35,488 bases of DNA from a virus, in the IMG/VR virus record IMGVR_UViG_3300031669_000122, positions 1-35,488 of that record. The stretch is one strand, 5' to 3'. The notes under the pieces are model-generated. The model did no database searches. It saw nothing but the letters and a program-made list of their open reading frames with translations, and was not told the DNA's origin. Below, piece by piece: positions 1 through 35,488 of the stretch (positions within the stretch are counted from its first letter, which is position 1; every line of letters begins with the position of its first letter). The position numbers and the translations under genes were made by a program.

Positions 1-175
1 GCTGCGACGGCGTGATTACGTCCATTGCGCCGGGGATATTCCCAGCGGCCCAGAGCAGCCAATCCGGATGCTCTGCGGACAAATTAGCCACCGTGTGGCT
101 GGGCAGCCATGCGAGCGCATCCTCACAGGCCCCGTGTTTTTTTGCGTTTGCGATCATTTTTGCTGTGATTTTCAT
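1..175 (-). CDS. N-terminal part of 24-residue-repeat protein (runs off window end)
   Basis: Leftward reading frame that starts with ATG at 175, behind a strong AGGAGG site, and stays open to the window edge. The product begins MKITAKMIANAKKHGACEDA and continues with short helical stretches, ending in ITPSQ. That ending matches the LTPAQL core of the 24-residue repeats encoded at the opposite end (34994-35488, same strand), so both are probably parts of one gene on a circular molecule. The two edges do not join in frame directly, so some repeat sequence is missing. The function is unknown; the repeats look like stacked helical pairs that might bind a protein partner (inference). It follows the small gene at 214-321 and lies under the box at 200-221. 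Confidence 0.7.
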   Translation of the reverse strand, partial: MKITAKMIANAKKHGACEDALAWLPSHTVANLSAEHPDWLLWAAGNIPGAMDVITPSQ

Positions 176-199
176 TTTATTGCCTCCTGATGAAAGATT

Positions 200-221
200 C
201 GGGAATTATATAGTTAACTCC
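200..221 (-). promoter_or_regulatory. Semi-palindromic 22-bp box, copy 1
   Basis: On the minus strand this reads GGGAGTTAACTATATAAT followed by TCCC. It spans the stop codon of the gene at 214-321 and lies about 25 bases upstream of the ATG at 175. It contains a perfect TATAAT but no convincing -35 at the right distance. It is nearly identical to the box at 32741-32762 and related to the one at 33224-33245. It may be an operator or a phage-specific promoter element. Confidence 0.5.
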
Positions 222-321
222 CTGTAGATTTTTCCCGGCGTTTTTTGCGCTTCTTTTTTGGTAACGGTTTAGGACGATATGACAAAACGACATCAACAAT
301 TTTATCGAGGATCGGCGGCAC
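214..321 (-). CDS. Small basic protein, 35 aa
   Basis: Short leftward frame starting with GTG at 321 inside the end of the upstream gene (20-base overlap) and stopping with TAA at 214-216. The product starts MPPILDKIVDVVLSYRPKP and ends in a lysine/arginine-rich tail (KKKRKKRRE followed by a few small residues). The N-terminal part looks like an amphipathic helix and the tail could bind nucleic acid. The start is supported by the overlap and a weak GAGAG directly upstream. No function is recognised. The call rests on the protein-like composition and on tight packing between two other leftward genes. Confidence 0.5.
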   Translation of the reverse strand: MPPILDKIVDVVLSYRPKPLPKKKRKKRREKSTGS

Positions 322-580
322 CTCTCAGCTTATCGGCGGCTTCCTCGGCAACTGCGTGTTTTTCATCAGGCGTGAGTTTGTAAAATTTCCCCAACGCATC
401 CGCATAGTCCGCCAGTTTAAGCCGGTTCTCGATAACGATAGCGACATCCATAATACCCTGTGCGTGCATTGTGGGTCCGGCATACCGCAGCAAATTGTCA
501 ATCTGCTGATCTGTCAAATTTGCTGTTTTCAAAATTTCTTCCGCCCACTTGTTCTGTTTTGCCGTGCCGTTGAATTTCAT
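302..580 (-). CDS. Conserved small phage protein, 92 aa
   Basis: Leftward gene with ATG at 580 preceded by GGAGGGAATAAA; a longer frame reaches 673 but lacks a good ribosome site. The product opens MKFNGTAKQNKWAEEILK and resembles small phage proteins that begin with a 'GSEKQVKWAE' type stretch and have no known function. It is predicted helical and soluble, with no signal peptide or membrane segment. It is the first leftward gene after the control region, so it is probably transcribed early. It overlaps the 35-aa basic gene by 20 bases, suggesting translational coupling. Confidence 0.75.
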   Translation of the reverse strand: MKFNGTAKQNKWAEEILKTANLTDQQIDNLLRYAGPTMHAQGIMDVAIVIENRLKLADYADALGKFYKLTPDEKHAVAEEAADKLRGAADPR

Positions 581-670
581 TTTATTCCCTCCGCTTTTGA
601 TTTGTACTCCCTGTATCTGAAGCAATCCGCTGGGAACCGTGTGGCCGCCGCCGATTTGACTAATGTATTG

Positions 671-680
671 CAATCGTAAT
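671..680 (-). promoter_or_regulatory. ATTACGATTG box on the leftward side
   Basis: The minus strand reads ATTACGATTGC within the leader of the first leftward gene. It matches the boxes around the rightward promoter (1293-1335). A related motif, AACGATTACA, occurs at 752-761. Copies on both sides of the control region suggest one DNA-binding protein acting on both operons. Confidence 0.35.
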
Positions 681-920
681 GCCAGTTCTAACTCATTGAT
701 ATTGTGTAATTGAGTCCATCCAAACTGCCATATTTTGTCATTACAAATAGTAACGATTACAATTTTACCAATGAAATCATATTATTATGGCTGCCAAATT
801 GTGGCACTGCATTTGCCGCGTTTTGTCACTATCGCCCCTATCGCCGTAGGCATATCAGTACAGGGGTTTGCAGGCCGTTGCTGTGTAGCATTTGATTCCC
901 TGTCGTGTGGATTCCCAGGT

Positions 921-938
921 GTGAGGCATTTTGCCCCA
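921..938 (+). repeat. 18-bp direct repeat A, copy 1
   Basis: GTGAGGCATTTTGCCCCA is repeated exactly at 1166-1183, 245 bases downstream in the same orientation. The two copies enclose a second repeat pair (B). Confidence 0.8.
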
Positions 939-998
939 CTCTTTAGTATTACATTTACGGTTGCTGACCGATTTTCGTACACCCTAGTTTGCCTACAT

Positions 999-1014
999 TT
1001 TAATCATTGTCTGA
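999..1014 (+). repeat. 16-bp direct repeat B, copy 1
   Basis: TTTAATCATTGTCTGA recurs exactly at 1136-1151, in the same orientation. It lies between the two A copies and is AT-rich. Confidence 0.8.
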
Positions 1015-1135
1015 TAATTTACATTATGTCAAATCGCAATGCATTGTAATCATTTGGAAATAGGTCATATTGTGGTTGTGGATAATCCTGGATGGGCTGG
1101 GTTGGGGTATAATGCCCCCTATTGCCGCCTGTGGC

Positions 1136-1151
1136 TTTAATCATTGTCTGA
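1136..1151 (+). repeat. 16-bp direct repeat B, copy 2
   Basis: Second exact copy of the B repeat. It lies 14 bases before the second A repeat. Confidence 0.8.
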
Positions 1152-1165
1152 GCGATACCGCTCAT

Positions 1166-1183
1166 GTGAGGCATTTTGCCCCA
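1166..1183 (+). repeat. 18-bp direct repeat A, copy 2
   Basis: Second exact copy of GTGAGGCATTTTGCCCCA, followed by an AT-rich tract (ATATTTATTG). Confidence 0.8.
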
Positions 1184-1292
1184 TATTTATTGTTTTATCA
1201 GGTAGAATGAGTGTTTGAAAAGCAGGAAGGCGAAGGGACGCAAGGCGCGGCAATGAGACACTTCGCATCATTCCTATAAAAAAGTTTAGCTA

Positions 1293-1335
1293 CTTACGAT
1301 TCTGCTTGACAAACGCTTACGATTGCATTACGATT
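1293..1335 (+). promoter_or_regulatory. Cluster of TTACGATT boxes over the rightward promoter
   Basis: CTTACGATT at 1293-1301 and 1316-1324 and ATTACGATT at 1327-1335 start 23 and 11 bases apart, close to two turns and one turn of the helix. One copy overlaps the -10 hexamer, one lies in the spacer, and one is just upstream of the -35. A weaker CTTACAATC follows near 1389. This placement suits a repressor or activator site. Confidence 0.5.
1306..1334 (+). promoter_or_regulatory. Sigma70-type rightward promoter
   Basis: TTGACA at 1306-1311 matches the -35 consensus exactly. A 17-base spacer leads to TACGAT at 1329-1334, which matches 4 of 6 bases of the -10 consensus. It lies about 80 bases before the first rightward gene (1415) and is the likely promoter for the small-gene/packaging operon. 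Confidence 0.65.
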
Positions 1336-1414
1336 GGCTCAATGGGCCAAGGCCGCACAAAGTTTGTCACGTCAAGCGGTACAGCCCCTTACAATCCAAA
1401 GGAGGTAACATAAA

Positions 1415-1543
1415 ATGACTGCAAAAACTCAACGTCGCATTATTCGGTTACTGTGTTTCTTTGGGATTCACAAATGGCATATGATGAATGATCCTTTCGA
1501 GAGGATTCATTATTGCCAGAATTGCATGAAGGTGGGATCATGA
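1415..1543 (+). CDS. Small zinc-finger-like protein (DUF1660-like), 42 aa
   Basis: ATG at 1415 sits behind a near-perfect AAAGGAGGT site. The product has the pattern RLLCFFGIHKWH followed some 17 residues later by YCQNCMK, that is C...H.W...C..C. This resembles the DUF1660-type phage zinc fingers ('CxxGHxW...CxxC'), whose role is unknown. The four ligands (one Cys, one or two His, a Cys pair) could bind one zinc ion. It is the first gene of the rightward operon. Its stop overlaps the next start (ATGA), so the two are probably co-translated. Confidence 0.7.
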   Translation: MTAKTQRRIIRLLCFFGIHKWHMMNDPFERIHYCQNCMKVGS

Positions 1544-1719
1544 AGGGCGGCCCGTGTCGATTTCTTGGGTCCGATGACCAGGGGTTTGATTGCACCAATG
1601 CGCCGACGTTACATTGTGATGCGTGGGATAAGTGGATAGATGATCCGGAAGTTTCGATGAACAACGAGGTCCATGTTTTCTGTCTGACGCATGAATTTGG
1701 GGAGGATAATCATGGATGA
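1540..1719 (+). CDS. Small cysteine/acid-rich protein, 59 aa
   Basis: The ATG at 1540 overlaps the preceding stop and has GGTGGG upstream; an earlier ATG at 1513 is less likely because it lies inside the previous gene without a good site. The acidic product starts MKGGPCRFLGSDDQGFDCTN and contains four cysteines (near residues 6, 17, 25 and 52) plus histidines, so metal binding is possible. No family is recognised. It overlaps the following membrane-protein gene by 8 bases in a tightly packed run of small genes. Confidence 0.6.
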   Translation: MKGGPCRFLGSDDQGFDCTNAPTLHCDAWDKWIDDPEVSMNNEVHVFCLTHEFGEDNHG

Positions 1720-1951
1720 CGGGACTGCGTATCTTGAAGAGGCGGAGAATCGAAGAAAGATGGTGTTTTGGTTTGTTCTTTTGATTCTGGTATTCGTTGC
1801 GGCGATGGGATTGGTTGCGGCTATTTATTCCATGCGCCCTATCAGCCTTGCAAACATTCCGCCACGATCATTAATGCCGCAAGTATACAAAGATACCGTT
1901 CATGTCCCCCGCTTTGAGGACACTGTGTGCTACCAGTGTCATCGGCCATGA
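1712..1951 (+). CDS. Single-pass membrane protein with C-terminal CXXCH, 79 aa
   Basis: ATG at 1712 follows GGGGAGGATAATC; a frame start at 1691 has no such site. Residues about 17-39 form a long hydrophobic segment (FWFVLLILVFVAAMGLVAAI). An extended tail follows, ending CYQCHRP. CXXCH is the covalent haem-attachment motif of c-type cytochromes. The topology (short charged N-terminus, then the membrane segment, then the tail) would place the motif in the periplasm if the N-terminus is inside. One CXXCH at the very C-terminus may instead be a chance metal-binding pair. The function is unknown; it neighbours another tiny membrane protein. Confidence 0.7.
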   Translation: MDDGTAYLEEAENRRKMVFWFVLLILVFVAAMGLVAAIYSMRPISLANIPPRSLMPQVYKDTVHVPRFEDTVCYQCHRP

Positions 1952-2049
1952 GTATAAAAGTTCTCGCTTCTATCCTCGGGGCCACATTCGTACTCGTAGC
2001 CTTATGGTACGCCAGTATGCGGTTCGTCGTGTGGATGTGGATTAAATGA
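1948..2049 (+). CDS. Very small membrane protein, 33 aa
   Basis: ATG at 1948 overlaps the previous stop by four bases and the TGA stop overlaps the RusA start (ATGA). The product begins MSIKVLASILGATFVLVALW and is one hydrophobic helix followed by a short aromatic/basic tail ending MWIK. The overlap at both ends with real genes is the main support. The role is unknown; with the preceding gene it forms a pair of small membrane proteins in a region that often carries host-takeover or exclusion functions (inference). Confidence 0.6.
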   Translation: MSIKVLASILGATFVLVALWYASMRFVVWMWIK

Positions 2050-2441
2050 TAAAATTCTTTGTTCCTGGAACGCCAGTGCCGCAAGGCAGACCACGCGCTT
2101 ATAATCTCGGCGGTAAGATAGCGATGTACGACCCGCCTGAGTCGAAGGCATGGAAGAAGATCGTCGCACAAGTGGCCGCGTTGAACCGGGCAAAACCGAT
2201 GGATGGGCCGCTATTGATGACGCTCCGGTTCTACATGCCAGCAACGATTGCATCTCGAAAGAACGGAATCACTCTGCACACAAAGCGGCCTGACTTAGAC
2301 AATCTTTGCAAAGCCATTAAGGACGCGCTTAATGAAATATGCTACAAAGACGATGCTCAAGTATGCAGTCTGATTGCATCGAAGTATTACGCGAACAAAG
2401 TTGAAACAGGAGTCTACATCACAATCGAGGAAATCATTTGA
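2046..2441 (+). CDS. rusA: RusA-family Holliday junction resolvase
   Basis: A 131-residue protein with the RusA layout: N-terminal PGTPVPQGRPR and a C-terminal acidic centre KRPDLDNLCKAIKDALN around residues 80-96 (Asp83, Asp85 and further acidic residues at 102-103). RusA enzymes are dimeric, metal-dependent endonucleases that cut four-way DNA junctions. In phages they resolve recombination intermediates or branched DNA before packaging. Length is close to the family norm (about 120 aa). It lies just upstream of the terminase, where many phages place a resolvase. Its start overlaps the preceding stop. Confidence 0.92.
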   Translation: MIKFFVPGTPVPQGRPRAYNLGGKIAMYDPPESKAWKKIVAQVAALNRAKPMDGPLLMTLRFYMPATIASRKNGITLHTKRPDLDNLCKAIKDALNEICYKDDAQVCSLIASKYYANKVETGVYITIEEII

Positions 2442-2629
2442 AAAAACATTTTGACTTCAATCTGCATTACGAATTGCAGCGTAACAAACTGATTGACACG
2501 GCTGAGAGATACGCGAACCGGAACGCAAGCGACAAACGATACATGCGAGAAGGGGAGGGGCGAGCAGACCGCTGGAACCGATTATTTCATTTGGAGATGA
2601 ACCGGCTTGCAAAGGAAGCGGGGATATGA
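2438..2629 (+). CDS. Small charged protein before the terminase, 63 aa
   Basis: A TTG start at 2438 overlaps the RusA stop, with GAGGAAATCA upstream. The product is strongly charged and helical (N-terminus MKKHFDFNLHYELQRNK), with no membrane segment or cysteine. It overlaps the terminase start by four bases. Its position directly before terL is where a small terminase subunit often lies. However, at 63 residues with no clear HTH it is short for that role, so the assignment stays open. Confidence 0.65.
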   Translation: MKKHFDFNLHYELQRNKLIDTAERYANRNASDKRYMREGEGRADRWNRLFHLEMNRLAKEAGI

Positions 2630-4371
2630 GTGATCCTTTTTCTAAGTTCCCTTTGTTTTGCCAGAACCTTAAGATCAATTCGAAAGAGTTTGGAGTTACT
2701 CCGCTCAACTTTTGGGGAACGCAAACGTACTTTCTTCAAGAAGTACGCAAGGGAATCGACAAAGGTATTCGTGAGTTCTGGTCAATGAAATGTCGGCAGG
2801 CCGGATTGACTACCATAGACCAGGCCATTGCCGCGTACTGGCTTCAAAAGTTCCCCGGTACGCTCGGGGCGATGATTGCCGATGATGCAAGCAATATCAA
2901 TCGCGCTCGTTCGATCATTACTCAAATGCTCAAGTATCTTCCTCGCAACATGAAAGTGCCGATTGAGCATCATAACATCTATGAGCTTGAATTACGCAAT
3001 AGATCTGTCATGTCGTATCTGGTAGCAGGCAAGCGAAAGAAAGCTGATGACGGGGACCTCGGCCAAGGCAAAGGCTTAAATTTCTCAATAAATACCGAGG
3101 TAGGGAGCTGGTCAGATGAAAAACAACTTTCGAAGCTTCGAGATTCCTGTGCTCATATACACCCGAACAGGCTCTTTTTGTACGAATCGACTCCTAACGG
3201 ATTCAACCATTTCTACGACGCTTGTCAAGATGCTAAAAAAGCTACAACGCAAGCGTTCATCTTCATCGGATGGTGGAGACACGATTTGTATCGTTACGAA
3301 CCAGGGAGTAATGAATACCGTGTATATTGGGACGGTAAACTCTCTTCGGAAGAGTCTCGGCTTTCGAGGGAAGTCAAGGCAGAGTTTGGGTACGAAATAC
3401 AGCCCGAGCAATGGGCATGGTTCCGGTTGCAGCTCCACGAAAAAAAACACGGCGATTGGAATGCGCTCCATCAACAGCACCCGACCACGGAAGAAATCGG
3501 ATGGGTCATGTCCGGTTACAAGTTTTTCTCTCCGGAGAAACTGACCATCGAATACAAGAAGGCGGTGAAAGAAAAACATGACTGCTATCGTTACACGTTC
3601 GGCAATGATTTTGTGGACACCCGATTGCACCCTACTACTCGTGCCAATGCAGATTTAAAAGTGTGGGAAAAACCGAATTCGAGTGGAGTGTACGTTATTG
3701 GGGCTGACCCCGCTTATGGATATAACGAAGACTCAGACTATTCGACTGCGATCGTTTATCGCTGTTACGCTGATAGAATTATCCAGGTTGCTGAGTTCTC
3801 CGCTGCCGGTGTTGGAACAGCTCAATTTGCTTGGGTATTGCTCCATCTCGTGGGAACTTATAGAAACGTTAGAGTCAATGTTGAACTCACCGGACCTGGG
3901 AATGCGGTCTTCAACGAAATAAATCACGTCCTGAAAAGCCAGGCAGTAACCAATGGAGAATTCGCAAATGAACTTTCCGGATTCAAACATCACTTCTATG
4001 CGCGTGAGGATTCAGTCGGTAAGAGCTTTGCGTATCATTCCAAGACCGGCAGCGAGCAAAAAGAACTTATGATGAACCGGATGAAAGATTTATGGATGAG
4101 CGACAAGCTCTATGTTCGTTCAACCGATCATCTTGACGAAATGAAATACTTTGCGCGTGACGGCGCACAGTTGGAGGGCAGAGGTGGATCACACGATGAT
4201 AGAGTTATTGCGACTGCGCTTGCAGTTCTTTCGTATATCGCTTGGGCGCGTGATTCGCTCATGGCTGCGGGACAAACGTATAACGTGGTTACTGCTAAGG
4301 ATGCGTCTGGCGCAACTCCTGAGCAGGATATTCTCCAAAACTTCATGAAGCGAAGGGGATTGATAGCGTGA
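2626..4371 (+). CDS. terL: Terminase large subunit
   Basis: A 581-residue packaging motor. The ATPase half carries a Walker-A-like MKCRQAGLTT at about residues 54-63 and a Walker-B/glutamate segment NTEVGSW at about 156-162. Coupling motif candidates follow (ESTPNG near 190). The nuclease half has the RNase-H-like acidic motifs: GADPAYG near 357-363, an acidic/helical middle, and GGSHDDR near 520-527. Length fits the large terminase family. The protein pumps DNA into the prohead through the portal (6103) and cuts the concatemer. ATG at 2626 overlaps the previous stop, and its own stop overlaps the GTG start of the next gene. Confidence 0.95.
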   Translation: MSDPFSKFPLFCQNLKINSKEFGVTPLNFWGTQTYFLQEVRKGIDKGIREFWSMKCRQAGLTTIDQAIAAYWLQKFPGTLGAMIADDASNINRARSIITQMLKYLPRNMKVPIEHHNIYELELRNRSVMSYLVAGKRKKADDGDLGQGKGLNFSINTEVGSWSDEKQLSKLRDSCAHIHPNRLFLYESTPNGFNHFYDACQDAKKATTQAFIFIGWWRHDLYRYEPGSNEYRVYWDGKLSSEESRLSREVKAEFGYEIQPEQWAWFRLQLHEKKHGDWNALHQQHPTTEEIGWVMSGYKFFSPEKLTIEYKKAVKEKHDCYRYTFGNDFVDTRLHPTTRANADLKVWEKPNSSGVYVIGADPAYGYNEDSDYSTAIVYRCYADRIIQVAEFSAAGVGTAQFAWVLLHLVGTYRNVRVNVELTGPGNAVFNEINHVLKSQAVTNGEFANELSGFKHHFYAREDSVGKSFAYHSKTGSEQKELMMNRMKDLWMSDKLYVRSTDHLDEMKYFARDGAQLEGRGGSHDDRVIATALAVLSYIAWARDSLMAAGQTYNVVTAKDASGATPEQDILQNFMKRRGLIA

Positions 4372-4919
4372 CTCAATCCGAAATATCAGCAAAGCTCACG
4401 CGCTTAAAATTCGTCGGCCTGTACTCTTACTCTCGGCTTGCAAAAGAGTCCGGCCTATCGACCGACACGATCCGCAAGGCAATGGCTGGCACGATGAGCG
4501 CCCGCACACAGACGCGCATTGGAATGCTTTTGAAGCAGTTGCCAGAACAATGCGAGAGGCCGCCAAAGAAGAATAAGCCGGGACATAAGAAGCGGTTTCT
4601 CATTCGCTACCTAAATTTGCGTTACTGGATTTCCGAGATAGAGGAAGTGTGCGGCAAAAATCCGCGTTTCAAGCTTCGGCGCAATTACGACTTGAGCACA
4701 TCGGAGAAGGCCGGATACGTTTGCACTAAGCTCGACTTCATGCTAAAGACCTATGTGATGCAAGTGTTCGGCGCGGAGTTGCAGAAACGAAAAGTTTTCA
4801 TGGGAGATTGCTATGCAGTCGAGCAATGGATTGAACGTATCGCAAAAATATTACCGAATACAAGAAAGGATTTGCTTGCTCGATTGCAAAAACGAAGGGG
4901 GATAAATGAACATAGATGA
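4368..4919 (+). CDS. HTH protein next to the terminase
   Basis: A 183-residue basic protein starting with GTG at 4368 (GTGA overlap with terL). Residues about 18-55 read YSYSRLAKESGLSTDTIRKA and then a second helix, a typical Cro/XRE-like helix-turn-helix. The C-terminal 120 residues are rich in Lys/Arg and aromatic residues and match nothing recognised. It could be a transcription regulator of the late operon. Alternatively it could be an unusually placed small terminase subunit, because small subunits also bind DNA by an HTH and no other good candidate exists in the window. Both are inference. Confidence 0.7.
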   Translation: MTQSEISAKLTRLKFVGLYSYSRLAKESGLSTDTIRKAMAGTMSARTQTRIGMLLKQLPEQCERPPKKNKPGHKKRFLIRYLNLRYWISEIEEVCGKNPRFKLRRNYDLSTSEKAGYVCTKLDFMLKTYVMQVFGAELQKRKVFMGDCYAVEQWIERIAKILPNTRKDLLARLQKRRGINEHR

Positions 4920-5106
4920 AGTAAAGGTACTTGAAAAGAAAATCTGCAAATATCTCGCGCTGCTTTCCTTCGCTGATCTGACGGAACTCAAGATCAGTGG
5001 TCAGCAGCAGATCAAGATCAAAAAAGGCGAGGTAGTTCACTTCTATGCGAAGACCCGTGAGCGGCTTGCGAAGCTGGTGACAAAGAATGAACCTATCCGG
5101 AGTTAA
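4906..5106 (+). CDS. Small hypothetical protein, 66 aa
   Basis: ATG at 4906 follows GAAGGGGGATAA and overlaps the preceding gene by 14 bases. The product starts MNIDEVKVLEKKICKYLALL. It is predicted mainly helical with a lysine-rich centre and a basic C-terminus. No family is recognised. It overlaps the next gene by 20 bases, so the run 4368-5601 is a tightly coupled set of small genes between terminase and portal. Confidence 0.65.
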   Translation: MNIDEVKVLEKKICKYLALLSFADLTELKISGQQQIKIKKGEVVHFYAKTRERLAKLVTKNEPIRS

Positions 5107-5389
5107 GAACGCAACTAGCTTCATCATCTTGCAAGGATACGTTATTTCTGTCGGTTACCAGTGCCGGATAAACTCACCGCGATCCGGGCTGTATGACATC
5201 AAGTGGAAAAACAACCGGCTACCTGACGGCGTGAAGATTGGCGCGTATGTTACATTGATGGGCCAGTTAATCACTTTGGATTTAGGTCGTGCATTTATCA
5301 TCATCAAAGCGGAAGCTCTCAAGCCAGGGAGTTTGCCGAAGATCAAACGCTTTCTACAGGGAGAAAAGCAATGTCAAAAACCCACATGA
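5087..5389 (+). CDS. Small beta-rich protein, possibly OB-fold-like, 100 aa
   Basis: ATG at 5087 lies inside the preceding gene with only a weak upstream site, so coupling is likely. The middle (about residues 15-75) alternates hydrophobic and polar residues (GYVISVGYQCRI, GAYVTLMGQLITLDLG, AFIIIKAEAL). That is the pattern of a small beta-barrel and is reminiscent of OB-fold nucleic-acid-binding proteins. This is inference from pattern only. The C-terminus is basic. It overlaps the next gene by 19 bases. Confidence 0.6.
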   Translation: MNLSGVKNATSFIILQGYVISVGYQCRINSPRSGLYDIKWKNNRLPDGVKIGAYVTLMGQLITLDLGRAFIIIKAEALKPGSLPKIKRFLQGEKQCQKPT

Positions 5390-5601
5390 CCGCAGAGCAA
5401 TTTGAGCAGGAAGTTGAACGGCTGCAAATTCGCTGTGACAAAGCCGCATTTCGCATCAGCAAGTTCCTGATGGAGAAGACTAAGGCGCTCCATGACCAGC
5501 TCGACGACGACCAGAAAGAGCGCGTTATGCGCCGGTTCCAGGCCAAAGTAAGGGAGTCACAGCGCAAGATCATCATGCCGCCAAGTCGATTTTCAAACTG
5601 A
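5371..5601 (+). CDS. Small helical protein, 76 aa
   Basis: ATG at 5371 behind GGGAGAAAAGCA. The product is strongly charged with coiled-coil character (repeated E/K/R with hydrophobic spacing, for example FEQEVERLQIRCDKAAF and KERVMRRFQAKVRESQRK). It has no recognised domain. It is the last gene before the internal promoter at 5627, so it probably ends the first rightward subunit. Confidence 0.65.
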   Translation: MSKTHMTAEQFEQEVERLQIRCDKAAFRISKFLMEKTKALHDQLDDDQKERVMRRFQAKVRESQRKIIMPPSRFSN

Positions 5602-5626
5602 TATTTTAAAATAATTAAAATAGTTC

Positions 5627-5655
5627 TTGACAAATCCTGAAACTTTAGTTATCTT
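5627..5655 (+). promoter_or_regulatory. Sigma70-type promoter for the portal/head genes
   Basis: TTGACA at 5627-5632, a 17-base spacer, and TATCTT at 5650-5655 (4 of 6 bases of the -10 consensus). An AT-rich tract at 5601-5623 precedes it and resembles an UP element. The 5' leader carries a small hairpin (GTGAC, loop, GTCAC at 5668-5684) before the SD of the next gene. Confidence 0.65.
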
Positions 5656-5713
5656 CGCTACCAATGGGTGACGTTTTTTGTCACATACAATATCTGGTAT
5701 CGGAGGTAACTGA

Positions 5714-6106
5714 ATGTCGATGGTGGTAAAGGAATACCGCTGCTCAGACTGTAACCGTATCTTCGATTCAAATATTCCTTCCTGCATCCACTGTGGATCA
5801 ATCAACGTAACGCGCATTTTCACTCAGCCTTTCGCCTTCAAATCAGAAAAAACCCGTTTCTCCGACGACAATCTGGAACACCTGACTTCCTCGTACAACC
5901 TCGATGATTTCAGCAACAACGAAAGCACTAAGCACACGCCCGATCGAGAAAGCAAGTGGATCGATACGAGCGAGCGCAACAAGATGCTTCCGATGGTCGC
6001 GGGCGGTTCCATAAAGATCGATGGGCCGAAAGCAGACTCAAGGCAATGGAGGGCGCAAGTGGCAAGACAGGCGCACCAGGCAAAGCTCACTGAGAAAAAA
6101 GCATGA
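5714..6106 (+). CDS. Zinc-ribbon protein preceding the portal, 130 aa
   Basis: ATG at 5714 with CGGAGGTAAC upstream. The N-terminus has two Cys pairs, YRCSDC (about residues 8-13) and PSCIHCGS (about 23-30), forming a short zinc ribbon as in regulatory FmdB-type proteins. The remaining 90 residues are polar, with QWRAQVARQAHQAKL near the end. Small zinc-ribbon genes sit before head genes in many phages, with unknown role. The stop overlaps the portal start (ATGA). It is the first gene downstream of the promoter at 5627. Confidence 0.75.
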   Translation: MSMVVKEYRCSDCNRIFDSNIPSCIHCGSINVTRIFTQPFAFKSEKTRFSDDNLEHLTSSYNLDDFSNNESTKHTPDRESKWIDTSERNKMLPMVAGGSIKIDGPKADSRQWRAQVARQAHQAKLTEKKA

Positions 6107-7797
6107 TAATCCCTACAGACCGGGCCGACAGGGAAACTCTTTATTCGAAGCTTGTAAAAGATTGCTTCCGTTCTCGTGGTGATCGGAAGGCCCGATACGA
6201 CATTCTCCGAAACTGGTATCTGTACGGCAACGGAGAAACGCAGCAATGCGTTGAGTACAATAAGCTTTTTGCTCATATCGATCTGTTAGCATCCTTCCTA
6301 TTCTCCGGCGAAACAACCTCTTTTGTAATCGAAGTCCCTCAAACCGACGAAACCATTTATCCCTTTGAAGTTGAGAAGGCAAACATCTTAACCCCAAGGG
6401 TTAACGATTTTTGGCATGATTCCAATACGGATATTGTGTTCAATGACGCTCTCAATCTGGCCTTGGTATTCGACACAATGATTATAAAGTACGTTCCGAA
6501 GGGCAAGGGTCAATTCGGGTCGTACACAATTCGGCCTTACAGCTTTGGCGTACTCCGCGAGGACGTTCCCACCATTACTGATCAGGAAGCAATGGCGCAT
6601 GAATTCTTTATGACCGAAAGCGAATTGCGCCGAAAGATTCAGTACATGAGTCCAGAGGCCCAGGCCGACATTCTTTCCTGCCTTGAAAGGCCAGAAGATG
6701 CAGAGGATAAGACCTTGCTGCCCGGCGGTGTCCAAACACTGATTATCAATTCAACGACTCCGACAACCGGAGAAGCAACGGGTCAGGTTAATATAAACTC
6801 AATCTTGATGAACAGGTTTGAGCCTGTAATCGGAGAGAATGGAATTACCTGTTACGAGCTTTGGGTATATGACGATGACCTAAAAGATCATCGCAAGGTA
6901 GTCATGGTGAACGGTGAGAAAATCCTGCATGACTCGGAGAAAAACACCTTCGTTCATGGGGAAGTTCCGTTTGTGAAATTGACCCCGAATGGCATGGATG
7001 ATTATTTTTGGGGCCGTTCGGAATTGATGTATCTTATCCCTTTGCAGGAATGGGTAAATATCCGCGTTCCGCAGATCAAGGAAATTCTGGCAAAGCTGGC
7101 TGATCCTCCGATAGCTGGATGGGGGTTAGAAGAAAAGATGCTTGAAGCTTTGCGATATGCGGGGGGCGTGGCACATTCAAGCGATCCCGCTACGATGGGG
7201 AAAGTAGAAAAGTATTATCCTACCGGATCGTCGGAACTTTTCCGCGAATTGGCAGAAATCAAAGAAATGTTCAACGATGTTTCCGGCTTGTCGCAGATCA
7301 TGAAGGGCGGTGGCGAACCGGGCGTTCGGGCAATGGGCCATGCCGATATGCTGGCAAAGCTTGGAGCTTCACGGGCAAAGAAAAAGGCCGCTATTCTTGA
7401 GGATGCCGCCGAAAAATACGCCACGATCATTTTGAAAGCCATGCAGGATTATGATGATACGCATTACCGGACAGAAAAGGGCATGGCCTTCATCGCAAAG
7501 CAGCTCACTGATGGCGCGGTGGTAAAGGTTGATGCTCATTCCTCCTCGCCCATCTTCATTCAGGAGCAGAAAGACACCGCAGCTGAATTGTTCAAGACGG
7601 GCTGTTATGACAAGGAAGATTTGGTAGACGCGATGCGTGTACAGAACGCCGAGGCGGTAAAGGCGAAAATCAGGGACCGTGAAGCGAAAGAAGCGCCACT
7701 TATACAAATAAAATCTCTCGTTGAGACGGCCAAGGACGATGAAGCCGTAGGTATTCTGGCAAAGTTGAAAAAGATGTTCAAGCCGAAAGGGAAGTAA
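6103..7797 (+). CDS. Portal protein
   Basis: A 564-residue protein placed between terminase and scaffold/capsid genes. Its size and features fit podoviral portals: a polar N-terminus, a long mixed alpha/beta wing, a loop around PQIKEILAKLADPPIAG, a helical stem containing SGLSQIMKGGGEPGVRA (about residues 394-411), and a charged C-terminus ending KKMFKPKGK. Portals form a twelve-fold ring at one capsid vertex, docking the terminase during packaging and the tail afterwards. Identification rests on position, length and fold pattern rather than a short diagnostic motif. Confidence 0.85.
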   Translation: MIIPTDRADRETLYSKLVKDCFRSRGDRKARYDILRNWYLYGNGETQQCVEYNKLFAHIDLLASFLFSGETTSFVIEVPQTDETIYPFEVEKANILTPRVNDFWHDSNTDIVFNDALNLALVFDTMIIKYVPKGKGQFGSYTIRPYSFGVLREDVPTITDQEAMAHEFFMTESELRRKIQYMSPEAQADILSCLERPEDAEDKTLLPGGVQTLIINSTTPTTGEATGQVNINSILMNRFEPVIGENGITCYELWVYDDDLKDHRKVVMVNGEKILHDSEKNTFVHGEVPFVKLTPNGMDDYFWGRSELMYLIPLQEWVNIRVPQIKEILAKLADPPIAGWGLEEKMLEALRYAGGVAHSSDPATMGKVEKYYPTGSSELFRELAEIKEMFNDVSGLSQIMKGGGEPGVRAMGHADMLAKLGASRAKKKAAILEDAAEKYATIILKAMQDYDDTHYRTEKGMAFIAKQLTDGAVVKVDAHSSSPIFIQEQKDTAAELFKTGCYDKEDLVDAMRVQNAEAVKAKIRDREAKEAPLIQIKSLVETAKDDEAVGILAKLKKMFKPKGK

Positions 7798-7825
7798 AAT
7801 CTTACAACGAAGGGAGGTGGTAATT

Positions 7826-7870
7826 ATGGCGCGAGGCAAAAAGAGAACCAAGCGGAGCAAAAAGCGCTAA
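7826..7870 (+). CDS. Tiny arginine/lysine-rich peptide, 14 aa
   Basis: A strong ribosome site (GGGAGGTGG) precedes ATG at 7826, which opens a 14-codon frame, MARGKKRTKRSKKR, ending in TAA. Nine or ten of the 14 residues are basic. It could be a real micro-protein that binds nucleic acid, such as packaged DNA, or a leader peptide controlling the genes downstream. It sits alone between the portal and the structured leader at 7903-7943. Very short frames are easily due to chance, but the SD is as good as any in the window. Confidence 0.4.
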   Translation: MARGKKRTKRSKKR

Positions 7871-7902
7871 TCGCTTGAGCGTGGCGAATCTTTCGGGTGT
7901 CC

Positions 7903-7943
7903 AGGCCACAATACGATAATCGTATAGACAACTGGCCCCGATT
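7903..7943 (+). promoter_or_regulatory. Structured leader with a 15-bp palindrome
   Basis: ATACGATAATCGTAT (7911-7925) is a perfect palindrome with 7-base arms around one base. It is enclosed by outer complementary arms GGCCA and TGGCC. It lies 34-48 bases before the ATG at 7959. It could act as a DNA operator or an RNA hairpin controlling the next genes. Confidence 0.4.
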
Positions 7944-7958
7944 AAAAGGAGAACGAGT

Positions 7959-8330
7959 ATGCCGGATGGTACAGAGTTAGATCAACAGAGTCAGCAGTCA
8001 GGTCAACAGCCTGGCGCAATGGCTCCTCCCGCCGGAACCCCTGCCGCAAATGAACATGAGAAAAAAGGGGAAACCGAGCAGGCAAAGGCAAACGTCCAGA
8101 TGGCAGTACACATCTTGGAACAGTCTTTACCGTTACTCGGGTCTGACAGCGAAGAAGGCGCGTCGGTGCTCAAAGCGCTCTCAATGCTGTCTAAGAGTTT
8201 TGCCGGGAAGAAGTCTGCTGATTTAGTTCCTGCCGAACAGATGCAGGCAATCGCCGGTATGCCCGATACGATAAAGGCGCAACTTCAAAAAGAATTGGGC
8301 GCGGGTGGTCAACCGCAGCCCGGAGCATAA
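7959..8330 (+). CDS. Head-region hypothetical protein, Gln/Ala/Pro-rich, 123 aa
   Basis: ATG at 7959 behind AAAAGGAGAACGAGT. The N-terminal 45 residues are low-complexity (Gln, Pro, Gly, Ala) and likely disordered. Residues about 45-115 form helices (MAVHILEQSLPLLG, VLKALSMLSKSFAGK). The C-terminus is again Gly/Gln/Pro-rich. The position between portal and capsid suggests a minor head or assembly component. No family is recognised. A good SD (AAGGAGG) follows for the next small gene. Confidence 0.7.
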   Translation: MPDGTELDQQSQQSGQQPGAMAPPAGTPAANEHEKKGETEQAKANVQMAVHILEQSLPLLGSDSEEGASVLKALSMLSKSFAGKKSADLVPAEQMQAIAGMPDTIKAQLQKELGAGGQPQPGA

Positions 8331-8340
8331 GGAGGAAAAT

Positions 8341-8502
8341 ATGTCGTTTATGGGACCAAAGTATAATAGCACCAAGAAGAAGTCGAGCAAGCTCGTCGGC
8401 TACCCGCCTGCGATCCCCGACATGGGGCATGGTGGCCACGCGCTGCTCGGGCATCCCGCTGAGAAGCATATCAACGGGAAGATTGTGAAACCCAACAAAT
8501 AA
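8341..8502 (+). CDS. Small basic head-region protein, 53 aa
   Basis: ATG at 8341 behind AAGGAGGAAAAT; a GTG further upstream at 8305 lies inside the previous gene and lacks a site. The product begins MSFMGPKYNSTKKKSSKLVG, then has a Gly/His-rich centre and a basic end. It shows no regular hydrophobic core and may be an extended virion peptide. No function is recognised. It is placed between two head-assembly genes with their own ribosome sites. Confidence 0.65.
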   Translation: MSFMGPKYNSTKKKSSKLVGYPPAIPDMGHGGHALLGHPAEKHINGKIVKPNK

Positions 8503-8526
8503 CCCAAAGACCCAAAGGAGATTGTC

Positions 8527-9030
8527 ATGGTAGAAGTTGATGAAAACGTAGCCGAACTCGGAAAGTTGGCCCAAAAGCTGTCACTCGGGCCAACGCGGAA
8601 AGACTTTTTGAAATTGCTCAAGAAGGCCAATCCTGAAACGCCGTTTCCCGAAGTGGACGCGGATGAAGCTATTACGGCGGCCACTGCGCCTCTGCTCTCG
8701 GAGATCGAGAAACTCAAGCAGAATCAGGCGCATGAACAGTCGATGAAGAATTTGGCCGAACGGCGCAAGCCGGTGGCCCATCTTCCCGCCGAAGACCTGA
8801 AATCCCTTGAGCAGTTTATGATCGACAAGGGGATTGCCGACTACGAGATTGCGCTTCGGGAAAAGACGCGCCTTGATGCTGTCGCCGCTCCGCGTCCGGC
8901 TGGTCGCTTCGGCAGGGCCGAGATGCCGACACCGGACAAGGACAACGCACTGTACAAAGACCCGGCTGGCTTCCGCAACCGAACGCTTCATAATCTCATC
9001 GACGATCTTCACGCGGGTAAGGCGATTTAA
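8527..9030 (+). CDS. Probable scaffolding protein, 167 aa
   Basis: ATG at 8527 with AAAGGAGATTGTC upstream. The protein is acidic and helical with a coiled-coil centre (LLSEIEKLKQNQAHEQSMKN, about residues 56-75) and lies immediately before the capsid gene. Those are the usual position and character of phage scaffolding proteins, which direct prohead assembly and leave before or during packaging. The C-terminal part (GFRNRTLHNLIDDLHAGKAI) could be the capsid-binding segment. The assignment is by context, and a minor head protein is an alternative. Confidence 0.6.
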   Translation: MVEVDENVAELGKLAQKLSLGPTRKDFLKLLKKANPETPFPEVDADEAITAATAPLLSEIEKLKQNQAHEQSMKNLAERRKPVAHLPAEDLKSLEQFMIDKGIADYEIALREKTRLDAVAAPRPAGRFGRAEMPTPDKDNALYKDPAGFRNRTLHNLIDDLHAGKAI

Positions 9031-9051
9031 CGCCGAAAGGAGTAAAAAACA

Positions 9052-10068
9052 ATGAGTTTACTTGGAACGGGCGTTGTACCGGCATCCGGTGCAATAGCCT
9101 CAGAATTGACAGCCTTAACTCGGCGTGGCGTAATTCCGAGCATGGTTGTCCAGATATACCAGAGCAGGCCGCTTCTTGCCTGTCTCATGGCAAATGCAGA
9201 ATCAGCCTCGGGCGGTATTTCGCCCATCACGCGGCCCGTACAGGGCGCACCCTACGTTACGGGATCATGGACGGGCTATACCGGCTCGTTTCAACAGCCT
9301 GCAACGAAGACCGGCGCTCAGAACGCCGAGTTTAACCTGAAAGCCCATGTTGTACCGATCCCGTTCCTCGGGATGGAAGGTCTGGTACAGATGGGCCATG
9401 AGATCGTTCCGATCCTCGAAGCTCGCATGAGCGATGCCGAAGAGCAGATCAAGAACGATTTTGTCACCGCGCTTCTGACTTCCTCCGGAAGCAGCAACGC
9501 GCAACAGATCACTAGCTTGTTCGATTATGCCGATGATTCGACGAACGATCACGTTTACGGCAACATCGATCGGACTACTGCCGGAAATCAATTCTGGAAG
9601 GGATACTACCAGAATTATGCCCTTGCGACAGTCCCGACGCGCGTCCAGGTGATGATTATGATTGCCGGTGCAACCAAGTTTGCAGGCGGCGAGTCTCCGA
9701 ACATCGGTTTCTGCGGCTTCGGTACGTGGATGAAGCTTGCCGAAGACTTCATCGGGCAAGAACGCTTCATCGTCGAAAACGGTTTTTCAATGGGCCAGGT
9801 CGAGACGGGTTTCCGGGCTCTTATGGTGTCCGGTGTCCCGATCTTTGCAGACCCCTCTATGCCGGAAGGCGAGTTTCTTTTATGGAACACGAAGTATCTG
9901 AGCCTCTATTTCCATGAGGCCGCTTCCTTCGCGTTCTCCGGATTCGAGAGCACGATTCCCAACAACCAAATCGGCTACCAGGGCGTGATTCTCACGCTGG
10001 TCGAGGCCGTCGGCGCAAAACCACGCACTGCGTCACACTTCAAGAATCTCACTTACGAGACTCTTTAA
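9052..10068 (+). CDS. Major capsid protein
   Basis: A 338-residue protein with its own strong site (AAAGGAGTAAAAAACA) directly after the scaffold-like gene. The sequence has the glycine/aromatic-rich beta pattern expected of an HK97-fold capsid subunit, including a long spine-helix candidate (GLVQMGHEIVPILEARMSDA and on, about residues 108-140) and a C-terminal domain ending in GVILTLVEAVGAKPRTASHF. There is no sign of an N-terminal delta domain or protease, so assembly probably uses the separate scaffold. The assignment is based on order (portal, scaffold, capsid, decoration) and length. Confidence 0.85.
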   Translation: MSLLGTGVVPASGAIASELTALTRRGVIPSMVVQIYQSRPLLACLMANAESASGGISPITRPVQGAPYVTGSWTGYTGSFQQPATKTGAQNAEFNLKAHVVPIPFLGMEGLVQMGHEIVPILEARMSDAEEQIKNDFVTALLTSSGSSNAQQITSLFDYADDSTNDHVYGNIDRTTAGNQFWKGYYQNYALATVPTRVQVMIMIAGATKFAGGESPNIGFCGFGTWMKLAEDFIGQERFIVENGFSMGQVETGFRALMVSGVPIFADPSMPEGEFLLWNTKYLSLYFHEAASFAFSGFESTIPNNQIGYQGVILTLVEAVGAKPRTASHFKNLTYETL

Positions 10069-10086
10069 ACAAGGGAGGAACAAACA

Positions 10087-10557
10087 ATGTCAAAAGCAAT
10101 AGTTTCCACTGGCGCGGTAAGTATGGACGATCAGTGTGATGTTATCACTGTCCTGAATTATGCCGCAACTGCGATCAACGATATGGAAGTCGTGATTTTC
10201 GATGCAACCAATATCGACGCGACGCAGCCGCTTCCGGCAGTCAAAACAACGACAAGCGCCGATTCCGTAGCCGTTGCCGGTGTTGCAAAGGGCGCAATCC
10301 CGGCGGCAATCACACTTCCGTCGGGTCAGGTCATCCCCGGTCAGGGGCAGATGGCCGTCGGTGGTGGTCTTGCCAAGGTTCGTGTTGCTTACGGTAGCAC
10401 GTTCGCTGTGGGTGATTACCTCGGGACCTCTGCCGTCGCTGGTGAGGCCGCAAAAGGCACTCAGGCCGTCGGTACTTGCATTGGCTACGTTGCCATTGCG
10501 AAGACACTTACAACTGCCGCCTACAACTTCGCGTGGGCATTCATTACTCGTAACTAA
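10087..10557 (+). CDS. Probable capsid decoration protein (DUF2190-like)
   Basis: 156 residues starting behind AAGGGAGGAACAAACA. Rich in Ala, Gly, Thr and Val with a beta pattern; AYGSTFAVGDYLGTSAVAGE (about residues 101-120) resembles the conserved turn of DUF2190-type decoration proteins found after capsid genes. Such proteins form small trimers that clamp the capsid surface. No signal peptide or membrane segment. The order capsid-decoration supports the call; homology was judged only by eye. Confidence 0.65.
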   Translation: MSKAIVSTGAVSMDDQCDVITVLNYAATAINDMEVVIFDATNIDATQPLPAVKTTTSADSVAVAGVAKGAIPAAITLPSGQVIPGQGQMAVGGGLAKVRVAYGSTFAVGDYLGTSAVAGEAAKGTQAVGTCIGYVAIAKTLTTAAYNFAWAFITRN

Positions 10558-10566
10558 GGGGGAACG

Positions 10567-10986
10567 ATGGCACACAATGAAGTAATCGTAACCAACAAAA
10601 ATCCGAAAGTGTTTGAAGACGGTTATGCGGGGATGAAATTCACTTTCAAGCCGAATGAAAAAGTGACCATTCCTCTCGCCGCCGCTATTCACATCTTTGG
10701 GTTAAACAAGCAGGACAAGACCCCTACGCTTCGGCGCTTGGGCCTTGCAAACCATCCCGACGGCAAGCAGTGGCTTGACAACATCAAGATGGATTTTGTC
10801 GAGTACGTTGCCAAGACCGATGCCGCCGAGATCGAGCAGCTCAAGATCGATCTGGAAGCGAAACAGGTCGAAATCGATGAATTGACAGGTTCATTGAAAT
10901 CCGCGACAGCCGAGATCGAGCAGCTCAAGGCACAACTTGAGGAAGCGTCAAATCTCGCAGAACCTGCAAAAGGTAAGAAAAAGTAA
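10567..10986 (+). CDS. Head-completion or virion protein with coiled coil, 139 aa
   Basis: ATG at 10567 behind AAGGGGGAACG. The first 85 residues form a mixed domain (MKFTFKPNEKVTIPLAAAIH, then IFGLNKQDKTPTLRRLGLAN). Residues about 88-128 are a regular coiled coil with two copies of the AEIEQLK pattern. The tail ends PAKGKKK. It could be a head-associated subunit. It is the last gene before the double hairpin at 10994-11038. Confidence 0.65.
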   Translation: MAHNEVIVTNKNPKVFEDGYAGMKFTFKPNEKVTIPLAAAIHIFGLNKQDKTPTLRRLGLANHPDGKQWLDNIKMDFVEYVAKTDAAEIEQLKIDLEAKQVEIDELTGSLKSATAEIEQLKAQLEEASNLAEPAKGKKK

Positions 10987-10993
10987 TCTGCGA

Positions 10994-11038
10994 AACGGGC
11001 CTGAAATGGCCCGTAATTATCCGGTGGCGCGGATAATC
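10994..11038 (+). terminator. Tandem hairpins after the head gene block
   Basis: The first hairpin is ACGGGCC-TGAAAT-GGCCCGT with a perfect 7-bp stem. It is followed at once by ATTATCC-GGTGGCGC-GGATAAT, also a 7-bp stem. No U-tract follows, so this is probably a partial terminator or RNA-processing site that lowers expression of the downstream fibre gene relative to the capsid genes. Confidence 0.5.
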
Positions 11039-11065
11039 TGATGAGCAGCCAAAGAAAGGGATTCC

Positions 11066-14000
11066 ATGAAAAAAATATTAATCACATTTGCCATATTCCT
11101 TGTCCTTGCAATAACAGCAAGCGCCCTCACTCGTCGAGAAGACATAACCACTTCTCGGGGTATGGGCAACGCAATGTTTGCGTTGCCAAATGCGACAATA
11201 ACAGTTTACAATTCTGACAGAACGACACTGGCAACCCTAGCCACTGATTCTATCGGTACGCCTCTTTCAAATCCAATAACATCAGATTCTGCCGGAAGAT
11301 ATTTTTATTACGTACCAAACGGCATTTATAACGAATACATTACTAAACCGGGACATGTCCCCCAATGGAGATATGATATATCCTTTACGGGAACTCTTGC
11401 CCTTGTGGCCTCTTTCAACACTCGAACGGGCGACGTGACGCTGACGAGCGCCGATGTGGCCACAGCCTATACCGGCTCTACTTCCCTTGTCGCCGGCGGC
11501 AGCATGAGTGTTACTTCTTTGCAAACGGCGGGCACGATAACCGGCAACGGTTCCGGCCTGACCAACATCCCCTATTCCTCTACTTCCGGCACGGCGACCT
11601 ATGCGACCTCGGCAGGCACGGCCAGTACTTTCAGAACTTTTTCCACAACTACTAGCGGTATAGTCCCTGCTAGTAATGCGACATACTCAACAACTACATA
11701 TCTGCGAGCAGATGGTACATGGACAACTGATTTGCCCAGTAACATCAGAATAGTACAACCTCCATCCGGACTAACAGGAATAAGTCTATCAAGTTCCGTT
11801 GTCTCAACGGTGACAGTGGGCACGAAACCCCATGGTGCGGCCTATTCACCGAGCAATGATCGAGTGTATGTTGCAAATAATTACGACAGCACTGTCTCAG
11901 TAATCAGACCATCCGACAATACCGTGGTTGCTACCGTGGCGGTGGGCACGAACCCAGTTAGTGTCTCCTATTCGCCAAGCAATGATCGAGTGTATGTTGC
12001 AAATTATAACAGTGGCAATGTCTCAGTAATTCGTCCATCCGACAATACCGTGGTTGCTACCGTGACAGTGGGCACGAACCCCTATGGTGCGGCCTATTCA
12101 CCGAGCAATGATCGAGTGTATGTTGTAAATAATGGCAGTGGCAATGTCTCAGTAATCCGCCCATCCGACAATACTGTGGTTGCTACCGTGACAGTGGGGA
12201 CAAGCCCCAATGATGTCTCCTATTCGCCAAGTAATGATCGGGTGTATGTTGTAAATTATTTCAGTGGCAATGTCTCAGTAATTCGTCCATCCGACAACAC
12301 CGTGGTTGCTACTGTGGTAGTGGGCACAGGTCCTAATTATGTAGCCTATTCACCGAGCAATGATCGAGTGTATGTTGTAAATAATGGCAGTGGCAATGTC
12401 TCAGTAATTCGTCCATCCGACAATACTGTGGTTGCTACCGTGACGGTGGGTGCGAGCCCCAATAATGTCGCCTATTCACCAAGTAATGATCGAGTGTATG
12501 TTGTAAATACTGACGACAGCACTGTCTCAGTAATCAGACCATCCGACAATACCGTGGTTGCTACCGTGACAGTGGGTGTGAGCCCCAATTCTGTAGTCTA
12601 TTCCCCAAGTAATGATCGGTTGTATGTTGCAAATTATGGAAGCAACAATGTCTCAGTAGTATACCCATCTATAACCCCATCCCCCACGACACTTGCAGGA
12701 TTCGGTATTACAAATGCACTTTCCACGGACTACACGGGTTCTACTTCCCTTGTGACCGGCGGCACCATGAGTGTCACGTCCCTGCAAACCGCAGGCACAG
12801 TGACGGCAGGGGCGTTTGCGGGGCCTCTTACCGGTAACGTAATCGGTAACGTGAGTGGTTCAGCGGCAACGTGGACGACAGCTCGTAATCTTGCAGGTAA
12901 TTCCGTTGATGGATCGGCTAATGTAGCCTTCTCAAATAAGTTCATCGTACAGGGCACCTCCGATGCTGGATTATCGAGTGCGCAATTCCTGGGATCACTC
13001 GGAACGGGCATTGTCAAAAACACGACTACAACAGGTGTACTTTCCATTGCCACAGGACAAAATGATTTTACCGGATTGACCACAACAGATCATCCGGCAT
13101 TCGCTACAGTGGATTTGTCCTCTGCTAATGGTGGATTTAGAGTTATGCAAACTCCATCGGGGCTTACAGGATTAAATCTATCAAGCGCAGTTGTCTCAAC
13201 GGTGACGGTGAGCACGGGTCCCCGTAATGTCGCCTACTCCCCGAGCAATGACCGGATATATGTGGCGAACTATAGCAGCAATAATGTTTCAGTCATCAGG
13301 CCATCAGACAATACTGTTGTCTCAACGGTGACGGTGAGCACGGGTCCAATTGGTATTGCCTACTCCCCGAGCAATGACCGGATATATGTGGCGAACTATG
13401 GCGGCAATAATGTTTCAGTCATCAGGCCATCAGACAATACTGTTGTCTCAACGGTGACGGTGAGCACGGGTCCACAGGGTATTGCCTACTCCCCGAGCAA
13501 TGACCGGGTCTATGTGGCGAACAGTGGCAGCAATGTTTCAGTCATCAGGCCATCAGACAATACTGTTGTCTCAACGGTGACGGTGAGCACGGGTCCACAG
13601 GGTATTGCCTACTCCCCGAGCAATGACCGGATATATGTGGCGAACAATGGCGACAATAATGTTTCAGTCATCAGGCCATCAGACAATACTGTTGTCTCAA
13701 CGGTGACGGTGAGCACGGGTCCATTTGGTATTGCCTACTCCCCGAGCAATGACCGGATATATGTGGTGAACTATAGCAGCAATAATGTTTCAGTCATCAG
13801 GCCATCAGACAATACTGTTGTCTCAACGGTGACGGTGGGCACGGGTCCAATTGGTATTGCCTACTCCCCGAGCAATGACCGGATATATGTGGTGAACTAT
13901 AGCAGCAATAATGTTTCAGTCATCAGGCCATCAGACAATACTGTTGTCTCAACGGTGACGGTGGGCACGAATCCCCGTAATGTCGCCTACTCCCCGAGTA

Positions 14001-14371
14001 ATGACCGGATATATGTGGTGAACTATAGCAGCAATAATGTTTCAGTAATTTATCCATCCATAACCCCATCACCAACAACGTTAGCAGGATTTGGTATCAC
14101 AGATGCATTTTCAAACGTTTTGTCTGGAACAACAACTACGATTGGAGGAAGTCTTTTAGTAACTGCGGGAACGTGTACTACCGCGACAGCAACCGTGTCA
14201 GGAGCAACCACAGCAATGGTCGCAATAGCGAATCCTAGCGATGGAGTTCATGAAGGATTGGTTAGCGTATACACCTACGTATCAGCAGCAAATACAGTTA
14301 GTGTCGATGAATGCGCATTGGCTGCGGTAACACCGGCAGCTAGACAATATTATGTAAGGGTGATCAAATAA
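11066..14371 (+). CDS. Secreted-type tail-fibre protein with two 7-bladed YVTN beta-propellers
   Basis: 1101 residues. Residues 1-21 (MKKILITFAIFLVLAITASA) form a Sec signal peptide or anchor. Residues about 30-135 resemble fibre N-terminal and 'SFNTRTGDVTLTSADV' fibre modules. Two blocks of seven 42-residue YVTN-type repeats follow (about residues 244-533 and 709-998), each enough for one propeller. Each block ends with YPSITPSPTTLAGFGIT, the last part typical of phage fibres. Between them lies a linker that repeats an earlier segment (TGSTSL...SVTSLQTAGT). The final 100 residues form a beta-rich domain. Most likely a receptor-binding fibre or spike. The signal peptide is unusual for a virion protein. 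Confidence 0.8.
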   Translation: MKKILITFAIFLVLAITASALTRREDITTSRGMGNAMFALPNATITVYNSDRTTLATLATDSIGTPLSNPITSDSAGRYFYYVPNGIYNEYITKPGHVPQWRYDISFTGTLALVASFNTRTGDVTLTSADVATAYTGSTSLVAGGSMSVTSLQTAGTITGNGSGLTNIPYSSTSGTATYATSAGTASTFRTFSTTTSGIVPASNATYSTTTYLRADGTWTTDLPSNIRIVQPPSGLTGISLSSSVVSTVTVGTKPHGAAYSPSNDRVYVANNYDSTVSVIRPSDNTVVATVAVGTNPVSVSYSPSNDRVYVANYNSGNVSVIRPSDNTVVATVTVGTNPYGAAYSPSNDRVYVVNNGSGNVSVIRPSDNTVVATVTVGTSPNDVSYSPSNDRVYVVNYFSGNVSVIRPSDNTVVATVVVGTGPNYVAYSPSNDRVYVVNNGSGNVSVIRPSDNTVVATVTVGASPNNVAYSPSNDRVYVVNTDDSTVSVIRPSDNTVVATVTVGVSPNSVVYSPSNDRLYVANYGSNNVSVVYPSITPSPTTLAGFGITNALSTDYTGSTSLVTGGTMSVTSLQTAGTVTAGAFAGPLTGNVIGNVSGSAATWTTARNLAGNSVDGSANVAFSNKFIVQGTSDAGLSSAQFLGSLGTGIVKNTTTTGVLSIATGQNDFTGLTTTDHPAFATVDLSSANGGFRVMQTPSGLTGLNLSSAVVSTVTVSTGPRNVAYSPSNDRIYVANYSSNNVSVIRPSDNTVVSTVTVSTGPIGIAYSPSNDRIYVANYGGNNVSVIRPSDNTVVSTVTVSTGPQGIAYSPSNDRVYVANSGSNVSVIRPSDNTVVSTVTVSTGPQGIAYSPSNDRIYVANNGDNNVSVIRPSDNTVVSTVTVSTGPFGIAYSPSNDRIYVVNYSSNNVSVIRPSDNTVVSTVTVGTGPIGIAYSPSNDRIYVVNYSSNNVSVIRPSDNTVVSTVTVGTNPRNVAYSPSNDRIYVVNYSSNNVSVIYPSITPSPTTLAGFGITDAFSNVLSGTTTTIGGSLLVTAGTCTTATATVSGATTAMVAIANPSDGVHEGLVSVYTYVSAANTVSVDECALAAVTPAARQYYVRVIK
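11797..12662 (+). repeat. First propeller array: seven 126-bp units
   Basis: Seven 126-bp units, each encoding 42 residues with the anchor YSPSNDRVYV and the linker IRPSDNTVVATV. The units differ mainly around the loop after the anchor (NNYDST, NYNSGN, NNGSGN, NYFSGN, NTDDST and so on). VVATV and NDRV are typical of this array. Confidence 0.9.
13190..14058 (+). repeat. Second propeller array: seven 126-bp units
   Basis: Seven units nearly identical to one another at the DNA level and distinct from the first array (VVSTV instead of VVATV, mostly NDRI instead of NDRV). The third unit is one codon shorter in its loop (NSGSN). Homogeneity within the array indicates recent amplification or gene conversion. 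Confidence 0.9.
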
Positions 14372-15057
14372 TGCCGATACTTGACCCATTAGGTCCGATA
14401 CCACAACAAGAAACGCTGCAAGACTACATTACGGATTGCCAGAGGCTTACGCATGATTCAACGTTCCGTTTTTGGACTCAGCAGGAGCTTACGGATTATG
14501 CGAATAAGGCTCGGAAGTTTGTAGCGATGATGACAAGTTGTACCCGGCAAGTCATTTCCTTCGATGTGATTGCCGCGTCAAGTTTGGCAGAAGCGTCATA
14601 CAATCTTGACTCGAATTTAGTTACTGTCCCGATCTTGCGCCGAGTCACGGATATTCTTGATGTGATTCTGAACTATAGCGCGAATACAGTATATCAACTG
14701 AAATATTTACCTTTTTCAACGATGATTCGTACCGGCCTATGGCAAACGCAATACGCGGGCACACCGTCATACTATACGTTGAACAACAGGATTCTCATTC
14801 TTCTTCAATGGCCCGCTATTGCTTATCCGAACAGCTCTATTGATTGCGCCATTGAGCCGCTTGATCTGGTAGACCTTGCAGATGTTGATGCCGATATTGC
14901 GTTTCCTTATACGGAATGCGTCGGCTATTACATGGCCTATCTTTGCAAACTCAAGAATCAGCAGCGCGACGAAGCAGATGCATTCATGGGAGATTTCCGT
15001 CGTCAAATAATTATGACAAGCGGGTTTGGATTCACACGCAAACTTGTGGGGAGGTAA
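14371..15057 (+). CDS. Head-tail adaptor-like protein
   Basis: A 228-residue protein whose ATG overlaps the fibre stop (TAATG). It begins with an ETLQDYITDCQRLTHDSTFR-type helix (about residues 14-33) followed by FWTQQELTDYANKAR, a pattern seen in phage adaptor proteins (DUF6682/gp4-like) that form a ring under the portal. The middle is beta-rich and the C-terminus helical (YYMAYLCKLKNQQRDEADAF). It lies immediately before a coiled-coil membrane protein and the tail hub, supporting a connector role. Family assignment is by eye. Confidence 0.7.
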   Translation: MPILDPLGPIPQQETLQDYITDCQRLTHDSTFRFWTQQELTDYANKARKFVAMMTSCTRQVISFDVIAASSLAEASYNLDSNLVTVPILRRVTDILDVILNYSANTVYQLKYLPFSTMIRTGLWQTQYAGTPSYYTLNNRILILLQWPAIAYPNSSIDCAIEPLDLVDLADVDADIAFPYTECVGYYMAYLCKLKNQQRDEADAFMGDFRRQIIMTSGFGFTRKLVGR

Positions 15058-15060
15058 ATA

Positions 15061-15375
15061 GTGGAGTGTGATTATCCGAATTGCCCATCGGGGGCAAGTA
15101 TGAAACTACTCGATGACAGACATGAAGAAGTGAAATCACATTTGAGTAATATTGAAAGCAATCAAAAGGAAATGATCGTTGTCGTAACTAATGTAGCGAC
15201 GCTTCTGGCAAATGTTCAGAATATCACCAAAGACATGGAACAGAACGTGAAGGATCATGATGAAATTTTTACACGTCTCAGAAAAGTAGAATCGAAAATC
15301 ATGTGGCTTTCCGGTGGAATTGCTGGAATTGTTTTGGTAATTGAAATATTGAGGTTAACCGGAGTAGTAAAATAA
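15061..15375 (+). CDS. Coiled-coil protein with C-terminal membrane segment (XhlA-like)
   Basis: GTG at 15061 behind GGGGAGGTAAATA. 104 residues: a short Cys-containing N-terminus, a long helical stretch (about residues 18-78) with coiled-coil spacing, then a hydrophobic segment, MWLSGGIAGIVLVIEILRLT (about 81-100). This is the layout of XhlA/haemolysin-type small phage proteins that help holins, although here the gene lies in the tail module, so a virion or membrane-adaptor role is also possible. The stop lies directly before the ATG of the tail hub gene. Confidence 0.65.
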   Translation: MECDYPNCPSGASMKLLDDRHEEVKSHLSNIESNQKEMIVVVTNVATLLANVQNITKDMEQNVKDHDEIFTRLRKVESKIMWLSGGIAGIVLVIEILRLTGVVK

Positions 15376-16914
15376 ATGGCGACAAAACAACAGACCTTTA
15401 TCATTGAACTAAATTCCTTTCGGACGCTCAATACGAAGGATTCGGCAATCTCGATGAAACAAGACGAGCTTCCGGCGCTTGAAAACTTCATGCCGATCGG
15501 TTCCGGGCTTTGGTCTGTTCCTGGATATTCTGATGACCTTGTTACTCTCAGCAGCCGGATTGTCAGGCACAAGTGGTTCAACATTGGCGAGCAGTATGGA
15601 ACGATGATTGCTTTCTGTTCAGATGGGTCACTTTGGAAAGTCAATGATCTTTCTCCGGCCCCTAACTTTTCATCTTTGCAACTTATGCCTCCGGGAACTT
15701 TCACGAACCCGCATTTCATTCAGTGGAAGGATAAGACGATACTGATCGTCGATCCGACCGCCGGATATTATTATTACTGCACTGTTGCGCATACCGATAC
15801 CAGCGGAGAGGTATTTCTTGCCGGTCTAAATCTTATTTCCGCAGCTCAGACCGGAACTGCGATAGCAATTTTCAAGGGCCATGTATTTGTTGCCAATGGC
15901 AGGGTAATAAATTATACCGCTCCGGACTTGACAATGGATTTTGTTGGCGTCGGCAGCGGAACAACGATAGACGTGTACGAAGATTTGGGAGAAAGTATCG
16001 TCGAACTTATACCGACACAAGATTATCTCTATGTGATCGGCGATCTTTCGACCCATCTTATTTATGGGATTCAAATTCTTTCCGATGGGACAACGACTTT
16101 CAATATGACCGATGCCGTACCGATGATCGGTTCAATGTGGCAGGACACGTGCAAGGCTTATGCAAATCAAGTCATCATGGCAACGCAGACCGGAATCAAT
16201 CAAGTTTCTGGAACATCGTATGCTCCCGCTTCGGAATATCTTGATGGATTGTTTCCGCTTCTGGATTTTGCTTTCTTCACTCCGATTGCCAGTTTCGCCA
16301 CGATATTCAACAAAACGGTTTACTGTATGCTGGTAATTGTGAAACAGACAGCGACACAACCGGCGATGAAAAAACTGCTTTGCTTTTACCAGGATTCATA
16401 TGGTTATCGCTGGTTTGTGGTAAATTATGGACTTGAACTATCTTCTATCAGCCAGCGGAATTTGAAAACGGGAACTGATTGTTTCGCCGCTCGGGACAAT
16501 ACGATCATCAAACTATTCTCCGGGCGATCCCCGATTACAAAGACCTTTACTTTGCGAGCAGAGGATTTCGGCTATCCGGTGAATGACAAGGCCGTGGTCA
16601 ATGCGGGAGTACAGATTACCAATGTGACTGCTTCCGTTCCTTCATTCACGGCAGCTTTAACGATTCTTGGAGAACTCTCATCCGTGCCAGCAGTGATAAC
16701 GTTTAATTTGCCGAGTGGCCCGGTTTCTCCGAATGTTTTCGTTGCCGACGCTTCTCACGGATTCGGCGCGGTAGAGGGACGGGGCCGGAAGATACAAGCG
16801 CAATTTACCGAAACGAGCGATGCAATGTATGTTGTAACCGGCGTTGCGTATGAATGCACGCTCGGCCCGACATGGCCTGAACCGACACAAGATGCTAATC
16901 CTATTTTCCCATAA
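15376..16914 (+). CDS. Tail hub protein, P22 gp10-like
   Basis: 512 residues, beta-rich throughout, with repeated aromatic/glycine turns typical of a propeller-like fold (for example SDGSLWKVNDLSP, LIPTQDYLYVIGDLS, YQDSYGYRWFVVNYG). The P22 gp10 hub (packaged-DNA stabilisation protein, about 470 aa) occupies the same place after the adaptor and plugs the portal channel. Length and position fit well. The start ELNSFRTLNTKDSA and the PALENFMPIGSGLWSVPGY segment (about residues 33-51) are reminiscent of such hubs. Inference from fold and order, without alignment. Confidence 0.7.
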   Translation: MATKQQTFIIELNSFRTLNTKDSAISMKQDELPALENFMPIGSGLWSVPGYSDDLVTLSSRIVRHKWFNIGEQYGTMIAFCSDGSLWKVNDLSPAPNFSSLQLMPPGTFTNPHFIQWKDKTILIVDPTAGYYYYCTVAHTDTSGEVFLAGLNLISAAQTGTAIAIFKGHVFVANGRVINYTAPDLTMDFVGVGSGTTIDVYEDLGESIVELIPTQDYLYVIGDLSTHLIYGIQILSDGTTTFNMTDAVPMIGSMWQDTCKAYANQVIMATQTGINQVSGTSYAPASEYLDGLFPLLDFAFFTPIASFATIFNKTVYCMLVIVKQTATQPAMKKLLCFYQDSYGYRWFVVNYGLELSSISQRNLKTGTDCFAARDNTIIKLFSGRSPITKTFTLRAEDFGYPVNDKAVVNAGVQITNVTASVPSFTAALTILGELSSVPAVITFNLPSGPVSPNVFVADASHGFGAVEGRGRKIQAQFTETSDAMYVVTGVAYECTLGPTWPEPTQDANPIFP

Positions 16915-16927
16915 GGAGAGAAACAAC

Positions 16928-17995
16928 ATGAAAAAAATTATTCTGATTCTAGCAATACTGATGCTTTCGGCAACTTCAACTTGGGCAACAGTCAATCCGT
17001 TTCCGACACCACCGGCAACGTGGACAGGTGCTGCATTGACGACTTACTCAAACAGCCTGAGCAATTTCCTAGGGCAAACATTCAGTCTTTACAATGGATG
17101 GTTGACCGATCCGATTGTTGATGTACGGCAATACAACAGCTTGAATGATGCTGTCAATTCAATCGGGTCAAGTCAGAAAACGCTATTGATTTCTTCCGCT
17201 TGTACGGTAACGACATCCATTACTTTCCCTCCGACTCTTCAAGTAGTTTTTACAAATGGCGGGAGCATAACCAGAACCGGACCATATGGAACCCTTAATT
17301 TCAATACTACTCCTTTGGCTCCTCCTTCACAGATTTTTTTCGGTTTTGCCATTGGCAATGTTATAATGTCTGGATATGCAGGAGAGGTAGAGTCAATTTG
17401 GTGGGGGTCGAGTGGTGATTCTTTTGCGATTGCTTCAAATGGATCGCCGATCATAACCACATCAGGCGGTATACAACTATCCAGTACATTGACTGCTTCA
17501 TCTGTGGTTACGAGTACGTTGACCGCTTCAAGCATGGTGTCAGATTCGGTAACTGCATCAAGCATGGTGACAAGTTCATTGACCGCTTCGACTATCAATG
17601 GACAAAATCCATTACAAACCGTCATAGGTATTTATTCCCTTTCATCGAGCACAACTGCGACAAGTATCAATATTTCTCCTTTCGCGGTAACTGCGGGAGA
17701 TATTTTATATGTAGAAAGTTGGGCATCGTGGACGGCGGGGGCAACGGAAGCAGAAACATTAACCTTACATCCATATTTTTTCGGTACTTCGTGGAAGTGG
17801 ATTTCTGGATTATCCGGGAGTATGTCTCTTGTAACTAATGCAACAATCAGTACGGGTTACACTTCGCATTTAAGCGGAATCATTAAAATCACAGCCACAA
17901 CCACTGGATATTTAGATATATTTAGTCAATTATTTGCTACTAGCCCGAGCGCCATTACAAACGATATAGGCTATGTGTTTTTAAGAAAGCAATAA
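16928..17995 (+). CDS. Secreted-type fibre/spike protein, 355 aa
   Basis: ATG at 16928 behind AAGGAGAGAAACAAC; an upstream in-frame start at 16844 falls inside the hub gene. Residues 1-22 (MKKIILILAILMLSATSTWA) look like a cleavable Sec signal. Residues about 60-110 (VDVRQYNSLNDAVNSIG, then a short beta stretch) resemble the start of beta-helical spike domains. Ser/Thr-rich near-repeats of LTASSVVTS/VTASSMVTS follow (about 182-218), and a C-terminal beta-sandwich-like domain. Probably a receptor-binding or accessory fibre, the second gene with a signal peptide in this module. The stop overlaps the next start. Confidence 0.7.
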   Translation: MKKIILILAILMLSATSTWATVNPFPTPPATWTGAALTTYSNSLSNFLGQTFSLYNGWLTDPIVDVRQYNSLNDAVNSIGSSQKTLLISSACTVTTSITFPPTLQVVFTNGGSITRTGPYGTLNFNTTPLAPPSQIFFGFAIGNVIMSGYAGEVESIWWGSSGDSFAIASNGSPIITTSGGIQLSSTLTASSVVTSTLTASSMVSDSVTASSMVTSSLTASTINGQNPLQTVIGIYSLSSSTTATSINISPFAVTAGDILYVESWASWTAGATEAETLTLHPYFFGTSWKWISGLSGSMSLVTNATISTGYTSHLSGIIKITATTTGYLDIFSQLFATSPSAITNDIGYVFLRKQ

Positions 17996-18561
17996 TGACC
18001 GTCAATACACAACTTAATCGGCGCTTCATTAATACCACCGTTGACCCGAATGACAAGGCAGCATGGGCAAAATGGTGTTATGATCTTGCTCTGTACCTGG
18101 ATGATATAAGCCGGGTGCAAAATGATTTAGCGCCTGCATCGGGAACGTCACAAGCATTGACCGCGTATCTCACGCAACTCGCTGCGGCGGCCACATATGA
18201 AACGATTGCGAATGCGGTTGCAACGTATCTCACGCAACTCGCTGCGGCGGCCACATATGAAACGATTGCGAATGCGGTTGCAACGTATCTCACGCAAGCG
18301 AACGCGGCGGCCACATATCTTCCGATTGCAGCGATAACCAAAGGATCGGCGTTGCTCTCGGGCGGTACATTCACGGTCAACACCGTGAAAGTCACGGCAA
18401 ACAGTTTGATTTTTCTCAGCGTAAATGGGGCCGGTACGCTTTCAAATCTCGGAGAAATTTATGAAGATCAGCCGTCGCGCGTTCCGGGGACATCGTTCAC
18501 GATCAAAAGCACAAATGCTTTGAGCAATGCGACGGTAGCATGGTTCATCATTGAGCCATAG
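17995..18561 (+). CDS. Small fibre protein with tandem 20-residue repeats, 188 aa
   Basis: ATG at 17995 overlaps the previous stop (TAATG). Residues 1-45 are a polar N-terminus (MTVNTQLNRRFINTTVDPND and on). Residues about 55-105 comprise near-identical repeats containing ATYETIANAVATYLTQ, a common arrangement in trimeric fibre shafts. The last 85 residues form a beta domain (GSALLSGGTFTVNTVKVTAN, with SFTIKSTNALSNATVAWFI at the end). The 60-bp repeat is almost perfect in DNA, indicating recent duplication. Probable fibre component; no catalytic motif seen. Confidence 0.7.
   Translation: MTVNTQLNRRFINTTVDPNDKAAWAKWCYDLALYLDDISRVQNDLAPASGTSQALTAYLTQLAAAATYETIANAVATYLTQLAAAATYETIANAVATYLTQANAAATYLPIAAITKGSALLSGGTFTVNTVKVTANSLIFLSVNGAGTLSNLGEIYEDQPSRVPGTSFTIKSTNALSNATVAWFIIEP
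18181..18300 (+). repeat. 60-bp tandem duplication in the fibre gene
   Basis: Two consecutive 60-base units that are identical except for the last three bases (CTC versus GCG). Each encodes a 20-residue unit. Partial copies flank them on both sides. Confidence 0.95.
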
Positions 18562-18570
18562 GGGGATTGT

Positions 18571-19242
18571 ATGGGCGGATTAAGTATGCCAAAAATAAAT
18601 GTAGGTTCAAAGCCTTTGCAACCAGCCGAGAATCTTTTGCATAAAAGCACAGAATCGCTCGATGTTGGTAAAGCAAGCCGAGATCAGGCAAATAAAGATA
18701 AAGCAAATCTTGAGCAATATCAGCAAACAATGGCGGCGGCTGGTATGAATGAACTCGGCCAGTACAACGCTACGACCGACTTGTCGCCGGAACAGAACCA
18801 AGCCTTGCAGCATCAAAAGGACATTGAAACGGCGCAAATGCGGCAAGCGCTTTCCTCAATGGGGATTTCGGATAGTTCTTCTGCATTGACGGGACTCAGC
18901 ACAATCAGCAAATCAATCATTTCTCAGCATGATACCGAGCTGAATGCGGAACGGCAAACGCATTGGAACAACTTTATCCAGGCAATGGGGTTTGCTTCCG
19001 GCTCTCAAGATGTGTTAAACTCCATGAGCGAGGCAGATAAAACCGCAGCGATGAACGCTTACGCCGGGGGAATGCAGGCAATCAGCACTCTTGCAGGTGC
19101 GGCAAAATATTCTGATGGAACTCCGAGTGCGATTTCCGATCCGTTCAACTTGTTACCGTCATCAAATGATCTTTCTTCGGAAATGGTGCCTATGCAATCA
19201 ATCGACAATACTGGCATGCAATCAATCCAGGAGGTGCAGTAA
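18571..19242 (+). CDS. Internal virion/ejection-type protein 1, 223 aa
   Basis: ATG at 18571 with GGGGGATTGT upstream. The protein is Ala/Ser/Gln-rich and helical, with a low-complexity start (MGGLSMPKINVGSKPLQPAE) and a centre containing TAQMRQALSSMGISDSSSA and ALTGLSTISKSI. In podoviruses, the genes between the tail genes and the large internal protein encode ejection proteins that pass through the tail into the host. Composition and place suggest this, but no motif proves it. It overlaps the next gene by one base. Distant similarity in size and layout to the following gene hints at a duplicated pair. Confidence 0.6.
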   Translation: MGGLSMPKINVGSKPLQPAENLLHKSTESLDVGKASRDQANKDKANLEQYQQTMAAAGMNELGQYNATTDLSPEQNQALQHQKDIETAQMRQALSSMGISDSSSALTGLSTISKSIISQHDTELNAERQTHWNNFIQAMGFASGSQDVLNSMSEADKTAAMNAYAGGMQAISTLAGAAKYSDGTPSAISDPFNLLPSSNDLSSEMVPMQSIDNTGMQSIQEVQ

Positions 19243-19826
19243 TGAGCGGAGTGTTAGATACCGTTGGAAAGATCGTATCGCCTTCTGCGGCTATTCAAGG
19301 TTCTTTGCTCTCCGGAGTTATGAACAGCAAAAGCCCGGCAGATACACAGGTTGAAAACTCATTGACGAATCAGATGAACACCATGAAGGCCGTCGGCACG
19401 GATCAACTCGGTCGGTACAAGAATCCCACCTTGCTCCCTTCTCAGACCAAAGAGGTTGCTGACTATACGGCAGAGCAGACCGCCGCCGGAGAGAATTTTT
19501 ACAAAGAAGCCGGTATGCCGTCAAGCGATCAGCAAGTCGCTTTTTTCAAGAACTTGGGGAACGATACGGCCCTACTGAAATATGACATGACTCAGGCAAT
19601 TAAAGAGGATTCCTGGATCAAGGCCATGCAGACCTTGGGGCTGTCCGAGGAAGCGGCAACGAAACTAGCGCAATTCCACGATCAGCAGCGCAAGGAAACT
19701 TCGGCGATCTTTTCCGGATTGCTCGGGGCAATAGGTACGGTCGTCGGCGGTATCTATGGCGGCCCCGGCGGTGCGGTTGCCGGTGGTACAGTCGGCACGG
19801 GTCTTGGTAAGGCAATTCCGGTATAG
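19242..19826 (+). CDS. Internal virion/ejection-type protein 2, 194 aa
   Basis: The start at 19242 overlaps the preceding stop and follows CAGGAGGTGCAGTA. The first 150 residues are helical and polar (QMNTMKAVGTDQLGRYKNPT and on). The last 40 residues are Gly/Ala/Val-rich and hydrophobic (GLLGAIGTVVGGIYGGPGGA then a glycine-rich end), like a segment that inserts into or crosses a membrane. That architecture is common in ejection proteins that form a channel. No family is recognised. Confidence 0.6.
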   Translation: MSGVLDTVGKIVSPSAAIQGSLLSGVMNSKSPADTQVENSLTNQMNTMKAVGTDQLGRYKNPTLLPSQTKEVADYTAEQTAAGENFYKEAGMPSSDQQVAFFKNLGNDTALLKYDMTQAIKEDSWIKAMQTLGLSEEAATKLAQFHDQQRKETSAIFSGLLGAIGTVVGGIYGGPGGAVAGGTVGTGLGKAIPV

Positions 19827-19835
19827 GAGATTATT

Positions 19836-20729
19836 ATGGCAGAATTGGGAAGTAACATAGCAGCACTTGAACCATCGCTTGCGGATGTGAGCGATGAAGC
19901 AAAAAAAAGAAATGATGCCGCCATTGCAGCTGCGAACATGAAATCCGAAGATGCTCAAATGCAGGCAGATAAAGTTTCTATTGATCTGTTTGACATGCAC
20001 CCGAAGGAAGCCCCTATCGAGAAAATCCCCGAATGGGAGGATTCAAAGGAATATCAGAAAACGAAGATAGGCAAGCAAGGCTTGGGTGCGGCTTTCGCGC
20101 TATTCGTTGCCGCTCTCGCTGGCCCTGCCTTTATGAAGACCGGGGCAAACGGGGCCATGCTCGCCTTGACCGCCGCCATCAACGGCTGGAAGTCTGGCCG
20201 CGATGAAGTGATGAAGCAGGCAAGAGATGATTATGACAAGCATATCAAATACATAGAGCGAGAAACCGCTCGGCTTTCTCAGAGATACAAGCAAGAGTTT
20301 GAGGATGAAACCCGACCATTACAAGTGCGATTGAAGCAGTTGAATCTTATCGCTATCCAGGAAGAACATCATGCTATGAGGCTCGCAATGACCTGGCAGC
20401 AGGCGGTCAACGCTCATGTTGCGCTTTTGCGATCTGCCGATGGACTGAAAAAGCCGAGGGCCGTTTCTCAAACAACCGAAAAACTGGCCTATGAAGAATA
20501 TGTAAAAAAGACAAAGTCCGAAGGAGGCACTCCGGATTCAAGAGAAGTTTTCCATGAAAAGCACTTTAAGGGCGGCAAGACCCCGGGTGCCTCTCTCCCG
20601 CCCCGGATAGGCGGCAAAACGCCCACCACGCCGGATGAAGCAAAGGCCGCTGGTTGGCAACTTGTTACAAAAAATGGGAAGTCAGGGTATGTTAGCCCTG
20701 ATGGAAAACTCGTTATCCCGGTGAAATAA
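19836..20729 (+). CDS. Internal virion/ejection-type protein 3, 297 aa
   Basis: ATG at 19836 behind ATAGGAGATTATT. It is highly helical: residues about 70-95 form a hydrophobic Ala/Gly-rich segment (GLGAAFALFVAALAGPAFM), followed by a long charged coiled-coil part (about 110-185) and a Pro/Gly-rich C-terminal end (TPGASLPPRIGGKTPTTP). The C-terminal 30 residues (EAKAAGWQLVTKNGKSGYVS) may be a separate small module. Together with its neighbours it forms the internal-protein set before the very large protein at 20731. Confidence 0.6.
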   Translation: MAELGSNIAALEPSLADVSDEAKKRNDAAIAAANMKSEDAQMQADKVSIDLFDMHPKEAPIEKIPEWEDSKEYQKTKIGKQGLGAAFALFVAALAGPAFMKTGANGAMLALTAAINGWKSGRDEVMKQARDDYDKHIKYIERETARLSQRYKQEFEDETRPLQVRLKQLNLIAIQEEHHAMRLAMTWQQAVNAHVALLRSADGLKKPRAVSQTTEKLAYEEYVKKTKSEGGTPDSREVFHEKHFKGGKTPGASLPPRIGGKTPTTPDEAKAAGWQLVTKNGKSGYVSPDGKLVIPVK

Positions 20730-20730
20730 A

Positions 20731-23700
20731 ATGCCCGTACTCGATGCAAAAGACTTTTTTGGAACCAATCAGAAACCAACGGAAGCCCCCGGGCCGGTTA
20801 AAGCAGAGGACTTTTTCGGGGAACCGATCAAGCCTGAAAGCCTGTCTTCGAAGATTCAATCCGGCATTCAGGACATAGGGAATGTACCCATGTCGGTAAT
20901 TGTCGGGACGCTTGAGCCGGTAGCGGAGTCCATTGCTCGGGCTTTCGGTGATAAGCCCGCTGAAACGGTGAAAGAGCTCGCTTCGAAGGTACAGCCGAAC
21001 ACCGACTTTGGAAAGTTGATACTTAAGGGCATGTCGTTGCCCTTTGATGTCGTTGGAAATGCTATTAAAAAGTCGCTCATGGCAATGGGACGCACCGAGA
21101 AAGAGGCCGATGAGCGCGTAACCGCGATCATGGCTGGATTTGCCCTTGGCGGGTTAGTGAAGGGGATGACCAAAAGCGCCCCGAACGTCGGCCCGATTGA
21201 TCGTTCCGCATTCCCCGAACTTACCGAGCAGGAAAAGGCCGGAGGATACGAACAGGCCGCACAATCATTTGATAAGCGTTCCGGAGAGCCGATTGCAACC
21301 GTTCGCCCGAAGGTGCATCCAAGCTGGTTTGAGAACTTAGAGCCAAGTGAAAAGGCCAAGGCTACCGGCGCCGCTATGGATGAAGCTGCAAAATTGATGG
21401 AATCAGAAAAAGAACAGAGAATCCAACAACTTTCAAGCATTGCGCCGGAGGGTGAGATTGCCGAACATGCCGGAAAGTACAAAGCCGACGACGGCACCAT
21501 GAAGCCGTGGGAAGAATTGACGGATGCGGAAAAATCTGATTATGTTCCTCCGTCCGGTGTTCCACGTGGAAACATCGTAATGGAACCCACCGAGAGCACC
21601 GTCCCAACCGTGGTCAACAAGGTCAAGGACTTCATATCAGAGGTGGTCAACAAGGTCAAGGACTTCATATCAGAGAGCGAAAAATCGGTAAAATATAGCG
21701 GTTCCCTGCTTGACGACTATTACATGATCATGGGGGCTGATGCCGCAGATAAGAACCGGATGCGCCATGTACTTGAAAATTCAAAAGGTTCTCCAGCTGA
21801 TTATGAAGCAATCTATCATCACCTGGAAAATCCAAGCGAACCGCTGACAGAGACACAACGCAACCTTTTGGAAACAGAGATCGAACCGATCCGTCAGGCG
21901 CGTGAAAAGGTCTATTCCCGGCTACAGGGCGAGGAAATTCCCATTTCCGGGGAAGGTTACACGCCCCGCAAGGTAGCCAAACGGGGTGGCTTGTTCGACC
22001 GGATCATGCAGGGTTTCCGGGGCACCCGGGAAGGGTCGATTCTCAGCAAGTCATCGGGCGCATTGAAGCATCGTACCATGATGGCTGTTGAGAACGAGAT
22101 CGGGCAACGCCGGATCGTCGCCATAAAGAACGGGCGCGTTGAGGCGTGGGATCAGGGAAAGCCTACCGACATGGGGCGGCTGAAATTCACGACCGAAGAA
22201 CAGATGATGGATACGGAAATCAAGCCTATAAATATCGAGATCGGGAAGCTCGAACGCGAGTTGGAACTTTTGAAGGCAAACCCGGAATGGAATTACCGGG
22301 ATCATTTGAAGGAACTGACTCGGACGGCAAAGATCAAGCGGCTTGAGAGTGAACTTTCCGACATTATGGAGCGGTATAATCCCGCCGATGCCGCCGGGAA
22401 GCTATTTACCGACAACGAGGGTTCACAGTGGCATATCACGGATGCGACGACAAAAGAGATTGAGGCAAATACTGGAATCAAATATCACAAGAATGCACTC
22501 TTGAACGAGATCACGACATACAATAACCTTCGGCGCGTCGAGAGAGCGGTACAGTATATCGATAATCTCAAGCAATCCCCGGAGTTTAACCGTATCGCCA
22601 TAAAGTTAGGCAAGGCAAATTTGCCCGATGGGTACAAAACAACAGAATTGCCGCAACTCCGGGGATATGCTTTCCCAAAGCGCATTGCAGAAACCTTCGA
22701 CACATTCTATAAGAAAGCGTCAAGCGGATTATTGGATACTGAGAGCGCGTATGCAGCAATCAGTCGGGTAATGAGAAACAGCATTTTCTTTAACCCGATG
22801 ATCCACATTCCAAATATCTCGGTTCACTGGCTTGTCAACCGTGGCGCTTCGGCATGGTTCGACCCGAGACGATACCCCGATCTTGCAAGTTCCGGTATAC
22901 GTGCGATTCGTGACGTTCTTACGATGAACGAGCATTACAACGAAATGCTTGAAAAGGGAACTGCATTACAGTATTCTCAAACCGTCAATCGAAACCTTTA
23001 CAAAGTCATGCTCGACAAGATGGGCGGTGAGCTTGAGCATAATCCGAGCCTATTAAAAGGAATTGCAAAAGACCTTGGCATGGCCCCGGCCCGTTTGGTC
23101 AAGGCGATATACAACTTCTCCGCAAAAGCTACCTGGGCCTCAAATGATATAGCCGTTCTGCAAGCCATTTATGAGGAAGTCGGACACGGAAAAACTTTTG
23201 AGCAGGCAATCGCTGATACTGGCAAGCATCTCCCAACGTACCGCATACCTCCCCGCGTCATGGGGAGCAAGACCATTGCGAACTTGATGAAACCCGAAAG
23301 CGGCGTGACTATGTTTGGGACTTACCACTATGGCGCATTAAAATCATACGGTGAAATGATTAAATCACTGATCGGGAAAGATGCCCCTTTGGCCGAGCGC
23401 CTTGACTCGGTTGATAAAATCGCCATGCTTGCGCTCACAACGTCTGTTCTTTATCCACAACTAGATAAGTTGGCAAAGGCGGCAACGGGCGACAAGAACG
23501 CTTACCTGCGACGCGCCGGAGCGTCCACTTTCCCCTATAAGACCGAGCAGCTTGCGCGGGGGCAAATCGATTTCGCTCAGTGGGTTCAATCCGTGTTGAC
23601 TCCTGCCGTAGGCTTCAATGCCGCGATAGAGGCTTATTACGGGCGCGATCCACATACCGGGCAAAAAACAACCGTGATGAAACTGGCAAAAGGTGCGCTT

Positions 23701-24228
23701 GCGCCAATCTCGGAAGCAACAAGAATATCCGAAGGCAAGAAAACCCTTCCGAAACTTGGATGGGGCATGATTGGCGTTTCCTTCGGCAAGAGTCCCGCAG
23801 AAAAAGAAATGTCAAAGCGTATGCCGCACATTGCAGACTATCAGCCGACCGAGGACAGCAAAGAGGCGAAAGAAACCATCCTGAAAGCTCTTGATCTCGC
23901 CAAGACTGACGAGGAAGCCGGTATAGATGCTCTTTACAAAGCGATGGATTCTGGCAAGATTACCGAAAAACAATTTGCTCAGGCATGGAAAGAAAAAGAT
24001 ACTCCAAAATTCGTGAGAGACTTCAATAAATTCGGAGTTACCAAAACGACAACGGAAAACGGTTCCTTTGCCGCGCTGCACATTTACAAATTGATGGACG
24101 CGGAACAGAAAGCGGCGGTTAAAGATATTCTCAACAAGAAAATAGCCGACGCGTGGGGCAAGGCTGCCGCAGCACAACGCGCTGAACTTCTGAAACAATG
24201 GCATTCAATACTTCCGGAGGAATTTTAA
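20731..24228 (+). CDS. Large internal virion protein, 1165 aa
   Basis: The largest gene of the window, beginning one base after the preceding stop. The start has two copies of an AKDFFG/AEDFFG motif (near residues 5-10 and 25-31). A helical region follows, then a tandem 11-residue repeat VVNKVKDFISE, twice (encoded at 21610-21675), and a long soluble helix-rich body. The length and position after small internal proteins match the large ejection proteins of podoviruses (T7 gp16-like in place, not clearly in sequence). No transglycosylase motif was found by eye. Probably ejected with DNA or lining the core. Confidence 0.75.
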   Translation: MPVLDAKDFFGTNQKPTEAPGPVKAEDFFGEPIKPESLSSKIQSGIQDIGNVPMSVIVGTLEPVAESIARAFGDKPAETVKELASKVQPNTDFGKLILKGMSLPFDVVGNAIKKSLMAMGRTEKEADERVTAIMAGFALGGLVKGMTKSAPNVGPIDRSAFPELTEQEKAGGYEQAAQSFDKRSGEPIATVRPKVHPSWFENLEPSEKAKATGAAMDEAAKLMESEKEQRIQQLSSIAPEGEIAEHAGKYKADDGTMKPWEELTDAEKSDYVPPSGVPRGNIVMEPTESTVPTVVNKVKDFISEVVNKVKDFISESEKSVKYSGSLLDDYYMIMGADAADKNRMRHVLENSKGSPADYEAIYHHLENPSEPLTETQRNLLETEIEPIRQAREKVYSRLQGEEIPISGEGYTPRKVAKRGGLFDRIMQGFRGTREGSILSKSSGALKHRTMMAVENEIGQRRIVAIKNGRVEAWDQGKPTDMGRLKFTTEEQMMDTEIKPINIEIGKLERELELLKANPEWNYRDHLKELTRTAKIKRLESELSDIMERYNPADAAGKLFTDNEGSQWHITDATTKEIEANTGIKYHKNALLNEITTYNNLRRVERAVQYIDNLKQSPEFNRIAIKLGKANLPDGYKTTELPQLRGYAFPKRIAETFDTFYKKASSGLLDTESAYAAISRVMRNSIFFNPMIHIPNISVHWLVNRGASAWFDPRRYPDLASSGIRAIRDVLTMNEHYNEMLEKGTALQYSQTVNRNLYKVMLDKMGGELEHNPSLLKGIAKDLGMAPARLVKAIYNFSAKATWASNDIAVLQAIYEEVGHGKTFEQAIADTGKHLPTYRIPPRVMGSKTIANLMKPESGVTMFGTYHYGALKSYGEMIKSLIGKDAPLAERLDSVDKIAMLALTTSVLYPQLDKLAKAATGDKNAYLRRAGASTFPYKTEQLARGQIDFAQWVQSVLTPAVGFNAAIEAYYGRDPHTGQKTTVMKLAKGALAPISEATRISEGKKTLPKLGWGMIGVSFGKSPAEKEMSKRMPHIADYQPTEDSKEAKETILKALDLAKTDEEAGIDALYKAMDSGKITEKQFAQAWKEKDTPKFVRDFNKFGVTKTTTENGSFAALHIYKLMDAEQKAAVKDILNKKIADAWGKAAAAQRAELLKQWHSILPEEF
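21610..21675 (+). repeat. 33-bp perfect tandem duplication
   Basis: Two identical consecutive 33-base units within the large internal protein gene, each encoding VVNKVKDFISE. The length is a multiple of three, so the frame is kept. Confidence 0.95.
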
Positions 24229-24230
24229 TC

Positions 24231-24410
24231 ATGGCAAAAAAAAGCACAATTACGATTGACGAAACGCTGAAAGATTTGTATGCTGCCGCCGGTAACGATT
24301 TCAACCAAAAACTAGCCGTCGCAAAGATCATGGCGCAAGTGGAAATTGCCCGGCTCAAGAATCAGGAAGAAGGCGGCGACGGAATTCCTGACGGGCTCAA
24401 GGACGAATAG
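24231..24410 (+). CDS. Small helical protein, 59 aa
   Basis: ATG at 24231 follows CGGAGGAATTTTAATC; the earlier ATG at 24198 lies in the preceding gene. The product is MAKKSTITIDETLKDLYAAA followed by a helix (KLAVAKIMAQVEIARLKNQ) and an acidic end. It is soluble, without cysteines. No function is recognised. It is followed 10 bases later by a DUF3008-like gene with its own SD. Confidence 0.65.
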   Translation: MAKKSTITIDETLKDLYAAAGNDFNQKLAVAKIMAQVEIARLKNQEEGGDGIPDGLKDE

Positions 24411-24420
24411 GAGGATTATT

Positions 24421-24600
24421 ATGCCTGCTGTATCAAAAGCTCAAAGACGGTTCATGGCGATGTGCGAACACGGCAAGAAAACGAACAAGAAGTGCCCGAA
24501 GATGACCAAGGCGCAAATGCACGATTATGCGGTCACTTCTGAAAAAAAGTTGCCTGCAAAAAAAGCGCAATGGCGCAAAAACCATATGAAAGGAAAGTGA
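24421..24600 (+). CDS. DUF3008-like small basic protein, 59 aa
   Basis: ATG at 24421 behind AGGAGGATTATT. The opening MPAVSKAQRRFMAMCEHGKK is characteristic of DUF3008 proteins, short basic proteins of unknown role found in phages and prophages. Lysine-rich C-terminus (KKLPAKKAQWRKNHMKGK), three methionines and two cysteines. It lies between a small helical gene and a two-helix membrane gene. Family recognition is by its N-terminal signature only. Confidence 0.75.
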   Translation: MPAVSKAQRRFMAMCEHGKKTNKKCPKMTKAQMHDYAVTSEKKLPAKKAQWRKNHMKGK

Positions 24601-24603
24601 TGA

Positions 24604-24903
24604 ATGGAGACCGACGAGAGACAGATTCCCTTCGAAGTCCTGGAACAAAGGGCGGCAGTAGCGGAGCAGAAAGCCGTGGCAGCAAAGAAGAATTTGCAAG
24701 CTACGTTCGCAGTAATCGCAAACGCTGCGCTCGATGCGTTGGCAGCGAGGGCGCGTGTATATCTTTCCATGCTGCTTACCGCCGCCCTCTTTGTGTATTC
24801 GATGATCGACCCGACCGTACTTCGGGTTGCAGCGGCAACCATCTTCGGCCTTTTACTGATCCTGGCCGGAATGTTTAAGGATGGAGATAAAAATGGCGAT
24901 TAA
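24604..24903 (+). CDS. Membrane protein with two transmembrane segments, holin candidate, 99 aa
   Basis: ATG at 24604, three bases after the preceding stop. Residues 1-50 are charged and helical (EVLEQRAAVAEQKAVAAKKN). Two hydrophobic segments follow at about 55-70 (YLSMLLTAALFVYSM) and 75-91 (VAAATIFGLLLILAGMF). The C-terminus is short and charged (KDGDKNGD). Length and topology suit a class II holin, close to the endolysin gene at 25124. A second candidate lies at 26090. The end overlaps the KTSC gene. Confidence 0.65.
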   Translation: METDERQIPFEVLEQRAAVAEQKAVAAKKNLQATFAVIANAALDALAARARVYLSMLLTAALFVYSMIDPTVLRVAAATIFGLLLILAGMFKDGDKNGD

Positions 24904-25114
24904 CATGAAGACCGCTGTATCATCAAACATAGCAGCATACGGTTATGATCCTCAAACGCAAGTTCTAGACGTGCAATTCGTCAATAATCCCGACACAACA
25001 TATTCTTTTGACAACGTGCCCGAAAATGTGTACCGTGGGCTTGATTCAGCGGCGTCTCCGGGTGCATACTTTCACAACAACATCAAGGGGCGCTACAGGT
25101 TCTATAAAGCATAG
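24893..25114 (+). CDS. KTSC-domain protein, 73 aa
   Basis: ATG at 24893 with GGAGATAAAA directly upstream; the ATG at 24881 is closer to the end of the preceding gene and less well placed. The core VSSNIAAYGYDPQTQVLDVQ, then the YSFDNVPENVYRGL and AYFHNNIKGRYRF segments, match the KTSC domain (about 60 residues), which occurs in lysine tRNA synthetases and in phage proteins and may bind RNA or protein. The single domain fills the whole protein. Its function in the phage is unknown. Confidence 0.8.
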   Translation: MAINMKTAVSSNIAAYGYDPQTQVLDVQFVNNPDTTYSFDNVPENVYRGLDSAASPGAYFHNNIKGRYRFYKA

Positions 25115-25123
25115 GAGGTTACC

Positions 25124-25537
25124 ATGATTGCAAGCAGAAAAATCACAGATCTTTTACCAGAAGCGGCAACAAAGTGTCAGGCGTTTATCACCTTATGCCA
25201 GAATAAGGGGATCGATGTTATCATCACCAGCACTTACCGGGATTTGGAGTCTCAACACGCGCTTTACGAGCATGGGCGCACAACTCCGGGACGGATTGTC
25301 ACCAACGCCGATGCAGGACAAAGCTTCCATAACTATCAAGTAGCTTTCGATTTTGCGCCGATCATAAACGGGAAACCTGCATGGGATGATACGGAGCTGT
25401 TCGCGCAATGCGGCGAAATCGCGGAATCTCTTGGCCTTGAATGGGCCGGTCGATGGGAAAAATTCCGTGAAATGGCGCATTGTCAATATACGAAGGGGTT
25501 AACCCTTCATGATTTTCAAAACGGAAAAACAATCTAA
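25124..25537 (+). CDS. Endolysin, M15 L-alanyl-D-glutamate peptidase-like
   Basis: ATG at 25124 behind AGGAGGTTACC. This 137-residue protein has the VanY/M15 metallopeptidase signature: STYRDLESQ at about residues 36-44, SFHNYQVAFDF with zinc ligands His69 and Asp76, and MAHCQY with His119. Members such as T5 and Listeria phage endolysins cut the L-Ala-D-Glu bond of peptidoglycan cross-bridges. There is no separate wall-binding domain and no signal peptide, so export relies on a holin (24604 or 26090). The standard length for this family is 130-140. Confidence 0.92.
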   Translation: MIASRKITDLLPEAATKCQAFITLCQNKGIDVIITSTYRDLESQHALYEHGRTTPGRIVTNADAGQSFHNYQVAFDFAPIINGKPAWDDTELFAQCGEIAESLGLEWAGRWEKFREMAHCQYTKGLTLHDFQNGKTI

Positions 25538-25554
25538 AAGGAGGAACAAACAAG

Positions 25555-26013
25555 ATGAAACGCATTCTCAGTGTTTTCGTATCAATCGTTTTCGTTTTGA
25601 CCGGAACCGTGCTTTTTGCGGCCCAGGCGAACGTGACGAATTACCAGACAAGCCCCCGGCCTTCGGCTATGACCTCGCTGTATTCCGGGGCTTCGGGCAC
25701 CCAGGTCACAACGAATTATGCGGTATTCGATTACCCCATGAATAGTGTGGCCTGCGATATTGTATCGTACACAAGTGCGTCAACGGCGACGGGATCTTTC
25801 GTGCTCTATAGCAGCGCCACGGGGACCAATGCATTTGACAAAACGAATGCGCTTATCCCGTCAGTAACGATCACACCGTCCGCGTCGGCGGCAGTGGTTA
25901 CGCGGGTTAGCACGACATACCGAGGCCCATTCCGGGCGATCCAGGGAGTTCTTACGACCAACACGACGAACTCTCTTATCAGCGCTACGGTCAACTGCGC
26001 GGCCACACAGTAA
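25555..26013 (+). CDS. Secreted small protein with signal peptide, 152 aa
   Basis: ATG at 25555 behind AGGAGGAACAAACAAG. Residues 1-22 (MKRILSVFVSIVFVLTGTVL) look like a Sec signal with cleavage near FA-AQA. The mature part is Thr/Ser/Ala-rich and beta (YSGASGTQVTTNYAVFDYPM, TRVSTTYRGPFRAIQGVLTT). It resembles small extracellular or virion surface proteins, but no family is recognised. The position between endolysin and holin-like genes is odd for a structural protein. Followed by a typical terminator (26043-26072). Confidence 0.65.
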   Translation: MKRILSVFVSIVFVLTGTVLFAAQANVTNYQTSPRPSAMTSLYSGASGTQVTTNYAVFDYPMNSVACDIVSYTSASTATGSFVLYSSATGTNAFDKTNALIPSVTITPSASAAVVTRVSTTYRGPFRAIQGVLTTNTTNSLISATVNCAATQ

Positions 26014-26042
26014 CCTCGACCTGCAATGTAGTAAAACCCAAG

Positions 26043-26072
26043 AGGCCGGAGCGTATTGCTACCGGCCTTTTA
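26043..26072 (+). terminator. Rho-independent terminator
   Basis: AGGCCGG (26043-26049), a loop, and CCGGCCTTTT form a GC-rich hairpin with a U-run. It lies between the secreted protein and the second holin-like gene and may reduce downstream expression. Confidence 0.7.
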
Positions 26073-26089
26073 CTTAAAAGGAGAAAAAC

Positions 26090-26482
26090 ATGGAAGCATT
26101 GATTATGAATACGATTCAGCCTATCATGGCGGTGTTGGTCGCCTCTATCATCACGATTGTCGGCACAAAGTTGACGCAGTATTTGCACGCGAAAACGGGT
26201 ATTGTGGTTGACGCGGCTCTGACTGCAAAAGCCGAAACTGCGGCTACTCAGGCGGTGTTGGCCGTCGAGGAAAAAGCGGCGGCGGACGCGGCGTCCAAGA
26301 TCGGAGCATGGACGGGCGGCCAGAAGTATTCCACGGCGATCGACATGGTTGTTTCGGCGGTTCCGACTGTAACCCCGGAACAGGCGTCCAACTTGGTTAA
26401 TGCGGCACTCGCCAAGGTTCCCGGCCTTGGCGCATCGGGCGATCTGTCTGTAGCTCCGGCCCCGGTCAAACCGGCGGCATAG
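26090..26482 (+). CDS. LLH-type phage holin candidate, 130 aa
   Basis: ATG at 26090 with AAAAGGAGAAAAAC upstream (another ATG at 26105 in frame). The N-terminal hydrophobic segment (PIMAVLVASIITIVGTKLTQ, about residues 12-31) is followed by a long Ala-rich helix (AALTAKAETAATQAVLAVEE) and a Pro/Ala-rich end. This single-membrane-segment layout with a long amphipathic helix is typical of LLH holins (phage_holin_6_1). It may act with, or instead of, the two-segment protein at 24604. The gene is preceded by a terminator. Confidence 0.65.
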   Translation: MEALIMNTIQPIMAVLVASIITIVGTKLTQYLHAKTGIVVDAALTAKAETAATQAVLAVEEKAAADAASKIGAWTGGQKYSTAIDMVVSAVPTVTPEQASNLVNAALAKVPGLGASGDLSVAPAPVKPAA

Positions 26483-26485
26483 GCC

Positions 26486-27007
26486 ATGAGCCTCCGCGAA
26501 AAGGTCATAATCGGGATCGCCATAGTCGCCATATCCTCGGCGGTGTACTCCTGGTATCATCCTCAGCAGGTTCCCGGCCCGGCGCAATGGCGCAATGTGA
26601 CAAAAAATATCACAGTGAAACCGACGGTAGTGTGCCAAAATGGAACAATTTTGGTAAAAACGCCCGAAACCTCTCCAAACGCTCAGGAAGACACAAAAGA
26701 GCCTATCATAGCCGAAGGGCATGTCCACGCCTCAACAGGAGGGTTTGACCTCAAAACAGGCCTATCAGTGACAACAGGACAGGCTACCATTTACGCAATG
26801 CCAACTCGGAGGCCGCTTTTCGGATTTGAGAACGGGAAGGAGATAGGGTTCCGGTACAACGGCATCCAAGCCAATGTGTTTGGGCGGTGGACGTTTGTGA
26901 GGGTAGGAAATGTCTACGGGGCGCTTTATGGCGAGGGCGCTACTGACCAGTTTTCCCGGACTGGAAGTCGCATGTTTGCAGGACTTGAGTTATCGTACAG
27001 GTGGTAA
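26486..27007 (+). CDS. Membrane-anchored protein with beta C-terminus, 173 aa
   Basis: ATG at 26486, three bases after the preceding stop. Residues 6-22 form one membrane segment (KVIIGIAIVAISSAVYSWYH). The rest is periplasmic-type sequence with a Pro/Thr-rich linker and a beta-rich C-terminal half (GIQANVFGRWTFVRVGNVYG, ending FAGLELSYRW). A terminal aromatic residue after alternating hydrophobics is reminiscent of outer-membrane proteins, suggesting that it spans the envelope. A spanin-like role is one possibility, but no lipobox is seen. Last gene of the rightward operon. Confidence 0.6.
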   Translation: MSLREKVIIGIAIVAISSAVYSWYHPQQVPGPAQWRNVTKNITVKPTVVCQNGTILVKTPETSPNAQEDTKEPIIAEGHVHASTGGFDLKTGLSVTTGQATIYAMPTRRPLFGFENGKEIGFRYNGIQANVFGRWTFVRVGNVYGALYGEGATDQFSRTGSRMFAGLELSYRW

Positions 27008-27011
27008 TTAA

Positions 27012-27039
27012 AAAGCCGGGGTTTTCATTCCCCGGCTTT
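27012..27039. terminator. Strong bidirectional terminator between convergent operons
   Basis: AAAGCCGGGG (27012-27021), TTTTCATT, CCCCGGCTTT (27030-27039): a perfect 10-bp stem with A-rich and T-rich ends, suitable for termination on both strands. It marks the meeting point of the rightward late operon and the leftward operon. Confidence 0.9.
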
Positions 27040-27145
27040 CACTTCGCTTGAATAGTTTTCCAAAAAAAGAGTTAGGTCTGTTTTTTCCACTTGCCGATAG
27101 TCAGCCTCCATCCCCATTCATTCGTTGGGAAAAATTTCTTTCTGT

Positions 27146-27325
27146 TTAAAGTCCGTCGCGGCTCGCAGCCGGATCGGTTGAAGCTTGCCTTGACCGATTT
27201 CTTTTTCTGCTTTGTTTCTGAAATAACCTAAAGTCACCTCCTCCCTTTTTACCGCAATACTTTGTAAATCCGAAAATGCACTCTACGCAAGATTCGCGTG
27301 TGCAATATTCATTTTTTTTATACAT
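27146..27325 (-). CDS. Small cysteine-rich protein, uncertain frame, 59 aa
   Basis: ATG at 27325 behind GGGAAGAGG. The product opens MYKKNEYCTRESCVECIFGF, then TKYCGKKGGGDF, giving a C-x4-C-x2-C-x7-C cluster that could bind zinc or an iron-sulfur centre. From about residue 30 the other two frames are equally protein-like. One ends WGWRLTIGKWKK at 27072. Another runs from a GTG near 27245 and, after a TGA, continues from ATG at 27117 to 27025. A frameshift or several overlapping micro-genes are therefore possible. The N-terminal part is most secure. It follows the 45-bp palindromic repeat at 27360-27404. Confidence 0.45.
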   Translation of the reverse strand: MYKKNEYCTRESCVECIFGFTKYCGKKGGGDFRLFQKQSRKRNRSRQASTDPAASRDGL

Positions 27326-27359
27326 AAGCAAACCTCTTCCCTGCGATTATTCCCACCAT

Positions 27360-27404
27360 CGTATCGACGGGTCGCAAGACCCGCGCCCGTCATCCGGGCG
27401 TTAT
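27360..27404 (-). repeat. attC-like palindromic element, copy 1
   Basis: This 45-bp stretch is identical to 28039-28083. On the minus strand it begins ATAACGCC and ends in ATACG. Inside it has two side-by-side 6-bp hairpins (CGCCCG/CGGGCG and CGGGTC/GACCCG). The next bases (ATGG instead of TTGG) differ from copy 2 exactly at the point where an integron R-prime site would be cut. It lies just after the stop of the methyltransferase-like gene. Confidence 0.75.
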
Positions 27405-27407
27405 GTA

Positions 27408-28016
27408 CTACTTGTTTGCCTCAAAGAATGCCCGTGCAAATCCCTGAGAACACAAAGACCGAAAAGACATATCATCGTCAACCGTGAAGCAGTCGAACTC
27501 ACGTATATGGTTCTTCGCGCTTTTGTGCAAAAAGGCTATGCTCGGCTTCGGTCTTCCAGGCCTCACATACAACGCAGTGTTCTTCGGAACATCTTGCCAT
27601 CTGTAATACTTTGGAACGGGTTTATTGAACTTTCCCCACAATGCCGTCCGCTTCGTCCAAGGGCTTCCGAACATCCACGGCTCATATGTCATCACAGGCT
27701 TTCCCAAAAAATCCTTTAGCCTGCCGGTCGCCGGGTTCTCAATCGTCCAGAACGTCGGGGTACACTCTTTGATTATTCGCAGACATTCGTTTACTAAAAA
27801 CATTCCTTTTTCGTAATCCCCGCTCTTGTGAAATCCTGATGCCACGCTAAACTCAGTACATACCGGATTGGCTATAATGCCATATACGTTTTCAGGTGGA
27901 TGGTAGTTTTCCACTCCTATGCTTCTACCAATCAACCTCACGTCGTACCCTGCGTCTTGATACGGCTTAGAATCCGATCCTATGTCTGCACACAAATGAA
28001 GAATAATTTTACTCAA
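27408..28016 (-). CDS. Cytosine methyltransferase-like protein, 202 aa
   Basis: TTG start at 28016 behind GGAGGGTCGG. The N-terminus (MSKIILHLCADIGSDSKPYQ) resembles an AdoMet-binding beta-strand and loop. IIANPVCTEFSVASG (about residues 47-61) is in the place of the catalytic Cys motif of C5-cytosine methyltransferases. FWTIENPATG (about 89-98) corresponds to the ENV motif. At 202 residues it is much shorter than the family (over 300), and the target-recognition part is reduced. Such short phage relatives are annotated as methylases or DNA-modification proteins of unproven activity. It is the body of a possible gene cassette, flanked on both sides by palindromic elements. Confidence 0.65.
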   Translation of the reverse strand: MSKIILHLCADIGSDSKPYQDAGYDVRLIGRSIGVENYHPPENVYGIIANPVCTEFSVASGFHKSGDYEKGMFLVNECLRIIKECTPTFWTIENPATGRLKDFLGKPVMTYEPWMFGSPWTKRTALWGKFNKPVPKYYRWQDVPKNTALYVRPGRPKPSIAFLHKSAKNHIREFDCFTVDDDMSFRSLCSQGFARAFFEANK

Positions 28017-28038
28017 CCGACCCTCCGTACATAACCAA

Positions 28039-28083
28039 CGTATCGACGGGTCGCAAGACCCGCGCCCGTCATCCGGGCGTTAT
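28039..28083 (-). repeat. attC-like palindromic element, copy 2
   Basis: Identical over 45 bases to copy 1. The TAA stop of the gene at 28080-28313 lies inside its left end (GATAAC on the minus strand), and the right end continues into GTTGGTT, close to the GTTRRRY consensus. Outer bases can pair (AAC with GTT). Confidence 0.75.
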
Positions 28084-28313
28084 CCTTGTTCCTGTGCTTC
28101 TTGCCATTCTTCTTCACTTGGCAATTCAGGTTTCGGCTGTTGTCTCCGAAGCTCAACATTGGCAGCAGCATCATGGCTCATTCCGTCGTAATAACTGTCA
28201 CTTACCCGTTCACAGTCTATTCGGTCTGGATTGCCACCGCTTCTCCATACGTCATAAAATACGTCATTTTCGTACTGCTGTCGTTCTTCCCGTTGTTCTT
28301 CTCTGGTTCGCAT
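28080..28313 (-). CDS. Small acidic conserved phage protein, 77 aa
   Basis: ATG at 28313 preceded by TTAGGAGAAATT, so the end of the palindromic element at 28322-28376 supplies the ribosome site. The product contains VWRSGGNPDRIDCERVSDSY and YDGMSHDAAANVELRRQQ, a pattern known from small hypothetical proteins of phages. It is rich in Glu, Arg and Gln, soluble, and probably helical. Its stop codon lies within the 45-bp repeat. Function unknown. Confidence 0.75.
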   Translation of the reverse strand: MRTREEQREERQQYENDVFYDVWRSGGNPDRIDCERVSDSYYDGMSHDAAANVELRRQQPKPELPSEEEWQEAQEQG

Positions 28314-28321
28314 AATTTCTC

Positions 28322-28376
28322 CTAACGTGCGGGTCGAGTCCCGCGCTGAGATACGCGGGGCTCACCCGCGTGTTAG
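28322..28376. repeat. attC-like long hairpin element
   Basis: Nested palindrome: CTAAC (28322-28326) pairs with GTTAG (28372-28376). Unpaired GT/GT spacers follow, then GCGGGT/ACCCGC, a single unpaired C at 28335, GAG/CTC, one T-G pair, CCCGCG/CGCGGG and an 8-base loop. The arrangement of paired ends, 2-base spacers and one bulged base is the layout of an integron attC site. The bulged C favours plus-strand orientation, whereas gene direction favours minus. Confidence 0.65.
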
Positions 28377-28436
28377 CTGAAAATCTTTCTTACGTTAAGT
28401 TCATGCTAACGAAACGAAATATTAACCTCCTTAGCG

Positions 28437-29933
28437 TTAACGCATAGACAGTGATGCCTCGCGTCGCTTTGCATTTTTTATGCGTAAATGAGTTATTAAA
28501 TTCAATGTGCTCTCAGTCGGATTAACGGCGCTCACATTGCTGCGTGGGCCTGTTCCAAAAATTTCCCTGCATTTGTACCACGCCCATCCTTCTTTGTAGC
28601 CTCGTTGTTGTGCGTACCCTTTCAACTCTGCATATATTTTTTCTCGTTCTTCACGTGGGATATTTTTAATTTTACCTTTTCCCTTTTTGATCTTTACCAA
28701 TTCGCCGTCTTTCGTTTCTATCGTATTTTTCTTTTTCGGAAACACATATCCGCATTTGGGGCATGTCGTCGGTTTTGCCAATACGCAAAAACATGTCGGG
28801 CATACAAGGGGCAAGTTTTCTTCGCGTTTCTTTTCCTTTTTCGCAGCTTCTTTTTTGTCTCTTGGTTTCCCGTCATCTAGGAACAACGGCAAATCATCGG
28901 TGGGGAATCCTAGCCGTTTACACGTCCCAGAATGATCCAGCAGAATAGACTTTTCTTTCCCCTCAAATGGCCTTAAAATTCTTCCCGCCATCTGAATATA
29001 CCGGATCAGGCTGCGCGTTGGCCTAGCAAGAATCATAACTTCACACGCTGGAAAATCCCATCCTTCCGAAAGTATCCCGACATTGGAAATTATTTTTGTT
29101 TCTCCGCTGAAAACTCGATCAAGAATTCTTCTCCTATCGTCATCGCTGGTATAGCAGTCTATGTGCTCCGCTTTCACTCCGGCCAGTATGAATTGCTCAA
29201 CGATGTGCTGTGAGTGTGCAATGTTGGTTGCAAAGCATACCGTCGGTTTATTGTTTGCCAACTTAAACCAATGGGTGACAATATCTCCGATCAGCTCGGC
29301 TTTATCAACTGCGATTCCAAGTTGCTCCTCCTGATAATCACCGGCAACTATTTTGACATTAGACAAATCCGGTTCTCCGGGGGCGTATATATCACAGTCA
29401 ACAAGATATTTTTGATCTATTAATTCACGAATGGTTGTTGCCGCAATAATTCCCTCCCACATCGTACCCCAAAAAAATGTCTTTCCCATGCCTTTGGAAA
29501 AAGGAGTTGCAGTTAATCCGATCATGGGGACCGTTTTGTAATGTTCCATGAATCGCTGATATGCTTTCGATCCAGGAGTCCCGTGTGCTTCATCGATCAA
29601 AATTAAATCAGCTTCTGGATAACCGCGCTTGTCTATCGTTTGAATAGAACAAATCTGTACCGGTTCCCACGTCATGCACGTATTCGAGCCCTGAATGATT
29701 CCATGGGGGATGTTATCCTGGGAAATTCTTTTTGATGTTTGCTTTACAAGTTCTATCCGATTGCAAACGAAGATCACCTTTTTTTGCTTTTCGATTGCCC
29801 GTTGGATCAGGTCCATGCCGATACACGTTTTCCCACTGCCCGTAGGAGCATATAAAACCACTCTAGTTTTTTTAGATGCTAAAAAACTTCTCAGCGTAGA
29901 TATTGCTTTTTCTTGATATGGTCTTAATTGCAC
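28437..29933 (-). CDS. SF2 DNA helicase with zinc ribbon
   Basis: 498 residues, GTG start at 29933 overlapping the primase end. The order of motifs is that of superfamily 2 (DEAD/DEAH, UvrB/RecG-type) helicases: Q-like motif RPYQ at 4-7, Walker A APTGSGKT at 29-36, DEAH at 114-117, TATPF near 141-145, and GRILR with an upstream QMA near 312-319 (motif VI). A C-terminal zinc ribbon CPTCFCV...CPKCG lies near 375-393, followed by a basic region. Such phage helicases unwind DNA during replication with a primase. The stop lies next to a TAACGC sequence, as in the genes downstream. Confidence 0.92.
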   Translation of the reverse strand: MQLRPYQEKAISTLRSFLASKKTRVVLYAPTGSGKTCIGMDLIQRAIEKQKKVIFVCNRIELVKQTSKRISQDNIPHGIIQGSNTCMTWEPVQICSIQTIDKRGYPEADLILIDEAHGTPGSKAYQRFMEHYKTVPMIGLTATPFSKGMGKTFFWGTMWEGIIAATTIRELIDQKYLVDCDIYAPGEPDLSNVKIVAGDYQEEQLGIAVDKAELIGDIVTHWFKLANNKPTVCFATNIAHSQHIVEQFILAGVKAEHIDCYTSDDDRRRILDRVFSGETKIISNVGILSEGWDFPACEVMILARPTRSLIRYIQMAGRILRPFEGKEKSILLDHSGTCKRLGFPTDDLPLFLDDGKPRDKKEAAKKEKKREENLPLVCPTCFCVLAKPTTCPKCGYVFPKKKNTIETKDGELVKIKKGKGKIKNIPREEREKIYAELKGYAQQRGYKEGWAWYKCREIFGTGPRSNVSAVNPTESTLNLITHLRIKNAKRREASLSMR

Positions 29934-30322
29934 AATGCCCTCACTGCATCATGAAACGATGCACCGTTGAGTTGTTGATAAATTTTTATCGTATCGGCTT
30001 TCGCTCCACACGTGAAGCAGTAAGCACGGTTATATTTTTTTATTGACATCGACGGTCGGGAATCATCATGAAAAATACAACGCGCCATTCCAGACTTGTT
30101 TGCATCAATCAATTTTTCGATTGGGTACTGTCTTGCTTGTTCGATCATTTCTTCCGTCACAATTCCAGTTTGGGTTTGAGGATAAAAAGTTTTTCGGATC
30201 AGCTTTCTGGATCGTGATTCGCTTTTACTCTGAGCCTTTTTCCACTCCGCAGCTTGTACAATTTCTTCTTCGATGGGAACGTCTAAATTAAAAAACATTG
30301 GACTCGGTTTTTTTTGTTGCAT
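29924..30322 (-). CDS. CHC2 zinc-binding primase fragment, 132 aa
   Basis: ATG at 30322. The C-terminal half contains RCIFHDDSRPSMSI and RAYCFTCGAKAD, the CHC2-type zinc-finger of DnaG-like primases (Cys82, His85, Cys102, Cys105). The TOPRIM catalytic domain is absent; the gene ends 25 residues after the finger. The N-terminal 60 residues are polar. It is either a truncated primase or a stand-alone zinc-finger subunit that works with the helicase encoded just downstream (10-base overlap). This separation of domains is unusual but not unique in phages. Confidence 0.8.
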   Translation of the reverse strand: MQQKKPSPMFFNLDVPIEEEIVQAAEWKKAQSKSESRSRKLIRKTFYPQTQTGIVTEEMIEQARQYPIEKLIDANKSGMARCIFHDDSRPSMSIKKYNRAYCFTCGAKADTIKIYQQLNGASFHDAVRALCN

Positions 30323-30441
30323 AAAAGTGAAACTCCAATTCTGTCAATACAGACTGGGTTTTTATGAGTTATCCACAGTTATTTCTAAAAAAGTAACTAA
30401 AAATAAAGCCTAAATTCCAAGATTTTTCAAGTATTTCACCC
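30323..30441. other. AT-rich region with a DnaA box, candidate origin
   Basis: TTATCCACA, a perfect match to the DnaA-box consensus, is at 30369-30377. It is followed by the AT-rich run GTTATTTCTAAAAAAGTAAC and similar sequence to 30440. It lies between the primase and the replication protein genes, where phage origins often lie. No ATG-initiated gene is seen here. One box alone is weak evidence. Confidence 0.4.
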
Positions 30442-30573
30442 CTACACAGATACTATGTACTTACTGTTTTCCTTTCTAGGGAGCCTTAAAAGCTTTTTAT
30501 GGTTCTGGATATGGTTCTGGTTCTGGTTCTGGTTAGCATAGCGTTCGCTGTGCGTTCGGTATGCGTTCGCATG
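30442..30573 (-). pseudogene. Remnant C-terminal tail of the DUF1376 gene after an in-frame TAA
   Basis: In the same frame as the gene at 30574-30930, after its TAA, 43 codons run on without a stop: HANAYRTHSERYANQNQNQN and then HIQNHKK, to TAG at 30442. DUF1376-type proteins often have such Gln/Asn-rich tails with THSERxAN repeats, so this looks like an original C-terminus cut off by a nonsense change, unless the stop is read through. The matching DNA pattern appears as GCGTTCG repeats every 11 bases (30541-30573) and CCAGAA repeats, which may otherwise be taken for iterons. Confidence 0.5.
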
Positions 30574-30930
30574 TTAATTTATCTTTTTATGTCGGGCATT
30601 TGCGCTTTCAATTGCTTTTTCGTGCTTATCTTGGGACTTTAACCAAAGAGCATAAAGTTTGGGATTTCTCCAACCATTTTTTACCCTATCAAATAGCGGT
30701 TCCATGCCTTCCGCAAAGCGTTCGCATAGCGTCCGCAGATCATCGGCAGATTGCATCCTGGACCACTTTAGAAGCAACTTTTCGTTGTCTGGTAAAATGC
30801 AATCTGGCATGTTCCACGATCTGCATAACAATCTAAAATATCCACGCTCCTGATCCGCAGTCAATAAATCGATGCGAGACGAGGAAAGCCAATCATCCGG
30901 GTAAAATGGGAAATATGGTATTTTAGCCAT
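30574..30930 (-). CDS. DUF1376 replication-type protein, truncated, 118 aa
   Basis: ATG at 30930 overlaps the HTH gene by eight bases. The first 60 residues (PYFPFYPDDWLSSSRIDLLT, then GYFRLLCRSW) are the DUF1376 domain found at the N-terminus of phage replication-initiation proteins such as YdaU. These proteins normally continue with a low-complexity linker and end around 200-300 residues. Here a TAA follows KKIN after 118 residues. The leftover reading frame continues for 43 codons. The protein could still bind DNA through its N-terminal domain, and the downstream primase and helicase fit a replication module. Confidence 0.8.
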   Translation of the reverse strand: MAKIPYFPFYPDDWLSSSRIDLLTADQERGYFRLLCRSWNMPDCILPDNEKLLLKWSRMQSADDLRTLCERFAEGMEPLFDRVKNGWRNPKLYALWLKSQDKHEKAIESANARHKKIN

Positions 30931-31138
30931 TACATTTTACCCGCCTGCTTTTTACGTTTTTTAGCGGGATCGCCTCAATGCGCTCGATGAAGCAATCCGG
31001 TATGCTCTTGCGCTTTTTCCAGTTCCACACGCGTTGCCGATCCACACCGAGCGCGGCGGCCAACAGTATAGGGCTGACGCCGTCAGGCAGTGTTATCTCA
31101 ACGTGTGGCCGGAGTTTGATCGTTCGCTTGATTATCAT
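30923..31138 (-). CDS. Small HTH protein, Cro/YdaS-like, 71 aa
   Basis: ATG at 31138 overlaps the Gp157 stop. Residues about 25-50 read ILLAAALGVDRQRVWNWKKR, an HTH of the Cro/YdaS type (A-x3-G-V-x3-V-x-N-W). The length is right for a phage repressor-like or antitoxin-like DNA-binding protein. It overlaps the DUF1376 gene. It is a candidate for the factor that recognises the TTACGATT boxes or the 22-bp boxes (inference). Confidence 0.75.
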   Translation of the reverse strand: MIIKRTIKLRPHVEITLPDGVSPILLAAALGVDRQRVWNWKKRKSIPDCFIERIEAIPLKNVKSRRVKCNG

Positions 31139-31635
31139 TTAATCCTCAAATGCACTCTATCGCTGTTGAGTTTGGCCCCATCGACGCTGTACCCCTCGGA
31201 GAGAGCTTCCCGGATTCGCTTCTCGTTCAATTCCTTGTGTTCCGGTATTGTATCGTAAAACTCTGCCGATATCATTTCCGGTACGACGATTTCCAAGCTG
31301 TCCGGGCTTTTGGCTACAGTAAACGTGCCGATAGTCGTCTTGATGGTCTTGAGGTCGGCGGCCTGCATGTTCTTGAGCACATATTCCTTAAGCCGCGCCT
31401 GCATGTTCTGGTTTGTTTTCTTGATCTGCTGTAACCGCTTGATTTCAGTGTCTACAGCTTCCTCGTCGGCTTCGGCCATTGAGAATATTTTGCGAATGCC
31501 GGTAGCCTTGACTTCCAGCGCCAGATTGAGTGAGTCAAGACGCGCCTCGATCTCAGGAGTTAATTCGCCCTCGTTGGCGATGAGTTCATCATTTACAAGC
31601 GACATTTCAGTGCTTAATTCGTACAATTTAGACAT
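31135..31635 (-). CDS. Gp157-like phage protein
   Basis: 166 residues, start ATG at 31635 with GACGGAGGCAGAGC upstream. The sequence (KLYELSTEMSLVNDELIANE at the start, ADEEAVDTEIKRLQQIKKTN in the middle, FTVAKSPDSLEIV toward the C-terminus) matches the siphovirus Gp157 family, linked with phage recombination or resistance functions but of unproven mechanism. It lies next to the ERF annealing protein, the usual neighbour. Mostly coiled-coil with a beta C-terminal part. The stop overlaps the HTH start. Confidence 0.85.
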   Translation of the reverse strand: MSKLYELSTEMSLVNDELIANEGELTPEIEARLDSLNLALEVKATGIRKIFSMAEADEEAVDTEIKRLQQIKKTNQNMQARLKEYVLKNMQAADLKTIKTTIGTFTVAKSPDSLEIVVPEMISAEFYDTIPEHKELNEKRIREALSEGYSVDGAKLNSDRVHLRIK

Positions 31636-31688
31636 GCTCTGCCTCCGTCAGGATTGCCAGTTTTTCGCAGTTGAGCGCTGGCCCGTTG

Positions 31689-32600
31689 TTATTCTTTTTT
31701 TGCGTTCGCTTCCTCGCAGAATTTGCGAAAGTCTGCATTTGGATCGGCAAAGGAAACGTCTGTAATGTCTTTCCCGAATTGACCTTTTGTAAATGCAATC
31801 GTCACCTCGCCGGTCTCGGCCCATTTTTTGACGTACTCAGGTATTTTTACATCGAACGTGTAATACTTGGCATCATCCACAAGCTGGATGGAATAGTGCC
31901 AACCGCCCGTCTTGGTTTTTGCCTTTGCAATATCCTTGACCATGCCAACCGCAATCAATTTTTCCGCATCGGGGGTGCTTGGTTCGGCAGGCGTTTCGCT
32001 CGGCGGTTCAGCGGTTTTCTCCGGTGCGGTATCGTTCGCATCGTTGTCTTCGTCGCCGGTCAAGATGCCGAAAGCGTTGCAGAAAGCGTACCGTTTGGCA
32101 TACGTGAGCGCCGAAGCAAACTTCTGCTGCTCGCTCATAAAAGCATCTTTGTCCACGGGAACCTTAAAGGCGCTCACTTCCGAATGTCCGGCCTTGTGCG
32201 TGACCTTGCACGTTGTCACGATCCAATGGCCTTTGCCTTCCGGGGCTTCCAAGTCTGACGTTATCAGATACGAAAAGCCGAACCGCTGCAATGGTTCTTT
32301 GACTTGGGAGATGATGTCATCCATCGGCGCATAGGAATATCGATATTTACCGTGTTTGTCGTACACCTTTTTGTGCTTCTGGATCGTCGGACAGGACGCT
32401 TGAAACTCTGACATTGCAGAGTCGTATTCCTGCTTGGCGAGGTCGGCCAGCATTTCTCGGCGCATTGCAAGTAACCGCTGCATTGTATCGACAGGCGTAT
32501 TCTTCTCGATTGCCGTCAACAGGATTTTCTCAACGTCAAATTGCTGTGTTGAGAGGGTGGTGGTTCCGGTGGTTCCGGTGGTTTGAAGTGCTTTCTCCAT
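31689..32600 (-). CDS. ERF-family single-strand annealing protein
   Basis: ATG at 32600 behind AAAAGGAGAATAAC. 303 residues. The core (MSEFQASCPTIQKHKKVYD, YRYSYAPMDDIISQVKEPL, GFSYLITSD and then FASALTYAKRYAFCNAFGIL) is typical of the ERF superfamily of P22-type recombinases that anneal complementary single strands. A polar linker (TAEPPSETPAEPSTPDAE) separates the core from a C-terminal domain (about residues 225-303) of unknown role. ERF proteins help to circularise terminally redundant phage DNA. Gp157 follows, as in many phages. The N-terminus is Thr-rich (TTGTTGTTTL). Confidence 0.9.
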   Translation of the reverse strand: MEKALQTTGTTGTTTLSTQQFDVEKILLTAIEKNTPVDTMQRLLAMRREMLADLAKQEYDSAMSEFQASCPTIQKHKKVYDKHGKYRYSYAPMDDIISQVKEPLQRFGFSYLITSDLEAPEGKGHWIVTTCKVTHKAGHSEVSAFKVPVDKDAFMSEQQKFASALTYAKRYAFCNAFGILTGDEDNDANDTAPEKTAEPPSETPAEPSTPDAEKLIAVGMVKDIAKAKTKTGGWHYSIQLVDDAKYYTFDVKIPEYVKKWAETGEVTIAFTKGQFGKDITDVSFADPNADFRKFCEEANAKKE

Positions 32601-32754
32601 GTTATTCTCCTTTTGGTGCTAAAGTCATAAGCATTTCAGTGAGCTTCTTATTTTGGGCGGCCTGTGCTGCGGCCTGTGTGGCGGCATTCCATGCTGCTGC
32701 GGCCTCTTGCGAGGGCTGGCTAAATATGCTTCCATTTATTTGGGAACTATATAG
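32601..32754 (-). other. Coding-like frame without a normal start, after a stop codon
   Basis: The reading frame of the gene at 32755-33198 continues past its TAA with SSQINGSIFSQPSQEA, AAAWNAATQAAAQAAQNKK and LTEMLMTLAPKGE before TAA at 32604. The product looks like a real small helical protein but has no ATG, GTG or TTG in a suitable place. An ATA codon precedes NGSIF. It could be a readthrough extension, a gene with an unusual start, or a remnant. Confidence 0.35.
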
Positions 32755-32762
32755 TTAACTCC
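32741..32762 (-). promoter_or_regulatory. Semi-palindromic 22-bp box, copy 2
   Basis: The minus strand reads GGGAGTTAACTATATAGT followed by TCCC, differing from copy 1 at one base. It spans the TAA stop of the gene at 32755-33198. Without the four bases GTTA it would be a perfect 18-bp palindrome. It lies about 140 bases before the ERF start. Confidence 0.55.
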
Positions 32763-33198
32763 CTTGCTCATTGCCACCAAAGGACCATCGCCACTTGCAA
32801 TATTGCCTGAACGTTTTGAGCGTTATGGCCCTTTCTTTGCCTCTATCAAAACGTAGCGCGATTTTTTTGGTCCCAACAAGCGAAACGATATGTGTCATTT
32901 GATTGATGCCATCTGAACCCTCATCCCACCTGTCTCCCCCTTTGGGGTTTTTAATGGGATCGCGCCCTCCGGGATGTTTTTTCTCCCATTTTGTCGTTAC
33001 TTCATACGCCATGTTTCGGTCGTCAATAAAAACAAACAACTCAACGCCTTGCCTCCGACAACGAATTCCGGCCTTTCGATATGCAGCTATCAACTCTGCC
33101 GAGGCATTGCTACTCCATGCCATATATCGAAGCCCATTAATAATTCGGTAACATTGAGAGCTGTCATTAACACCGTATCTATTTCTTTTACCTGCCAT
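32755..33198 (-). CDS. Hypothetical early protein, 147 aa
   Basis: ATG at 33198 behind GGAGAAATGA. The product begins MAGKRNRYGVNDSSQCYRII. It contains a basic/aromatic core (IAAYRKAGIRCRRQGVELFV near residues 37-56; EVTTKWEKKHPGGRDPIKNP near 66-85) and ends KTFRQYCKWRWSFGGNEQGS. It is probably a small DNA-binding or nuclease-like protein because of its charge and mixed alpha/beta pattern, but no catalytic motif is identified. The repeated box overlaps its stop codon. The reading frame stays open for 50 codons beyond. Confidence 0.65.
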   Translation of the reverse strand: MAGKRNRYGVNDSSQCYRIINGLRYMAWSSNASAELIAAYRKAGIRCRRQGVELFVFIDDRNMAYEVTTKWEKKHPGGRDPIKNPKGGDRWDEGSDGINQMTHIVSLVGTKKIALRFDRGKERAITLKTFRQYCKWRWSFGGNEQGS

Positions 33199-33480
33199 TC
33201 ATTTCTCCGTTTTTCACGTTTAAGGGAGTCAAGTATATAAACCCCATTTATTTGATCTGCCCATATCCATGAGACTTTTCAGCGTAATTCTCCTATTTAA
33301 AAACCTATCCCCCAACCCTACCAGGTTCCGCTTTTCACTCCGTGGAGCGAGACGCTTTTCTGCCGGGCCGTTTATGGTGCCCCTTATAAGGTCTGGCGGG
33401 GGATAGCTACCGCCTAGACGCTACCCGTTATTGCCTTGCAAGGGATTTTCGCGGGGTACGTCGGTTCGGCGGCTATTTGT
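33199..33480. other. Intergenic stretch with a hairpin, no clear gene
   Basis: A 282-base interval. It holds the third copy of the box (33224-33245) and a hairpin with GGCGG at 33395-33399 and CCGCC at 33410-33414. It also has a very short frame (17 codons with a CTG, or 13 from ATG, ending near 33233) behind AGGAGAATTACG. I see no protein-like frame of useful length. Confidence 0.5.
33224..33245 (-). promoter_or_regulatory. Semi-palindromic 22-bp box, copy 3 (diverged)
   Basis: On the plus strand it reads GGGAGTCAAGTATATAAA then CCCC, matching the other copies at the outer bases and the TATATA core. It lies about 26-47 bases before the ATG at 33198. Confidence 0.4.
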
Positions 33481-33678
33481 TCATTTTGTGGCCTCGGCTT
33501 TCTGGATAACAGTGTGAGTGTTCCATTGCTTAATAGCAGACGTAGGCACTGAGCACAAACCAGATGCGCCGCCGTACTCACAGCATGTAATAAAAAACGG
33601 AGGTGTTTTGTGTGCATCCTCTGTGGTCAGATTTACATCTTCACTTCCGCAAAACGGACACGGTGATAGTTTGCTCAT
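33481..33678 (-). CDS. Lar-like zinc-binding protein, 65 aa
   Basis: ATG at 33678 preceded by GGAGGGGGAA; an upstream ATG at 33690 is inside that ribosome site. The product starts MSKLSPCPFCGSEDVNL and later has a Cys pair and C-x5-C (FITCCEYGGASGLC), then AIKQWN near the end. This is the outline of Lar-type restriction-alleviation proteins (CPFCG...C..C...A...WN) common in prophages. Lar of Rac modulates the type I restriction enzyme. Whether this one does so is unknown. Confidence 0.75.
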   Translation of the reverse strand: MSKLSPCPFCGSEDVNLTTEDAHKTPPFFITCCEYGGASGLCSVPTSAIKQWNTHTVIQKAEATK

Positions 33679-33773
33679 TTCCCCCTCCATATCTCCCTCG
33701 CCGCCTGAAAATGCTTTGATGCACGTTCTGCGTGGACGCGGGACTTGACGGTTAAGATGATTATGCGGATCAT
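33675..33773 (-). CDS. Very small basic protein, 32 aa
   Basis: ATG at 33773 sits behind a good GGAGG site (spacing 5) formed by the end of the repeat-protein gene, and its TGA overlaps the start of the Lar-like gene (AATGA). The product, MIRIIILTVKSRVHAERASK followed by HFQAAREIWRGK, has a hydrophobic start and a basic, helical remainder. The overlap at one end and the SD at the other suggest that it is translated. The function is unknown. Confidence 0.55.
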   Translation of the reverse strand: MIRIIILTVKSRVHAERASKHFQAAREIWRGK

Positions 33774-33775
33774 GG

Positions 33776-34687
33776 CTACCTCCACGCCTTTACGCGATTG
33801 GTCTTGACTTTAAATATCGCCCAGAACTCGGTCTGCTTGATCTTCTCGTACTCGGCCAACGCGGTCTGCTTGATCTTATCGTACTCGGCCAAGGCGGGCT
33901 GCTCGATCTTATCGTACTCGGCCCAGGCGGGCTGATTGATCTTCTCGTACTCGGCCAAGGCGGGCTGATTGATCTTCTCGTACTCGGCCCAGGCGGTCTG
34001 CTCGATCTTCTCGTACTCGGCCAACGCGGGCTGCTTGATCTTCTCGTACTCGGCCCAGGCGGTCTGCTTGATCTTCTCGTACTCGGCCAACGCGGGCTGA
34101 TTGATCTTCTGGAACTCGGCCAACGCGGTCTGCTTGATCTTCTCGTACTCGGCCAACGCGGGCTGATTGATCTTCTGGAACTCGGCCAACGCGGTCTGCT
34201 CGATCTTCTCGTACTCGGCCAACGCGGTCTGCTTGATCTTATCGTACTCGGCCAAGGCGGGCTGCTCGATCTTATCGTACTCGGCCCAGGCGGGCTGATT
34301 GATCTTCTCGTACTCGGCCAACGCGGTCTGCTTGATCTTCTCGTACTCGGCCAAGGCGGGCTGATTGATCTTCTCGTACTCGGCCCAGGCGGGCTTAGTA
34401 AACAATTCCTCGGCAATCCCTATGTAGCAGAAATGCCCCTTTTTGATTGCGGCAACTATTGATTTTGGGAAATTGTCAGGTGACGAAAAGTCTGTGCATT
34501 CATGGTGCCGTCCCGCATTTGGCTTGAGTTTGTAGTACCATTCAATCGCGCCATGACCCTTAACGTCATTAGCAAATTCTGATCCCAAATGCTTATGGAG
34601 TGCCTTACCTCGGGACGTTTCAAGCTCATACTTCGTGAGAAATAAAAGTTCTTTTTTGTATTCGATCCAGCTTACGAAGTCGCACAT
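33776..34687 (-). CDS. Protein with 17 tandem 11-residue repeats, 303 aa
   Basis: ATG at 34687 behind GGGGGAGGGAAAG. Residues 1-97 are a globular domain with conserved Cys, Trp and Gly (MCDFVSWIEYKKELLFLTKY at the start). From about residue 98, 17 consecutive units of the type ALAEYEKIKQT or AWAEYEKINQP follow, then a short tail ending NRVKAWR. The unit length of 11 fits a hendecad coiled coil with Ala and Ile on one face and Glu/Lys on another. Similar short AEYEKI repeats occur in other phage proteins of unknown role. It could be a rod that separates the N-terminal domain from a partner, or a binding surface of variable length. Confidence 0.8.
   Translation of the reverse strand: MCDFVSWIEYKKELLFLTKYELETSRGKALHKHLGSEFANDVKGHGAIEWYYKLKPNAGRHHECTDFSSPDNFPKSIVAAIKKGHFCYIGIAEELFTKPAWAEYEKINQPALAEYEKIKQTALAEYEKINQPAWAEYDKIEQPALAEYDKIKQTALAEYEKIEQTALAEFQKINQPALAEYEKIKQTALAEFQKINQPALAEYEKIKQTAWAEYEKIKQPALAEYEKIEQTAWAEYEKINQPALAEYEKINQPAWAEYDKIEQPALAEYDKIKQTALAEYEKIKQTEFWAIFKVKTNRVKAWR
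33810..34396 (-). repeat. 33-bp tandem repeat array
   Basis: About 17 copies of a 33-base unit, encoding 11 residues each. The units differ only at a few positions (Trp or Leu; Tyr-Glu, Tyr-Asp or Phe-Gln; Asn, Lys or Glu; Pro or Thr). The order of variants shows block duplications, with AWAEYDKIEQP-ALAEYDKIKQT appearing twice. Confidence 0.95.
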
Positions 34688-34761
34688 CTTTCCCTCCCCC
34701 TTGTACTGTTAGCCGAAAGCAGAATTATTCCTGTGAATCTGTTTTTGATTTCTGGATTCAT
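34672..34761 (-). CDS. Short leader-like frame, 29 aa
   Basis: ATG at 34761 with a strong AGGAGG site (spacing 5), 19 bases after the -10 of the promoter at 34780-34808. The product, MNPEIKNRFTGIILLSANST and a short basic end, overlaps the start of the repeat-protein gene by 16 bases. It might be a small protein or a leader whose translation opens the next start. Composition is not decisive. Confidence 0.4.
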   Translation of the reverse strand: MNPEIKNRFTGIILLSANSTRGRERCATS

Positions 34762-34779
34762 ATGATCCTCCTGTGAGAT

Positions 34780-34808
34780 AATTTACCACAAACCGTAAGG
34801 CTTTTCAA
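34780..34808 (-). promoter_or_regulatory. Sigma70-type leftward promoter
   Basis: On the minus strand TTGAAA (34808-34803), a 17-base spacer and TAAATT (34785-34780). It begins at the stop of the gene at 34809 and precedes the repeat-protein, ERF and replication genes. The spacer contains CTTACGGTT, close to the CTTACGATT boxes of the rightward promoter. Confidence 0.55.
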
Positions 34809-34997
34809 TCATTTTTTTGTGTACGTGGCTTTTATCGCTTCCAATTCCCGCCAATGCCAGAACGCCACCCATTGTTCGCCGGTCCAAGATCGGCAATGGA
34901 CGCCGATTATCTGCTCGTATTCGAGTACATCATCGTACAGCGACATAGATGTCCTCGCGGGCGCGTTTTTTCTGCCCTGGTGAGCTGTGATTTTCAT
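34809..34997 (-). CDS. Small protein sharing its start region with the repeat protein, 62 aa
   Basis: ATG at 34997 behind AGGAGGCAATAAA; it overlaps the TGA stop of the repeat gene (34994-34996). The product opens MKITAHQGRKNAPARTSMSL. A helical, Trp-rich part follows (IIGVHCRSWTGEQWVAFWHW). The 28 bases around the start match those of the gene at 175, including codons for MKITA, so one start region was copied from the other. Function unknown. Confidence 0.7.
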   Translation of the reverse strand: MKITAHQGRKNAPARTSMSLYDDVLEYEQIIGVHCRSWTGEQWVAFWHWRELEAIKATYTKK

Positions 34998-35488
34998 TTT
35001 ATTGCCTCCTGGCATGATTTTTTTCGCGTCTGCGTGAGGATCGCCGCCGCGTATCGGAGTGCCGCCACGGGTTCGGCCGCCGCCGCGCGGTCCAGCTGCG
35101 CCGGGGTGAGGATCGCCGATGCACATTCGAGTGCCGCCCCTGGTTCGGCCGCCGCAGCGCGGTCCAGCTGCGCCGGGGTGAGGAGTGCCGCCGCGTATTG
35201 GAGTGCCATCCAGGGTTCGGCCGCCGCAGCGCGGTCCAGCTGCGCCGGGGTGAGGAGTGCCGATGCGTATCGGAGTGCCACCACGGGTTCGGCCGCCGCC
35301 GCGCGGTCCAGCTGCGCCGGGGTGAGGATCGCCAACGCGTATTGGAGTGCCGCCCAGGGCGCGGCCGCCGCCGCGCGGTCCAGCTGCGCCGGGGTGAGGA
35401 TCGCCGATGCACATTCGAGTGCCGCCCCTGGTTCGGCCGCCGCAGCGCGGTCCAGCTGCGCCGGGGTGAGGAGTGCCGCCGCGTATTG
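34994..35488 (-). CDS. C-terminal repeat part of the 24-residue-repeat protein (runs off window end)
   Basis: Open from the window edge to TGA at 34994. It encodes six copies of a 24-residue unit, consensus LTPAQLDRAAAAEP then xxALxYAxAx, followed by a tail TRKKSCQEAIK. A frame start (TTG at 35335) exists but is only an internal codon. The other two frames give long Pro/Arg/Ser or Gly-rich shadows; this frame is chosen because its repeats are amphipathic and match the N-terminal piece at 1-175. The protein is probably an alpha-solenoid of variable length. Function unknown. Confidence 0.75.
   Translation of the reverse strand, partial: QYAAALLTPAQLDRAAAAEPGAALECASAILTPAQLDRAAAAAPWAALQYALAILTPAQLDRAAAAEPVVALRYASALLTPAQLDRAAAAEPWMALQYAAALLTPAQLDRAAAAEPGAALECASAILTPAQLDRAAAAEPVAALRYAAAILTQTRKKSCQEAIK
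35040..35488 (-). repeat. 72-bp tandem repeat array at the window end
   Basis: Six copies spaced exactly 72 bases apart (the GGTCCAGCTGCGCCGG core starts at 35089, 35161, 35233, 35305, 35377 and 35449), very GC-rich. The array runs off the window, and the left edge begins with a related GCTGCGACGGCGTGATTA sequence. Confidence 0.95.

Follow-up and report, generated by a model that had tools for sequence, protein, structure and literature searches.

Three palindromic elements lie between genes of a leftward phage operon in the window (the whole stretch of DNA analysed, 35,488 nucleotides, from IMG/VR record IMGVR_UViG_3300031669_000122). An earlier note, made from the sequence alone, had likened them to integron attC sites enclosing compact phage genes. 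The question is whether they are attC sites, and if so what kind of integron structure this phage would be carrying.

Gene content of the window

The PHROG matches in the window are weak and consistent, and identify it as a tailed-phage contig. On the right-going strand they comprise terminase large subunit, portal or head-tail adaptor, and major head protein, and on the left-going strand helicase, a DnaG-type zinc ribbon, Gp157 and ERF. The elements are found where the left-going operon ends, past the helicase. A GC-rich inverted repeat (AAAAAGCCGGGGTTTTCATTCCCCGGCTTT), found by eye at 27010-27040 just past the last right-going ORF, is likely to be a terminator that separates the late genes from the array. 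Elsewhere in the window, a Type II hammerhead ribozyme (10988-11054, plus strand; Rfam RF02276, 52.4 bits, E 3.7e-8) sits before a gene for an 1101-aa protein at 11066-14371.

The DNA helicase gene (28437-29933, minus strand; phrog_16, E 2.6e-99) is upstream of the array, and is also found in phages that have no attC matches at that place. It is followed on the same strand by a 77-aa ORF (28080-28313), which has no family match in a PHROG profile search, and by a DNA methyltransferase-like gene (27408-28016, 202 aa; phrog_757, E 1.5e-26). After the last element there is a short leftward ORF (27146-27331, minus strand), weakly indicated by the ORF list and its translation, which is a possible remnant or further cassette gene.

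As the earlier note had stated, there is no integrase: neither TIGR02249 nor PF00589 matches anything in the record, which may be a fragment. With no intI, the record does not hold a complete integron. Three elements within 1.03 kb and no intI nearby correspond to a CALIN, which is defined by at least two close attCs with no intI nearby.

Position, fold and layout of the elements

The elements are at 27360-27404, 28039-28083 and 28322-28376, each between leftward ORFs, exactly where they had been placed. Copies 1 and 2 are indeed identical across 45 bp, and the 22-bp core of this repeat gave no chance matches in 100 shuffled windows. Element 3 has a sequence unlike the 45-bp repeat, with a long stem containing a single bulged C and a folding energy of -20.9 to -22.8 kcal/mol (z about -5.8). 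The most stable fold of copies 1 and 2 is two tandem hairpins, a reservation raised earlier that our folding confirms.

The canonical attC spacing, AAC-8 nt-bulge-3 nt ... 3 nt-8 nt-GTT, was tested in a layout scan. Elements 2 and 3 (attC-2 and attC-3) match this spacing exactly, where about 0.3 comparable matches are expected per randomised window; in element 3 the L pairs number 6 of 6, and the full attC layout claimed for it is borne out. attC-1 has the same spacing as copy 2, without the AAC of R''. attC-1 is degenerate at R'', lacking the TAAC that should pair with GTTA, and so may be inactive. The point where copies 1 and 2 diverge (G-TTGGTT and G-ATGGTG) had been taken as the position of the attC cut. 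This is not the case: the divergence is on the R'' side, CCACC standing in place of TAACC in copy 1, and the predicted G/TT cuts (the slash marks the cut) are at the opposite end of the element, at 27400/27401, 28079/28080 and 28372/28373 respectively.

Intergenic stem-loops are found in T4-type phages, where PeSL elements are tied to modular gene shuffling via homology; these are not known to have attC spacing or an integrase. The window elements could similarly be terminators or mRNA stabilisers, or patches of homology for homologous recombination. They are GC-rich hairpins between co-directional genes, in a region with 3 terminator-like matches where 2.1 are expected. However, the sole such match within the elements, at 28062-28080, faces the opposite way from the genes, and the exact attC spacing would be unexpected, as would the model scores, the companion integrases and the G/TT junctions described below. 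We therefore consider this explanation very improbable. Intrinsic terminators were rejected, there being no match on the gene strand (stem plus T run) at the elements. Rfam and tRNA searches also gave no match there.

Covariance models

A scan for hairpins in which TAAC/GTTA pairing was compulsory did not detect the 45-bp type, and covariance models were used instead. The first, R2, was trained on 34 attCs adjoining intI in bacterial genomes (bacteria only, no window sequence), which form a gap-free alignment with strong covariation in the R and L stems. The second, R3, was trained on 36 phage attCs, leaving out the window and the entire 45-bp family. R2 detects the arrays in phage integrase loci, and recovers sites in phages H101/PH101 and TJE1; it has no match in phage P12002L.

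The covariance check proposed in the earlier note gave scores above background, with R2 for attC-2 only and with R3 for all three elements. attC-2 (28029-28085) is the top R2 match in the window (20.2 bits, E 0.0018), while attC-1 (27350-27406, 10.2 bits) and attC-3 (28320-28378, 8.0 bits) are at background. With R3 the three elements take ranks 1 to 3, all with the top strand on the plus strand: attC-2 scores 33.0 bits (E 4e-6), attC-3 scores 19.9 bits (16.3 bits on the minus strand), and attC-1 scores 19.4 bits (E 0.012). The next unrelated match, at 16.7 bits, is about 3 bits below attC-1 and attC-3. Given their background scores with R2, elements 1 and 3 rest mainly on R3, layout and position.

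The predicted cassettes

The predicted cuts delimit two putative cassettes, whose genes are on the minus strand. Cassette 1 (27401-28079, 679 bp) would consist of the methyltransferase gene and the body of attC-2, and reads on the plus strand as G/TTATGTAC...methyltransferase (antisense)...attC-2. Cassette 2 (28080-28372, 293 bp) would consist of the 77-aa ORF and the body of attC-3, and reads as G/TTATCC...77-aa ORF (antisense)...attC-3. attC-1 belongs with the DNA to the left of 27400.

The ORFs are on the minus strand and the attC top strand is the plus strand, which is not the arrangement of a classical cassette. The suspicion that the bulged base predicts an orientation opposite to that of the genes was thus correct. 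With the ORFs reversed in this way relative to the attC top strand, a TAA stop codon can come from the R' box (GTTA), and part of a ribosome site from the complement of the R'' box (GTTRRRY). For the 77-aa ORF, the stop is the TTA of the R' box of attC-2, and the ribosome site (TAGGAG) shares bases with the R'' box of attC-3; the ORF is preceded by GTTAGGAG, as had been noted for its ribosome site. Gene stops had been described as lying in the TAAC end of the elements, and this holds for the 77-aa gene at element 2 and not for the methyltransferase gene, whose stop is 7 bases short of the TAAC end of element 1. A homologue of the methyltransferase in L128 is 91% identical (84% for the DNA), with similarity stopping near the gene ends, and there are attC matches upstream of the L128 gene. 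For the window, this is indirect evidence of cassette behaviour.

The same element in other viral contigs

In IMG/VR, the core of the repeat was found in six places on five other viral contigs, namely G001, G002, G003 (two copies), G004 and G005 (one change). An all-against-all BLAST shows that the window has 48-57 bp in common with these contigs, with unrelated flanks and each copy at a different site. In G005 (also L011) there is another hairpin too, which differs from the first but shares its end motifs. The search across genomes suggested in the earlier note therefore bore fruit for the 45-bp repeat in viral contigs; an exact search in bacterial genomes found no contig with this element, an exact search for element 3 in viral contigs found none, and nor did BLAST of the element region against plasmids. 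G003, a 76-kb phage record (IMGVR_UViG_3300033407_000004), has one attC array on each strand (about 47.4-49.5 kb and 66.4-69.7 kb). The two arrays total at least 10 sites, and the record has no integron integrase. Both of its arrays are inverted, in the sense discussed below.

A repeated palindrome that is identical in distant genomes might also be a different sort of mobile hairpin, of the REP/RAYT, IS200/IS605 or MITE-like type, inserted between genes. In other phages, however, the gene and hairpin move together with G/TT junctions, rather than the hairpin alone, and integron integrases accompany the arrays. The block junctions largely refute this idea, to which we attach almost no weight.

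Integron integrases in phages

In G001 and G004 intI adjoins the arrays, and the proteins pass the curated TIGR02249 cut-off of 265 bits (436 and 271 bits respectively). The G001 integrase aligns across nearly its whole length with IntI4, which has a known structure, and R158, K184, H290, R293, H316 and Y325 (numbering of the first sequence) are invariant among 15 aligned integrases. Integrases of the TIGR02249 type are found on at least 17 viral contigs, and most of them fall into phage-only clusters. Relatives of the G001 integrase are present on 25 viral contigs, and an alignment query finds many more, some of which may be bacterial. A tree was made from 17 phage proteins and 47 bacterial ones, and has modest deep support. 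The phage label changes 4 times on it, compared to 15.2 in shuffles, implying that most of the phage integrases form clusters separate from those of bacteria. A PHROG-2 terminase was found in 10 of the 21 source records tested, and the viral identity of the remainder is taken from IMG/VR.

Some further observations were made on these records. The terminase matches in G002, G004 and G021 cross three in-frame TGA codons, possibly reflecting recoding or a match that runs past the gene end. L024 has tandem intI copies (4581-5503 and 7875-8797) that are 92% identical, the first apparently truncated. In L225 (Virus Rctr41k, KX853513), the gene annotated as xerD (4680-5678) encodes a protein 44% identical to the G001 integrase (E 3e-81); R2 found no attC in this record.

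Cassette exchange in other phages

L031 and L034 are near-identical phages from different metagenomes. To one side of the array a stretch of 349 bp is 100% identical between them, and to the other side the identity is 91-99.4%, yet the arrays themselves are unrelated. The identity begins at CG/TTATCC, which is the exact R' cut. In L018 a 305-bp cassette is duplicated: its copies are identical and separated by other DNA, and each runs on the top strand from G/TTGGGCGG to CCACG/TTA, with exact G/TT cuts. These junctions are the ones that integron recombination would leave, and they fix the top strand of attC independently of the models. L031 (8001-8150) and L034 (3912-4037) also have a match to the final 45-50 residues of intI only, apparently an integrase remnant beside the arrays that differ between the two phages.

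The earlier note had proposed testing whether related phages differ by whole blocks between elements. L031 and L034 do differ in this way, with blocks ending at the attC cut; the window's own relatives do not provide an example, since no close relative of the window phage was found that differs by a cassette. The relatives of its helicase are 51-56% identical, which is too distant for a clean empty site, and no attC matches were found at the helicase locus of relatives with R2 (eleven relatives) or in an R3 search.

One could argue from this that the elements are former attCs, now dead, the array having come by integron recombination and become fixed, so that it moves only with its flanks. The lack of an integrase in the record, the damaged R'' of attC-1, and the absence of any cassette difference between close relatives of the window phage are all consistent with this. 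On the other hand, attC-2 matches the sites of intI-bearing phages base for base, and so has not decayed. We regard dead attCs as unlikely.

Gene orientation relative to attC

The attC top strand was called by the models from sequence and structure, independently of the genes, except for a few sites of the interval count, for which a hairpin scan and the GCGTTA hallmark were used. Between adjacent attCs, the longest ORF is antisense in 24 of 28 intervals in phage arrays, against 1 of 31 in bacterial arrays (Fisher p 2e-11, for intervals that are partly non-independent, several coming from each array). Among sites with a single clear call, the ORF stop is at R'' for 35 of the 36 from bacteria and at R' for 20 of the 21 from phages, and the usual phage stop is the TAA inside GTTA. 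A wider and less clean set of viral contigs is mixed, with 13 inverted and 7 classical, and phage H101, which is independently annotated, is inverted while TJE1 is classical. Inversion is therefore common in phages, though not universal. In both phages and bacteria most attCs are located 5' of intI and have R'' facing it, so that the geometry of the platform is classical and the ORFs alone are flipped.

Interpretation and mechanism

The original proposal that these are attC sites came through the refuting tests set out with it: it is supported by the model scores, by the sharing of the element among unrelated phages (two of which have an integron integrase), and by the G/TT blocks in other phages. 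Against it are the lack of an integrase, the background R2 scores of attC-1 and attC-3, the tandem hairpins of attC-2, and the genes being antisense to attC. We conclude that the elements are very probably the attC sites of a CALIN at the distal end of a leftward phage operon. If so, the genes between them are swappable cassettes.

In single-stranded form an attC pairs R'' with R' and L'' with L', giving a hairpin that has an extrahelical base; an integron integrase cuts at G/TT and moves the cassette, which here would be either the methyltransferase gene with attC-2 or the 77-aa ORF with attC-3. The window's own attCs may recombine in this manner. Since the window has no integrase, one must come from outside, presumably from the host or from another phage, the same attC being present in two phages that encode an integrase. 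Inverted cassettes would slot into the phage operon, which may be the benefit of this orientation.

More generally, we lean towards the view that phages own a long-standing class of integron, with phage-only integrase lineages, genes inverted relative to attC, and a pool of cassettes and attCs that is shared among unrelated phages via integrases acting in trans. With the R' box serving as stop codon, the cassettes would be read as parts of a phage operon that leads into intI. This would be a dedicated phage gene-capture machine, separate from homologous recombination, and would help to explain how methyltransferase and other small accessory genes are swapped between unrelated phages. The reversed polarity challenges the assumption that the orientation of cassette ORFs is fixed by attC strand choice and the attI promoter. 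It predicts that the recombinogenic bottom strand of attC is the non-template strand in transcription.

Comparison with known systems

Gene cassettes in a phage had been thought highly unusual, but there is a precedent: Qi et al. (2023; PMC9892861) described integrons in temperate phages and CALINs in virulent phages, including methyltransferase cassettes. Recombination of attC with attI1 was shown for 5 of 6 phage sites, H101/PH101 and TJE1 being phages with attCs proven to recombine, and phage-encoded integron integrases were reported only in temperate phages (PMC9892861). Phage CALINs are thus already known, and the window adds a member. The part that we found unreported is the orientation: Qi et al. 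do not comment on inversion relative to attC (PMC9892861), and neither systematic inversion nor integrase lineages restricted to phages were described in the literature searched, which was chiefly open-access journal papers.

The window resembles the CALIN of Pseudoalteromonas phage PH101/H101, which is also an integrase-less attC array with methyltransferase cassettes, has sites found by the same model, and has its genes antisense. It differs from the CALINs of virulent phages (PMC9892861) in that attC-2 is common to phages that encode their own integron integrase. The CALIN of Tetrasphaera phage TJE1 is likewise a phage attC array found by the same models, but unlike the window it is classical, with annotated genes and attC on one strand. 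Finally, phage arrays are like the sedentary chromosomal integrons of bacteria such as Vibrio and Pseudoalteromonas in their attC layout, in having attCs 5' of intI with R'' towards intI, and in their G/TT junctions. They differ in that the bacterial ORFs are on the top strand and stop at R'', whereas the phage ORFs are mostly on the bottom strand and stop at R'.
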